Assembly: GCA_023957475.1 (NCBI GenBank)
Contig: JAMLHA010000001.1
Span: 248,001 to 312,000, forward strand
From: Crocinitomicaceae bacterium
GTDB taxonomy: Bacteria; Bacteroidota; Bacteroidia; Flavobacteriales_D; Crocinitomicaceae
Reading direction: 5' to 3'
DNA length: 64,000 nt
The position numbers and the translations under genes are program-made. The notes under the pieces are model-generated. The model saw nothing but the letters and a program-made list of their open reading frames with translations. It made no database searches and was not told the DNA's origin. Position 1 is the first letter of the stretch. Every line of letters starts with the position of its first letter. Shown here in pieces: positions 1-64,000 of the stretch.

Positions 1-1131
<1,131 letters not shown>

Positions 1132-1158
1132 TTTTGAACTAAAGAAACAAACAATAAT

Positions 1159-4100
1159 ATGGGTTTTAGAAAAGAAACACCAAAAAAACAGAGCAGCTTT
1201 AATAAGTTGACTATTTCCCTAGCTTCTCCAGAACAAATTTTGGAGCAATCAAGTGGGGAGGTTTTAAAGCCAGAAACGATTAATTATCGTACGTACAAAC
1301 CTGAACGTGATGGTCTTTTCTGTGAGCGTATTTTCGGTCCAGTTAAAGATTATGAATGCCACTGTGGTAAGTATAAAAGAATACGTTACAAGGGGATTGT
1401 TTGTGACCGTTGTGGGGTAGAAGTGACTGAAAAGAAAGTACGTCGTGAGCGTATGGGACATATCTCATTGGTTGTTCCAGTGGCTCATATCTGGTATTTC
1501 CGTTCACTTCCGAATAAAATCGGTTATTTATTAGGTTTGCCAACAAAAAAATTGGATCAAATCATTTATTACGAACGTTATGTTGTCATTCAAGCTGGTA
1601 TTGCATCAGGTGTTGATGGCGGCGTTCTTAACCGATTGGATTTCTTAACGGAAGAAGAATACTTAAGCATTTTAGAGTCTTTACCTGTTGAAAATCAATA
1701 CTTGGAGGATACAGATCCAAACAAGTTTATTGCAAAAATGGGTGCAGAAGCTATTCATGATTTGTTGAGAGGTTTGGATTTAGAACAAACTTCGTATGAT
1801 TTACGTCACCAAGCAAATACAGAAACTTCTGTTCAAAGAAAACACGAAGCATTGAAACGTTTGCAAGTTGTTGAAGCAATGCGTGAATCTCAAGAACACA
1901 TTGATAATCGTCCAGAATGGATGGTGGTTAAAGTGGTTCCTGTTATTCCACCAGAATTGCGTCCGCTTGTTCCGTTAGATGGTGGTCGTTTTGCTACATC
2001 TGACTTGAATGACTTGTATCGTCGTGTTATCATTAGAAACAATCGTTTGAAGCGTTTGATCGAAATCAAAGCTCCAGAGGTGATTTTGCGTAATGAAAAA
2101 CGTATGTTGCAAGAAGCGGTTGATTCATTGTTTGACAACTCAAGAAAATCTTCTGCAGTTAAAACTGAATCAAATCGTCCGTTGAAATCTCTTTCTGATT
2201 CATTGAAAGGAAAACAAGGACGTTTCCGTCAAAACTTGTTGGGTAAACGTGTTGACTATTCTGCTCGTTCTGTAATTGTTGTTGGACCAACATTGAAATT
2301 ACACGAGTGTGGTCTTCCTAAGAATATGGCAGCTGAGTTGTACAAGCCATTCATCATCCGTAAGATGATTGAACGTGGAATTGTAAAAACGGTTAAATCT
2401 GCTAAGAAAATTGTTGATAGAAAAGAGCCTGTAGTTTGGGATATCTTGGAAAATGTATTGAAAGGACACCCCGTGTTACTTAACCGTGCCCCTACTTTGC
2501 ACCGTTTAGGTATTCAAGCATTCCAACCAAAATTGATTGAAGGAAAAGCAATTCGCCTTCACCCATTGGTAACGACAGCGTTCAACGCCGACTTCGACGG
2601 TGACCAAATGGCGGTACACTTACCATTAGGTAATGCTGCAATCTTGGAAGCACAATTGTTAATGTTGGCATCTCATAATATTTTAAATCCAGCAAATGGA
2701 GCTCCTATTGCCGTTCCTTCTCAGGACATGGTGTTAGGTTTGTATTATATTACGAAATCTAAACGTACAACTGAAACAGAAATTGTAAAAGGAGAAGGTG
2801 GTATTTTCTACTCAGCTGAAGAGGTAATCATTGCATACAATGAAAGAAAATTAGATTTGCATGCAGAAATTAAGGTAAAAGATTATGACCTTAATATCAA
2901 TGGTGAACCTGAGTTGATGATGATTGAAACAACTTGTGGACGTGTTTTATTTAACCAAATAGCACCAAGAGAAGCTGGTTTCATCAATGAAGTTATTACA
3001 AAGAAATCATTGCGCGATATTATTGGAAACGTATTAAAAGTATGTGGTACAGCTCGTACAGCTAAATTCTTAGATGATATCAAAGAATTAGGTTACGATA
3101 TGGCTTTTAAAGGTGGTCTTTCGTTTAACTTAGATGACATCATCATCCCGAAAGAAAAAGCTAAATTGGTTGAAAAAGCGGAAGAAGACGTTAAAGAAGT
3201 AATGATGAACTATAACATGGGATTGATTACGAATAACGAACGTTACAACCAAATTATTGATATCTGGACGCATACCAACTCTAGATTGACTCAAACGTTG
3301 ATGGATCAGTTGAAAAACGACCGTCAAGGGTTTAACTCAATCTACATGATGTTTGACTCTGGAGCACGTGGATCTAAAGAACAGATTCGTCAGCTTTCAG
3401 GTATGCGTGGTTTGATGGCGAAACCTCAAAAATCAGGAGCTACAGCTCAAGAAATTATTGAAAACCCAATTCTTTCTAACTTTAAAGAGGGATTGTCCAT
3501 CTTAGAATACTTTATCTCTACACACGGTGCTCGTAAAGGATTGGCCGATACGGCATTGAAAACAGCCGATGCAGGTTACTTGACTCGTCGTTTGGTTGAT
3601 GTTGCTCAAGACGTTGTAATCAACGCTGAAGATTGTGGTACATTAAGAGGTTTACATGCTACAACATTGCGTAAAAACGACGAAATCGTTGAACCATTGT
3701 ATGACCGTATTTTAGGACGTACATCTGTTCACGATGTATTCCACCCAGATACAGATGAATTAATCGTTGCAGGTGGTGAGGTTATTACAGAAGAAGTGGC
3801 AAGTGCTATCGATAATGCAGGAATTGAAGAAGTAGAAATTCGTTCTGTATTAACATGTGAAATGAGAAGAGGTGTTTGTTCTAAATGTTACGGTAGAAAC
3901 TTAGCAAATCATAGATTGGCTCAAATTGGTGACTCTGTTGGTGTAATTGCTGCACAGTCAATCGGTGAGCCAGGAACACAGTTGACACTTCGTACATTCC
4001 ACGTCGGTGGTACGGCTTCTAATATTGCTGGTGAATCAGATATTAAATCTAAAATTGCTGGTAAACTTGAAATCGAAGAATTGAGAACAGTTACAACAAA

Positions 4101-5445
4101 AGATGCAAATGGATCTGAAGTTGAAGTTGTTGTTGGTCGTTCGGCTGAAATGAAGATCATTGATGAGAAAACAGGTGTGGTTGCAATGCATGCAAATATC
4201 CCTTATGGTGCTGAAATGAGAGTTAAAAATAATTCTAAAGTAGCTAAAGGTGATGTTATTTGTAAGTGGGACCCATACAACGCTGTAATCTTATCAGAGG
4301 TTTCTGGTAAAGCAGTGTTCGAAAGTGTGATTGATGGTATTACTTACCGTGAGGAAGTGGATGAGCAAACTGGATTTACAGAAAAAGTAATCATCGAATC
4401 TCGTGATAAGAAGAAAAACCCTGCTATCCATATCATTGATCCAAAAACAAAAGAAGTATTAAGAGAATATTCTTTACCTGTTGATGCACACATTTCTATC
4501 AAAGAAGGTGATGCTATTGAAGCAGGAAAAGTTTTAGCCAAAATACCTCGTAAGTCAGGAAAATCTGGGGATATCACAGGAGGTTTACCACGTGTAACTG
4601 AATTATTTGAAGCACGTAACCCTTCTAACCCAGCTGTTGTATCCGAAATTGATGGTATCGCTGAATACGGCAAAGTGAAGAGAGGAAATAGAGAGATTTC
4701 TATCACTTCTAAATCTGGAGAAGTTCGTAAATACTTGGTTCCACTTTCTAAGCACATCTTGGTTCAAGAAAATGACTTTGTACGTGCCGGGCAACCGTTA
4801 TCTGATGGAGCAATTACTCCAAACGATATTTTGAATATTCAAGGACCAACTAAAGTACAAGAGTATATTGTAAACGAAATTCAAGAGGTTTACCGTTTAC
4901 AGGGGGTGAAAATTAACGACAAACACTTCGAAGTTATTGTACGCCAAATGATGTTGAAAGCGGAAATTATTGATGCTGGAGATACTCGTTTCTTGGAAGG
5001 TCAGTCAGTTCATAAAGCTGATATCATGGAAGAGAATGATGAGATTTTTGGTAAAAAAGTAGTTGTTGACGCTGGAGATTCTACCGTGTTGAAACCAGGA
5101 CAAATTATCAATGCTCGTAAATTAAGAGATGAGAACTCTCAATTAAGAAGAGCTGATAAGAAATTGGTTGAAGCTAGAGAAGCTATTCCTGCAACATCAA
5201 CACCTTTGTTACAAGGTATCACAAGAGCATCACTTCAAACTCAATCGTTTATTTCTGCGGCATCGTTCCAGGAAACAACGAAAGTATTGAATGAAGCGGC
5301 TGTTGCTGGTAAACAAGACTTCTTATTGGGATTAAAAGAAAATGTTATCGTTGGACACTTGATTCCAGCTGGTACAGGAGTACGTGATTTCCAAAAAGTG
5401 ATTGTTGCTGATAAAGAACAATTAGAAGAAATTTCTAAGAAATAA
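1159..5445 (+). CDS. rpoC: RNA polymerase beta' subunit
   Basis: Full-length beta' subunit of 1428 residues, within the usual range for Bacteroidota. The N-terminal zinc finger (CHCG...CDRCG, about residues 68-88) is intact. The catalytic magnesium loop NADFDGD lies at about residues 476-482, and the second zinc site with [13 protein letters not shown] is near residue 905. The ATG at 1159 sits 27 bp after the rpoB stop, so the gene is translated from the rpoBC message. A strong hairpin terminator at 5470-5505 closes the unit. All core motifs are present and no frame disruption is seen. Confidence 0.99.
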
Positions 5446-5469
5446 TCTTTATAATAATAACTAGAAATA

Positions 5470-5505
5470 AACAATGGCGTTCAAATTGGACGCCATTGTT
5501 GTTTT
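5470..5505 (+). terminator. rho-independent terminator of rpoBC
   Basis: An 11-bp perfect stem, AACAATGGCGT (5470-5480) with ACGCCATTGTT (5490-5500), has a 9-nt loop and is followed by GTTTT. It starts 25 bp after the rpoC stop, the expected place for the end of the rpoBC transcript. Confidence 0.85.
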
Positions 5506-5561
5506 AATATTAGTAAATCCGATAATTGTATTTCTGAAAATAAGATGTATAGCTAGTAAGA

Positions 5562-5906
5562 ATGAAAGATAAAATACTATATATAATAGGTTTTGCTTTA
5601 GGAATTTTTCCTATTTATTCAATAGTGTTGTGGTTGAATATTTATTATACTCATACAGAATCAACACATTCAGAATTGACTTTAATCTATAATCATGAAA
5701 TGTTGTTTAATTTAGGGAACGGTTGGTTGTCTCATCTCGTAATAATCACTTGTGGTATTTTGTCTATAGCTTGCTTTGGGTTTTTGATGAATAGAATGAA
5801 AAACAAACCTAATAATAAGATTAGAGACCTTAATTATTTGATAAATCTAATTTTGCTAATTATTATTTCTATATTTACGTTTTTAAATTGTTGGTCCGTT
5901 TTGTAG
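5562..5906 (+). CDS. small membrane protein, unknown function
   Basis: A 114-residue protein that I do not recognise. It shows three hydrophobic stretches long enough to span the membrane, at about residues 5-27, 56-78 and 91-112. A basic loop (NRMKNKPNNK) between the second and third suggests a cytoplasmic segment there. It starts 57 bp after the rpoC terminator and is followed by two secreted or periplasmic proteins in the same direction, with gaps of 31 and 25 bp. Those three genes may form one small operon. Base composition is noticeably more AT-rich than rpoC, which suggests an accessory gene. No domain can be assigned. Confidence 0.7.
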   Translation: MKDKILYIIGFALGIFPIYSIVLWLNIYYTHTESTHSELTLIYNHEMLFNLGNGWLSHLVIITCGILSIACFGFLMNRMKNKPNNKIRDLNYLINLILLIIISIFTFLNCWSVL

Positions 5907-5937
5907 AAACGTATATTTACATGTAAATTTAGAAACG

Positions 5938-6747
5938 ATGATAAAGAAGTTTGTATTTATTCTTCCATTTTTAATTTCTCAATCAATCTTTGGATTAAAG
6001 CCTGATTCTCTATATGTAAATCACCCAGAATCAATGGGGTTAATATTTCAAACACATAGGATCAGAACCTTTGATAATCAAGAATTGAATTCTTGGATAA
6101 TAAAAGCAGATGAAAAAGTAAAAAATGGAATTACTTTAATTTTATGCTATGGTGATATGGGAAACATGTCGTATTGGCTCAACCAAGCTGGAGTTTTAAG
6201 CCAGGTAGGGTATGATGTTCTAATGTTTGATTATCGAGGATTTGGAAAGAGTTCTGCATTTAAAATTAACCCAGATTATTTGTATTACGACGAATTTGCA
6301 ACTGATTTAACAACTGTAATAAAATGGGCAAAACTTAATCTAAATTATAAAAAACTTGGATTAATTTCTTTTTCTATGGGAACAATAATGAGCACAATAG
6401 CTCTACAATCTGAATCTGTAGATTTCTTTATAGGAGAAGGCTTTGTTTTGAGCCCTAAGAATATTCAATCAAAATTGTATGATTTAAAAAGTAAAAATAT
6501 TTTACTTCCAGAATCAAGTGATAATTATGATGAAATGGTTAAAAACTTAAAATTACCGATTTTGCTTTTTAGCGGAACGCAAGATTTGGTAACTACTGAT
6601 AAAGATAGTGAGCAAGTAATATTAAATTCATCTAATGGGAAATTAGTAACCTTTGATGGAAATCATTTAGAAGGTTTTTTAAAGCTATCAAAGGAATACT
6701 ATGGTCAAAAATACGTTGAAGAGATCAATAATTTTCTCTTATATTAA
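5938..6747 (+). CDS. secreted alpha/beta hydrolase
   Basis: A 269-residue protein with an N-terminal signal sequence (MIKKFVFILPFLISQSIFG) and an alpha/beta-hydrolase fold, similar in layout to the serine-aminopeptidase S33/BAAT-like hydrolases of family ABHD13/17. Visible catalytic elements are the nucleophile elbow SFSMG (about residues 144-148; the first position is Ser rather than the usual Gly), the acid in GTQDLVT (about 217) and the histidine in GNHLEG (about 240). The DYRGFGKSS motif typical of the family is at about residue 99. The substrate is unknown, but a periplasmic esterase or peptidase role is likely. It sits in a three-gene accessory group between rpoC and the mreB region. 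Confidence 0.82.
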   Translation: MIKKFVFILPFLISQSIFGLKPDSLYVNHPESMGLIFQTHRIRTFDNQELNSWIIKADEKVKNGITLILCYGDMGNMSYWLNQAGVLSQVGYDVLMFDYRGFGKSSAFKINPDYLYYDEFATDLTTVIKWAKLNLNYKKLGLISFSMGTIMSTIALQSESVDFFIGEGFVLSPKNIQSKLYDLKSKNILLPESSDNYDEMVKNLKLPILLFSGTQDLVTTDKDSEQVILNSSNGKLVTFDGNHLEGFLKLSKEYYGQKYVEEINNFLLY

Positions 6748-6772
6748 CCAATTATTATATATTTACTAGTAA

Positions 6773-7432
6773 ATGAGATTATATTTTTTTTCATTAATAA
6801 TTATGGGGTTGTTGCTTTCAAGCAATCAATCTGCGAATAAAAAATCAATTACTGAAGTGGAAAATTCAATAGAAACACCACAAATTGATACAGAGAATAC
6901 TAAAACTAGTCGAGAAACTATCATTGAGGAGTTAAAACGTTTGCAATCAATTTTTAATTCTAATGATATGGAAGAAATTGCAGGCATTTTTACTTTTCCT
7001 ATTTCACTTGATGTTCTAAACATTTATATCGATAACGAGCGTTTTGATGAACAAGTTGAAAAAAATGATAACAGAATAACTAGAAGCATGTTCTCTCACT
7101 TTTACCGAGATATTTCTACTAGTTTACAGGTTCAGCAAATGAATCTATTGTTTAAAAATTTATTTGTAGATGATTTGTTACACGATGATAATATCGAACA
7201 TCATGCAATTATCAAAACAGCACCTTGTTATACTTCTTATGGAATTAAAATTGAAGATGACCTAGTCACTTTAACCATTGGCTCAAACTCAAATATAGAT
7301 TACAAAGGCAAAACAATTTCAGCTTATGAAGTACCAGAAAATGATAGCTCTATGTGTGAATCTGTGCTCTGGTGGGTATTCTCCTTTGATGGAAAACAAT
7401 TGCATTTTAAAGAAATATTAGCGGCAGGCTAA
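6773..7432 (+). CDS. secreted protein of unknown function
   Basis: A 219-residue protein that I do not recognise. The N-terminal hydrophobic stretch (MRLYFFSLIIMGLLLSS) reads as a signal peptide. Residues 45-60 are strongly helical and charged. The C-terminal half has the alternating pattern of a small alpha+beta domain (an NTF2- or cystatin-like fold would be compatible, but that is a guess). Two Cys (about residues 156 and 194) could form a disulfide in the periplasm. It lies 25 bp after the hydrolase gene in the same direction and is the last gene of this accessory group. Confidence 0.65.
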   Translation: MRLYFFSLIIMGLLLSSNQSANKKSITEVENSIETPQIDTENTKTSRETIIEELKRLQSIFNSNDMEEIAGIFTFPISLDVLNIYIDNERFDEQVEKNDNRITRSMFSHFYRDISTSLQVQQMNLLFKNLFVDDLLHDDNIEHHAIIKTAPCYTSYGIKIEDDLVTLTIGSNSNIDYKGKTISAYEVPENDSSMCESVLWWVFSFDGKQLHFKEILAAG

Positions 7433-7455
7433 TGTTTTCGGTTAATAATAAAAAA

Positions 7456-7501
7456 AACCTGAGGTTCCATGCCGCTGTTACACTTTATTTAGCCTCAGGT
7501 T
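7456..7501 (-). terminator. long-loop hairpin with T tract on the minus strand
   Basis: AACCTGAGG (7456-7464) pairs perfectly with CCTCAGGTT (7493-7501) across a 28-nt loop. Read on the minus strand, the stem is followed by eight T residues, as in an intrinsic terminator. It lies downstream of a second minus-strand terminator (7573-7602), so it may be a back-up for the mreB transcript. It could also protect the 3' end of the plus-strand gene ending at 7432. Confidence 0.5.
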
Positions 7502-7572
7502 AAACTCTGCAAGAATATAAAACCTATCTATTCTATAGACGAATATTTTTTTAAAAGGTTGGGTGTAAAAAC

Positions 7573-7602
7573 AAAAAAAAGGTAAACTTTTTTGTTCACC
7601 TT
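7573..7602 (-). terminator. terminator of the mreB-lipoprotein transcript
   Basis: On the minus strand, AAGGTGAAC (7602-7594) pairs with GTTTACCTT (7587-7579) with one G-T wobble, and is followed by a run of T (7580-7573). It starts 20 bp after the lipoprotein stop at 7622. Confidence 0.75.
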
Positions 7603-7621
7603 CTTTAAAGAATTTTAACTA

Positions 7622-7882
7622 TTATTTACAAGCTTCTTTCTTTTTAAGCATTTCAGGACCACTCATCATTTCGTAAGGGGCACAAATACTATCTTTTTTT
7701 TCTTTAAGTTCTCGCAATTTTTCTACATCCTTATCGGTTAATTCATCAAGTGCTACAGAACTGTATTTTGCTGCTTCTGTATTTAATTCGTCACCGACAG
7801 ATAAGCATTCACAGAACTGCTTGTCTTTATTTGAACAAGAAATTGCAAGAAATAAACTAGCTAATACAATAATTTTTTTCAT
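7622..7882 (-). CDS. small lipoprotein, unknown function
   Basis: An 86-residue protein with a type II signal peptide and lipobox (LAISC, lipidation Cys at residue 16). The mature part is highly charged, with a predicted helix rich in E, K and D and five further Cys or Cys-like positions (CEC, CAPYE, EACK). Its ATG overlaps the mreB stop codon in a TGATG arrangement, so translation is coupled to mreB. That coupling suggests a link to the cell envelope, but no function is known to me. In many relatives mreC occupies this slot. Confidence 0.75.
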   Translation of the reverse strand: MKKIIVLASLFLAISCSNKDKQFCECLSVGDELNTEAAKYSSVALDELTDKDVEKLRELKEKKDSICAPYEMMSGPEMLKKKEACK

Positions 7883-8907
7883 CAGTCTTTAATTAAGAAT
7901 ACATAACGAGTAATATTCTTAAGTGCAATTGCTGTACCTCTTACAACAGCTCGTTGTGGATCTTCAGCAATGTGAACAGGTAATTTGGTACGAGCAGAGA
8001 TACGCTTGTCTAAGCCTCTCAATTGACTTCCTCCACCAGCAAGGTAAATACCTGTTTTATAGATATCAGCAGAAAGTTCTGGTGGTGTTTGTTCCAATGC
8101 ATTTAAAATTGCTTCTTCAATTTTAGAAATTGTTTTATCCAATGCATGAGCAATTTCAGAATAAGTAACAACAATTTCTTTTGGAATACCTGTCATTAAA
8201 TCACGACCACGAACAGCGTAATCTGCTGGCGGTTCGTCTAATTCAGGTAATGCCGAACCAACTTCTATTTTAATTTGTTCTGCTGTACGTTCACCCACAA
8301 GTATATTGTGCTGACGACGCATGTAATCTTCTATATCAGCGCTAAAATCGTCTCCTGCTACACGAATTGATTTATCACAAACAATTCCTCCCAATGCGAT
8401 TACGGCAATTTCAGATGTTCCTCCACCTATGTCAATAATCATATTTCCCATAGGCTCTTCCACATCTATACCAATACCGATTGCGGCTGCCATTGGTTCA
8501 TGAATCAAATACACTTCTTTTGCTCCAGCTCTTTCAGCAGAGTCACGAACAGCTCTTTTTTCCACCTCAGTAATACCAGACGGAATACAAATTACCATTC
8601 GAAGTGAAGGATTGAACAAGCTTTTACCTGGGTTAATCATTTTAATCATTCCACGCAACATTTGCTCAGCACTATGGAAATCAGCGATCACACCATCTTG
8701 TAATGGTCGAATAGTTTCAATCAACTTATGCGTTTTCCCATGCATTTGTTGTGCTTTTTTCCCAATAGCTACAATTGCTCCGGTTTGAATGTCTTTTGCA
8801 ACAATAGAAGGTTCGTCAACTACTACCTTATCATTCATGATAATCAAGGTGTTAGCTGTTCCCAAATCGATTGCAATTTCTTGCGTTAAAAAGCTAAATA
8901 ATCCCAT
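7882..8907 (-). CDS. mreB: rod-shape determining protein MreB
   Basis: A 341-residue actin homologue of the expected length. It polymerises under the inner membrane and positions the elongation machinery of peptidoglycan synthesis. The phosphate-1 loop DLGTANTLI, the phosphate-2 motif DIGGGTSEIAV and the adenosine motif AGGGSQLRGLD are all present. The start ATG at 8907 opens the MGLFSFL membrane-binding N-terminus. purH lies 94 bp upstream in the same direction. Downstream, a small lipoprotein overlaps its stop codon; mreC and mreD are not adjacent. Confidence 0.97.
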   Translation of the reverse strand: MGLFSFLTQEIAIDLGTANTLIIMNDKVVVDEPSIVAKDIQTGAIVAIGKKAQQMHGKTHKLIETIRPLQDGVIADFHSAEQMLRGMIKMINPGKSLFNPSLRMVICIPSGITEVEKRAVRDSAERAGAKEVYLIHEPMAAAIGIGIDVEEPMGNMIIDIGGGTSEIAVIALGGIVCDKSIRVAGDDFSADIEDYMRRQHNILVGERTAEQIKIEVGSALPELDEPPADYAVRGRDLMTGIPKEIVVTYSEIAHALDKTISKIEEAILNALEQTPPELSADIYKTGIYLAGGGSQLRGLDKRISARTKLPVHIAEDPQRAVVRGTAIALKNITRYVFLIKD

Positions 8908-9001
8908 TTAGTATTGCTCGTTTTATTAAATTGGTATAATGTTAATTAGTTTTTACGTAATTCTTGCAAAAAAGTTTCATTTTTTTGTTAAAAATGTAAA
9001 A

Positions 9002-10531
9002 TTAATGCTTAAAGTGTCTATTTCCAGTAAAAACCATTGCTAAACCATGTGCATTACAATAATCAATTGATAACTCATCATTGATTGATCCTCCTGGTTG
9101 AATAACGGCTGTAATACCAGCGTTGTCAGCAATTTCTACACAATCAGGGAAAGGGAAAAATGCATCAGATGCCATTACTGCACCATTTAAATCAAAATTG
9201 AAAGATTTTGCTTTGTGAATAGCTTGTTGCAACGCATCAACACGTGATGTTTGTCCAGTTCCACTTGCTAACAATGTTTTGTTTTTTGCTAGAACAATCG
9301 TGTTTGATTTTGTATGTTTTACTAGTTTGTTTGCAAACAACAAATCTGTAATTTCATTTGCAGTTGGTTGTTTGGTTGTTCTTGGAGTTAAATCAGTTGT
9401 AGATTCCATTAACAAATCTTTGTCTTGCTCCAAAACGCCGTTTAAAATAGTTCTGAATTGTTTTTTAGGTAATTCAATGTTCTTTTGAACAAGGATGATT
9501 CTATTTTTTTTGCTTTCCAATAACTCAATAGCTTTGGCGTCATAACTAGGTGCTATAACAACTTCGCAGAATAAATCATTGATCAATTCAGCTGTTGCCA
9601 AATCAATAGCCGTATTGGCAATTAAAATACCACCAAATGCACTTACTGGATCGCCAGCTAATGCAGCTTCATAAGCTTCTTTAATGGTAGAACGGGTAGC
9701 TATACCACAAGCATTATTGTGTTTTAAGATGGCAAACGTTGGTTCGTCATTTTTGAATTCACTCATTAACGCAACAGCTGCATCAACGTCTAATAAGTTG
9801 TTGTATGATAATTCTTTACCATGTAACTTATCAAACATAGCATCTAAATCACCGTAGAAAACTCCTTTTTGGTGTGGATTTTCGCCATAACGCAATACTT
9901 GAGAAGTGGTGATACTTTGTTTGAATGCGTCAATTTCGCCATTGTTGAAGTAATCAAAAATATGGGTGTCATAATTGGAAGAAACATTGAAAGCGTCTCT
10001 AGCAAATGCTTTGCGTTGCTCCAATGTTGTTTCACTATTTGTAGCAGAAATGATTGATAAAAATTCAGCGTATTGAGCTTGTGACGGAATAATTACAACG
10101 TCTTGGTAATTTTTTGCTGCAGCACGAATCAAAGAAATTCCACCAATATCAATTTTTTCAATAATATCAGCATGAGAAGCTCCTGAAGCTACTGTTTGCT
10201 CAAACGGATATAAATCAACGATTACTAGATCCAACTCGGGGATTTCATATTCAGTAATTTGAGCTTGATCTTCAGCCAAAGAACGACGTGTTAGTATTCC
10301 TCCAAATACTTTTGGATGTAATGTTTTTACACGTCCACCAAGAATTGAAGGGTAAGAAGTTAAATCCTCTACTCTTTCTACTGGAATTCCAAATCCTTCG
10401 ATAAAAGATTGTGTTCCACCTGTTGAGTAAATGGTTACCCCATTTTGGTGTAATTGTTTGACAATAGGTTCTAATCCTGTTTTATCAAATACGGATATTA
10501 ATGTTGATTTAATTTTTTTTGTTGTGTTCAT
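9002..10531 (-). CDS. purH: bifunctional AICAR transformylase / IMP cyclohydrolase
   Basis: A 509-residue enzyme catalysing the last two steps of de novo purine synthesis: formylation of AICAR by 10-formyl-THF, and ring closure to IMP. The N-terminal MGS-like domain (about residues 1-195) has STGGTQSF and HPKVFGGIL. The C-terminal transformylase domain has the KHNNACGIA motif and GQTSRVDA. The start ATG at 10531 gives the standard length. A TACTTTTG -7 box lies 24 bp upstream on the same strand. The purH-mreB order is common in Bacteroidota. Confidence 0.98.
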   Translation of the reverse strand: MNTTKKIKSTLISVFDKTGLEPIVKQLHQNGVTIYSTGGTQSFIEGFGIPVERVEDLTSYPSILGGRVKTLHPKVFGGILTRRSLAEDQAQITEYEIPELDLVIVDLYPFEQTVASGASHADIIEKIDIGGISLIRAAAKNYQDVVIIPSQAQYAEFLSIISATNSETTLEQRKAFARDAFNVSSNYDTHIFDYFNNGEIDAFKQSITTSQVLRYGENPHQKGVFYGDLDAMFDKLHGKELSYNNLLDVDAAVALMSEFKNDEPTFAILKHNNACGIATRSTIKEAYEAALAGDPVSAFGGILIANTAIDLATAELINDLFCEVVIAPSYDAKAIELLESKKNRIILVQKNIELPKKQFRTILNGVLEQDKDLLMESTTDLTPRTTKQPTANEITDLLFANKLVKHTKSNTIVLAKNKTLLASGTGQTSRVDALQQAIHKAKSFNFDLNGAVMASDAFFPFPDCVEIADNAGITAVIQPGGSINDELSIDYCNAHGLAMVFTGNRHFKH

Positions 10532-10554
10532 GAAATCTAACTAAAAAGAAAGGG

Positions 10555-10562
10555 CAAAAGTA
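10555..10562 (-). promoter_or_regulatory. putative -7 element of purH promoter
   Basis: The minus strand reads TACTTTTG here, matching the Bacteroidota TAnnTTTG element. It is 24 bp upstream of the purH ATG. No clear -33 TTTG is visible. Confidence 0.5.
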
Positions 10563-10672
10563 GCTATTTTTTAAGAGAATACTAGGAAAAAAATGATTTA
10601 TTTTTTAAACTTAATAAGAATGTAACCGAAAGGTATAAATCCGTAATAAAATAAGCAAAAAGTGCCTGTAGT

Positions 10673-11098
10673 TTATTTTCCTTTTACTCTTTTCATCACA
10701 AAATTATAGGCCAAATAATCTCTATTGGGAAAATCGAGGACTAAGTCTTCTTTTGTCTTGTAAACAATTGTCATTTGAGATGCTTTTCCATTGGTAGGAG
10801 TTAATTTTGCAATGTTTTTATTATCAATCACATAAGTACCTTCTTCAATCAAATTCAATGGATTTCCATTAAAATCGAAATAGATTTGAAAGTTATAGGA
10901 ACCCGATTTTGATTTTTTACCATCACTCGAAAATCGCATTTCCCCATAACACGATGGATGAGTTTTTAAACCATCGTAATCTGTAAGTGAGAAATTATCA
11001 GGAATCCAATATCCACTTATTGCCCGATTGTTCTCAATTTCTTTAGAACAACCTACCAATAAAATTAAGAGAAATAGTATCCCAACAGTTTTCTTCAT
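10673..11098 (-). CDS. lipoprotein, unknown function
   Basis: A 141-residue protein with a lipoprotein signal peptide and lipobox (LLVGC, Cys at residue 17). The mature domain is rich in beta-strand patterns (GYWIPDN, YNFQIYFDF, GTYVIDN), consistent with a small lipocalin-like beta-barrel, though this is only a pattern impression. It stands alone, 100 bp downstream of the M20 peptidase gene on the same strand and 141 bp upstream of purH. It might be co-transcribed with the peptidase. I do not recognise a named family. Confidence 0.7.
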   Translation of the reverse strand: MKKTVGILFLLILLVGCSKEIENNRAISGYWIPDNFSLTDYDGLKTHPSCYGEMRFSSDGKKSKSGSYNFQIYFDFNGNPLNLIEEGTYVIDNKNIAKLTPTNGKASQMTIVYKTKEDLVLDFPNRDYLAYNFVMKRVKGK

Positions 11099-11198
11099 TT
11101 ATTGAATGACTAATTTTTAATTTTTATTATCCCTTTTTGTAGTAGTATTTTGTTTAGTTAGTTTGATTGTTACTGCGATAAGATACTTTTTCTTCGCA

Positions 11199-12383
11199 TT
11201 AAAACACAGCCAAACTCATCATTTGCATTCCAATTTTTAATGAATCTGGATCGATGTCAAACCGTGAAGAATGGGCTCCAAAAGTAATACCATTTTTTTC
11301 ATCTCTAACTCCAATTCTAAAAAAACAAGCTGGAACTTCTTGAGCATAATAGGAAAAATCTTCCGATCCCATCCGTATTGCTAAATCTTCTACTTTGTCA
11401 GCGCCTAATAAATCAATTGACTTTTGTTTTAATTGGGCAGTTAATTCTTCATTGTTTTCAAGAAACGGATATCCTTTGCTTATTTCTAACTCTAAAGTTG
11501 CTCCATTTCCTTCAACGATGGCTTTTGCTTGTTGTTCAATCAACGAAAGTGCTTCTGCTCTCCATGCTTCGTTCATGGTTCTAAAAGTTCCTTTTAACAC
11601 TGCTTTTGCAGGTATGATATTGGTAGCGCCTAAAGCTTCAAAGTAACCAAAAGTGAGTACACATGGAATTTTAGGGTCTCTTCTGCGACTAACAATCGTT
11701 TGTAAATTTAACACCAATTCAGCTCCAATTGTAATAGGATCAATGCATTGATGAGGAGTGGCTCCATGTCCACCTTTTCCATGAATGGTAATGTAAATTT
11801 CATCGCAACTTGCCATGTATAATCCACTTTTAAATCCAGTCATACCTGCAGGTAAATCTGGAAACACGTGTAAACCGTATATGGCTTTAACTTTTGGATT
11901 TTCCAAAGCACCATCTTTTATCATTAATGAAGCACCTCCTGGGTTTTTTTCTTCTCCTGGTTGAAAAATTAGTTTAACAGGTTGAGGCAATTGCTCTTTT
12001 AGCTCATTTAAAATTTCTGCCACACCTAATAGAATTGAAGTGTGTGCATCGTGACCACAAGCATGCATTACACCATCCACTTTGGATTTGTATGGAACAT
12101 CGTTTTCTTCTTGAATAGGTAGAGCATCCATATCAGCACGCAAAGCCACAACTTCCATTCCTTCAGCATGATGATTTGCTTTAATTAATCCTACAATTCC
12201 TGTTCCACCCACATTCATTTGATGCGGAATGCCCAATTCCTTTAATCGTTCAGAAACAAAGTGCATGGTCTCGTGTTCCTGATATGACAACTCAGGATGC
12301 TGATGGATATATTCACGATATCCTTTTATTTTTTCAAACAATTCTTCTGATCGTTTGACAATATGTGTTTTCAACTCATTCAT
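11199..12383 (-). CDS. M20 family amidohydrolase (hippurate/IAA-amino-acid hydrolase type)
   Basis: A 394-residue cytoplasmic metallopeptidase of the M20D group (hippurate hydrolase, N-acyl-amino-acid amidohydrolase). It hydrolyses N-acyl amino acids. Metal-binding signatures are HACGHDAHTS (about residues 107-116) and PGEEKNPGGA with the catalytic Glu pair (about 141-150). The dimerisation domain begins near GKGGHGATPH (about 193), and the C-terminal GSEDFSYY supplies a further ligand region. Length matches the family. The exact substrate cannot be read from sequence. A PAS-LuxR regulator gene is divergent, 103 bp away. Confidence 0.92.
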   Translation of the reverse strand: MNELKTHIVKRSEELFEKIKGYREYIHQHPELSYQEHETMHFVSERLKELGIPHQMNVGGTGIVGLIKANHHAEGMEVVALRADMDALPIQEENDVPYKSKVDGVMHACGHDAHTSILLGVAEILNELKEQLPQPVKLIFQPGEEKNPGGASLMIKDGALENPKVKAIYGLHVFPDLPAGMTGFKSGLYMASCDEIYITIHGKGGHGATPHQCIDPITIGAELVLNLQTIVSRRRDPKIPCVLTFGYFEALGATNIIPAKAVLKGTFRTMNEAWRAEALSLIEQQAKAIVEGNGATLELEISKGYPFLENNEELTAQLKQKSIDLLGADKVEDLAIRMGSEDFSYYAQEVPACFFRIGVRDEKNGITFGAHSSRFDIDPDSLKIGMQMMSLAVF

Positions 12384-12486
12384 GAAGTGTAAAAGTAATA
12401 AAAAGAATGTAAAAAATAGTTTCTTTTATTCACTTTGGAATGATATTTGAATAGAATTGATTATATTAGTAGTAGTATTCTTTTAT

Positions 12487-13257
12487 ATGGACAAAAAAAT
12501 ACAAGAAGAAATATACAGAACGTGGAATAAAATCGGCAAATTCAAGTCAGTTGATGATTATGAACAAGAAATTTCTTTGCATAAGAAATTACTTGAAATA
12601 ATGCATGTTGGCGATTTTTACTATTTCATTTTTGCTCCTCCAATTAATGAAATCCAATACACATCTCCATCATTTAAAACTATTTTGGGTTATGAAACAG
12701 AAGATTTGACAATGGAGAAATTTTTATCAATCATCCATCCCGATGACTTGCCTTTTTTTCTTGATTTTGAATGTACTGTGGTCGATTTTAAATTGAGATT
12801 ACCACCAACAAAAATCATGAGCTATAAGACAAGGTACAATTATCGAATCAGAAAGAAGAGTGGTGATTACATCCATATTTTGCAACAATCTACAACCGTT
12901 CAAACGGACGAAGATGGCGCTGTATTAAGAAATTTGGTCATCCATACCGATATTTCTCATTTAAAACGAGCAAATGACACCAAGATGAGTTTATCTTTTA
13001 TTGGTTTAGGAGGTGAGCCATCCTTTATTGATGTAACGCCAAGCCAAAAATTCATTGAAATGGCTTCTGTCTTATCTCCTCGTGAGAAGGAAATTGTACA
13101 ATTAATTTCTCAAAATAAAAGTACTAAGGATATAAGTGTTTTATTGAATATTAGTGTCGAAACAGTTGCCACACATCGAAAAAATATCAATTCTAAAACA
13201 GGAGCTAAAAATGCACTTGAATTAGTGATGTTGGCATTGGATAAAGGATGGATATAA
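12487..13257 (+). CDS. PAS-domain LuxR-type transcription regulator
   Basis: A 256-residue regulator. A PAS fold (about residues 40-165, with YTSPSFKTILGYE and a PAC-like RIRKKSGDYIHIL segment) precedes a C-terminal LuxR/NarL helix-turn-helix (SPREKEIVQLISQNKSTKDI, then VETVATHRKNI, about residues 198-245). This is the single-protein regulator layout common in Bacteroidota, in which a PAS domain senses a ligand or redox state and no phosphoacceptor domain is present. I chose the ATG at 12487; an upstream TTG in frame would add a hydrophobic decapeptide without support. The target genes are unknown. Confidence 0.85.
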   Translation: MDKKIQEEIYRTWNKIGKFKSVDDYEQEISLHKKLLEIMHVGDFYYFIFAPPINEIQYTSPSFKTILGYETEDLTMEKFLSIIHPDDLPFFLDFECTVVDFKLRLPPTKIMSYKTRYNYRIRKKSGDYIHILQQSTTVQTDEDGAVLRNLVIHTDISHLKRANDTKMSLSFIGLGGEPSFIDVTPSQKFIEMASVLSPREKEIVQLISQNKSTKDISVLLNISVETVATHRKNINSKTGAKNALELVMLALDKGWI

Positions 13258-13370
13258 AAAAAAGCTGACCAAATAGGACAGCTCTATATATGTGATGTGG
13301 ATAGGTTGCTTCTCTGTGATAGATAATGCAAATTTCTATGTGACAAATATAGGAGGACATACTTATCTTC

Positions 13371-13396
13371 AAATACCCACTAATGGGTATTTTTTA
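13371..13396 (+). terminator. intrinsic terminator
   Basis: AAATACCCA (13371-13379) and TGGGTATTT (13384-13392) form a perfect 9-bp stem around the loop CTAA, followed by a T tract. It lies 114 bp after the LuxR gene and 50 bp before the ChaN-like gene, so it separates the two transcripts. Confidence 0.75.
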
Positions 13397-13445
13397 ATAA
13401 AATTCGTCGAAACAACTAGTAAAACAACTATTTTTGACCTAAAAA

Positions 13446-14312
13446 ATGAAAATTTATACACTTGTACTCATTTTGATGACATTCTTTCAAATTTTTGCAC
13501 AGGATAAGACAGCCTACGTAATCTTTAACGAAAAAGGGAAAAAAGTTAGCTATAAAAAATTACTGAAATCGGTATCAACTACTTCAATTACATTTTTTGG
13601 AGAATTTCACAACAACCCCATTGCGCATTGGTTGGAATATGAATTAACCACAGATTTGGCAAAACAAACCAATCATCAAATTACCATCGGTTTTGAAATG
13701 TTTGAACAAGACCAACAGCAGCTTTTAACGGATTATTTAGCCGATAAGATAACTACTAAAACATTTGAAGATAGTAGTCGCTTATGGACTAATTATAAAA
13801 CGGATTATAAACCAATTATCGAATTTGCTAAAGAAAACAACATCTTTTGTGTGGCTTCCAATATACCGAGAAGATTGGCAAGTATCATTTATAAGAAGGG
13901 AAGAGCAGCACTTGATTCATTGGAGCAAGTTGATTATTCTTATATGTGTGACAAAAATTATGCAGTCGATACGACTTTATCGCAGTATCAAAAAATGTTG
14001 AACATGATGCCAGATCATAATAAAGGATTGAATTTTATCTATTCTCAAGCTAGTAAAGATGCTACTATGGCTAAATTTATTGATAAATATTGGTCAAGTT
14101 ATCCGTCAACTCAATTTATTCATTTCAATGGTGCATTTCACACAGATTTTGATCAGGGTATTATTTGGTATTTGAAAAAATACCGACCTAATTTAACTTA
14201 CACAACGATAACAACGGTTGAACAAGCAGATTTGAAAAAATTGGATGAAGAACACATTGGACGTGCACAATTCATCATTTGTGTAAATGAGAAGATGACA
14301 AAAACACATTAA
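13446..14312 (+). CDS. ChaN-like haem-binding protein
   Basis: A 288-residue exported protein of the ChaN/DUF399 family (PF04187), known from Campylobacter ChaN as a haem-binding protein and also found as putative lipases or peptidases. The signal peptide is MKIYTLVLILMTFFQIFAQ. The family hallmark FFGEFHNNPIAH (about residues 49-60) is clear, followed by GFEMFEQDQQ (about 82-91) and the C-terminal HFNGAFHTDFDQG (about 223-235). Haem or iron scavenging is the family expectation; nothing here proves it. A glycosyltransferase gene begins 1 bp after the stop. Confidence 0.85.
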   Translation: MKIYTLVLILMTFFQIFAQDKTAYVIFNEKGKKVSYKKLLKSVSTTSITFFGEFHNNPIAHWLEYELTTDLAKQTNHQITIGFEMFEQDQQQLLTDYLADKITTKTFEDSSRLWTNYKTDYKPIIEFAKENNIFCVASNIPRRLASIIYKKGRAALDSLEQVDYSYMCDKNYAVDTTLSQYQKMLNMMPDHNKGLNFIYSQASKDATMAKFIDKYWSSYPSTQFIHFNGAFHTDFDQGIIWYLKKYRPNLTYTTITTVEQADLKKLDEEHIGRAQFIICVNEKMTKTH

Positions 14313-14313
14313 C

Positions 14314-15213
14314 GTGTACCGCTTTAACGAGATAAATAATCAAAAAATTTTAATGTCTTTTCTCAATTGGGGAAAGGGACACCTATCTAGGTCAATTGAT
14401 ATTTGTCGAAAACTTGCAGGGCAAAACAATCAATTATTCATTGCTTGTGAATGGGAAGATTTCCTTGTTTTGTCGGAGTACATTTCTAACACTACTCATG
14501 TTTCTTTAGCCAATTATCCATTTCAATTTTCGGGTAGTGGAAATTTTGCAAAGGATTTATGGAAAAGCAGAAAAAAACTGCAACAATTTATGAATTTTGA
14601 GCAAGTTGAGCTTGAAAAACTGGTTATTCAACATGCGATTACTTTGGTTGTGTCTGATCATCGGTATGGGTTTTATAGCAAACATGTTCCGTCTATTTTT
14701 ATCACCCATCAATTGAATTTAGCATTGAAATGGTGGCAGTTTCCAGCACAATATATTCATAACAATTGGTTAAAAGCATTTTCTTTTATCTGGATTGTAG
14801 ATGATGAAAAAGAGCGGTTAGCAGGAAGGTTGAGTGATAATAAAAAGTGGAAAAACAGTCAGTATATTGGCTATTTTAGCCGTTTTGATTCAACTGATGC
14901 TAACTCAAAAACGTTAAAAATAGGTGTTTGTAATGGCCCATATCCATACAACCAACACTTGTTGCATCAATTGGAGTTAAATTCATCATTGGATTTCATT
15001 ATTTCGAGCCTTCCCAGCAATGATAAACGTGTTATTCATCCCAACACGTGGAAAGAAGCAGATGTGTATTTTTATCAAGCGATAGAATTGCATGGATATT
15101 GTGGTTATTCCACTTTGATGGATATTCAACGATTAAATTGCAAAGGAGTTTTGATTCCTACTCCAGGTCAATCGGAGCAAGAATACCTTTATCGATTGCA
15201 TTACAATCATTAA
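14314..15213 (+). CDS. MurG/GT28-like glycosyltransferase
   Basis: A 299-residue protein resembling the TIGR00661-type UDP-glycosyltransferase-like family (GT-B fold). The N-terminus has FLNWGKGHLSRSIDICRKL, the GHLxRS variant of the nucleotide-sugar-transferase glycine motif. The C-terminal donor-site region has GYCGYSTLMD and IPTPGQSEQEYL, as in MurG-like enzymes. The start is GTG at 14314, one base after the ChaN-like stop, so the two genes are translationally coupled. The acceptor is unknown. A strong terminator begins 2 bp after its stop. Confidence 0.8.
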   Translation: MYRFNEINNQKILMSFLNWGKGHLSRSIDICRKLAGQNNQLFIACEWEDFLVLSEYISNTTHVSLANYPFQFSGSGNFAKDLWKSRKKLQQFMNFEQVELEKLVIQHAITLVVSDHRYGFYSKHVPSIFITHQLNLALKWWQFPAQYIHNNWLKAFSFIWIVDDEKERLAGRLSDNKKWKNSQYIGYFSRFDSTDANSKTLKIGVCNGPYPYNQHLLHQLELNSSLDFIISSLPSNDKRVIHPNTWKEADVYFYQAIELHGYCGYSTLMDIQRLNCKGVLIPTPGQSEQEYLYRLHYNH

Positions 15214-15214
15214 A

Positions 15215-15246
15215 AAAGTCGTTTCTCCTGTAGTAGAAACGACTTT
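15215..15246. terminator. bidirectional terminator
   Basis: A perfect 12-bp stem, AAAGTCGTTTCT (15215-15226) with AGAAACGACTTT (15235-15246), has an 8-nt loop. Read on the minus strand it is followed by six T residues, so it can end the ftsZ-yqeY transcript. On the plus strand it closes the glycosyltransferase gene. The two genes converge here. Confidence 0.85.
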
Positions 15247-15282
15247 AACAACGAAAAATTTATGTTGTGTGTTTGTAGAATG

Positions 15283-15729
15283 CTATTTAGCAAGTTCTTC
15301 TTTAACAATAGCAGAAATGACTTTTCCGTCAGCCTTTCCAGCTAGTTGTTTCGTAAGAACACCCATCACTTTACCCATGTCAGCTGGACCAGAAGCACCA
15401 ACGTTTTGAATAGCATTTTTTACTTCCGTTCTAACTTCTTCATCGGATAATTGCTTAGGCATGTATTCTTCAATAACTTTCGCTTGAACTAATTCTTCAT
15501 CAGCTAAGTCTTGACGATTTTGTTCAATGTATAAATTGTATGTATCAATACGTTGTTTATACAATTTGAGAACTACTTTAGCAGCTATTTCATCGGTTAC
15601 TTCACCAGCGCCCGAAGTAGCTTCTAACAATAGTTTTGATTTGATATCACGCAATGCCGCTAAACGTTCTTTATCTTTAGCCAGCATTGCGGTTTTAATA
15701 TCAGCATTAATTTTATCTGTAAAACTCAT
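15283..15729 (-). CDS. GatB/YqeY domain protein
   Basis: A 148-residue YqeY-family protein, the stand-alone form of the tRNA-binding tail domain of GatB (PF09424). Helical pattern and motifs match: AMLAKDKERLAALRDIKS at the N-terminus, EYMPKQLSDEEV in the middle and DMGKVMGVLTKQLAGKADG at the C-terminus. It may assist amidotransferase or tRNA-related processes; its exact role is unsettled. It follows ftsZ by 6 bp, a linkage often seen in Bacteroidota, and is the last gene of the cluster. Confidence 0.93.
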   Translation of the reverse strand: MSFTDKINADIKTAMLAKDKERLAALRDIKSKLLLEATSGAGEVTDEIAAKVVLKLYKQRIDTYNLYIEQNRQDLADEELVQAKVIEEYMPKQLSDEEVRTEVKNAIQNVGASGPADMGKVMGVLTKQLAGKADGKVISAIVKEELAK

Positions 15730-15735
15730 GTTTTT

Positions 15736-17391
15736 TTAATCTACGTTGTCGTGTAAAAATGAATTTCCACTTCTCAATTTTGCTTCTCCGTTTTCGTTCA
15801 TTTCAACACCGTATCTTGAAGTTGTTGAATCAGCACTATAGTTGGCATTGCTTTCAATTGAGATATTTCTTCTTGTAAAAGCGGGTTCTTTTTCAAATTC
15901 GATAACACCGTCAGCTTTTTTCAAACGAGCAGTGTATTCTTGAATTCTACTCATTCTTTCTTGTTGCTTACGTTGTTGCTCTTCTGGAGAAAGAACGTGT
16001 CTTTTTTCTACTGGAGTTTCAACATCTAAACCACTTTCTGGCGTTTCATCGTCCAATGTATAGCGAATTACTTCACTGGGAGTTGATTCAGAAACATTTG
16101 TAGGTGTTTCTACTGGTGTATTAAAAGTTGTAGTTGATACTTCCCAATCAAAATTGATTGCTCCTTGTTCAGAATTATCATCATCCAAGTTTACTTTTTT
16201 TACTTCACCTACTGGTTCTGCAGGAGATTCTGTAAATATAGGTTGATCTACTACTTTTGTTTCAGTAGTAGCCTTGATGAATGGTTCTTCTTGTTCTGCT
16301 GTAACTTCTTTTGCACCGCCCCAAGCTACAGTTGCATCAGTTGGAGAGGACATTGGAGCTTTAATTTCATTTTTTGGTTCTTCTTCCAACACTTGTCTGA
16401 TTTGTTCAGGAGCTTTTTCAAACCCAGTGATTGGAGATGAAGAGAATCCAGTTGCAATGACTGTTACACTCAAATTATTTCCTAAAGAAGCATCGTATCC
16501 ATGACCAAAAATAATTTCAGCAGTAGATCCTGCAGCTTCTTGGATGTAATCGGTAATGTCAGCCATTTCATCCATAGTTATTTCAGCATCACCGTAAGTA
16601 ATGTTTAACAATACATAGTTTGCGCCATGAATGTCGTTATCATTTAACAATGGAGAAGACAATGCGTCTTGTACCGCACGGATGGATCTATTTTCACCTT
16701 CAGCAAATGCACTACCCATAATAGCAACACCTGAGTTACGAAGAACAGTGTTGACATCGTTTAAGTCTGTATTGATAATTCCTGTTACAGAAATTACTTC
16801 AGCAATACCTTTAGCAGCAACTGCCAACACATCGTCAGCTTGTGCAAAAGCATTGCTCAACGATAAATTACCAGTTAATTCACGTAAACGCTCATTGTTG
16901 ATAATCAATAAGGCATCTACACTTCTTCTCATTGCGTCCAAACCTTCTTCAGCTTGTTGACGGCGTTTTCTACCTTCAAAAGCAAATGGTACAGTTACAA
17001 TTCCTACTGTAAGAATACCCAATTCTTTTGCAACACTAGCAATAACAGGAGCAGCACCCGTACCGGTTCCACCACCCATTCCTGCTGTGATAAACACCAT
17101 TTTAGTCTTATTTGAAAGAAAATCTCTGATTTCATCAATGTTTTCTACTGCAGCATTTTTACCTATTTCAGGAATAGAACCAGCACCTCTACCCTCAGTT
17201 AGAGAAGGTCCTAGTTGAATTTTGTAAGGTACAGGCGAAATATCTAACGCTTGCTTGTCCGTGTTGCAAACGATAAAATCTACACCAATAATACCTTGAT
17301 TAAACATGTGGTTTACAGCGTTGCTACCACCACCACCAACACCAATTACTTTGATGATTGATGAGTTTTCTTTAGGTAATTCAAATTCCAT
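15736..17391 (-). CDS. ftsZ: cell division protein FtsZ
   Basis: A 551-residue tubulin homologue that forms the cytokinetic Z-ring. The GTP-binding core fills about residues 1-325 with GVGGGGSNAVNHM, the tubulin signature GGGTGTGAAP (about 105-114) and FAFEGRKRRQQAEEG. A long, low-complexity acidic linker (about 330-500) follows, and the extreme C-terminus FLHDNVD is the conserved Bacteroidota FtsZ tail, which should contact FtsA. Length is normal for this phylum. ftsA lies 47 bp upstream, the largest gap in the cluster, so a promoter between them is possible. Confidence 0.98.
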   Translation of the reverse strand: MEFELPKENSSIIKVIGVGGGGSNAVNHMFNQGIIGVDFIVCNTDKQALDISPVPYKIQLGPSLTEGRGAGSIPEIGKNAAVENIDEIRDFLSNKTKMVFITAGMGGGTGTGAAPVIASVAKELGILTVGIVTVPFAFEGRKRRQQAEEGLDAMRRSVDALLIINNERLRELTGNLSLSNAFAQADDVLAVAAKGIAEVISVTGIINTDLNDVNTVLRNSGVAIMGSAFAEGENRSIRAVQDALSSPLLNDNDIHGANYVLLNITYGDAEITMDEMADITDYIQEAAGSTAEIIFGHGYDASLGNNLSVTVIATGFSSSPITGFEKAPEQIRQVLEEEPKNEIKAPMSSPTDATVAWGGAKEVTAEQEEPFIKATTETKVVDQPIFTESPAEPVGEVKKVNLDDDNSEQGAINFDWEVSTTTFNTPVETPTNVSESTPSEVIRYTLDDETPESGLDVETPVEKRHVLSPEEQQRKQQERMSRIQEYTARLKKADGVIEFEKEPAFTRRNISIESNANYSADSTTSRYGVEMNENGEAKLRSGNSFLHDNVD

Positions 17392-17438
17392 TCTTTTAAA
17401 TTTTCGTTGTTGTTGTCTTTGTTAGTTTATCTTTTCAA

Positions 17439-18773
17439 TCATTCTTCATCCATGAAGAAATCTTTGCCAAGGTCTTTTCCTTTTGCGAGCAATGATTCAA
17501 AAAATCCTTTTCGCTCTTTTACACGTTTAGGTTCTTCCTTTTTAATAGGTTCCGTTTTGTTTACTTCAATCGTGTTTTCTGTTGTTGGTTTTGTTCTGCG
17601 ATCGATGTCATTGAAACCAGTCAATACCAAACCGATACCTGTTGAGTACATTGGACTTGCAATTGTTTCCAATTCATTTGTATTGGCCAAATGTTCTGTA
17701 GGTAAACCGATTCTTGTGTCTAATCCAGTAACGTATTCAAACAATTGTTTCACGTGTTTTAATTGAGCACCACCACCTGTTACAACGATGCCGCCAATTA
17801 ATTTTTTCTTCAAACCTGAATTAATGATTTCATAATCAACCAATTCAATTATTTCTGACATTCTTGCACCAATGATACCTGCCAAATTTCTAACAGATAT
17901 TTCTTTTGCTTCACGTCCTCTTAATCCTGGAATGCAAACAATTTCATTTTCTTGGCTTTCACTTGGAAGTGCAGAGCCAAATTTCACTTTCAAACGCTCA
18001 GCTTGTTTGTGCATGATTTTACATCCTTCCTTAATATCTTCTGTTATAGAATTACCTCCAAAAGGAATAATTGCTGTATGTTGAATGATTCCATCGTGGA
18101 AAATCGCAACATCGGTTGTACCACCACCTATGTCAACCAACACAACACCTGCTTCTTTTTCTTCAGAAGACAATACAGCTTCGGCCGATGCCATCGGTTC
18201 CAAAATCATGTCTTTCACGTTGTAACCTGCACGAGAAACACAACGAACAATATTGGTACAAGCACCAACATTTCCAGTAATGATATGGAAGTTAGCTTCT
18301 AAGCGAACTCCTGCATGTCCGATTGGATCTTTAATTCCTTGATGGTTGTCAATGATGTATTGTTTAGGTATCACCTTGATGATTTGCTCTCCTGGAGGCA
18401 TCAACATGCGGTACATATCTTCTTCCAATGCATCTAAGTCTGTTTGAGAAATTTCGTTATCAATATTGATTCGCGTCAACATTCCTCGGTGTTGCATACT
18501 TTTGATGTGTTGACCAGCAACTCCAACATATACATTGCGAATTGCAAGTTCAATCTCACCATTATTACCTTCTACAAGTGCTTTAGCTTCTTCTATTGCA
18601 CCTTTAATTGATTGAATGGTTTTTTCAATGTTTTCGACAACACCTCTGTTTACCCCAAGAGATTCCTTTTGTCCGATTGATAAAATTTCAATCTTTCCAA
18701 ATTCATTACGCTTTCCTACGAAACAAGCTATTTTCGTAGTTCCTATATCCAATCCTACAACAATTTCTGACAT
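17439..18773 (-). CDS. ftsA: cell division protein FtsA
   Basis: A 444-residue actin-like protein that tethers FtsZ to the membrane. ATP-binding motifs are present: GLDIGTTKIACFVG (residues 6-19), DIGGGTTDVAIF (about 209-220) and VTGGGAQLKH (about 335). A basic C-terminal stretch ending FFESLLAKGKDLGKDFFMD (about 424-442) has the amphipathic character of the membrane-targeting helix. It starts 8 bp after ftsQ in the division operon. Confidence 0.97.
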   Translation of the reverse strand: MSEIVVGLDIGTTKIACFVGKRNEFGKIEILSIGQKESLGVNRGVVENIEKTIQSIKGAIEEAKALVEGNNGEIELAIRNVYVGVAGQHIKSMQHRGMLTRINIDNEISQTDLDALEEDMYRMLMPPGEQIIKVIPKQYIIDNHQGIKDPIGHAGVRLEANFHIITGNVGACTNIVRCVSRAGYNVKDMILEPMASAEAVLSSEEKEAGVVLVDIGGGTTDVAIFHDGIIQHTAIIPFGGNSITEDIKEGCKIMHKQAERLKVKFGSALPSESQENEIVCIPGLRGREAKEISVRNLAGIIGARMSEIIELVDYEIINSGLKKKLIGGIVVTGGGAQLKHVKQLFEYVTGLDTRIGLPTEHLANTNELETIASPMYSTGIGLVLTGFNDIDRRTKPTTENTIEVNKTEPIKKEEPKRVKERKGFFESLLAKGKDLGKDFFMDEE

Positions 18774-18781
18774 ACTTTTCG

Positions 18782-19579
18782 TTATTCTTTTTTCTTACAA
18801 ACAATTTGTTTATCGTATTTGAGTGAAATTTCACTGTATTTATTCCATCCCTCAAACGGCACCGCCTCTTTGTAAAATATCTTTAATTTTTCTATTTTCT
18901 TTTCAATATCCTCAGTAGTATAAGCTGTTCCAAAGATAATTTGTTGATCTCCAATGATAGGAATTAAGACAAAATCACCATTGTTTTTCAGGTGAATTTG
19001 CCCTATCAAAGACCTCATTAGTGGATCATTACAAACATAATTTGAAATTCGATACACATCATCAATTTTTCGAATAGTTTTCAAACTATCATTGTTAATA
19101 ATTGTTGATATATCTTTTTCGTTGAATTCCAAAGGATTATCGGTTGTTACAATCAGTACTCGTGCTGAATGATCGATGGAATTATTGATTTTATACCCGT
19201 CAGAATCAATGAAATAATTTTCTCCAGATGGGTTAAATATGTGTGCAATAGGGCTTCTAAGCTCGATGGCAATCGACCAATTTCCTCCAAAAGAAGTATA
19301 AACTTTTACATCTTTTACTTCTTCCATTTTTCGGATAAATCGCTCGATGTTTTCGGGTTTAAGTTCCTTTACTTTTTGGTTAACAAAGATTAAATTGTTG
19401 CGTTGTAAACGTGTTTGCAACTCATCTTCCGTTAACAATGAATTTTCACCATCAACACTGATTTCAACGTTTGGTTTATCCAATGGCAGATTTTGCAATG
19501 CTTTTTGAGCATAAATCAACAGTTCTACAACCCCAATTGCAGCTATCGACCAAAGTGCTATTTTAATCCATTTTTTCAC
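18782..19579 (-). CDS. ftsQ: cell division protein FtsQ/DivIB
   Basis: A 265-residue bitopic protein. One membrane segment near the N-terminus (about residues 6-26, KIALWSIAAIGVVELLIYAQ) is followed by a periplasmic region with a short POTRA-like part (about 38-110) and an FtsQ beta domain. It links early and late divisome proteins. Sequence conservation in this family is low, so the call rests on topology, size and its place between murC and ftsA. Its start overlaps the murC stop by 17 bp. Confidence 0.9.
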   Translation of the reverse strand: MKKWIKIALWSIAAIGVVELLIYAQKALQNLPLDKPNVEISVDGENSLLTEDELQTRLQRNNLIFVNQKVKELKPENIERFIRKMEEVKDVKVYTSFGGNWSIAIELRSPIAHIFNPSGENYFIDSDGYKINNSIDHSARVLIVTTDNPLEFNEKDISTIINNDSLKTIRKIDDVYRISNYVCNDPLMRSLIGQIHLKNNGDFVLIPIIGDQQIIFGTAYTTEDIEKKIEKLKIFYKEAVPFEGWNKYSEISLKYDKQIVCKKKE

Positions 19580-20957
19580 GCAATGCTTTTGTCAAAGGTT
19601 CTACAATCCTGTCAATATCTCCAGCACCAATCGTTAAAATAACGCCTTCATGTTGTGTTTTCAAATAGTCGATTACTTCTGCTGGTTTTAAAAGTTGCTT
19701 GTTTTTATTGGTCAATTTATTGACAATGCTATCGCTTGTTATGCCTGGTAGAGGTTCTTCTCTGGCTGGATAAATGGGCATTAAGATGGTTTCGTCAAAA
19801 CGGGATAATTGTTCCACAAAACCATCAAAAAAATCTCTTGTTCGGGTAAACAAATGAGGCTGAAAGACGCCTGTTATTTTCCGATTGGGGTAAATTAATC
19901 GTATGGAATCGATGAGTGCTTTTAATTCTGTTGGGTGATGTGCATAATCATCGATGTAGATTAATTGTTGTGTTTTTATGTGGTATTCAAAGCGTCGTTT
20001 AACACCTTTGAATGTTTTTATTCCCTCTACGATTGTTGGTAAATCAATTCCTAATTGATAGCACAATGCAATACAAGCTACTGCATTTTCGGCATTGTGT
20101 TGCCCTGGAACACCTAATTCTACATCCACTAAATTTTCATACGGTAGGGTAACATCCATTAAAAATTTTTCATTTTCATAGTGAAGATTGTGCCCGTTGA
20201 AATCTGCTTCACTGTTGCCAATTGCATACGTAAATGTATGTGCTTTAGTTGGGAGATTGAGTCCGTATTTTTGTATCACAAAACCATTTTCATGGTGCAA
20301 TTCGGCATACATTTTAAAGCCTTCTCTAAAGTGTGATGGATCGCCATAAATGTCTAAATGGTCAGGATCAGCAGAGGTAATGATGCTTGAAAAGGGTGAT
20401 AATCGTAAAAATGAACGGTCAAATTCATCTGCTTCTATCACTGTATAGCGAGAAGTAGGATTGAGCAATAAATTGGAGTTGTAATTGGTTGAAATACCTC
20501 CTAAAAATGCGGTACATCCTTCAGGTGTTTGGTGCAAAATGTGTGCCAAAAGTGTGCTTGTAGTTGTTTTTCCGTGCGTTCCAGCAACACCAAGTCCTTT
20601 TGATGTTTGGGTGATTAATCCAAGTACTTCTGATCGTTTCACTAATTCAAATTCATGGAATTGAAAATGCATTAATTCACCATGATTTTTTGGTATTGCA
20701 GGCGTGTAAACAACCAATGTATTTGTTTTATCGGAATATTCCGATGGGATAGAGGAGTTGTAATCTTCGTAATGAATTGAAATACCTTCGTTTTCTAAAC
20801 TTTTTGTTAGCGGTGTGGAAACCCGGTCGTATCCTGCAACATTTTTTCCTTTGGACTTAAAATAACGTGCTAAAGCAGACATTCCAATGCCACCAATACC
20901 CAAAAAATAGATGTTATCAAACTGGTTTAAATCAATATGTAATTTTCTAATTTCCAT
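19563..20957 (-). CDS. murC: UDP-N-acetylmuramate--L-alanine ligase
   Basis: A 464-residue cytoplasmic ligase adding L-Ala to UDP-MurNAc, the first amino acid of the peptidoglycan stem. The Rossmann motif FLGIGGIGMSALARY (about 19-33) is followed by the ATP loop VAGTHGKTTTSTLLAH (about 123-138), the central domain with ADEFDRSFL, and the C-terminal domain with YIDDYAHHPTELKAL. Length fits MurC. It overlaps ftsQ by 17 bp and murG by 1 bp, indicating tight translational coupling. Confidence 0.97.
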   Translation of the reverse strand: MEIRKLHIDLNQFDNIYFLGIGGIGMSALARYFKSKGKNVAGYDRVSTPLTKSLENEGISIHYEDYNSSIPSEYSDKTNTLVVYTPAIPKNHGELMHFQFHEFELVKRSEVLGLITQTSKGLGVAGTHGKTTTSTLLAHILHQTPEGCTAFLGGISTNYNSNLLLNPTSRYTVIEADEFDRSFLRLSPFSSIITSADPDHLDIYGDPSHFREGFKMYAELHHENGFVIQKYGLNLPTKAHTFTYAIGNSEADFNGHNLHYENEKFLMDVTLPYENLVDVELGVPGQHNAENAVACIALCYQLGIDLPTIVEGIKTFKGVKRRFEYHIKTQQLIYIDDYAHHPTELKALIDSIRLIYPNRKITGVFQPHLFTRTRDFFDGFVEQLSRFDETILMPIYPAREEPLPGITSDSIVNKLTNKNKQLLKPAEVIDYLKTQHEGVILTIGAGDIDRIVEPLTKALREKMD

Positions 20958-22054
20958 TATTTATCTGCTATTTTTACTATTTCTGATACGATGTCCTTTG
21001 TTGCATTTGGTTTTCCTAATTGAGCGATGTTTTCGGCAAGTGTTTTTTGTTTTTCTACATCTTCAACTAACAAAATAGCCTCCGAGACTAATTTTTCTCT
21101 TGCTTCAATGTCTTTGACTAAAAGAGCTGCATTTTTATTGACTAAAGCCATAGCATTGTGTGTTTGATGGTCTTCGGCAACGTTTGGTGACGGTACCAAA
21201 ATGACAGGCTTATGAACCAAACATAATTCGGACACGGAAATAGCACCTGCACGAGAAATAATGGTGTCTGCCAATGCATAAGCTAAATCCATTCTGGAAA
21301 TAAACTGAGTTAAATGCACTCCCTGCAAATTTTTGTCTTTTAAGCGAGCACTTAAATCATCGTAATACAATTTGCCACATTGCCACAGTACTTGTATTCC
21401 CTTTTCTTGAAATTTGGTTAATCCTCCAATGATAGATTCGTTTAATGTTTTTGCACCAAGTGAGCCACCAATAATTAAAATGGTAGGTTTGGATTCGTCT
21501 AATTGGTAAAATTGAAAAGCTTCGTTTCTTTTACCGTTTATTTGAGTGACTTCAAATCGAACTGGGTTGCCTGTTAGGACGATTTTATCTTTTGGAAAGA
21601 ATTTTTCCATTCCTTCATACGCCACGCATAATTTGTTGGCTTTTTTAGCTAAAAGCATATTGGTTTTACCGGCAAATGAATTTTGTTCTTGCACCAATGT
21701 TGGGATACCCAATAAAGCTGCCATTTTTAAAGTTGGCCCAGAAGCGTATCCACCAACACCTATAACGATGTCAGGATTGAAGTTTTTAATTGTTTTGCGA
21801 GCAATTAAGAGGCTTTTGATAATTTTAAATGGAAGTACAAAGTTTTTTAAGGTTAACTTTCGTTGAAACCCGACAATTGGTAAACCTATAATTTTATAGC
21901 CAGCCTGAGGAACTTTTTCCATTTCCATTTTTCCCTCGGCACCAACAAAAAGAATATCAATTGAGGGAAATTGACGTTTTAACTCGTCAGCTATTGCCAC
22001 TGCTGGAAAAATATGTCCACCCGTACCACCTCCTGATATGATTACTTTTTTCAT
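20957..22054 (-). CDS. murG: UDP-GlcNAc transferase MurG
   Basis: A 365-residue GT28 transferase that adds GlcNAc to lipid I on the inner face of the membrane, producing lipid II. The N-terminal glycine loop SGGGTGGHIFPAVAIA (about 7-22) binds lipid I diphosphate. GVGGYASGPTL (about 98) and the donor-site segment ISRAGAISVSELCLVHKPVI (about 267-286) are present. Stop and start codons overlap those of its neighbours (1 bp with murC, 4 bp with ftsW). Confidence 0.97.
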   Translation of the reverse strand: MKKVIISGGGTGGHIFPAVAIADELKRQFPSIDILFVGAEGKMEMEKVPQAGYKIIGLPIVGFQRKLTLKNFVLPFKIIKSLLIARKTIKNFNPDIVIGVGGYASGPTLKMAALLGIPTLVQEQNSFAGKTNMLLAKKANKLCVAYEGMEKFFPKDKIVLTGNPVRFEVTQINGKRNEAFQFYQLDESKPTILIIGGSLGAKTLNESIIGGLTKFQEKGIQVLWQCGKLYYDDLSARLKDKNLQGVHLTQFISRMDLAYALADTIISRAGAISVSELCLVHKPVILVPSPNVAEDHQTHNAMALVNKNAALLVKDIEAREKLVSEAILLVEDVEKQKTLAENIAQLGKPNATKDIVSEIVKIADK

Positions 22055-23262
22055 GCTTCTGTATCTGTTGTTTTAGATGTTGCTTTGTTTTTTGATTGTT
22101 TTGCAGCTATGCTCTGAATCATTCCCAAGGAAATACACGTGACAATCATTGCAGAACCACCCATTGCCAATAAAGGCATGTTTTGACCAGTTACAGGAAA
22201 TACACCCGTACAAACAAGCATATTGACCGAAGCTTGGGTGAGAAATAGTATTCCGATACCCACGCATAGATAGGTTTCAAAAAGTGTTTCTGCCTTTAAC
22301 CCAATGCTTAATATCCGAAAAAGTAAAACCATGTAGATAAAGGCCAGTCCGATTGCCGATAAGAAACCGAATTCTTCCACAAAAGAAGAGTAATAAAAAT
22401 CAGCGTAGGCTTCTGGTAAATATTCTTTTAACTTTCCATCGCCAACACCTTGTCCAAAAATACCACCGTTGTATATTGCTAATTGAGCATTTACTACTTG
22501 AGCATTTTCTGCCACATTTTTTTCGGTATCGACTTTGTTTAATATTCGATTTTCCCAAGTGGTATATCGGGGTAAAATGTTTAATTCTGGTAAAGCTTTG
22601 TGGATGATAACGACTAAGAAAACAGCTCCAAACACAACGCCAAATATGGAAAATATGCGAGAAAATGGGAATTTTCCAACAAATAATAGAATTATCGACA
22701 GCATAAAAACAATTGCAGCTGTCGAAAAGTTATCCTTAAAGATCAGGGCGCAGACTAAGAATATTGGAAGAACAATTGGTACAAATCCTTCCTTCCAGTT
22801 CATGAAAACGTCTTTCTTTTTCACTAATAGGCGTGATAAATACATCAATAACGCAACTTTGGCGAAGTCGGATGCTTGGAAAGTTAGTCCAATAAACGGT
22901 ACTTTGATCCATCTTTTAGCATTGTTTACTTCACCCGGCATTAAAAGTGTCAGAAAGAGTAGTCCGATTCCTACAATAAACACAAATTTAGATATTTGAG
23001 AAAAATATTTTGGATCTCTTTTGTGCACCCAAAACATGACCACTAAACTGATTAGAATGTAAATAAAATGTTTGAATAAATAGCGAAAAGGAGTGCCACC
23101 TTCAACTTTTACGAGGATAGGCACAAAACTAAACACGGTTAAAAGCGAAAATGCCAATAAAATGAGTGTAATTATCCAAATCACACGATCTCCTTCTAAG
23201 AGATTGAGCAATCTTCTGGTAGAGAAAATGGTTGATGGAGTAATTACTTCGTCGTTTGCCAT
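22051..23262 (-). CDS. ftsW: SEDS glycan polymerase FtsW
   Basis: A 403-residue polytopic membrane protein with about ten hydrophobic segments. It belongs to the SEDS family, which polymerises lipid II into septal glycan with a partner PBP. Recognisable features are the extended periplasmic loop with GVGDGKLKEYLPEAYADF (about 268-285), where the catalytic region of the family lies, and the C-terminal PVTGQNMPLLAMGGSAM motif (about 354-370). An unrecognised gene starts the operon 3 bp upstream; murD, the usual neighbour, is absent. Confidence 0.95.
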   Translation of the reverse strand: MANDEVITPSTIFSTRRLLNLLEGDRVIWIITLILLAFSLLTVFSFVPILVKVEGGTPFRYLFKHFIYILISLVVMFWVHKRDPKYFSQISKFVFIVGIGLLFLTLLMPGEVNNAKRWIKVPFIGLTFQASDFAKVALLMYLSRLLVKKKDVFMNWKEGFVPIVLPIFLVCALIFKDNFSTAAIVFMLSIILLFVGKFPFSRIFSIFGVVFGAVFLVVIIHKALPELNILPRYTTWENRILNKVDTEKNVAENAQVVNAQLAIYNGGIFGQGVGDGKLKEYLPEAYADFYYSSFVEEFGFLSAIGLAFIYMVLLFRILSIGLKAETLFETYLCVGIGILFLTQASVNMLVCTGVFPVTGQNMPLLAMGGSAMIVTCISLGMIQSIAAKQSKNKATSKTTDTEA

Positions 23263-23265
23263 AAT

Positions 23266-23742
23266 TTACAATTGATTAATAGCTAAGAAATCAAAAAACT
23301 TTTTCTTATCGTGTTCAAATTCAGCTCCCTCACTACAGAAAAGAACCACTCCTCTGTTTAATTTGCAGTTTTCCAATTCATCCAATGTTTCAGCAACACT
23401 ATCGGCAATTATAACAGTTGCAATCGGTTTAAAAATGGTTAGATTAAAAGCGTGCAACTTATCATTATAAGCAAGCACAGCGTGTATGTTAGGTTTTAAA
23501 CTTGAATCATAATCCATTATTGACATAGCCAATGATGAAGGAGCAACAAGCACAACAGGAAATGGAAAAGCATGAATCGTAGGAGCGATTAAATGAATTT
23601 CAGGATTTGACCATGAAAAGACATCCATTCCCCATAATTTTCCATGCGGGCGAATAGATTCACTCATTGCTTGATTGAGTGCTTCTTTCCTTGTTTCCAA
23701 TAAATTACTTTCAGTTGCAGTTAGGTTTGTTTTCTTTTCCAT
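23266..23742 (-). CDS. unrecognised soluble protein heading the division cluster
   Basis: A 158-residue protein that I do not recognise. I use the ATG at 23742 (MEKKTNLTATESN), since the longer version relies on a TTG without support. It has no signal peptide or membrane segment. The pattern of short hydrophobic strands (HLIAPTIHAFPFPVVLVAP, NIHAVLAYND, IATVIIADS, RGVVLFCSEG) alternating with charged helices suggests a small alpha/beta fold. It lies 3 bp before ftsW, so it is co-transcribed with the division genes, in the position where murD is found in related clusters. It shows no Mur-ligase ATP loop. Confidence 0.75.
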   Translation of the reverse strand: MEKKTNLTATESNLLETRKEALNQAMSESIRPHGKLWGMDVFSWSNPEIHLIAPTIHAFPFPVVLVAPSSLAMSIMDYDSSLKPNIHAVLAYNDKLHAFNLTIFKPIATVIIADSVAETLDELENCKLNRGVVLFCSEGAEFEHDKKKFFDFLAINQL

Positions 23743-23930
23743 ACGAATCTTTTGACGATTAACAAACAAAAATAAATGATATGGAGGTTCAGTTTAAAGC
23801 ATGTTACAATTGATTATGAACATACGTATGGTAATAACGTGAGTTCGATTAAAAAGACTATTTGAAACTTGTTGTGTATTTATATCATTCAAAATATTTT
23901 TATTCAAACAAAAATGATTAATTTTATAGT

Positions 23931-25322
23931 ATGAATGAGCAACGGCAGATTTTTACGCTACGGCAGGTGGTTTCTTCAATTCGGAAAACAATTGAGGAAC
24001 GCTATCAACGTACGTATTGGATAAAAGCCGAAATGCACAAACTAAATTTGTATCCGAGTGGTCATGCTTTTCCTGAATTGGTTCACAAAGAAGATGGTAA
24101 AATTGTGGCGCAAATGAATGCGTCGATTTGGAAGCATAACCTACAAAAAATCAACCAGCAATTTGTACAAGTATTGAAAGAACCGGTAAAAGAAGGTACA
24201 ACACTGCTATTGTTGGCAAGAGTTTCTTTTTCTGAAACCTATGGAATTAGTTTACAAATTTTAGACATTGATCCAAGTTATACACTGGGAGAATTGCAAC
24301 GTGAACGCCAAGAAACGCTCTTGCGATTGCAAAAGGAAGGCTTGTTGAATAAAAATCAACTAGTTTCTTTTCCATTGTTGCCTCAACGAATAGCCATTAT
24401 ATCAGCAGATACAAGCAAGGGTTTATCGGATTTTATGAAAGTACTGAATCAAAATCAGTTTGGTTATTGCTTTTTTACGCATCTGTTTTTTGCCTATCTA
24501 CAAGGTGATGTTGCCGTAACTTCTATTTCCAATCAATTACTAGCAATTGAGAAAGTAAAACACCATTTTGACATTGTTGTGATTGTTCGAGGTGGCGGTG
24601 GAGAGGTTGGTTTGTCGTGCTACAACAATTATGAACTTTGCAAAGCGATTGCCAATTGTTCGCTTCCTGTTTTAACGGGTATTGGGCATTCAACCAATCT
24701 AACCGTTGCAGAAATGATTGCTTATAGAAATGCAATTACCCCAACAGAATTGGGTGAATACTTATTGCAAGTCTTTCATGAATTTAGCGTACCAGTTGAA
24801 CGAGCGGTAGAAAAATTAAAGCAATTGCCAAAATTGATTTTAGAACAAAATAACCTCGTTTTTAATCAATCGGTTAAACAATTAAAATTAAATGTTCAAA
24901 ACAATCTGTTAACACACCACAATAAATGGCAAGTGATTAGTCGAAAATTGAATTCACGGACGGAATTATCCATTCAGCGACAACAGGAGCGATTGGGATT
25001 TTTAAAACAAAATCTATCTAATTTTTCAAAAAGATTGTTTGTTGAAAAGCAAAATTACCTCAACGATGCCGCATTGTTTTTAAAGCAAAACACATCAAAA
25101 CTCCTTCAAAAAGAAGGTGATGAAATTGTGGTGTTGCAAAGACATGTTCAATTGCTTGATCCAAAAAATGTATTGAAAAGAGGGTATAGTATTGCCCGAT
25201 TCAACAACAAAACGATTCAAGCTGGAAATCTCCCAAAAGAACATGAACAAATTGAAATAGAAACCTATCATTACACAATAGCGGCTGTGTCAACGGCTAT
25301 AAAAGAAAATAAAAAAGAATAA
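23931..25322 (+). CDS. xseA: exodeoxyribonuclease VII large subunit
   Basis: A 463-residue large subunit of the ssDNA nuclease involved in mismatch repair and recombination. An N-terminal OB fold (about 5-105, with YWIKAEMHKLNLYPSGHAFP) is followed by the catalytic domain with AIISADTSKGLSDF, IVRGGGGEVGLSCYNNYE (about 221-238), TGIGHSTNLTVAE and the C-terminal KRGYSIARF. Long coiled-coil helices (about 290-400) mediate assembly with XseB. Length is slightly above the family norm. xseB follows after 8 bp. Confidence 0.95.
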   Translation: MNEQRQIFTLRQVVSSIRKTIEERYQRTYWIKAEMHKLNLYPSGHAFPELVHKEDGKIVAQMNASIWKHNLQKINQQFVQVLKEPVKEGTTLLLLARVSFSETYGISLQILDIDPSYTLGELQRERQETLLRLQKEGLLNKNQLVSFPLLPQRIAIISADTSKGLSDFMKVLNQNQFGYCFFTHLFFAYLQGDVAVTSISNQLLAIEKVKHHFDIVVIVRGGGGEVGLSCYNNYELCKAIANCSLPVLTGIGHSTNLTVAEMIAYRNAITPTELGEYLLQVFHEFSVPVERAVEKLKQLPKLILEQNNLVFNQSVKQLKLNVQNNLLTHHNKWQVISRKLNSRTELSIQRQQERLGFLKQNLSNFSKRLFVEKQNYLNDAALFLKQNTSKLLQKEGDEIVVLQRHVQLLDPKNVLKRGYSIARFNNKTIQAGNLPKEHEQIEIETYHYTIAAVSTAIKENKKE

Positions 25323-25330
25323 TTTATCCC

Positions 25331-25528
25331 ATGGCAGAAGAAATAAAATATACCGAAGCATTTGAAGAATTGCAACAAATAGTTGCCGATTTAGAAGATG
25401 GAGAAATCTCCGTTGACGAGTTATCAATCAAAATTAAAAGAGCTTCTGAATTGATTAAAATTTGCAAGAAAAAATTGGTTTCAACAGAAGAAGATGTGAA
25501 TCAAATTTTGAAGGAATTGGAGGAATAG
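25331..25528 (+). CDS. xseB: exodeoxyribonuclease VII small subunit
   Basis: A 65-residue all-helical protein with the XseB pattern (TEAFEELQQIVADLEDGEIS followed by a second helix with KRASELIKICKKKL). Several copies bind each XseA to make active exonuclease VII. Its ATG is 8 bp after the xseA stop, so the pair is an operon. A cloverleaf-like palindromic repeat begins about 10 bp after the stop and could act as a transcript 3' end. Confidence 0.93.
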   Translation: MAEEIKYTEAFEELQQIVADLEDGEISVDELSIKIKRASELIKICKKKLVSTEEDVNQILKELEE

Positions 25529-25538
25529 CTGGAGCCGT

Positions 25539-25621
25539 TATTTTTTCAAAGGTGTCGCTCCTACGGAGCACAGGTTTTGATCTTTTTAGTCCCAGAGGGA
25601 CGAGACCTTTGTAGAAAAATA
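25539..25621. repeat. cloverleaf-like palindromic repeat (REP-type)
   Basis: An outer stem (CAAAGGTGTC 25547-25556 with GAGACCTTTG 25602-25611, one mismatch) encloses two perfect small hairpins: GCTCC-TAC-GGAGC (25557-25569) and GTCCC-AGA-GGGAC (25589-25601). They are separated by a T-rich linker. TATTTTT (25539-25545) and AAAAATA (25615-25621) extend the outer arms. The shape is a three-way junction in either strand. I recall very similar sequences dispersed in other Bacteroidota genomes, but cannot verify that here. It lies between convergent genes, as REP elements usually do. Confidence 0.7.
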
Positions 25622-25648
25622 GTCTAAAAAACAACCCTATTCCTTAAT

Positions 25649-26884
25649 TTAATTTTTAACATCCTTGTTCTTTTCCATTATCCATTTTGATAGGTAACGT
25701 GTGCTCATCAATGAATGGTGTTGAACAATTTGTGAAAAATAGTTTTGCTGTCGAATGGTTGAAACATTTTCCAGTAAATGACGTATAACTAAAATAAAAG
25801 CATCTTGATAATCAAGTTGATTAAAATGGGTTTTTAGCAGTTCAAAACCTTTCTTTTGAAAAGCGAGCCATTTTTCTTTGTTGGTGTACAAAGCAAGTGC
25901 CTTTTGTGCAAATTCATCCCAATCATCAGCAATGCAATCATTCCAAGAATGATCCAAAAACAAGCCTTCTGCCCCAATTGATGTGGTGATAAACGGAACT
26001 CCTTGCTCCATTGATTCAATGATTTTTCCTTTAATTCCTGCACCAAATTGTAGAGGCGCTAAACTTATTTTAATAGGTGAGTAGATTGCCTCGATAGATT
26101 TTACATGACCTGCAATAGCTACCTTTTTTGCCATATCGGAATATCCCGATATGGTGTGGTCTTGATAAGCGCCAACAATCGTTAACTGTGTGTTTGTCAG
26201 CTCCTTACTTATTTTCTCCCACAACCCTTTCTTTAACAACACATTGATGGCATCTGCATTTGGTTCGTGTTTGTAATTACCAATAAATAAAAAATCTTTT
26301 TTATTGTCAAAGTCTATTGACTTATGCGTTGCTTCACAAAAAATAGGTAAATAATAAAGCAATGATTTTGGTAGTTGCATTTCAGTTGTCAGCAATTCCA
26401 TTTCGAACGGAGAAATAACAAGCGTTAAATCGCACCGGTAAATGGATGCCAATTCACGCATTGTATCTTTGTTGTGAAAATTCAACGATTCAATTTGATT
26501 GGCAATTTGATTGTTTTGTTTGACAAATTCATGTCGTGTTCTTCTGAGGAAATGCAAATCCTCTGAATCGAGTATTCTTAGTGCATTCGGGCATTGCTCA
26601 ATGATTCTCCAACCATACTGTTCTTCCGTTAAAAATCGATCAAAAATGACGATAGCAGGGTTCAATGACGAAAAAAATGCGTCAATTGCATCATCATTTA
26701 AAACGATAGTATGCGTTGTGATGTTAAAATTGGAAAAATCTATTTCGTTACCTGTTAATTGATTGGCACAAGCAAAGTGTATTTCGCCGATGGATGAAAA
26801 AAGCTCAATCAACTGCAACATTCTTCTTCCTGCAGCAGAAGAGGAAGGTTCTGGCCATACTTTTCCAATGATTAAAACTTTCAT
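25649..26884 (-). CDS. glycosyltransferase, GT4-like (GT-B fold)
   Basis: A 411-residue protein. The start is set at the ATG 26884 (MKVLIIGKVWPEPSSSAAG), giving a classic GT-B N-terminus; the longer frame uses a non-ATG start and adds an unlikely Cys/aromatic leader. The second Rossmann half has LFIGNYKHEPNADAINVLLK (about 214-233), TIVGAYQD, and the donor-binding end APLQFGAGIKGKIIESMEQG (about 292-311), which is characteristic of GT4/GT1 families. The acceptor is unknown; surface polysaccharide or protein glycosylation is plausible. It diverges from the thioesterase gene with 54 bp between starts. Confidence 0.88.
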   Translation of the reverse strand: MKVLIIGKVWPEPSSSAAGRRMLQLIELFSSIGEIHFACANQLTGNEIDFSNFNITTHTIVLNDDAIDAFFSSLNPAIVIFDRFLTEEQYGWRIIEQCPNALRILDSEDLHFLRRTRHEFVKQNNQIANQIESLNFHNKDTMRELASIYRCDLTLVISPFEMELLTTEMQLPKSLLYYLPIFCEATHKSIDFDNKKDFLFIGNYKHEPNADAINVLLKKGLWEKISKELTNTQLTIVGAYQDHTISGYSDMAKKVAIAGHVKSIEAIYSPIKISLAPLQFGAGIKGKIIESMEQGVPFITTSIGAEGLFLDHSWNDCIADDWDEFAQKALALYTNKEKWLAFQKKGFELLKTHFNQLDYQDAFILVIRHLLENVSTIRQQNYFSQIVQHHSLMSTRYLSKWIMEKNKDVKN

Positions 26885-26915
26885 ATCAAATCGAATGAGA
26901 ATACAAAAATAGCAA

Positions 26916-26923
26916 TACCTTTG
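26916..26923 (+). promoter_or_regulatory. putative -7 element of thioesterase promoter
   Basis: TACCTTTG matches TAnnTTTG and ends 15 bp before the ATG at 26939, implying a very short 5' leader. It also shows that a frame starting at TTG 26921 cannot be the translated form. No -33 TTTG is obvious. Confidence 0.55.
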
Positions 26924-26938
26924 TTTAAAAAATCGAGA

Positions 26939-27340
26939 ATGCAATTAATAAATAAAAAAATAGTGTTAACAATGGATATTGGTGTTCATGGTAATTTGTT
27001 TGGAGGAACACTCATGTCATGGATTGATGAAGCTGCAGGATCATTTGCAACAGAATATTGTATGACACCCCACATGGTGACATTAAAAGTTGGTGAATTG
27101 TTGTTCAAAAAACCACTAAAAGTTGGAAACCACGTGCGATTGTATGGAGATGTAACAGCCATTGGCACTACTTCGATTACAATGAATATTGAAGCTCGAA
27201 AACTAAATGTTTACAGTGGAGAAGAAGTAGTAGTTTGCACAACTTCCATTACGTATGTGCAAATAGATGATGATGGAAATCCAATCAGCATTCGCAAAAG
27301 TGTAAAAGAAAAATTTGCGAGTGGGATAACGTGTGGGTAA
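26939..27340 (+). CDS. acyl-CoA thioesterase, hotdog fold (YciA-like)
   Basis: A 133-residue hotdog-fold thioesterase. The start is the ATG at 26939 (MQLINKKIV). The active-site segment GNLFGGTLMSWIDEAAG (about residues 18-34) with its Asp and the strand VGNHVRLYGDVTAIGTTSI match the YciA/BFIT acyl-CoA hydrolase group. It cleaves acyl-CoA thioesters in the cytoplasm; chain-length preference cannot be read. The gene appears to stand alone with its own promoter. Confidence 0.88.
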   Translation: MQLINKKIVLTMDIGVHGNLFGGTLMSWIDEAAGSFATEYCMTPHMVTLKVGELLFKKPLKVGNHVRLYGDVTAIGTTSITMNIEARKLNVYSGEEVVVCTTSITYVQIDDDGNPISIRKSVKEKFASGITCG

Positions 27341-27494
27341 GAATGTTTTTCCTGTTAATTAGTTACTTGATTAAATTAATTTAAAAAGATTAAAAGTTCT
27401 TTTGAGGTAAGTTCAATTAATAAATGCGACAAATGGTCACACAAAAACCGAAGTTTTGAATCTACTAATTGCTGAAATTTAAAAACACAACCCC

Positions 27495-27710
27495 ATGAAT
27501 CTCACCAATTCTCAATTTATCCTATTCAAAACCGAAGACGAAAAAATTTCTGTAGATGTTCGTATGAACGATGATCGTTTGAAAAATTTGGGTGGTGGCG
27601 GTTATTGGAAAGAATTATTGCAACGCATACAAGATATTCGTGCTTCGGAAAAAGTGTTTTATCATCATGTTAACAAAATAAGTGGGAAAACTTCTTTTGT
27701 TGTGCAATAA
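27495..27710 (+). pseudogene. relic of a RhuM-family gene, internally deleted
   Basis: Only 71 codons. Residues 6-27 (SQFILFKTEDEKISVDVRM) match my recollection of the N-terminus of RhuM/virulence-RhuM proteins (typically about 330 residues). Residues 28-65 (DRLKNLGGGGYWKELLQR then IQDIRASEKVFYHHV) match the stretch that in full-length members lies roughly 130-140 residues later. The middle, including the putative helix-turn-helix, and the whole C-terminal half are missing. The frame is kept by the deletion, so a short peptide could still be made. The family has no settled function; it is often found on genomic islands. Confidence 0.72.
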
Positions 27711-27787
27711 TCGTTTTTTAGAAAACGTTATTTTAGCTACCAATAAAAACTATTTATCGTAAAAGGTAATTAGACAAATAGTAGAAA

Positions 27788-28684
27788 ATGAAATTTATTC
27801 TTAGTTTATTGCTTGTTGTTGGATTGGTGTTTTCCGGATCAGGGCAACGTAATTTGGTACCTGGTAAAGGAAAAACTAAAAAAGATTTTTTTGGTGGAGA
27901 AGCTGATTTTAAGGAATACAGACCTTTTGGTTTGCAATTGTCTGCTGGACCAACATTTACCATTCCAACTCGTCCGCGACCAATTACAAGCGACTTTATA
28001 ACTCCAGGAGGTGTTTTTCAACGAACGACTACTCCAAAAGGAATTCCAGGGGTATTGGTAGAGGTGGGAATGATTCATTTTCCAACAAAACGTTCCAAAT
28101 TATCACAAAAACTGAAATATATTTTTGTTTCTTACATCGATTGGGGAATCGGTTTTAAAATGTTGAATGGAACAGAAACAACGCGATTTACTAAATTAGA
28201 CCCAATTAGTGGTAGTGAAATTTCTACTGAAGAACAATCAGGAGTGTTTAACAATCTATTTGTTACAGCAAGAGTGGCTGTTCACAAGAATTTCTACATC
28301 GGAAAAAAATACTTTATCGATAATGGATTTGGGGTGAACGTTGATTTTAATTTTAATAGAAAACCAACAGGATACACGCCTTGGGTAGAAAATACAGGAA
28401 CAACTACTCATTATTTTCATCAACCACTAATGGCACATATTCACTATGAACTGGGGTTTGGCTTTCGATTGAGTCGTAGAAGTATGTTGATTCCTTCTGT
28501 TCAAGTGCCCATTTTTGGGTTGTATGAATGGAGAAAAGGCGCATCCGATTTTAAATGGTTTGATTCCAATTACTACCCAATGTCGGTGAAGTTGAAATGG
28601 ACTTATTTGTTTGAGAAAAAAGTAAAAGGTTGCGCGCCTGCTCGTGTAAACGACCAAGATAAAAACACCATGAAAAATCAGTGA
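27788..28684 (+). CDS. probable outer-membrane beta-barrel protein
   Basis: A 298-residue exported protein with a signal peptide (MKFILSLLLVVGLVFSGSGQ). After a short basic segment it shows repeated amphipathic beta-strands with aromatic girdles (FGLQLSAGPTFTIP, YIFVSYIDWGIGFKML, HIHYELGFGFRLSRRSMLIP, MSVKLKWTYLFEK), typical of 8-12 stranded outer-membrane barrels of the Bacteroidota. It ends with a polar tail rather than the classical terminal aromatic, which is a little unusual. No specific family is recognised. Its stop overlaps the ATG of the next gene (TGATG). Confidence 0.72.
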   Translation: MKFILSLLLVVGLVFSGSGQRNLVPGKGKTKKDFFGGEADFKEYRPFGLQLSAGPTFTIPTRPRPITSDFITPGGVFQRTTTPKGIPGVLVEVGMIHFPTKRSKLSQKLKYIFVSYIDWGIGFKMLNGTETTRFTKLDPISGSEISTEEQSGVFNNLFVTARVAVHKNFYIGKKYFIDNGFGVNVDFNFNRKPTGYTPWVENTGTTTHYFHQPLMAHIHYELGFGFRLSRRSMLIPSVQVPIFGLYEWRKGASDFKWFDSNYYPMSVKLKWTYLFEKKVKGCAPARVNDQDKNTMKNQ

Positions 28685-29034
28685 TGAAACGTATTTATTT
28701 TTTAAAAACCTGCTCTACCAATCAGCGTATAGTAAAAGAACTGAATACGGTTGGTTTTGAACTCATCAATATCAAAGAGCAAAATATTGATGCTTCTACA
28801 CTTGATTGGTTGGCTAAAAAAGTTGGTTCTTATGAGGCTTTGTTTTCAAAAAAGTCTGTAAAGTATAAAACTTTAGGACTGAATGAAAAACAACTTTCAG
28901 AGCAAGACTTTAGAAAGTGGATATTGGACGAATATACGTTTTTAAAACGCCCTTTCATACTCAACAACGACGAAGTATTTATTGGTAATTCAAAAGAAAC
29001 TGTTGAAGCTGCAAAATTGTCGTTGAATAAATAA
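28684..29034 (+). CDS. ArsC/Spx-family thioredoxin-fold protein
   Basis: A 116-residue protein of the arsenate reductase/Spx/YffB family. A single N-terminal Cys sits in FLKTCSTNQRIV (about residue 9), so a CXXC redox pair is missing and the protein resembles ArsC/YffB rather than Spx. The family-typical LNEKQLSEQDFRKWI and RPFILNNDEVFIGNS segments follow. The substrate may be arsenate with glutathione or a thiol partner, but no ars genes surround it. The ATG at 28684 overlaps the upstream stop; a GTG one codon earlier is also possible. Confidence 0.82.
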   Translation: MKRIYFLKTCSTNQRIVKELNTVGFELINIKEQNIDASTLDWLAKKVGSYEALFSKKSVKYKTLGLNEKQLSEQDFRKWILDEYTFLKRPFILNNDEVFIGNSKETVEAAKLSLNK

Positions 29035-29060
29035 CGATATTTGCGACTTTAAAAATCCGA

Positions 29061-30014
29061 ATGAATAATAAGTTAAAAGCTCATATTGCTCTCTTTTCTG
29101 TTAATGCCTTTTATGGTGCTAACAACATTATAGCAAAAGATGTCATGCCTACTTATTTAACGCCCAATGTTTTTATTGCTTTTCGTGTGCTTGGTGCAAC
29201 AACGCTCTTTTGGTTGATTTCACTATTCACAAAGCGTGAAAAAGTAGCGCGTAAGGATTTGTTTCTACTGGCTATTTGTGGAATTTTTGGAGTAGCCATC
29301 AATCAATTGTGTTTCTTTCATGGGTTAAACCGTTCTTCTGCAATAAATTCGGGTATTATTATGACCATTAATCCTATTGCGGTAGCGATAATGGCTTATT
29401 TTATTTTGAAAGAATCGCTCAATGCAACAAAAATTGTTGGAATTTTTATCGGAGCCATCGGGGCCAGCTTATTAGCGATACAATCAAATGGTGGAAATGA
29501 AAGTACGCTTCTTGGTGATATTTTATTGATTATAAATGCGTTGAGTTACGCCGTGTATTTAATTATCGTAAAACCATTGATGAGTAAATACTCCGCACTA
29601 ACTGTCACTACGTATGTGTTTACGTTTGGTGCGATGTACGTGTTTATCTTTCCTCAAACCTTAATGGATTTTTCTGTTATTGATTTTTCTATCATTCCAT
29701 GGGACGCTTGGTTGCGTATTCTTTATGTAATTGTTTGTGTTACCTTTTTAACGTATCTACTGACCATGTATGCCATGAAATTTGTAAGTGCGAGTGTGAC
29801 AAGTACCTACATTTATTTGCAACCAATATTGGTTATCTTTTTTGCTTATTTCTTTTATTACATTGGCTTATCCGCCGATAATACCAAATCCATTACGAGT
29901 ATAAAAATAGCATTGATGCTGGTCATTTTCTTAGGAGTTTATCTGGTTATTCGATCCGAAAGTATTGGCAATAACATTCGACAAATAAAAGAAAAGGTAA
30001 AGGCACGTAAGTAA
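29061..30014 (+). CDS. EamA-family transporter (DMT superfamily)
   Basis: A 317-residue inner-membrane protein with about ten transmembrane helices arranged as two EamA repeats (about residues 7-142 and 155-300). The first repeat carries the motif NQLCFFHGLNRSSAINSGII, characteristic of drug/metabolite transporters. The C-terminal tail is basic (RQIKEKVKARK) and cytoplasmic. It probably exports a small metabolite; the substrate is unknown. It converges with the TonB-dependent receptor gene with 6 bp between stops and no terminator visible. Confidence 0.88.
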   Translation: MNNKLKAHIALFSVNAFYGANNIIAKDVMPTYLTPNVFIAFRVLGATTLFWLISLFTKREKVARKDLFLLAICGIFGVAINQLCFFHGLNRSSAINSGIIMTINPIAVAIMAYFILKESLNATKIVGIFIGAIGASLLAIQSNGGNESTLLGDILLIINALSYAVYLIIVKPLMSKYSALTVTTYVFTFGAMYVFIFPQTLMDFSVIDFSIIPWDAWLRILYVIVCVTFLTYLLTMYAMKFVSASVTSTYIYLQPILVIFFAYFFYYIGLSADNTKSITSIKIALMLVIFLGVYLVIRSESIGNNIRQIKEKVKARK

Positions 30015-30020
30015 ATCTGG

Positions 30021-32042
30021 CTAAAATCCCCAAACAATGTTTGCAAAGAAATTTCTTCCCATTCTTGGTATGCGGTTCCAATCTGCAAAAGTGCTGTAAT
30101 AGGTATCAAGTATGTTTTCAATACCCGCTTTGAATGTTAATTGATGACGTTTTACAGAGATTTTATAAGCTGCCGAAAAATTAATAATAGCATAAGCAGA
30201 AACAGGTGTTTCTCCAAAATCGGATGAATAATCTACTTGTTTTGTTGCGCCCACTACTTCTAACTGACCTGCAAATCCACCATAATTGCACGCAACAGAT
30301 GAGGTGTAGCTAAAAGGCTGTATCATTGGTAAGTTCAAGTTTCTATCTCCAATACCTCTTCTATAACTTATACGGTTGTTCCAATTCCAATGTTTCACAA
30401 ATTGGTATTCAATGGTTAAACTACCGTTTAAAAGATGTGCATTTTTCAATTGATTGTATAGTTTTACGCCGTTTGCTCCAATAGTCATAGCGCTTAGGTT
30501 ACTATCTGGCTTTCCGATGATGTAATTCATCAAAAAGAAGTAATTGGCAGCAAGTTTTAGCGTTACTTTAGAGGTGATAAAAGATGCCGAAGTATTGAAA
30601 GAAATGGATTGCTCATTTTTCATCAATGGATTTCCAACGTAATCGTATTTGTCAAAACTGTTGAATAAATAAAAACCATAACCTTCAGAAACACTTGGTG
30701 CGCGTTCGCTGTAACCAATTCCAGCAATGTATTCCCAATAGTTTTTCTTGTATTTACTGTATTTAAAATTGACAGCACCTCTTGGTAAAATTCTTGTTTT
30801 TTGAGGTTCCAACAAAGGATAGAAAATGGCAAGACTTTTATAACCAAAATCGTCATACAGTTGATTGTGGTGAATGCCCAACCCCGCATTTAAGTCTGCT
30901 TTCCAATTTTCTGTTAACGTAAAAGTAGCTTTTCCATAAGCATCGACGTAAGTTGTGTTAACTCCAGGCCACGTCAACATAAACATTTCATTTTCATTAG
31001 GATCGTTTGGATACATGGTCATCTCCGCTATGGATTGATTGTGGTGACCACTTAAATTAAATTGCCAATCAATGGAATTTGTTTCATCAAACCCTTCTAA
31101 TAACGAGTAGAAACCGATTGTTTTTGTCCAGCCCGGCATATCCATTCGAATAGGAACAATTGGGCGTTTTGAATCATCCATGATATGTGTTACATCGTTG
31201 TAATAGATTTTTGTACGCCACAAATGAAGTTTTTCGGTAATGTGATGTTGTGAATATTCAATGGATCCAATGAGCGCTTTTGCAGTCGAAACATCCATTG
31301 GTAATGCAGGGTAACCAACATTCAAGGCGTGGTCGTAAATAAACGTCCCTTCCAATTGATTGTGTTCTCCCAATTTCACTCCCAAATTTGCAGCTGTATT
31401 GAATTTAGTGTATTGCGAATAGAGTACTTCTTTTCGTCCACCAGCTTTGTAATTAGCTGCATCTCTAAATGTAAAATCTACGTCCGTATAGAATTTGGGG
31501 AGAGAATATGAAAGACTTGTACCTGCAATTTTTTGTAAGTTATTGGATTCTATCCCCAAAAAAACCATTCCATTAAAGTTGTTTTCACCAAAACCAGCTT
31601 TTTTTCGGACTAAATCCATACTTCCAGCTATCGAAGCACCTGTTGATGAATTATTAGCTCCACCATGCACTGTTGCTTTTTCTAAATTGGTTATTTCAAC
31701 ATACGACGTGACAGGGTCCATTTTGTCGGTACAAGCACCATAAATACGCATTCCATCTATGGTAATCACACTTCTTTCGGTTGACATGCCATTGATAAGC
31801 GGTTCCGAAGCATAACCACCCCGTTGAATCAAATTAACAGCATCTATTTTGGATAAAAAACCTTCTATTCCTGATAATGGTTTAGCCATTTTATCAGCCA
31901 CTGTTTTTTTTGAGAAAATAACTATTTCGTCCAAATTTTTCATCTTTGATGAATCTATATGAATAGTTGAATCCACTTGTGAGAAACCTACAAACAGTTG
32001 CATACATGCTATAAGAAATGATATGCTGTTTAATCTAACCAT
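30021..32042 (-). CDS. TonB-dependent receptor, copper-type (OprC/NosA-like)
   Basis: A 673-residue outer-membrane receptor. A signal peptide (about 1-21) is followed by a plug domain (about 40-150) with ITIDGMRIYGAC and TDKMDPVTSYVE, then a 22-strand barrel ending in an aromatic (NIVWGF). The CxxxMDPxxSY segment resembles the copper receptors OprC/NosA, where Cys and Met in this region bind copper. No carboxypeptidase-like N-terminal extension or SusD partner is present, which argues against a glycan receptor. It is the last gene of a three-gene operon with a Met-rich lipoprotein and a Cys-motif protein; a hairpin lies just upstream. Confidence 0.85.
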   Translation of the reverse strand: MVRLNSISFLIACMQLFVGFSQVDSTIHIDSSKMKNLDEIVIFSKKTVADKMAKPLSGIEGFLSKIDAVNLIQRGGYASEPLINGMSTERSVITIDGMRIYGACTDKMDPVTSYVEITNLEKATVHGGANNSSTGASIAGSMDLVRKKAGFGENNFNGMVFLGIESNNLQKIAGTSLSYSLPKFYTDVDFTFRDAANYKAGGRKEVLYSQYTKFNTAANLGVKLGEHNQLEGTFIYDHALNVGYPALPMDVSTAKALIGSIEYSQHHITEKLHLWRTKIYYNDVTHIMDDSKRPIVPIRMDMPGWTKTIGFYSLLEGFDETNSIDWQFNLSGHHNQSIAEMTMYPNDPNENEMFMLTWPGVNTTYVDAYGKATFTLTENWKADLNAGLGIHHNQLYDDFGYKSLAIFYPLLEPQKTRILPRGAVNFKYSKYKKNYWEYIAGIGYSERAPSVSEGYGFYLFNSFDKYDYVGNPLMKNEQSISFNTSASFITSKVTLKLAANYFFLMNYIIGKPDSNLSAMTIGANGVKLYNQLKNAHLLNGSLTIEYQFVKHWNWNNRISYRRGIGDRNLNLPMIQPFSYTSSVACNYGGFAGQLEVVGATKQVDYSSDFGETPVSAYAIINFSAAYKISVKRHQLTFKAGIENILDTYYSTFADWNRIPRMGRNFFANIVWGF

Positions 32043-32054
32043 AATGCTAAAACA

Positions 32055-32077
32055 AGAGCCTCTACTTAAGAGGCTCT
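32055..32077 (-). terminator. intercistronic hairpin before the receptor gene
   Basis: AGAGCCTCT (32055-32063) and AGAGGCTCT (32069-32077) form a perfect 9-bp stem with a 5-nt loop. On the minus strand it is followed by TTGTTTTAG, 12 bp before the receptor ATG. It can act as a partial terminator or RNA processing site that lowers receptor expression relative to the upstream genes. Confidence 0.55.
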
Positions 32078-32087
32078 CTATAAAAAA

Positions 32088-32984
32088 TTAAAATTCTATT
32101 GTGAAATAAATACTGCTTTGTTCAACACTTCCTGTTATTTCTTCACCTTTAATGACTGTGTCTGCATTGTCCAATACTTGTAAGTTAATTCTCCAAAAAC
32201 CAGACATGGTTAGATTTAGTTTACCATAATAAAATTCATCACTTCCTTTTGTTAGATTAACGTTATTAGGAGAGGTGTGATTTCCCATGCTTGGCATTCT
32301 TGGGTCAATTTTTACAGCATAATTAGGAACAAGTGAGAAATTGGACATAGATTCCATTTTATAAAGCAACATTTTGATGTCGTTTGTTCCAACATCTGGT
32401 TTTTTAGGCTCAACCATCGTTAAAATGTATTTCACACCGTCACTTCCAGTAAATGTTTGAACGATACGGTCGGTTGCTTCGTTTACAACGATGACTTCTG
32501 TAACATTTTTTTCAACACCATTGATGGTGTAGTTGAGGGTTAAATCCCAGTATTCACTTGAGTTTGTAGCCATTTGAAATACAAGGTACCCTTGGTAATA
32601 AGAAGCACCAGATACTTTTGTGATGGCTGAAGTAGGGCATGAATGTGACATACTCATCATGTGCATCATCGGCATCCAAGTGAAACTTGCATTTTCTACA
32701 TAAGATCCAGCTGCATTTTTAAGTTTTATTTTTAAAAGATTGTACCCAGTTGTGAATGCACCACTTTCTGTGTATAGTTCAATGGTGTATTCACCATCAT
32801 TGATTGATTTTGCTAATATATATTCTTCAACCTCTTCTTTAAATTGACAAGTGCCGTTGTCTTTTTTTGCTTTGACACTGTAGTTGATCGCGTTTTTATC
32901 TGTACAACCTTCTTTTTTACAAGAATTAAAGGTAATTATAGCCACTACCAGTAGCATATAGTTTAATATATTTAATGATTTCAT
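32088..32984 (-). CDS. Met/His-rich lipoprotein, probable metal binding
   Basis: A 298-residue lipoprotein (signal with lipobox FNSC, Cys at about 22, followed by KKEGCTDKNAINY, a fragment of the Cys-containing CTD-x-A-x-NY motif common in Bacteroidota). Two repeated beta-sandwich parts resemble the YtkA/FixH fold: each has a metal-suited loop, WMPMMHMMSMSHSCP (about 103-117) and DPRMPSMGNHTSP (about 227-239). Such Met/His clusters bind Cu(I) in other periplasmic proteins. Its place between the Cys-motif protein and the OprC-like receptor supports copper handling at the cell surface or in the periplasm. Confidence 0.78.
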   Translation of the reverse strand: MKSLNILNYMLLVVAIITFNSCKKEGCTDKNAINYSVKAKKDNGTCQFKEEVEEYILAKSINDGEYTIELYTESGAFTTGYNLLKIKLKNAAGSYVENASFTWMPMMHMMSMSHSCPTSAITKVSGASYYQGYLVFQMATNSSEYWDLTLNYTINGVEKNVTEVIVVNEATDRIVQTFTGSDGVKYILTMVEPKKPDVGTNDIKMLLYKMESMSNFSLVPNYAVKIDPRMPSMGNHTSPNNVNLTKGSDEFYYGKLNLTMSGFWRINLQVLDNADTVIKGEEITGSVEQSSIYFTIEF

Positions 32985-33081
32985 AATTTATTTTATTTAT
33001 AAGATTCCTTTTGCAATGGTATTAGCTACCATTACTTTTTAGTTAATACTGAAAAGTTTCTCAATAATTGAGTTGAATAAA

Positions 33082-33468
33082 TTATGCGAAAATGGGCGGT
33101 TTTAGTGATGAAATTGTTGATTCAAAAGAATAACAATTGGAGTATGAAGGAATAATTTCTTGTTTTTGCTCCGTAAATTTGCATTTTAAGTAATCTTGCA
33201 AATCAATAGTTTGAACAAGTGCTATAATTTCTATTTGAAGTTTTTTTAACGTATTATTGGTTTCTTCGTCGTGTTTTTCCTTTTCCATTTTTGAAATGGC
33301 ACATTTACCATCACAGTGCATTTCGGGGTTGTCTTGGTTTTCACAAAAAAGGGTAACGAATAAATCTTTGTTGCAATTGTAAATAGAAGAAACAACGGTA
33401 TTCTTTACTATTCCAAAGAAGAATGAAAGTATAAGAAAATGGACTACTATTTTCTGAATTGTTTTCAA
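33082..33468 (-). CDS. small protein with CxGKCxxxK motif, first gene of the copper-type operon
   Basis: A 128-residue protein with an N-terminal membrane segment (about 3-24, IQKIVVHFLILSFFFGIV). It then carries the sequence CENQDNPEMHCDGKCAISK (about 41-59), and further Cys at about 34 and 93-94. I recall similar short proteins with a HCxGKCxL motif upstream of TonB receptors in Flavobacteriia, but the family has no function I can name. Thiols plus Met and His suggest metal binding. No ATG precedes the motif in frame. I propose TTG 33468, because earlier TTG starts would place coding sequence over the two promoter boxes at 33498-33516. Confidence 0.62.
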   Translation of the reverse strand: MKTIQKIVVHFLILSFFFGIVKNTVVSSIYNCNKDLFVTLFCENQDNPEMHCDGKCAISKMEKEKHDEETNNTLKKLQIEIIALVQTIDLQDYLKCKFTEQKQEIIPSYSNCYSFESTISSLKPPIFA

Positions 33469-33497
33469 ATTTACAATTAGATTAAAGTATAACGGTA

Positions 33498-33516
33498 CAA
33501 ATATACGACAAATATA
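33498..33516 (-). promoter_or_regulatory. two tandem -7 elements of the copper-type operon
   Basis: The minus strand holds TATATTTG twice (33516-33509 and 33505-33498), each a match to TAnnTTTG, 11 bp apart. They lie 30-48 bp upstream of the proposed TTG start at 33468. Two boxes may give alternative transcription starts or fix the start of transcription in a slippage-tolerant way. Confidence 0.55.
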
Positions 33517-33700
33517 ATACCAATTCAATTATGATTAAAGATTTTTTTGTCCTTTTTAAGCTTATTTTAATTAATGTATTGATTATCAAATGGTATAGGT
33601 GTTTTTTGTGATTTATTTTTTACGATTATTAGTGTGTGCAATAAAAAAATAAAGACGAAAACTTTTTATTGATAAAAGTCAGTTCTTTTAAATTTATTTA

Positions 33701-34723
33701 ACCCGTTTAGTGGATTAAATTGTTGATAACTAAAAAGTAAAAAAGCCATGCATTAAACTGAAATTCAGTAATTTAAAACATTCTTAACTTTTTAAATTAT
33801 GCATGACTTAAAGACAAATTTCGACAAAATTTATGAAATAAGCAACTCCGTCCTGTCAAGTTGTTTATTTGATGGTAACATTAAGGTTTACCGTCATAAA
33901 CCAAAAATGACTGATATTGAAATAATTACTCTTTCGATTTGTCAAGAAGCTTTAGGGATTGACAGTGAAAATTTCTTTTGGTCAAAGTTAAAAACTGATT
34001 ATTCACAAGTGTTTCCAAACTTGATTCATATAACGCGTTATAATTATAGGAGAAAATACCTAAATGGATATATTCAAAAAGTTAACACTGCATTATCTTC
34101 GATTCTAAATGAAGGTGAAAATGCCTATATAGTTGATTCAATGCCTATTCCTATTTGTAAGAATAGTCGTGAAAATAGATTGAAGATTTGTCAGGAAAAC
34201 TTTGAAACAGCACCAGACAAGGGATATTCTGCGGTTAATAAACAATACTTTATTGGATATAAACTTCATTTAGTTATTTCAGTTCGAGGTGTTTACTCTT
34301 CTATGAATTTATCTAAAGCCAGTGTTCATGATTTAAAATACTTAACAGATGTAAAATATTCCGGATTAAATAATTGTCTTCTTTTAGGAGATAGAGGGTA
34401 TTTAAGTTCTTCTCAACAAATTGATTTGTTCAACTATGCCAAAATTGATTTACAAACTCCAAAAAGAAGTAACCAAAAAGATTTTGAAGAGTATGCACCT
34501 ATTTTTAAATACAATAGAAAAAGAATTGAGACAACATTTTCGCAACTCACAGACCATTTATTAATGAAAAGAAATTACGCTAAATCATTTACAGGGCTGA
34601 CAACGAGAATAATATCTAAAATGACAGCGGTAACAGTTTTGCAATATATTAATCATAAAAATCAAAAACCATTAAATCACATTAAGCATGCTTTGGCTGG
34701 GTAATTTAATCCACTAAACGGGT
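33701..34723 (+). mobile_element. intact IS982-family insertion sequence (1023 bp)
   Basis: The element begins with the 20-bp inverted repeat ACCCGTTTAGTGGATTAAAT (33701-33720) and ends with its exact reverse complement at 34704-34723. Ends starting ACCC, about 1 kb length, one DDE transposase and an 8-bp target duplication agree with IS982. It lies in the spacer between the copper-type operon (minus) and a type IX-secreted protein gene (plus). Perfect ends and duplication imply a recent insertion. Confidence 0.92.
33799..34704 (+). CDS. IS982-family transposase
   Basis: A 301-residue DDE transposase. The catalytic triad can be placed: Asp in YIVDSMPIPIC (about residue 113), Asp in LLLGDRGYLS (about 197) and Glu in RKRIETTFSQL (about 245). 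The frame is intact from ATG 33799 to TAA 34702-34704, whose last base is the first base of the right inverted repeat. The N-terminal part (about 1-90) is the helical DNA-binding region of the family. The element is therefore potentially active. Confidence 0.92.
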   Translation: MHDLKTNFDKIYEISNSVLSSCLFDGNIKVYRHKPKMTDIEIITLSICQEALGIDSENFFWSKLKTDYSQVFPNLIHITRYNYRRKYLNGYIQKVNTALSSILNEGENAYIVDSMPIPICKNSRENRLKICQENFETAPDKGYSAVNKQYFIGYKLHLVISVRGVYSSMNLSKASVHDLKYLTDVKYSGLNNCLLLGDRGYLSSSQQIDLFNYAKIDLQTPKRSNQKDFEEYAPIFKYNRKRIETTFSQLTDHLLMKRNYAKSFTGLTTRIISKMTAVTVLQYINHKNQKPLNHIKHALAG

Positions 34724-34732
34724 TTTATTTAT

Positions 34733-34740
34733 TAAATTTG
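34733..34740 (+). promoter_or_regulatory. putative -7 element downstream of the insertion
   Basis: TAAATTTG matches TAnnTTTG, 47 bp upstream of the ATG at 34788. The insertion sequence ends 9 bp before it, so the region where a -33 element would lie has been replaced by the end of the element. Confidence 0.4.
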
Positions 34741-34787
34741 TATTTTATTATGATTAAAATCACAATAATCAGCTTAAATTTAAACTT

Positions 34788-35855
34788 ATGATACGATAAT
34801 TTACAGTAGGTTTGGCGCTAATTGCATGTGCATTCAATAGCGAAGCTCAGGTGACGATTACACACACTTCTTTGCCACAACCAGGAGATACATTCGCCAT
34901 GCATTATGATGCTAATCCAACAATCAACTATGGAATTGCATCTCCATCTTCGCAACATTTTGATTTTACACAATTACAAACAACGACGGATAAATATGCA
35001 GCCTATGGTATAACAGCCAATTTACCATTTGCAAGCGAGTATCCACAATCAAATTTATACACGTATGGTCCTTCTGTTTTGTATGGTGGTCCGGGTGCTT
35101 CTGTTCCATCTGGAAATGGTTGGATGTTGTTTCGAACTGATGTAAATGGAATGGATGTAATCGGATATCGTACAGATAATGGAGGAAATGATATATCTAC
35201 TTTGGAAAATCCTCCAAGAATGTTGATGCGCACACCTTGTACATTGGGGTTGCATGAAACACAAGATGCTGTTTGGACTTATACATTTGATGTTGTTCCT
35301 ACAAACGCAGATACTATTTATAAGAGTTTTAGTCACACAGAAATTACTTGTGATGCATGGGGAACATTGAGTACACCTATTGATAATAACATAAATGTTG
35401 TTCGTGTACATAAAAATACACTTGTTGTTGATTCCGCTTATGCTGTTGTTGGAGGTACGGTTTATTGGAAAGGTGAAATACAACGAGTGCTAACAAATAA
35501 TTATGATTTCTACACACCAGACAAACGTCACCCGATTGCAACGGTTTTTTGTGATGCTGTAGGAACTATTCAAGGTGCAGAATACTTGTATTATTCAGAT
35601 TTATATGCTGAAACGGAGGGGGTAGAAACGGACGATTTCAGTATTTATCCAAACCCAACTTCTGATTTTGTCTATATCGATTTTAATTATTCATTGGCGC
35701 AGTATGAGTTGTACAACCTAAATGGTAGAAAAATCCATCAAGGAGAAGTGGCTAAAAATGTACCAATCGACTTTAGTTCTTATGAAAAAGGTATTTATAT
35801 TTTGATACTGCAAACAAGTCAAGGGGTTGTTATGAAACGAATCATAAAAAACTAA
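34788..35855 (+). pseudogene. type IX-secreted protein with a stop at codon 4
   Basis: The natural frame starts at ATG 34788 and would read M-I-R-stop-FTVGLALIACAFNSEAQ, a normal signal peptide interrupted by TAA at 34797-34799; a single change from AAA (Lys) would explain it. The frame then stays open to 35855. The mature part (about 330 residues) has no family I recognise. Its end is a type IX secretion type A sorting domain (FSIYPNPTSDFVYIDF, LYNLNGRKI, GIYILILQ, KRIIKN). Re-initiation at TTG 34812 would leave only half a signal peptide (hydrophobic but without the basic N-region), so secretion is doubtful. Confidence 0.78.
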
Positions 35856-35967
35856 ACAATTAATTCTATTGTTATTTCAATTATTGTTAATTTAATAATG
35901 GTAATTGATAGTTTTGTTAAATAATTAAATTTTAATAGACAAGCAAGTCCTATTTAATCATTTTAGC

Positions 35968-35975
35968 TATCTTTG
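35968..35975 (+). promoter_or_regulatory. putative promoter -7 element of the nadA operon
   Basis: TATCTTTG matches TAnnTTTG. The predicted leader to the nadA ATG at 36099 is about 120 nt, long compared with the other promoters here. It contains the perfect interrupted palindrome TTACA-TTT-TGTAA (36074-36086), 12 bp before the start codon, a possible operator or ribosome-site structure. Confidence 0.45.
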
Positions 35976-36098
35976 CATAAGATAAAAGATAAGGTCTATA
36001 CATAATTGGATACAATATAGTACTGCACGATTCTTTTTAACTTTAACAACTACAACGAAAACTTACATACAAATTACATTTTGTAACTAGTTTAAAAA

Positions 36099-37043
36099 AT
36101 GAACAGAGAAGAATTAAAGGCAGAAATTCTTAGGATTAAGAAAGAAAAAAATACAGTTATTCTTGCGCATTATTACCAAGAAGAAGATATACAAGAAATT
36201 GCTGATTTTGTTGGAGATAGTTACGGATTATCCGTTGAAGCATCTAAAACTGAAGCTCCTGTGATTTTATTTTGCGGAGTTCATTTTATGGCTGAAACAG
36301 CAAAAATATTAAACCCAGATAAAAAAGTATTACTACCAGACTTAAATGCTGGTTGCTCACTTGCTGATGGTTGTAAATACGACGATTTTAAAGCATTTAA
36401 AGACGAACATCCAGATCATGAAGTAGTGATGTACATCAATTGCTCAGCTGAAGTAAAGTCAATAAGCGATTATATTTGTACCTCTTCGAATGCTGTAAAA
36501 ATAGTCAACTCTATACCTGCTGATAAAAAAGTAATTTTTGCACCTGATAGAAATCTTGGTAGGTATGTAAAAAAAGCAACAGGTAGAGATTTGGTGTTGT
36601 GGAATGGTAAATGTATCGTTCACGAGGCTTTTTCATTTGATAAAATCATGAAATTAATCCTCGAATATCCTGAGGCAGATTTGATTGCTCATCCTGAATC
36701 AACAGAAGAAGTGATTGAATTGGCTCAATTTGTTGGTTCAACAGCAGCAATGATTAAATACGTTAAGGAATCTCCAAAAGAACAGTTTATCATTGCAACA
36801 GAGGCGGGAATCTTACACAAAATGAAGGAGGGAGTGCCAGAAAAAACACTTATTCCAGCTCCTGTTGACGAAGATAATACCTGTGCATGTAGCGAATGCG
36901 CATTTATGAAGATGAATACACTACAAAAAGTTTATGATTGCTTGGTAAATGAATCACCATCTATTGATTTAACAAAAGAAGTGATGGACGCAGCTCGATT
37001 ACCTATTGAACGAATGATTCAAATTACCGAAAGTGCAAAATAA
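36099..37043 (+). CDS. nadA: quinolinate synthase
   Basis: A 314-residue [4Fe-4S] enzyme that condenses iminoaspartate (from NadB) with dihydroxyacetone phosphate to quinolinate, the first pyridine of NAD synthesis. The three cluster Cys are in NAGCSLADGC (about 87), INCSAEV (about 113) and TCACSECAFM (about 265-274). The N-terminal ILAHYYQEEDIQEIAD motif is typical. Length is normal. nadB starts inside its last codons (11-bp overlap). It opens a nine-gene co-directional block ending with an Rrf2 regulator. Confidence 0.97.
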   Translation: MNREELKAEILRIKKEKNTVILAHYYQEEDIQEIADFVGDSYGLSVEASKTEAPVILFCGVHFMAETAKILNPDKKVLLPDLNAGCSLADGCKYDDFKAFKDEHPDHEVVMYINCSAEVKSISDYICTSSNAVKIVNSIPADKKVIFAPDRNLGRYVKKATGRDLVLWNGKCIVHEAFSFDKIMKLILEYPEADLIAHPESTEEVIELAQFVGSTAAMIKYVKESPKEQFIIATEAGILHKMKEGVPEKTLIPAPVDEDNTCACSECAFMKMNTLQKVYDCLVNESPSIDLTKEVMDAARLPIERMIQITESAK

Positions 37044-38565
37044 GAATAGCGAGATCATAGTAATTGGTTCAGGAATAGCTGGATTGTCATTTGCAATTAA
37101 CATTGCTAAGCGTATTCCTGATTGTACCATCAATGTCATTACAAAATCAGAAGTAGCACTTTCCAACTCAAATTTTGCACAAGGCGGCATTGCTGTTGTA
37201 ACAAACCTCGTAAAAGATTCGTACGAAGCTCACATACAAGACACGTTGGCAAGTGGTGGCGGTTTGTCAAAACCTTCTATTGTTAAACTGGTTGTAGAAA
37301 CAGCTTACGATAGACTCAAAGAATTAGTAGAATATGGTGTAGAATTTAACCATACTCCTAATGGTGAGTTTGATTTGGCACTCGAAGGCGGGCATAGTCA
37401 ACACCGTGTTGTTCACGCATTTGATAATACAGGAGAACACGTGGTGAAGTCATTAATACTTAAAGCAAAATCCATACCAAATATTCAATTTTTTGAAAAT
37501 CGATTCTGCATTGATTTATTAAAAAATACTGAAGGAGCAGTGAAAGGAACAAGTGTTCTGAACCTACAAACGAAAGAAATTGAGATCTATAAGGCGAAAT
37601 TGGTGATTCTTGCATCTGGTGGTTCTGGACAAGTGTATAAACACACTACCAACCCTGATGTAGCAACTGGTGATGGTGTGGCAATGGGTATGAAATTAGG
37701 TGCATTGGTGGCTAATTTAAACTTTATCCAATTTCACCCAACTGCTTTGTATGAAGAAAACAAACCACGATTGGACTTGTTAACTGAGGCAATCAGAGGT
37801 TTTGGTGCATATATTAGAAATAAAGAAGGCAAACGTTTTGTTTTTGATTACGACCCAAGAGGAGAATTGGCAACACGTGATATTGTTTCAAAAGCTATTT
37901 TTAGTGAATTGAGAAAAAGTGGAGATGCTTGCGTATATCTTGATTGTAAGCATTTGAACACGAAGGATTTCAATGAAAAATTCCCTCAAACAACGAAAAA
38001 TTTGCATTCAAAGAATATTGATATTACCAAAGATTTGATTCCAATTGTTCCAGCTGCACACTATCAATGTGGTGGTTTAAAAGTGGATGAGGTTGGTCAA
38101 ACAACAGTAAAAGGATTGTTTGCAATTGGAGAATGTGCCGAAACAGGTTTGCATGGTGTAAATAGATTGGCGTCAAATTCTTTATTGGAAGGGTTGGTGT
38201 TTGCACATGAATCTGCTGAATACATTGCAAAGCATTACAGCGACTATTCTAACGCATCAACTGTAGAAATACCAAATTACCAATTGGAAGAATCAAATGA
38301 TGCACAATTCATAAAAGAAATTAATCAATTGAGAAATACAATGACCAAATTCGCTACTATTTCTTCGAGTTTAGAAGATTTAGATACAGCTATTGAAGCA
38401 TTGAACGATATAAATAAACAGGTGGAATTATTGAATAATGACAATCAAATCTCTGAACAACGACTAATTTTTAACAACTTATTGGTAAATGCGTTAGCAA
38501 TTACAAAATTTAAGAGATTACATTTTTTAAATACAAATAAAAACCACACTTTTGAGAAACACTAA
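37033..38565 (+). CDS. nadB: L-aspartate oxidase
   Basis: A 510-residue FAD enzyme that oxidises L-aspartate to iminoaspartate with oxygen or fumarate as acceptor. The FAD loop is VIGSGIAGLSFA (about 10-21). SNFAQGGIAV, EGGHSQHRVVHAFDNTGEH and the C-terminal GLHGVNRLASNSLLEGLVF follow. The start is GTG at 37033, overlapping the nadA stop, so NadA and NadB are translationally coupled. The gene is followed after 21 bp by the tryptophanase-like gene. Confidence 0.97.
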   Translation: MQNKNSEIIVIGSGIAGLSFAINIAKRIPDCTINVITKSEVALSNSNFAQGGIAVVTNLVKDSYEAHIQDTLASGGGLSKPSIVKLVVETAYDRLKELVEYGVEFNHTPNGEFDLALEGGHSQHRVVHAFDNTGEHVVKSLILKAKSIPNIQFFENRFCIDLLKNTEGAVKGTSVLNLQTKEIEIYKAKLVILASGGSGQVYKHTTNPDVATGDGVAMGMKLGALVANLNFIQFHPTALYEENKPRLDLLTEAIRGFGAYIRNKEGKRFVFDYDPRGELATRDIVSKAIFSELRKSGDACVYLDCKHLNTKDFNEKFPQTTKNLHSKNIDITKDLIPIVPAAHYQCGGLKVDEVGQTTVKGLFAIGECAETGLHGVNRLASNSLLEGLVFAHESAEYIAKHYSDYSNASTVEIPNYQLEESNDAQFIKEINQLRNTMTKFATISSSLEDLDTAIEALNDINKQVELLNNDNQISEQRLIFNNLLVNALAITKFKRLHFLNTNKNHTFEKH

Positions 38566-38586
38566 TTTAAATTAATAGAAATTAAC

Positions 38587-39984
38587 ATGGAAAATAAAAA
38601 AACAAATCGTTTAAGAACATTAACAGAGCCATTTAAAATTAAAGTAGTAGAACCTTTAAAAGTAACTACAGAAGAATACCGTGAAAAAGCATTAGCTACT
38701 GCGGGTTACAATACTTTCCTTTTAAGTGCAAAAGACGTATTTATCGATTTATTAACTGATAGTGGTACTGGTGCCATGAGTGATCATCAATGGAGTGCAA
38801 TCATGCTTGGAGATGAGAGTTATGCTGGTGCTAGAAGCTGGGAGAAATTGGAAGCGGTAACAAAAGACCTTACTGGAATGCCGTATGTGTTGCCTACTCA
38901 CCAAGGGCGTGCTGCAGAACGAATTTTGTATTCTACAATTGGCGGAAAAGGAAAGTTTTTCATCAGTAACACCCACTTTGATACAACAAGAGCAAATATT
39001 GAATTTGTAGGCTCAACAGCAATCGACATTGTATGTGAAGAAGCTCAAGACAACCAATCAGATGCTCCTTTTAAAGGGAATATTGATTTGAAAAAATTAA
39101 GAGCGTTAATTGCAGAACATGGGAAAGAAAATATTGCAGCTGTTATTATGACGGTGACTAATAACTCTTCTGGAGGTCAGCCAGTTAGTATGGAAAACTA
39201 TAAAGAAGTAAGAAGAATTTGTGATGAAAACGGTCTCTTTTTAGTTATGGATGGTTGCCGTGTTGCAGAAAATAGTTACTTCATTCACCATAGAGAACCA
39301 GGATACAATACAAAATCATTTAGAGAAATTGCACAAGAAATGTTCTCTTTATCTGATGCTTTTGTTATGAGTGCCAAAAAAGACGGTTTAGTGAATATGG
39401 GTGGATTGTTGACATTGAGAGATAGTGAATTAGCTGTTCAATGTAAAAACTTACTAATCATTTCAGAAGGATTTGCTACTTATGGTGGTTTGTCTGGAAG
39501 AGATATGGAAGCTTTGGCTGTTGGATTAGTGGAAGTTTTTGACGAAGATTATTTACACTACCGTATAAAAAGCACAACCTATCTAGGAGAAGGACTTCGT
39601 AAAAAAGGAATTCCTGTAGTATGGCCAATTGGAGGTCACGCTGTCTATATAGATGCAAAAGAACTTTATAAAAATATACCTTTAAAAGAATACCCCGGAC
39701 AAGCATTAGTATGTGACTTATACCTTAAAGGAGGCATACGTGCAGTAGAAGTGGGGAGTGTGATGTTTGGTAAATACGATGAAAACGGAGAATTGATACC
39801 TGCCGAAAAAGAATTAGTCCGTTTAGCTATTCCTCGACGTGTTTACACCCAAAGTCACATTGATTATGTGTTAGATGTATTTGATGATATCATTGAAATG
39901 AGAGATCAAAAAACAAGAGGATTTGAAATTACCTATGAACCGCCTTTTTTAAGACACTTTACCGCCAACTTTAAACCTTTGTAG
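38587..39984 (+). CDS. tnaA: beta-eliminating lyase, tryptophanase type
   Basis: A 465-residue PLP enzyme. The PLP lysine lies in MSAKKDGLVNMGG (about residue 262). Substrate-specificity positions follow tryptophanase: Asp in HFDTTRAN (the equivalent of Asp137 in P. vulgaris TnaA) and the sequence AVEVG (Val at the place of tryptophanase Val/Ile394, where tyrosine phenol-lyase has Arg). It should split L-tryptophan to indole, pyruvate and ammonia. It lies 21 bp after nadB and 26 bp before a paralogue with the opposite residues. The symbol rests on these positions as I recall them. Confidence 0.85.
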   Translation: MENKKTNRLRTLTEPFKIKVVEPLKVTTEEYREKALATAGYNTFLLSAKDVFIDLLTDSGTGAMSDHQWSAIMLGDESYAGARSWEKLEAVTKDLTGMPYVLPTHQGRAAERILYSTIGGKGKFFISNTHFDTTRANIEFVGSTAIDIVCEEAQDNQSDAPFKGNIDLKKLRALIAEHGKENIAAVIMTVTNNSSGGQPVSMENYKEVRRICDENGLFLVMDGCRVAENSYFIHHREPGYNTKSFREIAQEMFSLSDAFVMSAKKDGLVNMGGLLTLRDSELAVQCKNLLIISEGFATYGGLSGRDMEALAVGLVEVFDEDYLHYRIKSTTYLGEGLRKKGIPVVWPIGGHAVYIDAKELYKNIPLKEYPGQALVCDLYLKGGIRAVEVGSVMFGKYDENGELIPAEKELVRLAIPRRVYTQSHIDYVLDVFDDIIEMRDQKTRGFEITYEPPFLRHFTANFKPL

Positions 39985-39998
39985 AGAGTAAAGAATAA

Positions 39999-41399
<1,401 letters not shown>

Positions 41400-41408
41400 T
41401 AAAACAGT

Positions 41409-43460
41409 ATGATTACATCTCAACTTATTTCTCCAAATAGCATTGCTATAATTGGAGCTTCTGAGAATGCAAGTAAACCTGGTGGAAAGGTTTTGCAGAA
41501 TATACTAGAAGGCAAATTTAAAGGCCCTGTATATGCTGTTAATAAGAAACCTATTTCAATTAAAGGTGCTACGTATGTGTCCGAAATTGAACAAATAAAG
41601 CAGGTGGATTTAGCAATTATCTCTATTCCTGCCAATCAATGTTTGGATGCTATAAAGAAGTTAATTCAGATTGGTGCCAAAGCTTTTATCATCTATTCAG
41701 CTGGGTTTTCTGAGGCTGGTGAAGAAGGTATAGCAATAGAAAAAGAAATAATTGATGTAATCAATAAAGCAAATGCAACATTGATAGGTCCCAATTGTAT
41801 TGGTGTCATCAATGATGTTTATAAAGGTGTGTTTACAACACCAATTCCTCAATACGACAAGTTAGGTTGCGAATTGATTTCAAGTTCTGGAGCAACTGCT
41901 GTTTTTATTATGGAATCGGCATTGGGAACTGGGTTGAAATTTTCTAACATTTACTCAATTGGAAATGCTTCTCAAACTGGCGTTGAGGAAATTTTGGAAT
42001 ACATGGATCAAACATTTGACCCTCAAAACAGTCCAAAAGTCAAGCTGTTGTATTTAGAACACATCAAAAACCCTTTTAAATTTATAAAGCATGCAACTTC
42101 TCTTCGCAAAAAGGGTTGTCGCATTGCAGCTATAAAATCTGGTTTCTCAGAGGCGGGAGGAAGAGCAGCTTCCTCCCACACTGGGGCTTTAGCTACTTCG
42201 GATATTGTAATACGTGCATTGTTTAGAAAATGTGGTATTGTATATTGTAGCAGTAGAGATGAATTGATTGCTGTTGCAGGTGTTTTCCAAAACAAAGAAG
42301 TGGAAGGAAAAAACATTGCAATTATCACCCATGCTGGTGGATCGGCTGTAATGTTAACGGACGCTTTAACATCAAATGGTATGAACGTACCTCCATTTGA
42401 TAGTAAAGACACCAAAGACTTATTAGCAAAATTAAACCCAGGATCATCGGTTAGCAATCCCATTGATTTCTTGGCAACAGGTACTGCAGAACAATTGGGA
42501 GAAATCATTGATTTCTGCGATGATTACAAAGCTGTAGATGGAATGGTTGTTGTGTTTGGTAGTCCAGGTTTGTTCAACGTAAAAGATGTTTACGAGGTAT
42601 TGGATACTAAAATAAAGACATGTAAAAAACCTATTTTTCCTGTATTGCCATCGTTAATCAATGCGGAAAAAGAAATCAAACACTTTTTATCAAAAGGTAG
42701 GGTGAATTTTCCAGACGAGGTTAACTTAGGTAAGGCATTGGCACATGTTTACCAATCTACCGATATGTCTTTTGATAAAGTCGTATTACCAGAAATGGAC
42801 ATACCTGCTATTCGCTCAATTGTGAATGCAGCATCCAATGGTTTTGTGCAACAAGAAACTTGCCGTGAATTACTCGATGCAGCTGGTATTGAGATGGTGA
42901 AACAACAAGAGTTTTCTGATAGCAAACACATTGCAACGATCAAAGGAAAAATGAATTTTCCGATTGTAATGAAAGTTATCGGACCTGTTCATAAAACTGA
43001 AGTTGGTGGAGTGTTGTTAAATATCCATGATGAAAACCAAGCAATGGAAGCATTTAATCAATTGATGAAAATACCAGATGCTAAAGGTGTGTTGATTCAA
43101 GAAATGTTGCGTGGCGAAGAATTGTATTGTGGAGCTGTCAAACAAGGTGATTTTGGTCACGTAGTTTTGTGTGGCTTGGGCGGTATTTTCTTAGAATTAT
43201 TAAACGACACCTCTTCTGGTTTAGCACCATTGAGCAAACAAGAAGTTACAGATATGGTGGAATCACTAAAGGGTTATGCCTTGATTGAAGGATATCGAAA
43301 CAGAAAAGGATTAAACAAAGAAAAGTACATCGATATAGTGATGCGAATTGGTGCTTTGGTACACATTGCTCCAGAAATTGCTGAATTGGATTTGAACCCA
43401 ATTATGGCCAATGAATCGCAAATGACGGTGGTGGATGTACGTATAAAAATTGAAAAATAA
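41409..43460 (+). CDS. acyl-CoA synthetase (ADP-forming), fused subunits
   Basis: A 683-residue NDP-forming acetyl/acyl-CoA synthetase. The order is CoA-binding domain (about 1-130, GASENASKPGG), ligase-CoA domain (about 150-440, with active-site His in RAASSHTGALAT, about residue 256) and ATP-grasp domain (about 465-683, with MKVIGPVHKTEVGGV and IQEMLRGEELYCGAV). It makes ATP from acyl-CoA, releasing the acid, or works in reverse. After the lyases it could turn pyruvate-derived acetyl-CoA, or aromatic acyl-CoAs, into acid plus ATP. It starts 9 bp after the lyase gene. Confidence 0.92.
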   Translation: MITSQLISPNSIAIIGASENASKPGGKVLQNILEGKFKGPVYAVNKKPISIKGATYVSEIEQIKQVDLAIISIPANQCLDAIKKLIQIGAKAFIIYSAGFSEAGEEGIAIEKEIIDVINKANATLIGPNCIGVINDVYKGVFTTPIPQYDKLGCELISSSGATAVFIMESALGTGLKFSNIYSIGNASQTGVEEILEYMDQTFDPQNSPKVKLLYLEHIKNPFKFIKHATSLRKKGCRIAAIKSGFSEAGGRAASSHTGALATSDIVIRALFRKCGIVYCSSRDELIAVAGVFQNKEVEGKNIAIITHAGGSAVMLTDALTSNGMNVPPFDSKDTKDLLAKLNPGSSVSNPIDFLATGTAEQLGEIIDFCDDYKAVDGMVVVFGSPGLFNVKDVYEVLDTKIKTCKKPIFPVLPSLINAEKEIKHFLSKGRVNFPDEVNLGKALAHVYQSTDMSFDKVVLPEMDIPAIRSIVNAASNGFVQQETCRELLDAAGIEMVKQQEFSDSKHIATIKGKMNFPIVMKVIGPVHKTEVGGVLLNIHDENQAMEAFNQLMKIPDAKGVLIQEMLRGEELYCGAVKQGDFGHVVLCGLGGIFLELLNDTSSGLAPLSKQEVTDMVESLKGYALIEGYRNRKGLNKEKYIDIVMRIGALVHIAPEIAELDLNPIMANESQMTVVDVRIKIEK

Positions 43461-43465
43461 ATACT

Positions 43466-43888
43466 ATGAAGATAAAGACAATACATGTATTCTTGTTACT
43501 AAGTGTGCTGTATTTATTGTATTCATTAAACATTTACTTAAAACCTTTACAAGTTAAAGAGGTAACAACTGTCAATAAATTTGATATGACTGAAGGACGT
43601 TTAGTGTGGCAAAAATACAATTGCCAAGCCTGTCATCAATTGTATCATTTGGGAGGTTATTTAGGACCTGATTTGACCAATGTTTATTCTAAATACAACG
43701 GCAATGCTGATGTGATTAAAGGTTTTGTCAAAGCGGGTATTCGTCAGATGCCTAGTTTTAATCTATCCACTGAAGAGGAGCGTTTATTAATTGAGTTTTT
43801 AAAAGAAACGGATGCTTCTGGAAGCTCGGATATGAGAAATTACAAAGTACTACCTAACGGAATGATTGAACAAGATGGAAAGAAATAA
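43466..43888 (+). CDS. membrane-anchored cytochrome c, NorC-like
   Basis: A 140-residue protein with one N-terminal membrane helix (about 6-22) and a single c-type haem site CQACH (about residue 51-55). A Met in IRQMPSF (about 91) is the likely sixth ligand. WQKYNCQACHQLYHLGGYLG and PDLTNVYSKY closely follow the NorC pattern, in which the cytochrome c donates electrons to the NorB subunit. Its end overlaps the start of the NorB-like gene by 14 bp, so the two are made as a pair. Confidence 0.87.
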   Translation: MKIKTIHVFLLLSVLYLLYSLNIYLKPLQVKEVTTVNKFDMTEGRLVWQKYNCQACHQLYHLGGYLGPDLTNVYSKYNGNADVIKGFVKAGIRQMPSFNLSTEEERLLIEFLKETDASGSSDMRNYKVLPNGMIEQDGKK

Positions 43889-45227
43889 AACGATAGTAGG
43901 AAGAAAGTTTTTAAGTCTTGCTTTGGTTTCATTGTTTGTGGGACTGATAGGAGGTGTTTTGGCATCTATTACCTATATTAAACCTGATTTTTTGCACGAT
44001 TTTCAAGGATTGTCCAAGTTGCGCCCTATTCACGTGTCATTTGTCATGTTTTGGATTATTATTGCTGCAAATGGAGGGGTGTATATAGGAATGTCTCTAT
44101 TGTCCAAAAATAAACCGTTAAAGTTAATTTCTAACCTACAAATTATTCTGTGGATTATTGCCTTGTTGGGTATTGGGTATTCTTATCTTATCGGTGATTT
44201 TGGAGGAAGAGAATATTGGGAGTTTAATCCCATCTGGGCATTACCTATATTGATTGCCTTGGTATTGCAGTTGGTAAATTTCATTCATTTAGCAAAATCA
44301 TTGGAGAAATGGCCTGTGTATGTTTGGATGTGGATGTCTGGAACTGTATTTTTTCTCCTCATTTTTATTGAAAATTACCTATGGTTGTTTCCTTATTTTA
44401 GAGCTCATTTCATAACCGATATGACCATTCAATGGAAGGTAAATGGTTCGTTAGTTGGTTCGTTTAACCAATTGGTGTATGCCACTGCTTTTTTCATGAT
44501 GGATAGAATAAATGGAACTAAAGAATTTAAAATAGGAAGCAGTAAATTGGCATTCTCAATGTGGCTTTTGGGATTGGGAAATATGATGTTTAACTGGAGC
44601 CATCATATTTATACGTTACCGACAGAAAGTTATATCAGATACATTGGTTACATCGTAAGTATGACGGAATGGATTATTTTCTTACGAATCGTTTATTTAT
44701 GGAAAAACTCTTTGAATGATTTTAAGAAAAATTACCACTATTTCCCGTATCGCTTTATCATGGCATCGGATATTTGGGTGTTTATAAACGTTGGATTTGC
44801 TTGTTTGATGTCCATTCCTGCTTTAAACATATTTACTCACGGAACTCATTTTACAGTTGCTCACTCAATGGGAACAACAATAGGTATTAATACAATGATA
44901 CTTCTAGCGTGTGTCTTTATGTTCTTTACGCCTAAAAAAATACAAGATGCAAAACCCTCCAAATCATTAAGCATTGTTTTTTGGGTGATACAATTATCCC
45001 TACTTTCATTATTTTTATCACTAAAAATTAGTGGAGTTATTAAAGGATTTTGGCAATTAGATGCCAATCAAAGTACTTTTTATGAAATGATGCAAGGATT
45101 GCGCCCGTTTTTTATTGTATTTGTTATTTCGGGTACAGTTCTAATGCTTGGTTTCTTCTATTTAATAGGAACAATTTATCGTTATTCAAGAATTAATAAA
45201 AATCAACCATATGAGTCAGAAAATTGA
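43875..45227 (+). CDS. haem-copper oxidase superfamily catalytic subunit, divergent NorB-like
   Basis: A 450-residue protein with about twelve membrane helices. It has the low-spin-haem His in LRPIHVSF (about residue 53), the two active-site His in NWSHHIYT (243-244) and the high-spin-haem His in THFTVAHSMG (330). Two normally conserved His are not seen: the helix VI metal ligand (the segment reads QWKVNGSLVGS, with Asn at about 190) and the second helix X His (Met at 332). Genes for a NorC-like cytochrome and an Rrf2 regulator suggest nitric oxide reduction, but an oxygen reductase is possible. The start is ATG 43875. Confidence 0.82.
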   Translation: MERNKTIVGRKFLSLALVSLFVGLIGGVLASITYIKPDFLHDFQGLSKLRPIHVSFVMFWIIIAANGGVYIGMSLLSKNKPLKLISNLQIILWIIALLGIGYSYLIGDFGGREYWEFNPIWALPILIALVLQLVNFIHLAKSLEKWPVYVWMWMSGTVFFLLIFIENYLWLFPYFRAHFITDMTIQWKVNGSLVGSFNQLVYATAFFMMDRINGTKEFKIGSSKLAFSMWLLGLGNMMFNWSHHIYTLPTESYIRYIGYIVSMTEWIIFLRIVYLWKNSLNDFKKNYHYFPYRFIMASDIWVFINVGFACLMSIPALNIFTHGTHFTVAHSMGTTIGINTMILLACVFMFFTPKKIQDAKPSKSLSIVFWVIQLSLLSLFLSLKISGVIKGFWQLDANQSTFYEMMQGLRPFFIVFVISGTVLMLGFFYLIGTIYRYSRINKNQPYESEN

Positions 45228-46383
45228 TTTAAATAATACAGAAATCGCATTTGGTTATAAATCGAATGCCGAATTAAAAAATTCCCTTTTTATTTTTGGG
45301 TTACTTCAAAAACCTGCATTAGTGAGTTTACTAACGAAGGTAGCAGATTGGATTATTAAGTACAAAATACCTTTAAAATTTGTTCTTCGTAAAACTGTAT
45401 TTAAAGTATTTTGTGCAGGAGAAAATCGTCAACAGGCTGCTTTAACGATTAAGCATTTGCAAGAGTTTAAAGTTAATACAGTGTTGGACTATGTTGCAGA
45501 AGGTGATAATTCTGAAGAAAGTTTTGAAAATAATCTCAATACCATTTTGACAAACATTCAGTTTGTTAGTGAAAATGCAAAAAATGCTACTGTTGGTGTA
45601 AAATTGTCTGGTTTGGAAGACGTTAATTTCTTGAAGAAGTTTAAACAAACCAATGAAGGAAAAACAGATGAAGAAAAGGCTCGTCTAGCTCGATTTGTTG
45701 AAAGAACCGATAAAATTTGTAAAGCGGGAAGCGATAAAGTCGTGAAAATATACATTGATGCAGAAGAATATTCTACACAGTTTATTTTTGACGATGTAGT
45801 GGAACAAATGATGGAAAAATACAATAAAACAAATGTCATTGTTTACAATACTCTTCAAATGTATTTGAAAGATAGAGTTGATTACTTGAATAAATGCATC
45901 GTTGATGCGAAACAGAAAAATTTCTTGTTAGGCATGAAACTTGTAAGAGGTGCTTATGTAGAGAAAGAAAGAGAATATGCAAAAAGAGATGGTGTACCGA
46001 GTCCAGTTTTTGATACAAAAGAAGGAACAGATACGTCATACAACAAAGCGTTGACAATTTGTTTGGAAGAACATCAATTGATACATACTTGTTTGGCATC
46101 ACACAATCAAAAAAGTGTGGAGTTGGCCATTCAATTAATTGAAGAATTAAAAATTGAAAACCATTACGATAAAGTGTTTTTCTCACAATTGTATGGCATG
46201 AGTGATAACTTAACATTCAATTTAGCCAACGCTGGATATAATTCTTCAAAATATGTGCCTTACGGAGAAGTAGAGAAAGCAATTCCTTATTTAATGAGGA
46301 GAGCTGAAGAAAATTCTTCAATTGAAGGACAAGTTGGAAGAGAATATGAATTACTTCTTCAAGAAAAGAAAAGAAGAAAATAA
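45211..46383 (+). CDS. proline dehydrogenase
   Basis: A 390-residue FAD enzyme (single-domain proline dehydrogenase, without the P5C dehydrogenase half of PutA). It oxidises L-proline to P5C, feeding electrons to quinones at the membrane. The barrel motif GMKLVRGAYVEKERE (about 239-253) and the C-terminal YGEVEKAIPYLMRRAEENSS (about 351-370) are the family signatures. Its ATG lies inside the last codons of the NorB-like gene (17-bp overlap), so the two are coupled in translation. That suggests proline oxidation is regulated with the reductase. Confidence 0.93.
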   Translation: MSQKIDLNNTEIAFGYKSNAELKNSLFIFGLLQKPALVSLLTKVADWIIKYKIPLKFVLRKTVFKVFCAGENRQQAALTIKHLQEFKVNTVLDYVAEGDNSEESFENNLNTILTNIQFVSENAKNATVGVKLSGLEDVNFLKKFKQTNEGKTDEEKARLARFVERTDKICKAGSDKVVKIYIDAEEYSTQFIFDDVVEQMMEKYNKTNVIVYNTLQMYLKDRVDYLNKCIVDAKQKNFLLGMKLVRGAYVEKEREYAKRDGVPSPVFDTKEGTDTSYNKALTICLEEHQLIHTCLASHNQKSVELAIQLIEELKIENHYDKVFFSQLYGMSDNLTFNLANAGYNSSKYVPYGEVEKAIPYLMRRAEENSSIEGQVGREYELLLQEKKRRK

Positions 46384-46394
46384 ACCAAACGCTT

Positions 46395-46838
46395 ATGTTT
46401 ACAAAAGCTTGCGAATACGGAATAAGAGCGTGCTTAATTGTTGCTCAATATTCAATAAATGAGAATCGAATCAGTTTGAAAGAAATAGCCACTTCCATTG
46501 ATTCTCCAGAGGCCTTTACGGCAAAAATTTTACAGAAGTTAGTAAAAAATAAAATTTTATATTCCATTCAGGGACCACAAGGTGGATTTGGTATGACCCC
46601 TGAAAATATTGAAAAAACAACTCTTCAAAAGATTGTTTATGCCATAGATGGAGATAGTTCATATACGGCTTGTGTATTGGGTTTAAGAGATTGCTCGGAT
46701 AAAAACCCTTGTCCTGCTCATAAAAAATACAAACACATCAAAGCTGATTTTTTGGAAATGATTCATACAACTACTGTGGCTGATATGGTCAATGACGTAG
46801 AAAAAGGATTGGCATTTTTAAAATTAAATGAAGATTAA
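46395..46838 (+). CDS. Rrf2-family Fe-S regulator
   Basis: A 147-residue transcription regulator. The N-terminal winged helix (about 1-70, MFTKACEYGIRACLIVAQYS and QGPQGGFGM) is that of the Rrf2 family. Three Cys in ACVLGLRDCSDKNPCPAH (about 96-111) are spaced for an iron-sulfur cluster, in a pattern closer to NsrR than to IscR. NsrR senses nitric oxide, and this gene ends the operon that holds a NorCB-like pair, so NO-responsive control of the operon is a reasonable inference. It starts 11 bp after the proline dehydrogenase gene. CymR-type or IscR-type roles are alternatives. Confidence 0.85.
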   Translation: MFTKACEYGIRACLIVAQYSINENRISLKEIATSIDSPEAFTAKILQKLVKNKILYSIQGPQGGFGMTPENIEKTTLQKIVYAIDGDSSYTACVLGLRDCSDKNPCPAHKKYKHIKADFLEMIHTTTVADMVNDVEKGLAFLKLNED

Positions 46839-46860
46839 GCATTGTTTGCGTTTTATACCC

Positions 46861-46868
46861 TACCTTTG
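46861..46868 (+). promoter_or_regulatory. putative -7 element of queD promoter
   Basis: TACCTTTG matches TAnnTTTG and lies 17 bp before the ATG of queD. A TTG at 46842-46844 sits 16 bp upstream, a little close for a -33 element. Confidence 0.5.
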
Positions 46869-46885
46869 CAAAAAAAATAGCTAAA

Positions 46886-47329
46886 ATGTCAGTCGTTAGA
46901 ATTTCAAAAACATTTACATTTGATATGGCCCATGCCTTAGAGGGGTATAACGGACTTTGTAAAAACATTCATGGACATACTTATGTCTTGCGAGTAACTG
47001 TTTTAGGGCAACCACTAACAGACAATACACATCCAGAAAACGGATTAGTGATGGACTTTGGTGATTTGAAACGCATTGTAAACAAAGTTGTTTTAGATAA
47101 GTTTGATCATGCTTTGGTTATCAAAGAAGGCTCAGCTATTTTGAAATCTTTGGATCTTTCTGTTAATGAACGATTAATTACCACGCCATTTCAACCAAGT
47201 TGCGAAAACTTACTACTTCATTATGTAGAATTAATTCAATCCATGTTGCCTCAACAAGTAAAATTGGTTTCTGCACGATTGAATGAAACACCGACTTCTT
47301 ACGCTGAATGGTTGCTTGAAGATCAATAA
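46886..47329 (+). CDS. queD: 6-carboxy-tetrahydropterin synthase / 6-pyruvoyl-tetrahydropterin synthase family
   Basis: A 147-residue zinc enzyme of the QueD/PTPS family. The zinc and catalytic region is FDMAHALEGYNGLCKNIHGH (about 12-31), with the catalytic Cys and HGH. The second part has FDHALVIKEG and SCENLLLHYVE (about 110-120). QueD makes 6-carboxy-tetrahydropterin in queuosine synthesis, and PTPS makes BH4; the Cys and size fit QueD best. It stands alone with its own promoter. The C-terminal SARLNETPTSYAEWL segment is normal for the family. Confidence 0.9.
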   Translation: MSVVRISKTFTFDMAHALEGYNGLCKNIHGHTYVLRVTVLGQPLTDNTHPENGLVMDFGDLKRIVNKVVLDKFDHALVIKEGSAILKSLDLSVNERLITTPFQPSCENLLLHYVELIQSMLPQQVKLVSARLNETPTSYAEWLLEDQ

Positions 47330-47358
47330 ATGTTGTTGTTGAAGCGTGGTAACGACCA

Positions 47359-47769
47359 TCACTTGATAAGCACCCCCTTTTTATTCATTAGTGGAATATC
47401 CACCATATTTTCATCGGTTATTGAGCCTGATAAAAAGACAAATTTTTTGTCGTACATGTCGTCATTGATCCAAAAGCTAATCCAGTATTCATTTGAAAGG
47501 TGAAACACCTCTTCCATGATGGGTTCTATTTTAGCTGCTTCATTTGGTAAAAGCACTTCCAAACTATGTCGGAGTGTAGATGTTTTTATTTTCTCACCAG
47601 TTTCTAAATTTTCACCATAACCTTTACTAGTAACGATGATGCCCTCCATGATATCATCACGTAGATTTAATAAATAAACATAGTATGTCTTTTCGTTTAA
47701 TTCGTTTATTTCTGGAACAATTGCGAAAGCAACATTTTCCACTTTTGGGCCTAAAATACCTTCTTTCAT
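47359..47769 (-). CDS. conserved-looking protein of unknown function
   Basis: A 136-residue soluble protein that I do not recognise. Its pattern, KEGILGPKVENVAFAIVPE then alternating strands (TYYVYLLNL, EGIIVTSKGYG, EYWISFWINDD, KFVFLSGSI), suggests a compact beta-rich domain. It has no signal peptide. It starts 3 bp after the serine hydrolase gene in the same direction, so the two share a transcript. I have the impression that similar short proteins are common in Bacteroidota, but no function is known to me. Confidence 0.7.
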   Translation of the reverse strand: MKEGILGPKVENVAFAIVPEINELNEKTYYVYLLNLRDDIMEGIIVTSKGYGENLETGEKIKTSTLRHSLEVLLPNEAAKIEPIMEEVFHLSNEYWISFWINDDMYDKKFVFLSGSITDENMVDIPLMNKKGVLIK

Positions 47770-47772
47770 TAC

Positions 47773-49014
47773 CTATTCTCCGATTTCTTTTCTAATTTGT
47801 TCTGCAAAATTAATATATTGGATGAAATCCTTGGTATGACCAATACGTTTTATATCTCGCTTGGATACTGAACTATTTGTTGTTTCAATTCGTTCTGCAC
47901 GTTTCTCTCCCAAACGAACGATAACCATATTTTCATCAGGTATGGCAATCATGTATTGACCCAAGATGCCTCTACAGTAATAAACCGGTGAAGTATAACC
48001 TTGATATGTCCAAATGTGTAACCCGTATTGGTAATTTTTGATAGCATCCACTGTTGTCATATCATCAGGTGGAGAAACCATTTCTTCAAAATACCAAGTG
48101 GGGATCAATTGTTGGCTACCCCATTTCCCTCTATTGGCTATCAATTGTCCCAATTTACCAAAATCTCTAGCTGTTGCATATAGACAACAAAATGCTTTCT
48201 CATCGCCATTTTCCTTGTCTAAACTCCAATAGGCGTTTGCATCCATACCCATTTTTGACCACAATTTATCAGAGCAATATTCGGCAACGGACATGCCTGT
48301 TGCTTTTTTTATAATGAAACCAAGTAACTGACTGTTGCCACTTTGGTAAATAAATGTTCGTCCAGGTACCCCAATTCTTTTTTGTCGAGTAACCAAACCA
48401 TACAAATCATCCCCGTAATAGGATTCAGCATTGTTGGAGAGTGGATTTTTTCCACTTTCAGACCAATCCAACCCAGAAGCCATTAATAATAAATCACGAA
48501 TTGTTACAATGGATAAATCTTCCCGATTAAATTCTGGAATGTAATTGCCAACAGGCTCGTCTAAGTTTTTTATCTTGCCCTCTTCAACGGCAATCCCAAT
48601 TAGAAGAGCAACTACTGTTTTGGCAGCTGAAAATGAATTGGAAAGTGTGTTTTCGGTATGTTTATCCCAATATTTTTCAAATATAAGCGAGTCATTTTTG
48701 AATAGTAAAAAAGCTTTTGTTTCTAATGTATTGTTGTATTCCTCAAAATTTTGAACAGCTGTTGTTTGTGTATATTTTTTTGATTTATTCCAAGGAGTGG
48801 AAGTTTCTCCTTTGGCGACCATTCTTTTTGGAAAATTATCCAAATCATAAATTGATGGGCCAGTTTTTCCTGATAGATAGGTTAGATAAATGCCTTTGTA
48901 CAGGTATGTTCTCCCCGAAAGCAAAATAAAAGCATTGGCTACTATCAACAAAGCTAATAGTAGAAGTACAAAAAATCGCAATGATTTTTTTAATAGTGTA
49001 ATAAGGGTCTTCAT
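47773..49014 (-). CDS. beta-lactamase-family serine hydrolase
   Basis: A 413-residue protein of the class C beta-lactamase/penicillin-binding-protein superfamily. An N-terminal membrane anchor or signal (about 11-33) is followed by the catalytic domain with SxxK as SAAKTVVALLIG (about residue 131-142) and YxN as YQSGNSQL (about 221-228). The third motif is likely HIWTYQG (about 323). Such proteins are peptidases or esterases acting in the periplasm; antibiotic resistance is not implied. Length is normal. It heads a two-gene unit. Confidence 0.87.
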   Translation of the reverse strand: MKTLITLLKKSLRFFVLLLLALLIVANAFILLSGRTYLYKGIYLTYLSGKTGPSIYDLDNFPKRMVAKGETSTPWNKSKKYTQTTAVQNFEEYNNTLETKAFLLFKNDSLIFEKYWDKHTENTLSNSFSAAKTVVALLIGIAVEEGKIKNLDEPVGNYIPEFNREDLSIVTIRDLLLMASGLDWSESGKNPLSNNAESYYGDDLYGLVTRQKRIGVPGRTFIYQSGNSQLLGFIIKKATGMSVAEYCSDKLWSKMGMDANAYWSLDKENGDEKAFCCLYATARDFGKLGQLIANRGKWGSQQLIPTWYFEEMVSPPDDMTTVDAIKNYQYGLHIWTYQGYTSPVYYCRGILGQYMIAIPDENMVIVRLGEKRAERIETTNSSVSKRDIKRIGHTKDFIQYINFAEQIRKEIGE

Positions 49015-49360
49015 CCTATATGAATTAATTTATCACAGTTAAGTTACTGTTTATTTTTGATATACGTATAAAAAACCTAAAAGTTTTATCTTATTTCATT
49101 ATTATTGCTTGTTAAAATTCTAAACTTAACCAATTGATTGCTATTTCAAACGGAGTGAGGTATCTCTATTCTTTTATGTAAAATTATTTTTATTTAAGTT
49201 TCTGTTAGTTGAAGTAGAATGAATAATTAAAAAAAACTCCATTAAACCAAATTTCAATCATAAAAAAGACAATAATTTTAATCCAATTGTTAAAATTTAT
49301 GTTAAATATGATCAAATAGTTGCAATTAAAAAGTAAAAATATGGAATTTTAGCGTCGATT
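49015..49360. other. AT-rich intergenic region
   Basis: 346 bp between the divergent serine hydrolase and efflux-operon genes. I see no open reading frame, strong hairpin or repeat, and no clear TAnnTTTG box. It must hold the promoters for both directions. It is notably AT-rich with several A and T tracts. Confidence 0.5.
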
Positions 49361-49750
49361 ATGGATCGTTTAAAACTACATGTTGGTTATTTATTTAGTT
49401 TGATTGCAGTATTGCTTATTATTGCAGGCAATAATTCAACTTTTCATCACCATGTTACTTTCAAAACTACGTCTTCAGAATCTGTTTCTATAGCGCAATT
49501 AACCAATCAAGAAGACAAACCGTTGATTTCGCTATTAGTTGATTTTAACAAAAAAAATTCAACTGAATTCTTTAAAGAGAAAGAAGGGGAATCTGAAAGT
49601 CAATTTTTTGATACACTTTTATCACCAATTTCACAATTTGTTCATTTTAGCAGAATACAAGTCAATCAGGCTATCACTTTTGTAGATAATTATCGATTTA
49701 ATCTTAGGCATGTACCAATCTGGATACAAAATCGCCAATTAATCATTTGA
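49361..49750 (+). CDS. small membrane-anchored protein of unknown function
   Basis: A 129-residue protein with one membrane segment (about 9-22, YLFSLIAVLLIIAG). It is followed by a short His run (STFHHHVTF) and a charged periplasmic or cytoplasmic part (QEDKPL, KKNSTEFFKEKEGESESQFF). I do not recognise it. It precedes the tripartite efflux operon by 118 bp in the same direction. The His triplet could bind a metal, in line with a metal-responsive efflux system, but this is only a suggestion. Confidence 0.6.
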   Translation: MDRLKLHVGYLFSLIAVLLIIAGNNSTFHHHVTFKTTSSESVSIAQLTNQEDKPLISLLVDFNKKNSTEFFKEKEGESESQFFDTLLSPISQFVHFSRIQVNQAITFVDNYRFNLRHVPIWIQNRQLII

Positions 49751-49867
49751 TTCTTTTTAGGTTAATTTTTGTACTCATTTTTAATTAAATGATTACAGTA
49801 TTCGTGTGTTTAAACCTATTAAACCACTCCATTTTATTTGCAATTATTAATTAAATTCAATTTTTAT

Positions 49868-50944
49868 ATGAAAAAAACATCGTTGGTAGTGTGTCTAGCG
49901 ACAATACTACTAGTTGTTGGGTGTAAACCTGCAGAACACCAAGAAAAAGAGTCGAAACTTGTTGTTACCAACCCAATCCAGAAGGATACGGTTATTTACA
50001 AAAATTACGTTTGTGTGATTAATTCAATTCAGCACATCGAATTAAGGGCTTTAGAAAAAGGTTATTTACAAAACATTTATGTGGATGAAGGACAATACAT
50101 TAAGAAAGGACAATTGATGTTTAAGATTTTACCATCTATTTACGATGCCGAGGCACAAGTAGCGAAAGCACAAAAAGATTTTGAAGAAATAGAATACCAA
50201 ACAACCAAAAAATTAGCAGATAAAAACATTGTTTCGCCTAATGAATTGGCAATGTCTAAAGCAAAACTTGAAAAGGCAAAGGCAGAGTTGCAATTGGCTA
50301 ACACCCATTTGGGATTTACTGATGTGAAAGCTCCTTTTGATGGTTATATGGGGAAATTTGAAGTGCGATTAGGAAGCTTGTTGGATGAGGGTGAATTATT
50401 AACCACACTTTCAGATAATCGCAAGATCTGGGTTTATTTCAATGTGCCAGAAGCGGAGTATTTGAACTTTAAACAGCAAGGTGGGCAACTGCCAAAAGTG
50501 AAATTATTAATGGCCAACAATGACTATTTTGACAAAGAAGGAGTCATTGAAACAATTGAAGCTGACTTTAATAGTGAAACAGGAAATATTGCTTTTAGGG
50601 CAACTTTTGACAATGATAAAGGACTTCTTCGTCATGGTGAAACAGGGAGTATTCTCATGCCGGTTGACTTAAAAAATGCGGTTATCATTCCTCAAGAAGC
50701 AACGTTTGAGGTGTTGGACAAAAAGTTTGTCTATGTAGTAGATAAAAACAATGTGATACATACACGTGAAATCCAAATAGCAGCAGAGTTACCGCAGTTG
50801 TATGTTGTGTCAAAAGGACTATCAACAAAAGATAAGGTTCTTTTGGAAGGGTTGAGATTGGTGAAAAATAACGACAAAATCAGCTATACATTCAAAAGCA
50901 CTGAAGCTGCCTTAAAAGAAATGAACTCATTGTTTTCTGAATAA
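49868..50944 (+). CDS. RND efflux periplasmic adaptor (lipoprotein)
   Basis: A 358-residue membrane-fusion protein. The start is ATG 49868 (MKKTSLVV), which gives a lipoprotein signal with lipobox VVGC (Cys at about 19); a TTG 30 bp upstream is not supported. The barrel-sandwich (YLQNIYVDEGQYIKKGQLMF), a helical hairpin (about 95-140) and the beta-barrel (FDGYMGKFEVRLGSLLDEGE) are in the usual order. It connects the inner-membrane pump to the outer-membrane channel. The pump gene starts 15 bp after its stop. Confidence 0.93.
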   Translation: MKKTSLVVCLATILLVVGCKPAEHQEKESKLVVTNPIQKDTVIYKNYVCVINSIQHIELRALEKGYLQNIYVDEGQYIKKGQLMFKILPSIYDAEAQVAKAQKDFEEIEYQTTKKLADKNIVSPNELAMSKAKLEKAKAELQLANTHLGFTDVKAPFDGYMGKFEVRLGSLLDEGELLTTLSDNRKIWVYFNVPEAEYLNFKQQGGQLPKVKLLMANNDYFDKEGVIETIEADFNSETGNIAFRATFDNDKGLLRHGETGSILMPVDLKNAVIIPQEATFEVLDKKFVYVVDKNNVIHTREIQIAAELPQLYVVSKGLSTKDKVLLEGLRLVKNNDKISYTFKSTEAALKEMNSLFSE

Positions 50945-50959
50945 TTAAAAAGAACTAAA

Positions 50960-53900
50960 ATGTTTAGTAAATTTATAAAACGACCAGTATTAGCGCTGTC
51001 GTTATCACTTGCGATTCTCTTTTTAGGGTTTTTAGCAATCAATACACGTCCAATTTCTCAATTTCCTGAGATTGCACCTCCACAAGTGAACGTATTCATC
51101 GCCTTTCCTGGTGCAAGTGCAAATGTATTGGTTTCATCTACATTGGTGCCGTTAGAAAGAGCCATCAATGGTGTGCAAGGTATGCGTTACATTGTGTCAG
51201 ATGCAACCAGTGCTGGAGAAGCAACCATTCAAATTATTTTTGAACCTGGCACCAATCCTAGTGACGCTGTTGTAAACGTAAAAACGAGAATTGACCAGGT
51301 AATGAATAACCTACCTCCTTTAGTGCAACGTGAAGGAGTTATTATTACGCCTATTCAACCGAGTATGTTGATGTATGTCAACTTGTACAGTAAAGACAAG
51401 GGTGCAGATGAAAAATTCTTGTACAACTATGCCAATGGAACACTCTTGCCTGAATTGCAGCGTATCAATGGGATGGGGCGTGCTCAAATATTGGGTTCTC
51501 GTAAATATGCAATGCGTATTTGGTTGAAACCAGATCGAATGAGAGCTTACAAAGTTTCTACTGATGATGTGATGAATGCCATTGACGAACAAAGTGTCAT
51601 TGGTCGCCCTGGACGTTTAGGTCAAAGTACAGGAAAACAAGCGCAATCATTGGAATATACATTGACGTATAAAGGTAGGTACAACAAACCTGAGGAATAT
51701 GAAAATATTATCATTCGTGCCAATGCAGAGGGTGAAATTTTAAAACTGAAAGATATTGCCAGTGTTGAATTTGGAAGTGAATTTTTTGATATTTATTCCA
51801 ATAAAGATGGCTATCCTTCTGCGTCTATTGTCTTGAAACAAAATATTGGTAGTAATGCCAGTGAAGTTATCAAACAAGTGAAGGACAAATTAAAGGAAAT
51901 GAAACAAAGTTTCCCAGCAGGAATGAACTATGAAATTAACTACGACGTTTCCAAATTCGTGGATGCTTCTATTGAAAAGGTTATTCATACGCTTGTTGAA
52001 GCATTCATCTTAGTTGCATTGGTTGTTTACATCTTCTTAGGTGATTTGCGTTCTACGTTGATCCCTATTATTGCAGTTCCTGTTTCATTGGTAGGAGCAT
52101 TTATATTTATGCAGTTGTTTGGGTTGACAATCAACTTAATTACCTTGTTTGCATTGGTATTGGCAATTGGTATTGTGGTAGATAATGCCATCGTCGTCGT
52201 GGAGGCGGTGCATGCTAAGATGGAAGAAAAGCATTTATCGCCTTTCAAAGCAACCAAAGAAGTATTGGACGAAATTAGTGGTGCCATCATTGCTATTACC
52301 TTGGTGATGACTTCGGTATTTATTCCTATTTCATTTATGTCAGGTCCTGTTGGGGTATTTTATCGCCAATTCTCAATTACAATGGCTAGTTCTATTGTGT
52401 TGTCAGGGGTTGTGGCTTTAACATTAACACCGGTACTGTGTGCTATGATTTTAAAACCCAATCATGGTCACGTTAAAAGAAAAACACCGATTAGTCTCTT
52501 TATTGATTGGTTTAACCGAATGTTTGAAAAATTTACTGGTCGTTACACCAATTTCTTAAGTAAAATAGTCAATCGAAAAGTGATAACCTGGGGAGTTTTA
52601 TTTGGGTTTGGATTTGGTATTTTTGTTGTAAATAAAAGTTTACCAGCAGGATTTGTTCCGAATGAAGATCAAGGAATGATTTACGCAATTGTGCAAACAC
52701 CTCCTGGCACAACACTCGAAAGAACCAATGAAATTTCACGTAAACTACAAAACATTGCCGAAAAAATTGAAGGAGTTCAATCGGTTACATCTTTGGCTGG
52801 TTATGAAGTGTTAACGGAAGGCCGCGGATCAAATGCAGGAACGTGTATTATTAACTTAAAAGATTGGTCAGAACGTAAAAACAATGTTCACCAGGTCATT
52901 GAAGAGTTGGAAGAAAAAACGAAGAATTTAGGAACCGTTGTTGAGTTTTTTGAACCACCAGCTGTACCTGGTTATGGTTCTTCGGATGGTTTTTCTTTAC
53001 GTTTATTGGATAAAGGAGAAGAAACAGACTATCAAGAGTTTAGCAAGGTAAACGATGAATTTATGGCAGCTTTACAACAACGTAAAGAACTATCTGGATT
53101 ATTTACATTCTATGCAGCCAATTATCCACAATACGATTTAGAGATTGATAATTTACGTGCGATGCAAAAAGGAGTTTCCATTGGAAAAGCAATGGACAAC
53201 TTAGACATCTTGATTGGTAGTACATACGAACAAGGGTTTATTCGTTTCAATAACTTCTTTAAAGTTTACACCCAAGCTTCACCAGAATACCGAAAAATGC
53301 CTTCGGATATCATGAATTTATTCATTAAAAATGAAGAAGGGGAAATGGTTCCGTATTCTTCTTTTATGACAATGAAGAAAACACAAGGTCCGAACGAAAT
53401 TACACGTTATAACCTTTATACTTCTTCGGCAATTAGAGGGGTTCCATCAAAGGGTTATACTTCTGGAGATGCCATAAAAGCCATTCAAGAAGTAGCCAAA
53501 GAATCATTGCCTAAAGGTTATGATATTGCTTTTGAAGGGTTGTCTTATACAGAAGCTGCTCGGGGAAATGAAGCCGTGGTTATTTTCATTGTCGTTATTT
53601 TATTTACCTACTTGGTATTGGCTGCACAATATGAAAGTTTCTTAATTCCTTTGGTGGTCATTTTATCATTGCCATTGGGTATTTTGGGCTCATTCTTTAT
53701 GTTGAAAATGATGGGATTGGCCAACGATATTTATGCGCAGATTGGACTCATTATGCTGGTCGGTTTGCTGGGTAAAAATGCCATTTTGATTGTGGAATTT
53801 GCGGTAATGAAGCACCGAGAAGGTATGAGTGTGCTGGAAGCATCCATTGAAGGAGCAAAAATCCGTTTCCGAGCTATTTTAATGACTTCCTTAGCATTTA

Positions 53901-54190
53901 TTGCTGGTTTAGTGCCGCTGGTTGTTGCTCACGGACCGGGTTCTGTTAGTAACCATACCATCGGAGCATCAGCTTTGGGAGGAATGATTACAGGAACACT
54001 TTTTGGTGTCATTATAGTTCCCGGATTGTATTACATATTCGGAAGTTTAGCCGAAGGTAAATACTACATAAAAGATCAAGAAGAATCGCCTTTGAGTGAA
54101 GATTTTGTAGATTTTGTAGAACCCAAAAAGAAAATGAAAAAAGATATCAAAAGTTTAATCAAAAAAATACTTAAAAAAGATGAGGAATAA
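50960..54190 (+). CDS. RND multidrug efflux pump, HAE1 type
   Basis: A 1076-residue inner-membrane proton antiporter of the AcrB/MexB group. Two repeats of large periplasmic loops and six helices are visible. The first loop region opens with RPISQFPEIAPPQVNV. Transmembrane helix 4 has IGIVVDNAIVVVEAV with the proton-relay Asp, and the second half has GLLGKNAILIVEFA. It is full length. A charged C-terminal tail follows (KKKMKKDIKSLIKKILKKDEE region). The substrate range cannot be read from sequence. The TolC-like gene overlaps its end by 11 bp. Confidence 0.95.
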   Translation: MFSKFIKRPVLALSLSLAILFLGFLAINTRPISQFPEIAPPQVNVFIAFPGASANVLVSSTLVPLERAINGVQGMRYIVSDATSAGEATIQIIFEPGTNPSDAVVNVKTRIDQVMNNLPPLVQREGVIITPIQPSMLMYVNLYSKDKGADEKFLYNYANGTLLPELQRINGMGRAQILGSRKYAMRIWLKPDRMRAYKVSTDDVMNAIDEQSVIGRPGRLGQSTGKQAQSLEYTLTYKGRYNKPEEYENIIIRANAEGEILKLKDIASVEFGSEFFDIYSNKDGYPSASIVLKQNIGSNASEVIKQVKDKLKEMKQSFPAGMNYEINYDVSKFVDASIEKVIHTLVEAFILVALVVYIFLGDLRSTLIPIIAVPVSLVGAFIFMQLFGLTINLITLFALVLAIGIVVDNAIVVVEAVHAKMEEKHLSPFKATKEVLDEISGAIIAITLVMTSVFIPISFMSGPVGVFYRQFSITMASSIVLSGVVALTLTPVLCAMILKPNHGHVKRKTPISLFIDWFNRMFEKFTGRYTNFLSKIVNRKVITWGVLFGFGFGIFVVNKSLPAGFVPNEDQGMIYAIVQTPPGTTLERTNEISRKLQNIAEKIEGVQSVTSLAGYEVLTEGRGSNAGTCIINLKDWSERKNNVHQVIEELEEKTKNLGTVVEFFEPPAVPGYGSSDGFSLRLLDKGEETDYQEFSKVNDEFMAALQQRKELSGLFTFYAANYPQYDLEIDNLRAMQKGVSIGKAMDNLDILIGSTYEQGFIRFNNFFKVYTQASPEYRKMPSDIMNLFIKNEEGEMVPYSSFMTMKKTQGPNEITRYNLYTSSAIRGVPSKGYTSGDAIKAIQEVAKESLPKGYDIAFEGLSYTEAARGNEAVVIFIVVILFTYLVLAAQYESFLIPLVVILSLPLGILGSFFMLKMMGLANDIYAQIGLIMLVGLLGKNAILIVEFAVMKHREGMSVLEASIEGAKIRFRAILMTSLAFIAGLVPLVVAHGPGSVSNHTIGASALGGMITGTLFGVIIVPGLYYIFGSLAEGKYYIKDQEESPLSEDFVDFVEPKKKMKKDIKSLIKKILKKDEE

Positions 54191-55628
54191 GGTCGTAAAT
54201 AAATTGATTGTAGCTGGTGTTCTTCTTGTTGCTGTTGGGTGTAAAAGCTCCAAAACAGCTTTGCAAGATGAAACGTACAAACAAGGAAAAGAATATATTC
54301 CAACGGCATTTAATGCTGCTCAGTCTCAAGATACCAATTCAATTGCAACTCAAAATTGGAAAGCTGTTTTTTCAGACCCTAATTTAACGCAGTTAATTGA
54401 CTCTGCTTTGAGTAATAATCAAGAACTGAACATTACCATGCAAGAAATAGAAATTGCAAAAAGTGAAGTTAGGGCTAGAAAAGGAGAGTATCTACCTACA
54501 GGTGGCATACAACTTGGAGCAGGATTGGATAAATCGGGAGAATATACCCGAAATGGGGCTGTTGAGAGTCAGTTGCACATCATGGAAGATAAAAAATTCC
54601 CTGAGCCTTTGGGTGATTTTATGATAGGAGCACATTTTCAGTGGGAAGTGGATATTTGGCGAAAACTGAGAAATAGTAAAAATGCAGCATTGTCACGATA
54701 CCTTGGTTCTGTTGATGGTAAAAATTTCATGGTAACCAATATCGTTTCAGAAATTGCCGAGAATTACTATGAATTATTGGCATTGGATAAGCAATTGGAA
54801 ATAGTCAATAATTTTATTCAGATTCAAACAGATGTGTTGGAAATTATCAAACAACAAAAAGATGCTGCAAAAGTGACCCAATTGGCAAGCAACCGTTTTG
54901 AAGCACAATTATTGAAAACGGTCAATATGCAATATGCGTTGAAACAATCCATCGTTGAAGCAGAAAATAAAATCAACTTTTTAGTTGGTCGGTTTCCGCA
55001 ACATGTAACAAGAAGTGTGGCTACTTTGGAAAATAGTTTATTGGAAACATATTCCATAGGAACTCCAGAACAATTGTTGAATTATCGCCCAGATATTCAA
55101 AAAGCAGAACGCGAGTTGATTGCGGCAAAATTGGATGTAAAAGCGGCAAAGGCAGCATTTTACCCAACACTTGGAATATCGGCAAATGTTGGAATGCAAG
55201 CATTTAATCCAGCAGTATGGTTCAATCCAAAATCACTGCTGTATAATTTGATTGGCGATTTATTTGCACCGTTGATTAATCGAAATGCTATTCGTGCAAC
55301 CTATAATGCGTCAAAAGCCAAACAATCACAAGCACTTATCGATTATCAGCAAACTATTTTAAAGGCGTTCATAGAAGTAAACAATCAATTATCGAATGTA
55401 CAAAATATGACGGATAGCTATAAAACAAAAGCCCAAGAAGTTGCTATTCTCAATCAATCCATTGATATATCCAATGATTTATTCATTGCAGCACGAGCGG
55501 ATTATATGGAGGTTTTATTGACCCAAAAAGAAGCTTTGGATGCAAAAATGGAACTGATTGAAACGATCTTGAGAGAAAAAGAAGCAAAGATAGGTATCTA
55601 TCGTGCTTTGGGAGGTGGCTGGAAATAA
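54180..55628 (+). CDS. outer-membrane efflux channel (TolC/OprM family)
   Basis: A 482-residue outer-membrane factor of the NodT/OprM lipoprotein type. The lipobox is VAVGC (Cys at about 21). The first helical repeat carries LNITMQEIEIAKSEVRARKG, and the second NYRPDIQKAERELIAAKLDV, a signature of the family. The C-terminus has LIDYQQTILKAFIEVNNQL. It completes the tripartite pump and is coupled to the pump gene by an 11-bp overlap. A strong terminator follows. Confidence 0.94.
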   Translation: MRNKVVNKLIVAGVLLVAVGCKSSKTALQDETYKQGKEYIPTAFNAAQSQDTNSIATQNWKAVFSDPNLTQLIDSALSNNQELNITMQEIEIAKSEVRARKGEYLPTGGIQLGAGLDKSGEYTRNGAVESQLHIMEDKKFPEPLGDFMIGAHFQWEVDIWRKLRNSKNAALSRYLGSVDGKNFMVTNIVSEIAENYYELLALDKQLEIVNNFIQIQTDVLEIIKQQKDAAKVTQLASNRFEAQLLKTVNMQYALKQSIVEAENKINFLVGRFPQHVTRSVATLENSLLETYSIGTPEQLLNYRPDIQKAERELIAAKLDVKAAKAAFYPTLGISANVGMQAFNPAVWFNPKSLLYNLIGDLFAPLINRNAIRATYNASKAKQSQALIDYQQTILKAFIEVNNQLSNVQNMTDSYKTKAQEVAILNQSIDISNDLFIAARADYMEVLLTQKEALDAKMELIETILREKEAKIGIYRALGGGWK

Positions 55629-55683
55629 TAATCTGAGATATAAAATCCCATTCAGGTCAATAGTTGTTTTTTTTAATAGTGAT

Positions 55684-55713
55684 AAAGAAGCTGTCTGAAA
55701 GGGCAGCTTCTTT
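55684..55713. terminator. terminator of the efflux operon
   Basis: AAAGAAGCTG (55684-55693) pairs with CAGCTTCTTT (55704-55713); a UG wobble and one more pair extend the stem to 12 bp. T residues follow on the plus strand. It lies 55 bp after the efflux channel gene and 29 bp before the histidine kinase gene. Confidence 0.85.
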
Positions 55714-55726
55714 CGTTAAAAATCAT

Positions 55727-55734
55727 TATTTTTG
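55727..55734 (+). promoter_or_regulatory. putative -7 element of the histidine kinase gene
   Basis: TATTTTTG matches TAnnTTTG and ends 8 bp before the ATG at 55743, implying an almost leaderless transcript. No clear -33 element is seen. Confidence 0.4.
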
Positions 55735-55742
55735 TATGAGAT

Positions 55743-56630
55743 ATGAAAAGAAAGTTATCATTATTCTTCTACTTTTTAAGTATTTATGTTATTATACAGT
55801 TTGTATGGTGGGGGTATCACATTGTTGATTTAACGAATAGACTTTCTGGAAATTCTAAGACAGCTTGGAATATTCTAATCATGATTATGGGTGAAGGAGC
55901 AGTCTTTCTATCCATCTTGATTTATGGAATTATTCGGATTCGAAACAGCATAAAACAAGAATTGGAAATTTCTCAAAAACAGAATAATTTTCTCTTGTCC
56001 GTTACGCATGAATTGAAAACGCCTATTGCTAGTATGAAATTGTATTTACAAACATTACAAAAGAGAACTATTGACGAGGAGAAACGACGAGAAATAATTG
56101 ATAAGACATTGCAACAAAATGAACAATTAGAACACCTTATTGATAATATTTTAAATGCAACTCGATTGGAAAACAAACGATTAGTACTGCATAAGGAGGC
56201 TATCAACGTTTCAACATTTGTTTGCAACATACACGAAAAATATGCTCGCCAATACCATCATATTCATTTTGATTGCGCGATGCAGTCAGATGTGTATTAT
56301 GAAATAGATCCATTTATTATAGAGACTATTATTAACAATTTGTTAGAAAACGCAATCAAATACACTGGTGATGATGGAAAAATAACAGTTGAATTACTAA
56401 AAAATGAAAATCTCATCATTCGTGTAAAAGACAATGGACCTGGTATTTCTAAAAAACACGAAAAAGATGTGTTTAAAAAATTCTATCGAATTGGAAATGA
56501 AGAAACAAGAACTCAAAAAGGCTCAGGATTGGGACTTTTTATAGTAAAAGAATTAGCTACTTTACACAAGGGGCAAATAAAATATTACGATAACCAGCCC
56601 AAAGGTGCTGTGTTTGAATTAACTTTGTAA
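55743..56630 (+). CDS. sensor histidine kinase, orphan
   Basis: A 295-residue membrane kinase. Two membrane helices (about 8-27 and 42-63) flank a short periplasmic loop of about 15 residues, too small for a usual sensor domain. The dimerisation domain has the phosphoacceptor His in SVTHELKTPIASMKLYL (about residue 88), and the ATPase domain has N-box NLLENAIKY (about 200), G1 DNGPGIS (about 237) and G2 GSGLGLFIV (about 263). No response regulator is adjacent. The cognate regulator must be elsewhere. Confidence 0.9.
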   Translation: MKRKLSLFFYFLSIYVIIQFVWWGYHIVDLTNRLSGNSKTAWNILIMIMGEGAVFLSILIYGIIRIRNSIKQELEISQKQNNFLLSVTHELKTPIASMKLYLQTLQKRTIDEEKRREIIDKTLQQNEQLEHLIDNILNATRLENKRLVLHKEAINVSTFVCNIHEKYARQYHHIHFDCAMQSDVYYEIDPFIIETIINNLLENAIKYTGDDGKITVELLKNENLIIRVKDNGPGISKKHEKDVFKKFYRIGNEETRTQKGSGLGLFIVKELATLHKGQIKYYDNQPKGAVFELTL

Positions 56631-56648
56631 TCGAAAAACAAACTAAAG

Positions 56649-58166
56649 ATGACAAATCACTTCGGATTAATTATTTTGGACGGTTGGGGAATTGGAGATA
56701 AATCCAAATCAGATGCGGTTTACAACGCAAATACACCATTTATGGACTCATTGATAGCAACGTATCCACATGCTACATTACTGACAAGTGGTGAAAATGT
56801 TGGGTTGCCCGATGGTCAAATGGGAAATTCAGAAGTGGGACACATGAATATTGGTGCGGGACGAATTGTTTATCAAGAACTTACAAGAATTAATAAATCT
56901 ATTCGTGACGGTGAGTTTTTTAAAAACAAAACCCTGATTGATGCTTTTCAATTTGCAAAAAACAACCACAAAAAAGTCCATTTCATTGGTTTGGTATCAA
57001 AAGGAGGAGTGCACAGTACACAAGAACATTTGTATGCACTTTGTCAAATGGCAAAGAATTATGATTTAAAGGATGTTTTTGTGCATGCATTTACCGATGG
57101 CAGGGATTGTGATCCCAAAAGTGGTTTGCAATTTTTAGAAGAATTGGAAGCTGAAATGTCAAAATCTGTTGGAAAAGTAGCGTCTATTATCGGTCGATAT
57201 TATGCTATGGATAGAGACAATCGCTGGGAGCGTATCAAAAAAGCTTATGATTTACTTGTGAATGCTGAAGGAATTAAATTTACATCCGTTAGCGAAGCAA
57301 TTCAATCATCCTATTCCAACAATAGTACAGACGAATTTATAGAACCTTCTGTTATAACAAGTAATGGTCAACCACTTGCAAAGATAGAAACAGGAGATGT
57401 GGTGATTAATTTTAATTTTAGAACAGACAGACCACGTGAAATTTCAATTGCATTAACGCAACAAGATTTTAGTGAATACAATATGCAAAAATTGAACTTG
57501 TATTATGTTACGATGACCAATTACGATGCTACGTTTAAAAACGTACAAGTTGTATTTGAAAAGGATAATCTAACCAATACATTGGGAGAAGTTCTTGCCA
57601 AAAATGGTCAAACACAAGTTCGAATTGCCGAAACAGAAAAATACCCCCATGTTACATTCTTTTTCAGTGGAGGAAGAGAGGAACTTTTTCAAAATGAGAG
57701 TAGAATCTTGGTAAACTCTCCGAAAGTGGCAACGTATGATTTGCAACCAGAAATGAGTGCCGAAGGAATCAAAGAGAATATTTGTAAAGCTATTAACGAG
57801 AATCAACCCAATTTTATATGTTTAAATTTTGCAAATCCAGATATGGTTGGACATACAGGTGTGTATGAGGCAATAATAAAAGCAGTAGAAACAGTGGATG
57901 GTTGTTTGAAAGAAGTAGTAGAAACTGGATTGAAACATGGGTATGAGTTTTTGGTAATTGCCGACCATGGTAATGCCGATTATGCAATAAATCCTGATGG
58001 AACTCCAAATACAGCCCATTCTTTAAACCCTGTTCCAGTTGTTTTAGTAACAAAAGATACAACTATTCAGTTAAAAGATGGTATTTTGGCCGATGTAGCC
58101 CCAACTATTTTGAGCAGAATGGGAATTGAAGCTTCAAAAGAAATGACAGGAAACGTGTTGGTGTAA
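56649..58166 (+). CDS. gpmI: 2,3-bisphosphoglycerate-independent phosphoglycerate mutase
   Basis: A 505-residue manganese-dependent glycolytic enzyme that interconverts 3- and 2-phosphoglycerate. The metal site DGWGIGD (about 10-16) and the phosphorylated Ser in MGNSEVGHMNIGAGRI (about residue 60) are clear. Other ligands appear in DGRDCDPKSG (about 152), FRTDRPREI (about 259) and VIADHGNADY (about 439). Length is normal. It follows the histidine kinase gene after 18 bp and converges with corA (4 bp between stops). Confidence 0.97.
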   Translation: MTNHFGLIILDGWGIGDKSKSDAVYNANTPFMDSLIATYPHATLLTSGENVGLPDGQMGNSEVGHMNIGAGRIVYQELTRINKSIRDGEFFKNKTLIDAFQFAKNNHKKVHFIGLVSKGGVHSTQEHLYALCQMAKNYDLKDVFVHAFTDGRDCDPKSGLQFLEELEAEMSKSVGKVASIIGRYYAMDRDNRWERIKKAYDLLVNAEGIKFTSVSEAIQSSYSNNSTDEFIEPSVITSNGQPLAKIETGDVVINFNFRTDRPREISIALTQQDFSEYNMQKLNLYYVTMTNYDATFKNVQVVFEKDNLTNTLGEVLAKNGQTQVRIAETEKYPHVTFFFSGGREELFQNESRILVNSPKVATYDLQPEMSAEGIKENICKAINENQPNFICLNFANPDMVGHTGVYEAIIKAVETVDGCLKEVVETGLKHGYEFLVIADHGNADYAINPDGTPNTAHSLNPVPVVLVTKDTTIQLKDGILADVAPTILSRMGIEASKEMTGNVLV

Positions 58167-58170
58167 TTAC

Positions 58171-59181
58171 TTATTCTCTTTTTAGCCAACCTTTTTTTCT
58201 AAAGTAGAATAAAAGAGCTACAGCAATAATTACCATTACTCCCAAAGTGATGAAATAACCGTATTTGATATTTAATTCAGGCATGTAGTGGAAGTTCATC
58301 CCATAGACGCCTGCAATAAACGTTAAAGGGATAAAGATGGTGCTGACAATAGTGAGCATTTTCATGATTTCATTCATGCGCTGGCCTTGAACAGCATAAT
58401 ACAAGTTGGTTAAACCATCCAATGCGTTTTTATTGGATTCTATTTCTTCGATGATGTTGGTGCAACTTTGTTTTAAGTCAGAAAAGTAATGCTTGGTATG
58501 ATTGGAAAATAAAGAACTTCGATTGCTTTCTATGGTTGTGGTAATTTCTTTTAGAGGGAGAGAAATTCGTCTCAATTCAATTAATTTTCGTTTCTGGATT
58601 TCAATTCTTGATAATATTTTGGGGTCCGAATTTTTTGTGATTAATTCATCTAATTCTTCCAATATAGTCGTGTTGTAATCCAAAACGGTATAATAATTAT
58701 CTATGATTGCATCCAGTAATTTGTAAAGCAAAAAATCGGCGCTTTTTTCACGGATAATTCCCTTTTTATTTTCTATACGATTTCGAATCACCCCAAAATT
58801 GTCCGAAGGTTTAGCTTGAAACGAAATAATGTAATTACGACCCAACACAAAGCTCAATTCATCTTTAAATAATTGATTGGCTTTAATCGAAGAAGGAATG
58901 GTTGATTTGATGCTGAAAAATAAATATTCACCATAATCTTCAAATTGCGGACGATTATCGTGGTCATAAATATTTTGATAAACCAACGCATCGTATTTAG
59001 CCTTTTTACAGAAATCTTTGATTGGATTAAAATCGTCCATGATGTAAAAATTAATCCAAGTAATCTTATCCTCAGGAAGATCACTAAATGAAAAATCACT
59101 CACAAACTCACTTGAAATAAATTTCTTTTTTGAAATTTCATCAGTATTGAAATGATATATATGGCCAAATGATTGATTCAT
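58171..59181 (-). CDS. corA: CorA-family magnesium/cobalt transporter
   Basis: A 336-residue inner-membrane ion channel of the CorA superfamily. A large N-terminal cytoplasmic domain is followed by a long stalk helix (about 160-270) and two C-terminal membrane helices (about 280-300 and 310-330). The signature YGMNFHYMPE (about residues 298-307) with the GMN selectivity motif lies in the loop between them. It transports Mg2+ (Co2+, Ni2+ are possible). The start is ATG 59181. It may share a transcript with the short Cys-rich gene 21 bp upstream. Confidence 0.95.
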   Translation of the reverse strand: MNQSFGHIYHFNTDEISKKKFISSEFVSDFSFSDLPEDKITWINFYIMDDFNPIKDFCKKAKYDALVYQNIYDHDNRPQFEDYGEYLFFSIKSTIPSSIKANQLFKDELSFVLGRNYIISFQAKPSDNFGVIRNRIENKKGIIREKSADFLLYKLLDAIIDNYYTVLDYNTTILEELDELITKNSDPKILSRIEIQKRKLIELRRISLPLKEITTTIESNRSSLFSNHTKHYFSDLKQSCTNIIEEIESNKNALDGLTNLYYAVQGQRMNEIMKMLTIVSTIFIPLTFIAGVYGMNFHYMPELNIKYGYFITLGVMVIIAVALLFYFRKKGWLKRE

Positions 59182-59202
59182 ACATTTATTCTTATGGTAA
59201 AA

Positions 59203-59403
59203 TTAATCTTTTAATTGATTATTTTTTGTGTTTTCCTCAATAATTAATCGTTGAATGCATTGTTCACAAATACAATCAGTTGAAATGATTCCAAGTTTCA
59301 TTTTTGTATTTTCAGGAATTTGCAGGTTGTTACAAAAGCAAGTTGTGATTGCTTCTGCGTTGCATTCAAATTCATTGTGACACAATTGACAAGTTTTTTG
59401 CAT
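59203..59403 (-). CDS. small Cys-rich protein, probable CWC family
   Basis: A 66-residue protein with eight Cys. CQLCHNEFECN and CFCNN at the N-terminal half, then CICEQCI, fit the pattern of the Cys-rich CWC family (PF14375), a group of unknown function likely to bind zinc. It starts 21 bp before corA in the same direction and diverges from the phosphatase gene, with its start 67 bp from that gene. A link to metal homeostasis together with corA is possible but unproven. Confidence 0.75.
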   Translation of the reverse strand: MQKTCQLCHNEFECNAEAITTCFCNNLQIPENTKMKLGIISTDCICEQCIQRLIIEENTKNNQLKD

Positions 59404-59457
59404 GACTAATTTATCGCTTGAACAAAGATAATTGTTCTCTCGATAAAATATTATATC

Positions 59458-59465
59458 TACTTTTG
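59458..59465 (+). promoter_or_regulatory. putative -7 element of the phosphatase-methyltransferase unit
   Basis: TACTTTTG matches TAnnTTTG and ends 4 bp before the ATG at 59470, so the transcript would be leaderless or nearly so. A TTG at 59432-59434 lies 23 bp upstream, a plausible -33 site. Confidence 0.5.
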
Positions 59466-59469
59466 TTTT

Positions 59470-59934
59470 ATGAAAATTTTAATGGTGTGTTTGGGTAATA
59501 TTTGTCGCTCACCAATGGCGGACGGATTGTTGCGTAAAAAAGTAAATGATGAAGATTTGTCGGTTGTGGTTGATTCCGCAGGAACATCAAGTTATCATAT
59601 AGGTGAGGCTCCAGACAATCGCATGAGAGAAACGGCTAAAAAATTAGGTTGCCCAATCGATGAATTGCGGGCACGTCAATTTACAGTTGCCGATTTTGAT
59701 CAATTCGATAGCATCTATGCAATGGATAGAAGCAATTACAATAACATCCTAAAATTAAGTAGAACGGAAGCAGACGCTCAAAAAGTAAAGTTGATTCTCA
59801 ATGAACTTTATCCCGGAGAAAATAGAGAAGTTCCAGATCCATATTTTGGAGGAGAACAAGGATTTGTTGAAGTTTTTAATATGTTGGATCAAGCAACAGA
59901 TGTAATCATAAATAAACTAAAAAATGACAGGTAA
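59470..59934 (+). CDS. low-molecular-weight protein-tyrosine phosphatase
   Basis: A 154-residue phosphatase. The catalytic P-loop CLGNICRSP (Cys at about 7, Arg at about 13) is at the N-terminus, and the general acid Asp is in VPDPYFGG (about 117-124). Length is normal for the family. In bacteria such enzymes dephosphorylate tyrosine kinases of capsule synthesis or free phosphotyrosine; no kinase is adjacent here. The methyltransferase gene overlaps its end by 11 bp, so the two are co-translated. Confidence 0.94.
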   Translation: MKILMVCLGNICRSPMADGLLRKKVNDEDLSVVVDSAGTSSYHIGEAPDNRMRETAKKLGCPIDELRARQFTVADFDQFDSIYAMDRSNYNNILKLSRTEADAQKVKLILNELYPGENREVPDPYFGGEQGFVEVFNMLDQATDVIINKLKNDR

Positions 59935-60628
59935 ATTATACATGATTCCTACTACACTTGGAGGAGAACAAGTAAACGATGTGATACCAGTAACTGTGCA
60001 ACAATTAATTACTGAATTGCGTTATTTTATCGTAGAAGATATTAAATCAGCAAGAAGGTACTTGAGAAGAGTGGATCGCAATTTCCCGATTGATGATTCT
60101 GTTTTTTACGAGTTGAATAAACGTACCGATAATAAAAACTTATTGTCGTACCTTAAACCTGCAAAAGATGGTCACAATATTGGGGTGATTTCTGAAGCAG
60201 GTTGCCCAGGAGTTGCCGACCCAGGTGCAGAAATGGTGGCACTAGCACATGAAATAGGTATTCGAGTTGTGCCTTTAGTAGGGCCATCTTCTATTTTATT
60301 GGCATTGATGGGAAGTGGATTTTCTGGACAAGAATTTACTTTTCATGGTTATTTACCAAAAGAACGCAAAGAACGCATTCGATTATTAAAAGATTTTGAA
60401 GCCAATACACGTAGAACAGGTTATACCCATATTTTTATGGATACACCATTTAGAAACATGAATGTATTGGATGATTTACTCAATGAATTAGCCGATACAA
60501 CCAAATTGTGTATTGCTTCCAATATCACTTTACCAGATGAATCGGTTTGGACAATGACCGTGGCTCAATGGCGTGAAAAAGCCTATGATTTAAGCAAAAA
60601 ACCAGCCCTATTTTTGATTGGAAGGTAG
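59924..60628 (+). CDS. SAM-dependent tetrapyrrole-type methyltransferase, RsmI-like
   Basis: A 234-residue TP-methylase. The core has SEAGCPGVADPGAEMVALAH (about 90-109), LVGPSSILLALMGSGFSG (about 121) and TFHGYLPKERKER (about 141). RsmI methylates the 2'-O of C1402 of 16S rRNA. This protein is about 45 residues shorter than E. coli RsmI, and the N-terminal glycine loop is altered (YMIPTTLGGEQ instead of VGTPIGN). It matches the second, shorter Bacteroidota paralogue of the family, so rRNA methylation is not certain. It overlaps the phosphatase gene. Confidence 0.87.
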   Translation: MTGKLYMIPTTLGGEQVNDVIPVTVQQLITELRYFIVEDIKSARRYLRRVDRNFPIDDSVFYELNKRTDNKNLLSYLKPAKDGHNIGVISEAGCPGVADPGAEMVALAHEIGIRVVPLVGPSSILLALMGSGFSGQEFTFHGYLPKERKERIRLLKDFEANTRRTGYTHIFMDTPFRNMNVLDDLLNELADTTKLCIASNITLPDESVWTMTVAQWREKAYDLSKKPALFLIGR

Positions 60629-60680
60629 GTTTACATCAAGTTTCCTTTGGTTAACTCAGAACGTATTCATCAAATATAAA

Positions 60681-60780
60681 AGTACCATTTTTTCAACAAA
60701 TTCACCAAAAATCATAATATTTGGAGAATTGATTCATTGAAAATTAATATAATTGGTGAATATTAAATAAAATGGTAACT
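60681..60780. repeat. 100-bp imperfect inverted repeat
   Basis: The arm 60681-60708 (AGTACCATTTT then ATTCACCAA) is matched in inverse orientation by 60753-60780 (TTGGTGAAT then AAAATGGTAACT). The innermost 9 bp (ATTCACCAA, 60700-60708, with TTGGTGAAT, 60753-60761) are perfect. A 44-bp loop of AT-rich sequence separates them. It lies 52 bp after the methyltransferase gene; it could be a transcript end, or the relic of a small transposable element. Confidence 0.55.
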
Positions 60781-60823
60781 CGTTGTGCGTTTGTTGATAC
60801 ATGGAAATATAAAACAACAGTAT

Positions 60824-61092
60824 TAACCTCAGTTCGATTATTAAAATTGCATTCAGACCGCTCAGAAACAGTGAGATACGATATAAAGCAACGAAAATGT
60901 ATCGAGATACATTGAGGTTGCTTTATGATGTAGATTGCTGTTTATCAGCGGAATATCATTTTGCTTTGCCTAAAAAACCGTTATTCTACGTTGTTCCTTT
61001 TTAATTTAGCCCGCTAAATCTTCAAAGAAACGCCTTTACTAACAGTTTTTTAGCTCAATCTGAATGTTAATTTTACAATCAAACTGAGGTTA
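60824..61092. repeat. MITE-like element, 269 bp with terminal inverted repeats
   Basis: The left end (60824-60857), starting TAACCTCAGTTCGATT and ending CATTCAGA, is repeated inverted at 61059-61092 (TCTGAATG to GAGGTTA) with few mismatches over about 34 bp. The interior has no gene but contains a nested hairpin (60858-60951). This architecture (short, non-coding, inverted ends) is that of a MITE or an IS deletion derivative. No convincing target duplication is visible. It differs from the IS982 element at 33.7 kb, so it must be mobilised by another transposase. Confidence 0.6.
60858..60951. other. 94-nt nested hairpin inside the MITE-like element
   Basis: Pairing from outside to inside: CCGCT (60858-60862) with AGCGG (60947-60951); AAACAG (60866-60871) with CTGTTT (60938-60943); ATAAAGCAAC (60883-60892) with GTTGCTTTAT (60917-60926); then AATGTAT with ATACATT around CGAG. 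A GAA/GAG purine loop interrupts the inner stem. It could fold as RNA or as a DNA cruciform. Confidence 0.65.
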
Positions 61093-61157
61093 TTAATGTT
61101 ACATAATCAGCAATATACATAGTTGGTTCGAAAAGACAACAATCAGGGAGATGATGG

Positions 61158-61198
61158 AGAGGAGAAAGGAGGTGGCGAAGCCACCTCCTTTCTCCTCT
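61158..61198. repeat. perfect 19-bp palindromic hairpin
   Basis: AGAGGAGAAAGGAGGTGGC (61158-61176) pairs perfectly with its complement at 61180-61198 across a GAA loop. One arm is all purine for 16 of 19 bases. No T tract follows on either strand, so it is not a standard terminator. Confidence 0.85.
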
Positions 61199-61219
61199 TA
61201 AAACCAATAAACACAGTTC

Positions 61220-61260
61220 ATTCCGATAAAAACCTTAACGGTTTTGAGGAATCTTTTATT
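61220..61260 (+). terminator. terminator-like hairpin upstream of atpD
   Basis: ATTCC (61220-61224) pairs with GGAAT (61248-61252), and AAAACC (61229-61234) with GGTTTT (61240-61245), around a 5-nt loop; CTTTTATTTTA follows. It could insulate atpD from upstream transcription. The stem is interrupted, so confidence is moderate. Confidence 0.45.
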
Positions 61261-61482
61261 TTAATACAATTTTTTAACTAAATGAACAATGGGCAAAATA
61301 ATAGAAAAAAAATATAGGGTAATAAGGTGAACAATTGAAACAGATTTCAGAAACTTTGTCGTGAAATAAGATTCAACAGAAAAAAGCGTCATTCAACCAT
61401 CAAAATACATTCAAAAACAGCATCTATTCAACAATTCTAAAAATTATTCAAGAATTAGTCTTTATTATTTATAATAATTCTA

Positions 61483-61490
61483 TATCTTTG
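61483..61490 (+). promoter_or_regulatory. putative -7 element of the atpDC promoter
   Basis: TATCTTTG matches TAnnTTTG, 39 bp upstream of the atpD ATG at 61530. The upstream 30 bp are AT-rich without a clear -33 TTTG. Confidence 0.55.
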
Positions 61491-61523
61491 CGCCCAAAAT
61501 AGCAAAAGTTATACTTAAAATAG

Positions 61524-63035
<1,512 letters not shown>

Positions 63036-63057
63036 TTAATTTGTTAAAAGCAAAAAA

Positions 63058-63348
63058 ATGCAATTAGAAATCATAACACCGGAAGCGAATGTGTTTGCAG
63101 GAGATGCAAATGCAGTGCAATTACCGGGATTAGATGGCTTGTTTCAAGTATTAAATGGCCACGCTCCAATAATCTCTGCATTGAAAGAGGGAGTGGTTAA
63201 AGTAGATTTATCTGCAGGCTTTGAAGTAAACGAAAAAACAAGTGATCTAATTGTAAAAGATCCAAAGGATACTAAAATTATTCGTATTCCAATTAAAGGA
63301 GGAGTGGCAGAATTGATGAACAACAAATTGATCGTTCTTGCTGAATAA
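63058..63348 (+). CDS. atpC: ATP synthase F1 epsilon subunit, short form
   Basis: A 96-residue epsilon subunit. The N-terminal beta-sandwich is present (QLEIITPEANVFAGDANAVQ, GLDGLFQVLNGHAPIISAL) but the C-terminal pair of helices found in E. coli epsilon is absent. That short form is usual in Bacteroidota and removes the helical brake on ATP hydrolysis. It starts 22 bp after atpD. A terminator follows. Confidence 0.95.
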   Translation: MQLEIITPEANVFAGDANAVQLPGLDGLFQVLNGHAPIISALKEGVVKVDLSAGFEVNEKTSDLIVKDPKDTKIIRIPIKGGVAELMNNKLIVLAE

Positions 63349-63370
63349 CAAAATAATAGACTTTTTATAA

Positions 63371-63403
63371 AGAGGGATGGGGGGAACCTAATCCCTCTTT
63401 TTT
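63371..63403 (+). terminator. terminator of atpDC
   Basis: AGAGGGAT (63371-63378) pairs with ATCCCTCT (63391-63398) and is followed by TTTTTTG. It lies 22 bp after the atpC stop. Confidence 0.85.
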
Positions 63404-63482
63404 GTTAAGGTATGTTAACCTTTATTAAAAAAATGTTCCATATAAGCAATACTTTCATTAAATTCGTCGTTTCGTTTTAAAA

Positions 63483-64000
63483 ATGATAGATAAAACACAA
63501 ATAAACTTGTTAAAAGTACCGCAACATATCGCCATCATCATGGATGGAAATGGGCGTTGGGCTAAGCAGCAAGGTGAGCAACGATTGTTTGGTCACAATG
63601 TTGGTGTTGAATCCGTTAGAGAAGTTTTGAAAGGAGCAAAAGAATTAGGTGTGAAATACTTGACATTATACACATTCTCTACAGAAAATTGGAATAGACC
63701 AAAAGAAGAAGTGGATGGTTTGATGGATTTGTTGGTCAAAACGATTGCCAGTGAAGTACAAGAATTACACGATTCCGGAGTGCGTTTGATGAGTATCGGC
63801 GATATTGATGGTTTGCCCATAAGTTGTGTCAACGAATTGAAATCAGCGCAAGAACAAACGAAAGAAAATAAAGATATTAACCTAGTGTTGGCGTTGAATT
63901 ACTCTGCGAAATGGGAAATTCTTAACGCTACAAAAAATATTGCTAAAGCAGTTTCCTCTGGAAAGCTTAAAGAAGAAAATATTACAGACGAATTGTTTTC
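63483..64000 (+). CDS. uppS: isoprenyl transferase / undecaprenyl pyrophosphate synthase (partial)
   Basis: The frame opens at ATG 63483 and runs off the window end (172 codons visible of about 245). IAIIMDGNGRWAKQQGEQR (about 15-33) with the catalytic Asp and the phosphate-binding GNGRW, and TLYTFSTENWNRPKEEV (about 65-81), identify cis-prenyltransferase. It extends farnesyl diphosphate to the lipid carrier for peptidoglycan precursors. The usual ALNYGGR region reads ALNYSAKWEI here, a variant seen at the same place in relatives as I recall. It starts 135 bp after atpC, past a terminator. Confidence 0.95.
   Translation, partial: MIDKTQINLLKVPQHIAIIMDGNGRWAKQQGEQRLFGHNVGVESVREVLKGAKELGVKYLTLYTFSTENWNRPKEEVDGLMDLLVKTIASEVQELHDSGVRLMSIGDIDGLPISCVNELKSAQEQTKENKDINLVLALNYSAKWEILNATKNIAKAVSSGKLKEENITDELF

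Follow-up and report, generated by a model that had tools for sequence, protein, structure and literature searches.

A NorB-like haem-copper family of Bacteroidota without two ligand histidines and with a probable role in handling nitric oxide at a remodelled active site

The window, a 64,000-nucleotide stretch of DNA from a Crocinitomicaceae bacterium, encodes a NorB-like subunit of the haem-copper superfamily; X is used here as the label for the Bacteroidota family to which this protein belongs. According to the open reading frame and its translation, the frame is unbroken from an ATG at 43875 to the stop at 45227, with a TTG at 43866 as an alternative start codon. The start of X is overlapped for 14 bp by the upstream cytochrome gene, and its 3' end for 17 bp by a downstream proline dehydrogenase-like gene. 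The pair lies in a co-directional run of nadA-like, nadB-like, two tryptophanase-family, ligase-like, cytochrome, X, proline dehydrogenase-like, and Rrf2 genes, where the names nadA, nadB, ligase, and proline dehydrogenase were read from translations and the Rrf2 and tryptophanase genes were matched by profiles. The ligase-like frame just before the cytochrome (683 amino acids) resembles acetate-CoA ligase in its translation. The principal genes are as follows.

38587-39984, tryptophanase-family gene 1, profile-matched
40011-41399, tryptophanase-family gene 2, passing the tyrosine phenol-lyase cut-off
43466..43888, + strand, NorC-like membrane-anchored monohaem cytochrome c (CQACH, Met95, GGY calcium loop), assigned by NorC similarity
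43875..45227, + strand, X, NorB-like haem-copper superfamily subunit of 450 amino acids with a 12-TM fold (Pfam COX1 5e-27, AlphaFold2 model)
45211..46383, + strand, proline dehydrogenase-like gene, named from sequence and not by profile; the next gene in 23/79 X loci
46395..46838, + strand, Rrf2-family regulator with three Cys (Pfam Rrf2 6e-22, rrf2_super above cut-off)

An Rrf2 gene is present in 41/79 X loci in the neighbour counts. The two tryptophanase-family genes adjoin each other (38587-41399). Many Bacteroidota loci show the succession nadA-nadB-tryptophanase-like-cytochrome-X, a hint that amino-acid catabolism is co-regulated with X. Five haem-copper superfamily genes are found in the host genome, which also has a conventional norC-norB followed by norQ and norD and encodes NirK and NosZ, both above their family cut-offs; therefore, X is an extra gene beside the normal denitrification genes.

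Residues of X were compared across 83 orthologues and in a joint alignment of 40 X, 11 cNOR, 10 qNOR/NOD-like, and 8 cbb3 sequences. The positions that bear on the haems and the metal site are the following, all on the + strand.

44031..44033, +, His53, helix II, low-spin haem ligand, kept in 83/83
44211..44222, +, Glu113 and Glu116, equivalents of E135 and E138 of Pseudomonas aeruginosa cNOR (83/83 and 82/83)
44370..44372, +, Glu166, X-specific invariant acid near the end of helix V (83/83; S, P, or V in other families)
44436..44438, +, Lys188, X-specific invariant residue one helical turn from Gly191 (83/83; W, Y, M, or C in other families)
44442..44444, +, Asn190, the ligand proposed by the first-pass annotation (N 68, Y 11, A 2, G 1, S 1 of 83)
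44445..44447, +, Gly191, column of the helix VI metal-ligand His (Gly in 40/40 X sequences of the joint alignment and in 83/83 orthologues)
44466..44468, +, Asn198, column of cNOR Glu215 (83/83; Glu in cNOR/qNOR)
44601..44606, +, His243-His244 pair of helix VII, kept in 83/83
44667..44669, +, Glu265, equivalent of cNOR E280, kept in 83/83, in a column common to the cNOR Glu
44862..44864, +, His330, proximal ligand of haem b3, kept in 83/83
44868..44870, +, Met332, column of the low-spin haem His of helix X (Met in 83/83, and in 40/40 in the joint alignment)

His53 is supplied by LRPIH, His243 and His244 by WSHH, and both His330 and Met332 by AHSMG, while the helix VI segment reads QWKVNGSLVGS (44430-44462). 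The histidines picked out at first reading, in helix II, the HH pair, and one position of helix X, are thus invariant throughout the orthologues, and the two reported missing are just as uniformly gone. Six ligand histidines are the signature of the haem-copper superfamily (PMC3413370); X has four of them, with Gly191 and Met332 at the other two positions in all 83 sequences. The helix VI column is His in 11/11 cNOR, 10/10 qNOR/NOD-like, and 8/8 cbb3 sequences, and the Met332 column is His in all cNOR, qNOR, and cbb3 sequences compared. The three His plus Glu211 that define the FeB site of cNOR are broken in X by Gly (40/40) and by a gap at the Glu211 column (40/40), a gap that the joint alignment also places in cbb3. 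Similarly, the bis-His coordination of the cNOR low-spin haem b is lost, since the second His is Met in every orthologue.

The surroundings of the haems are retained. E135 is a calcium ligand of P. aeruginosa cNOR and E138 is its neighbour (residue roles from PMC3431322, PMC4816578); in X, these calcium-site residues between the haems are kept together with H330, H53, the HH pair, and the E280 equivalent, and the residues replaced are the helix VI His, Glu211, and the second low-spin His. N318 and H322, the latter also invariant in the 83-sequence alignment, match the haem b3 propionate partners of cNOR (numbering from PMC4816578, PMC3431322). Because the haem, calcium, and cytochrome residues are kept, X and its cytochrome are expected to contain haem c, haem b, haem b3, and the calcium bridge, so that the change concerns the non-haem site. 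The first-pass annotation had proposed an Asn-type metal site together with a His/Met low-spin haem. Asn190 was rejected as a metal ligand, for it is Y, A, G, or S in 15/83 orthologues and the ligand column falls on the invariant Gly191; a His/Met haem is plausible, an invariant Met standing exactly at the low-spin His column. Glu166 is a candidate new ligand or proton relay.

The partner cytochrome keeps the CxxCH motif, the axial Met, and the NorC GGY calcium loop, with C53, C56, H57, G63, and M95 conserved in 83/83 sequences. It shares 27% identity (E 8e-15) with the NorC of the same genome and lies directly upstream of X in 78/79 loci. Leu62 occupies the position of NorC E70c; the E71cQ change abolishes the activity of Paracoccus denitrificans NOR (PMC4816578). 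Beyond the cytochrome, neither a second conserved partner of X nor a signalling domain was found.

X orthologues occur in 16/150 genomes sampled from the host's family (10 genera; one is a fragment). In a scan of species genomes, 483 stretches encode a relative of X, and the best 80 of these 483 loci, which were retained, are nearly all from Bacteroidota, including Planktosalinus and cultured Flavobacterium such as F. antarcticum and F. sasangense; by sequence similarity, the X family is spread across this phylum. Two carriers, L112 (filed under Competibacteraceae) and L093 (filed under Thermoanaerobaculia), have neighbour genes in common with the Bacteroidota loci; their contigs are possibly misbinned or the product of transfer, and they were left out as evidence of spread beyond Bacteroidota. 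A plasmid search returned only distant relatives of 22-24% identity, one of which, when examined, has the cNOR gene order. X is under purifying selection (dN/dS 0.03-0.19 between close pairs), and its substitutions are fixed in the 83 orthologues. This bears out the first-pass view that an intact frame coupled to a NorC-like cytochrome is not a decaying gene, and the ligand losses are, on these alignments, fixed features of a functional family.

The IQ-TREE phylogeny places X in a group of its own (support 100/96), apart from cNOR (92/87), qNOR (100/99), and cbb3 (100/100); cNOR and qNOR are joined at 100/98 with X excluded, and the position of X relative to cbb3 and the NORs is left loose by long branches. 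A place within the canonical cNOR clade, which the first-pass annotation had named as evidence against its reading, is therefore not what the tree gives, and membership of cNOR or cbb3 is rejected by both tree and residues. Pfam COX1 matches X at 95 bits against a cut-off of 34.8. No NCBIfam model claims X, there being superfamily-level matches only, and the ccoN equivalog is not reached (38.9 bits against a cut-off of 583). Profile comparison, like the fold, groups X with cNOR and cbb3. A first AlphaFold2 model, resting on 13 sequences, was weak around the active site, and a model from 83 sequences (pLDDT 90.3) was used instead. It gives Z 40 to cbb3 3mk7, 39 to cNOR 4xyd, and 37.5 to cNOR 3o0r, matching CcoN and NorB over 413-440 residues, nearly the whole length; fold similarity by itself says nothing on the function of X.

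Gene neighbourhoods and co-occurrence associate X with nitric oxide. RIC/ytfE is an NO-damage repair gene, and proteins of the RIC/ScdA/YtfE type are iron-sulfur repair proteins. Among the 150 family genomes, RIC/ytfE is above cut-off in 14/16 genomes with X versus 16/134 without (Fisher p 8e-10). Genes for c/qNOR (4/16 versus 1/134, p 4e-4) and NosZ (4/16 versus 5/134, p 0.008) are enriched as well, and the association with NirK is not significant in the same genomes (p 0.16); these p-values are optimistic, since the genomes are related and the tests ignore kinship. In addition, seven genomes have RIC at a distance of 3-14 kb from X, and this physical linkage is a second line of support for the NO link. 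Many X loci carry genes for RIC/ScdA/YtfE-type proteins, truncated globin, hemerythrin, NosZ/NosL/NosD, or Rrf2, and Crp/Fnr and the anaerobic ribonucleotide reductase NrdD/NrdG are also found as neighbours. In L058, L060, and L079, the X pair is closely preceded by norC-norB-RIC-like-norQ-norD, and a single tryptophanase-family gene intervenes in L079. Such evidence is of association and not of substrate. As c- or qNOR was found in 4/16 genomes with X and not in the other 12/16, X is not strictly a substitute for these enzymes, nor strictly their companion. X was also rejected as the missing nor of genomes with nir and nosZ: four genomes with nirK and nosZ and without c/qNOR (G066, G077, G101, and G109, all from the 150-genome family sample) are also without X.

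Two further types of membrane protein accompany X. A conserved multi-spanning protein of about 405 amino acids (L044:13497-14705(-)), which matches no Pfam family and bears a haem-copper-like His motif (HHAHSHFAFIGW), is found in 16 X loci; in L084, L085, L087, and L109, its gene lies shortly before the X pair. Another, of about 430 amino acids (L038:16028-17299(-)), is of a type carried by five X loci, and Pfam recognises in it only a 65-residue piece of COX1, close to the C-terminal end.

Taken together, these data make it probable that X acts on nitric oxide, and does so at an active site that has been rebuilt; the best reading of the sequences is that the X pair forms a cytochrome c-fed, NO-handling two-haem complex whose non-haem metal site is rebuilt or absent. 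The specific scheme that follows is held tentatively, at slightly under even confidence. The gene pair would form a NorC/NorB-shaped complex of a separate family, in which electrons would enter at haem c and pass through a low-spin haem b held by His53 and Met332 to haem b3. NO would bind at haem b3 and be consumed there, most likely by reduction to N2O, a reaction that we infer. A second metal, if present, would be held by His243, His244, and a carboxylate in place of the three-His-plus-Glu FeB site, the putative ligand being either Glu265 or the family-specific Glu166. It would not be loaded by NorQ/NorD, and the function of the complex would lie in detoxifying or responding to NO, not in mainstream denitrification. 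That the HH pair and Glu265 are invariant speaks for a metal rather than an empty site, and a 2-His-1-Glu iron site designed in myoglobin has been reported to reduce NO (Lin 2010, as cited in PMC6696605).

The strongest alternative is that X is a non-catalytic relative without a second metal, either binding NO at haem b3 for buffering or sensing or only carrying electrons between cytochrome c and another partner. We consider this doubtful overall, yet it has to be taken seriously, since X has lost three cNOR active-site residues and its cytochrome the NorC E70c equivalent; with the helix VI His, Glu211, Glu215, and that Glu all gone, the complex could be without any NO reduction. The loading of FeB bears on the same question. 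NorQ and NorD insert FeB into cNOR, docking on D220 and E222 of NorB, and when cNOR is produced in the absence of norQDEF, it carries its full haem complement but neither FeB nor activity, so that a protein of this kind folds without turning over (PMC9976466). The docking acids are lost from X in the joint alignment, and NorD/NorQ orthologues are absent from 14 of the 16 genomes with X, occurring only in the two that also have cNOR; therefore, norQ and norD follow cNOR and not X. However, qNOR is loaded without NorQD (PMC9976466), and by analogy the second metal of X, if any, may be loaded in the same way. Against a non-catalytic role, moreover, the HH pair and Glu265 are hard to explain in 83 orthologues without metal or catalysis, X has no signalling domain, and its only conserved partner is a cytochrome.

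An enzyme of the same build might instead act on O2, nitrite, or hydroxylamine under microoxic conditions, which we regard as unlikely. The fold is equally close to cbb3 oxidase and cNOR, the tree does not separate the affinity of X between cbb3 and the NORs, and NrdD/NrdG and Crp/Fnr as neighbours speak of low-oxygen life in general. However, C-type oxygen reductases have a cross-linked Tyr in helix VII and NORs are without it (PMC3084760). X is also without it, with Met237 at this column in the window protein, so that O2 reduction, the other activity allowed for by the first-pass annotation, is improbable; the neighbouring genes for RIC, globin, and Nos proteins suggest nitrogen oxides.

It is highly improbable that a misalignment hides an ordinary three-His site completed by a different residue. 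Methods differ by one residue in the helix VI register: the His pairs with N190 in the X-cNOR profile-profile alignment (a one-residue shift) and with Gly191 in a profile alignment to solved cbb3 structures. Helix VI of X is, as aligned, without His in either register. No conserved His lies between residues 54 and 242, and H178 of the RAHF segment, a possible substitute ligand already considered at first reading, was rejected, being His in only 49/83 orthologues; an extra conserved His325 stands at the start of helix X near His322, in the cNOR haem-propionate region, and not in helix VI. That X is a decaying paralogue on its way out is scarcely credible, since nothing beyond the missing ligands speaks for it and the frames are intact across a large family with low dN/dS, fixed rather than scattered substitutions, and a conserved partner gene.

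The proposed NO-handling complex can be set beside known systems. X resembles cNOR (NorBC) in its 12-helix fold, the NorC-like cytochrome gene just upstream, the calcium-site glutamates, the HH pair, the haem b3 His, the E280 equivalent, the THGT loop, and the lack of a cross-linked Tyr. Unlike cNOR, it has Gly for His207, no Glu211, Asn for Glu215, and Met for His349, is without NorQD docking acids and norQD genes, is paired with a cytochrome with Leu at NorC E70c, and forms a separate clade. With CcoN of the cbb3-type (C-family) oxidases it shares the fold (highest Z), the haem and calcium-site residues, a helix VI that starts with QW, and the absence of the cNOR Glu211; unlike cbb3, it is without the helix VI His and the helix VII Tyr, one low-spin His is Met, and a small monohaem cytochrome is the only partner seen, with no CcoO/CcoP. 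The putative NO dismutase (NOD, qNOR-type) offers a natural precedent for a changed FeB ligand set and an NO-related role. However, NOD changes one FeB His to Asn and a Glu to Gln on a fused qNOR, whereas X keeps the HH pair and Glu265 (83/83) and has the helix VI His and a low-spin His changed instead. The NO reductase families eNOR, sNOR, gNOR, nNOR, and bNOR, likewise found via altered active-site residues, are related to B-family oxidases (PMC11388526), and subunit II of eNOR is a cupredoxin (PMC8756737); X, whose partner is a NorC-like cytochrome, is set apart from them by their descriptions only.

No description of the X family was found in the open literature searched, where the newer NOR families were compared by description only, and its status as a new family is provisional. 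One classifier discarded sequences without six conserved histidines (PMC3084760), and a denitrification survey removed those without conserved ligand-binding domains (PMC12569097); X has probably been overlooked because surveys discard sequences without the six histidines. The wider proposal is of a superfamily enzyme, widespread in Bacteroidota and hidden by six-His filters, that has a His/Met low-spin haem and reacts with NO at haem b3 without a three-His site, using either a 2-His-1-carboxylate iron or no second metal; we put it forward as a possibility, with somewhat less than even confidence. Bacteroidota are notable for genomes with nosZ but incomplete denitrification. If the proposal is true, a large, conserved family that violates the six-His rule would add an unseen NO-handling step to many of them, and X would show, as an experiment of nature, how much of the FeB site is needed for NO chemistry.

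Other unusual superfamily members were met in the course of the analysis. Four Bacteroidota contigs encode, within several kilobases of X, proteins of the qNOR type that bear the signature of NO dismutase (SHN for HH, STLQ for Glu); in these NOD-like neighbours, the second His of the HH pair is Asn (motifs SHN...LQ).

L107:5172-7478(-), qNOR-type protein with NOD signature
L090:1090-3432, qNOR-type protein with NOD signature
L065:499-2913, qNOR-type protein with NOD signature
L062:1-1764, qNOR-type protein with NOD signature

Finally, L004:1459-2940 (G000:C29, about 136521-138002) encodes a haem-copper subunit I that is B-type-like; the gene upstream is for a CuA-type subunit II and the one downstream is SCO-like, all as read from the translations. 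Helix VI of this subunit I reads GHTIAN, with Asn where the cross-linked Tyr would stand, the state tabulated in PMC8756737 for sNOR/CuANOR. The host genome may hold cNOR, an sNOR-like enzyme, and X.
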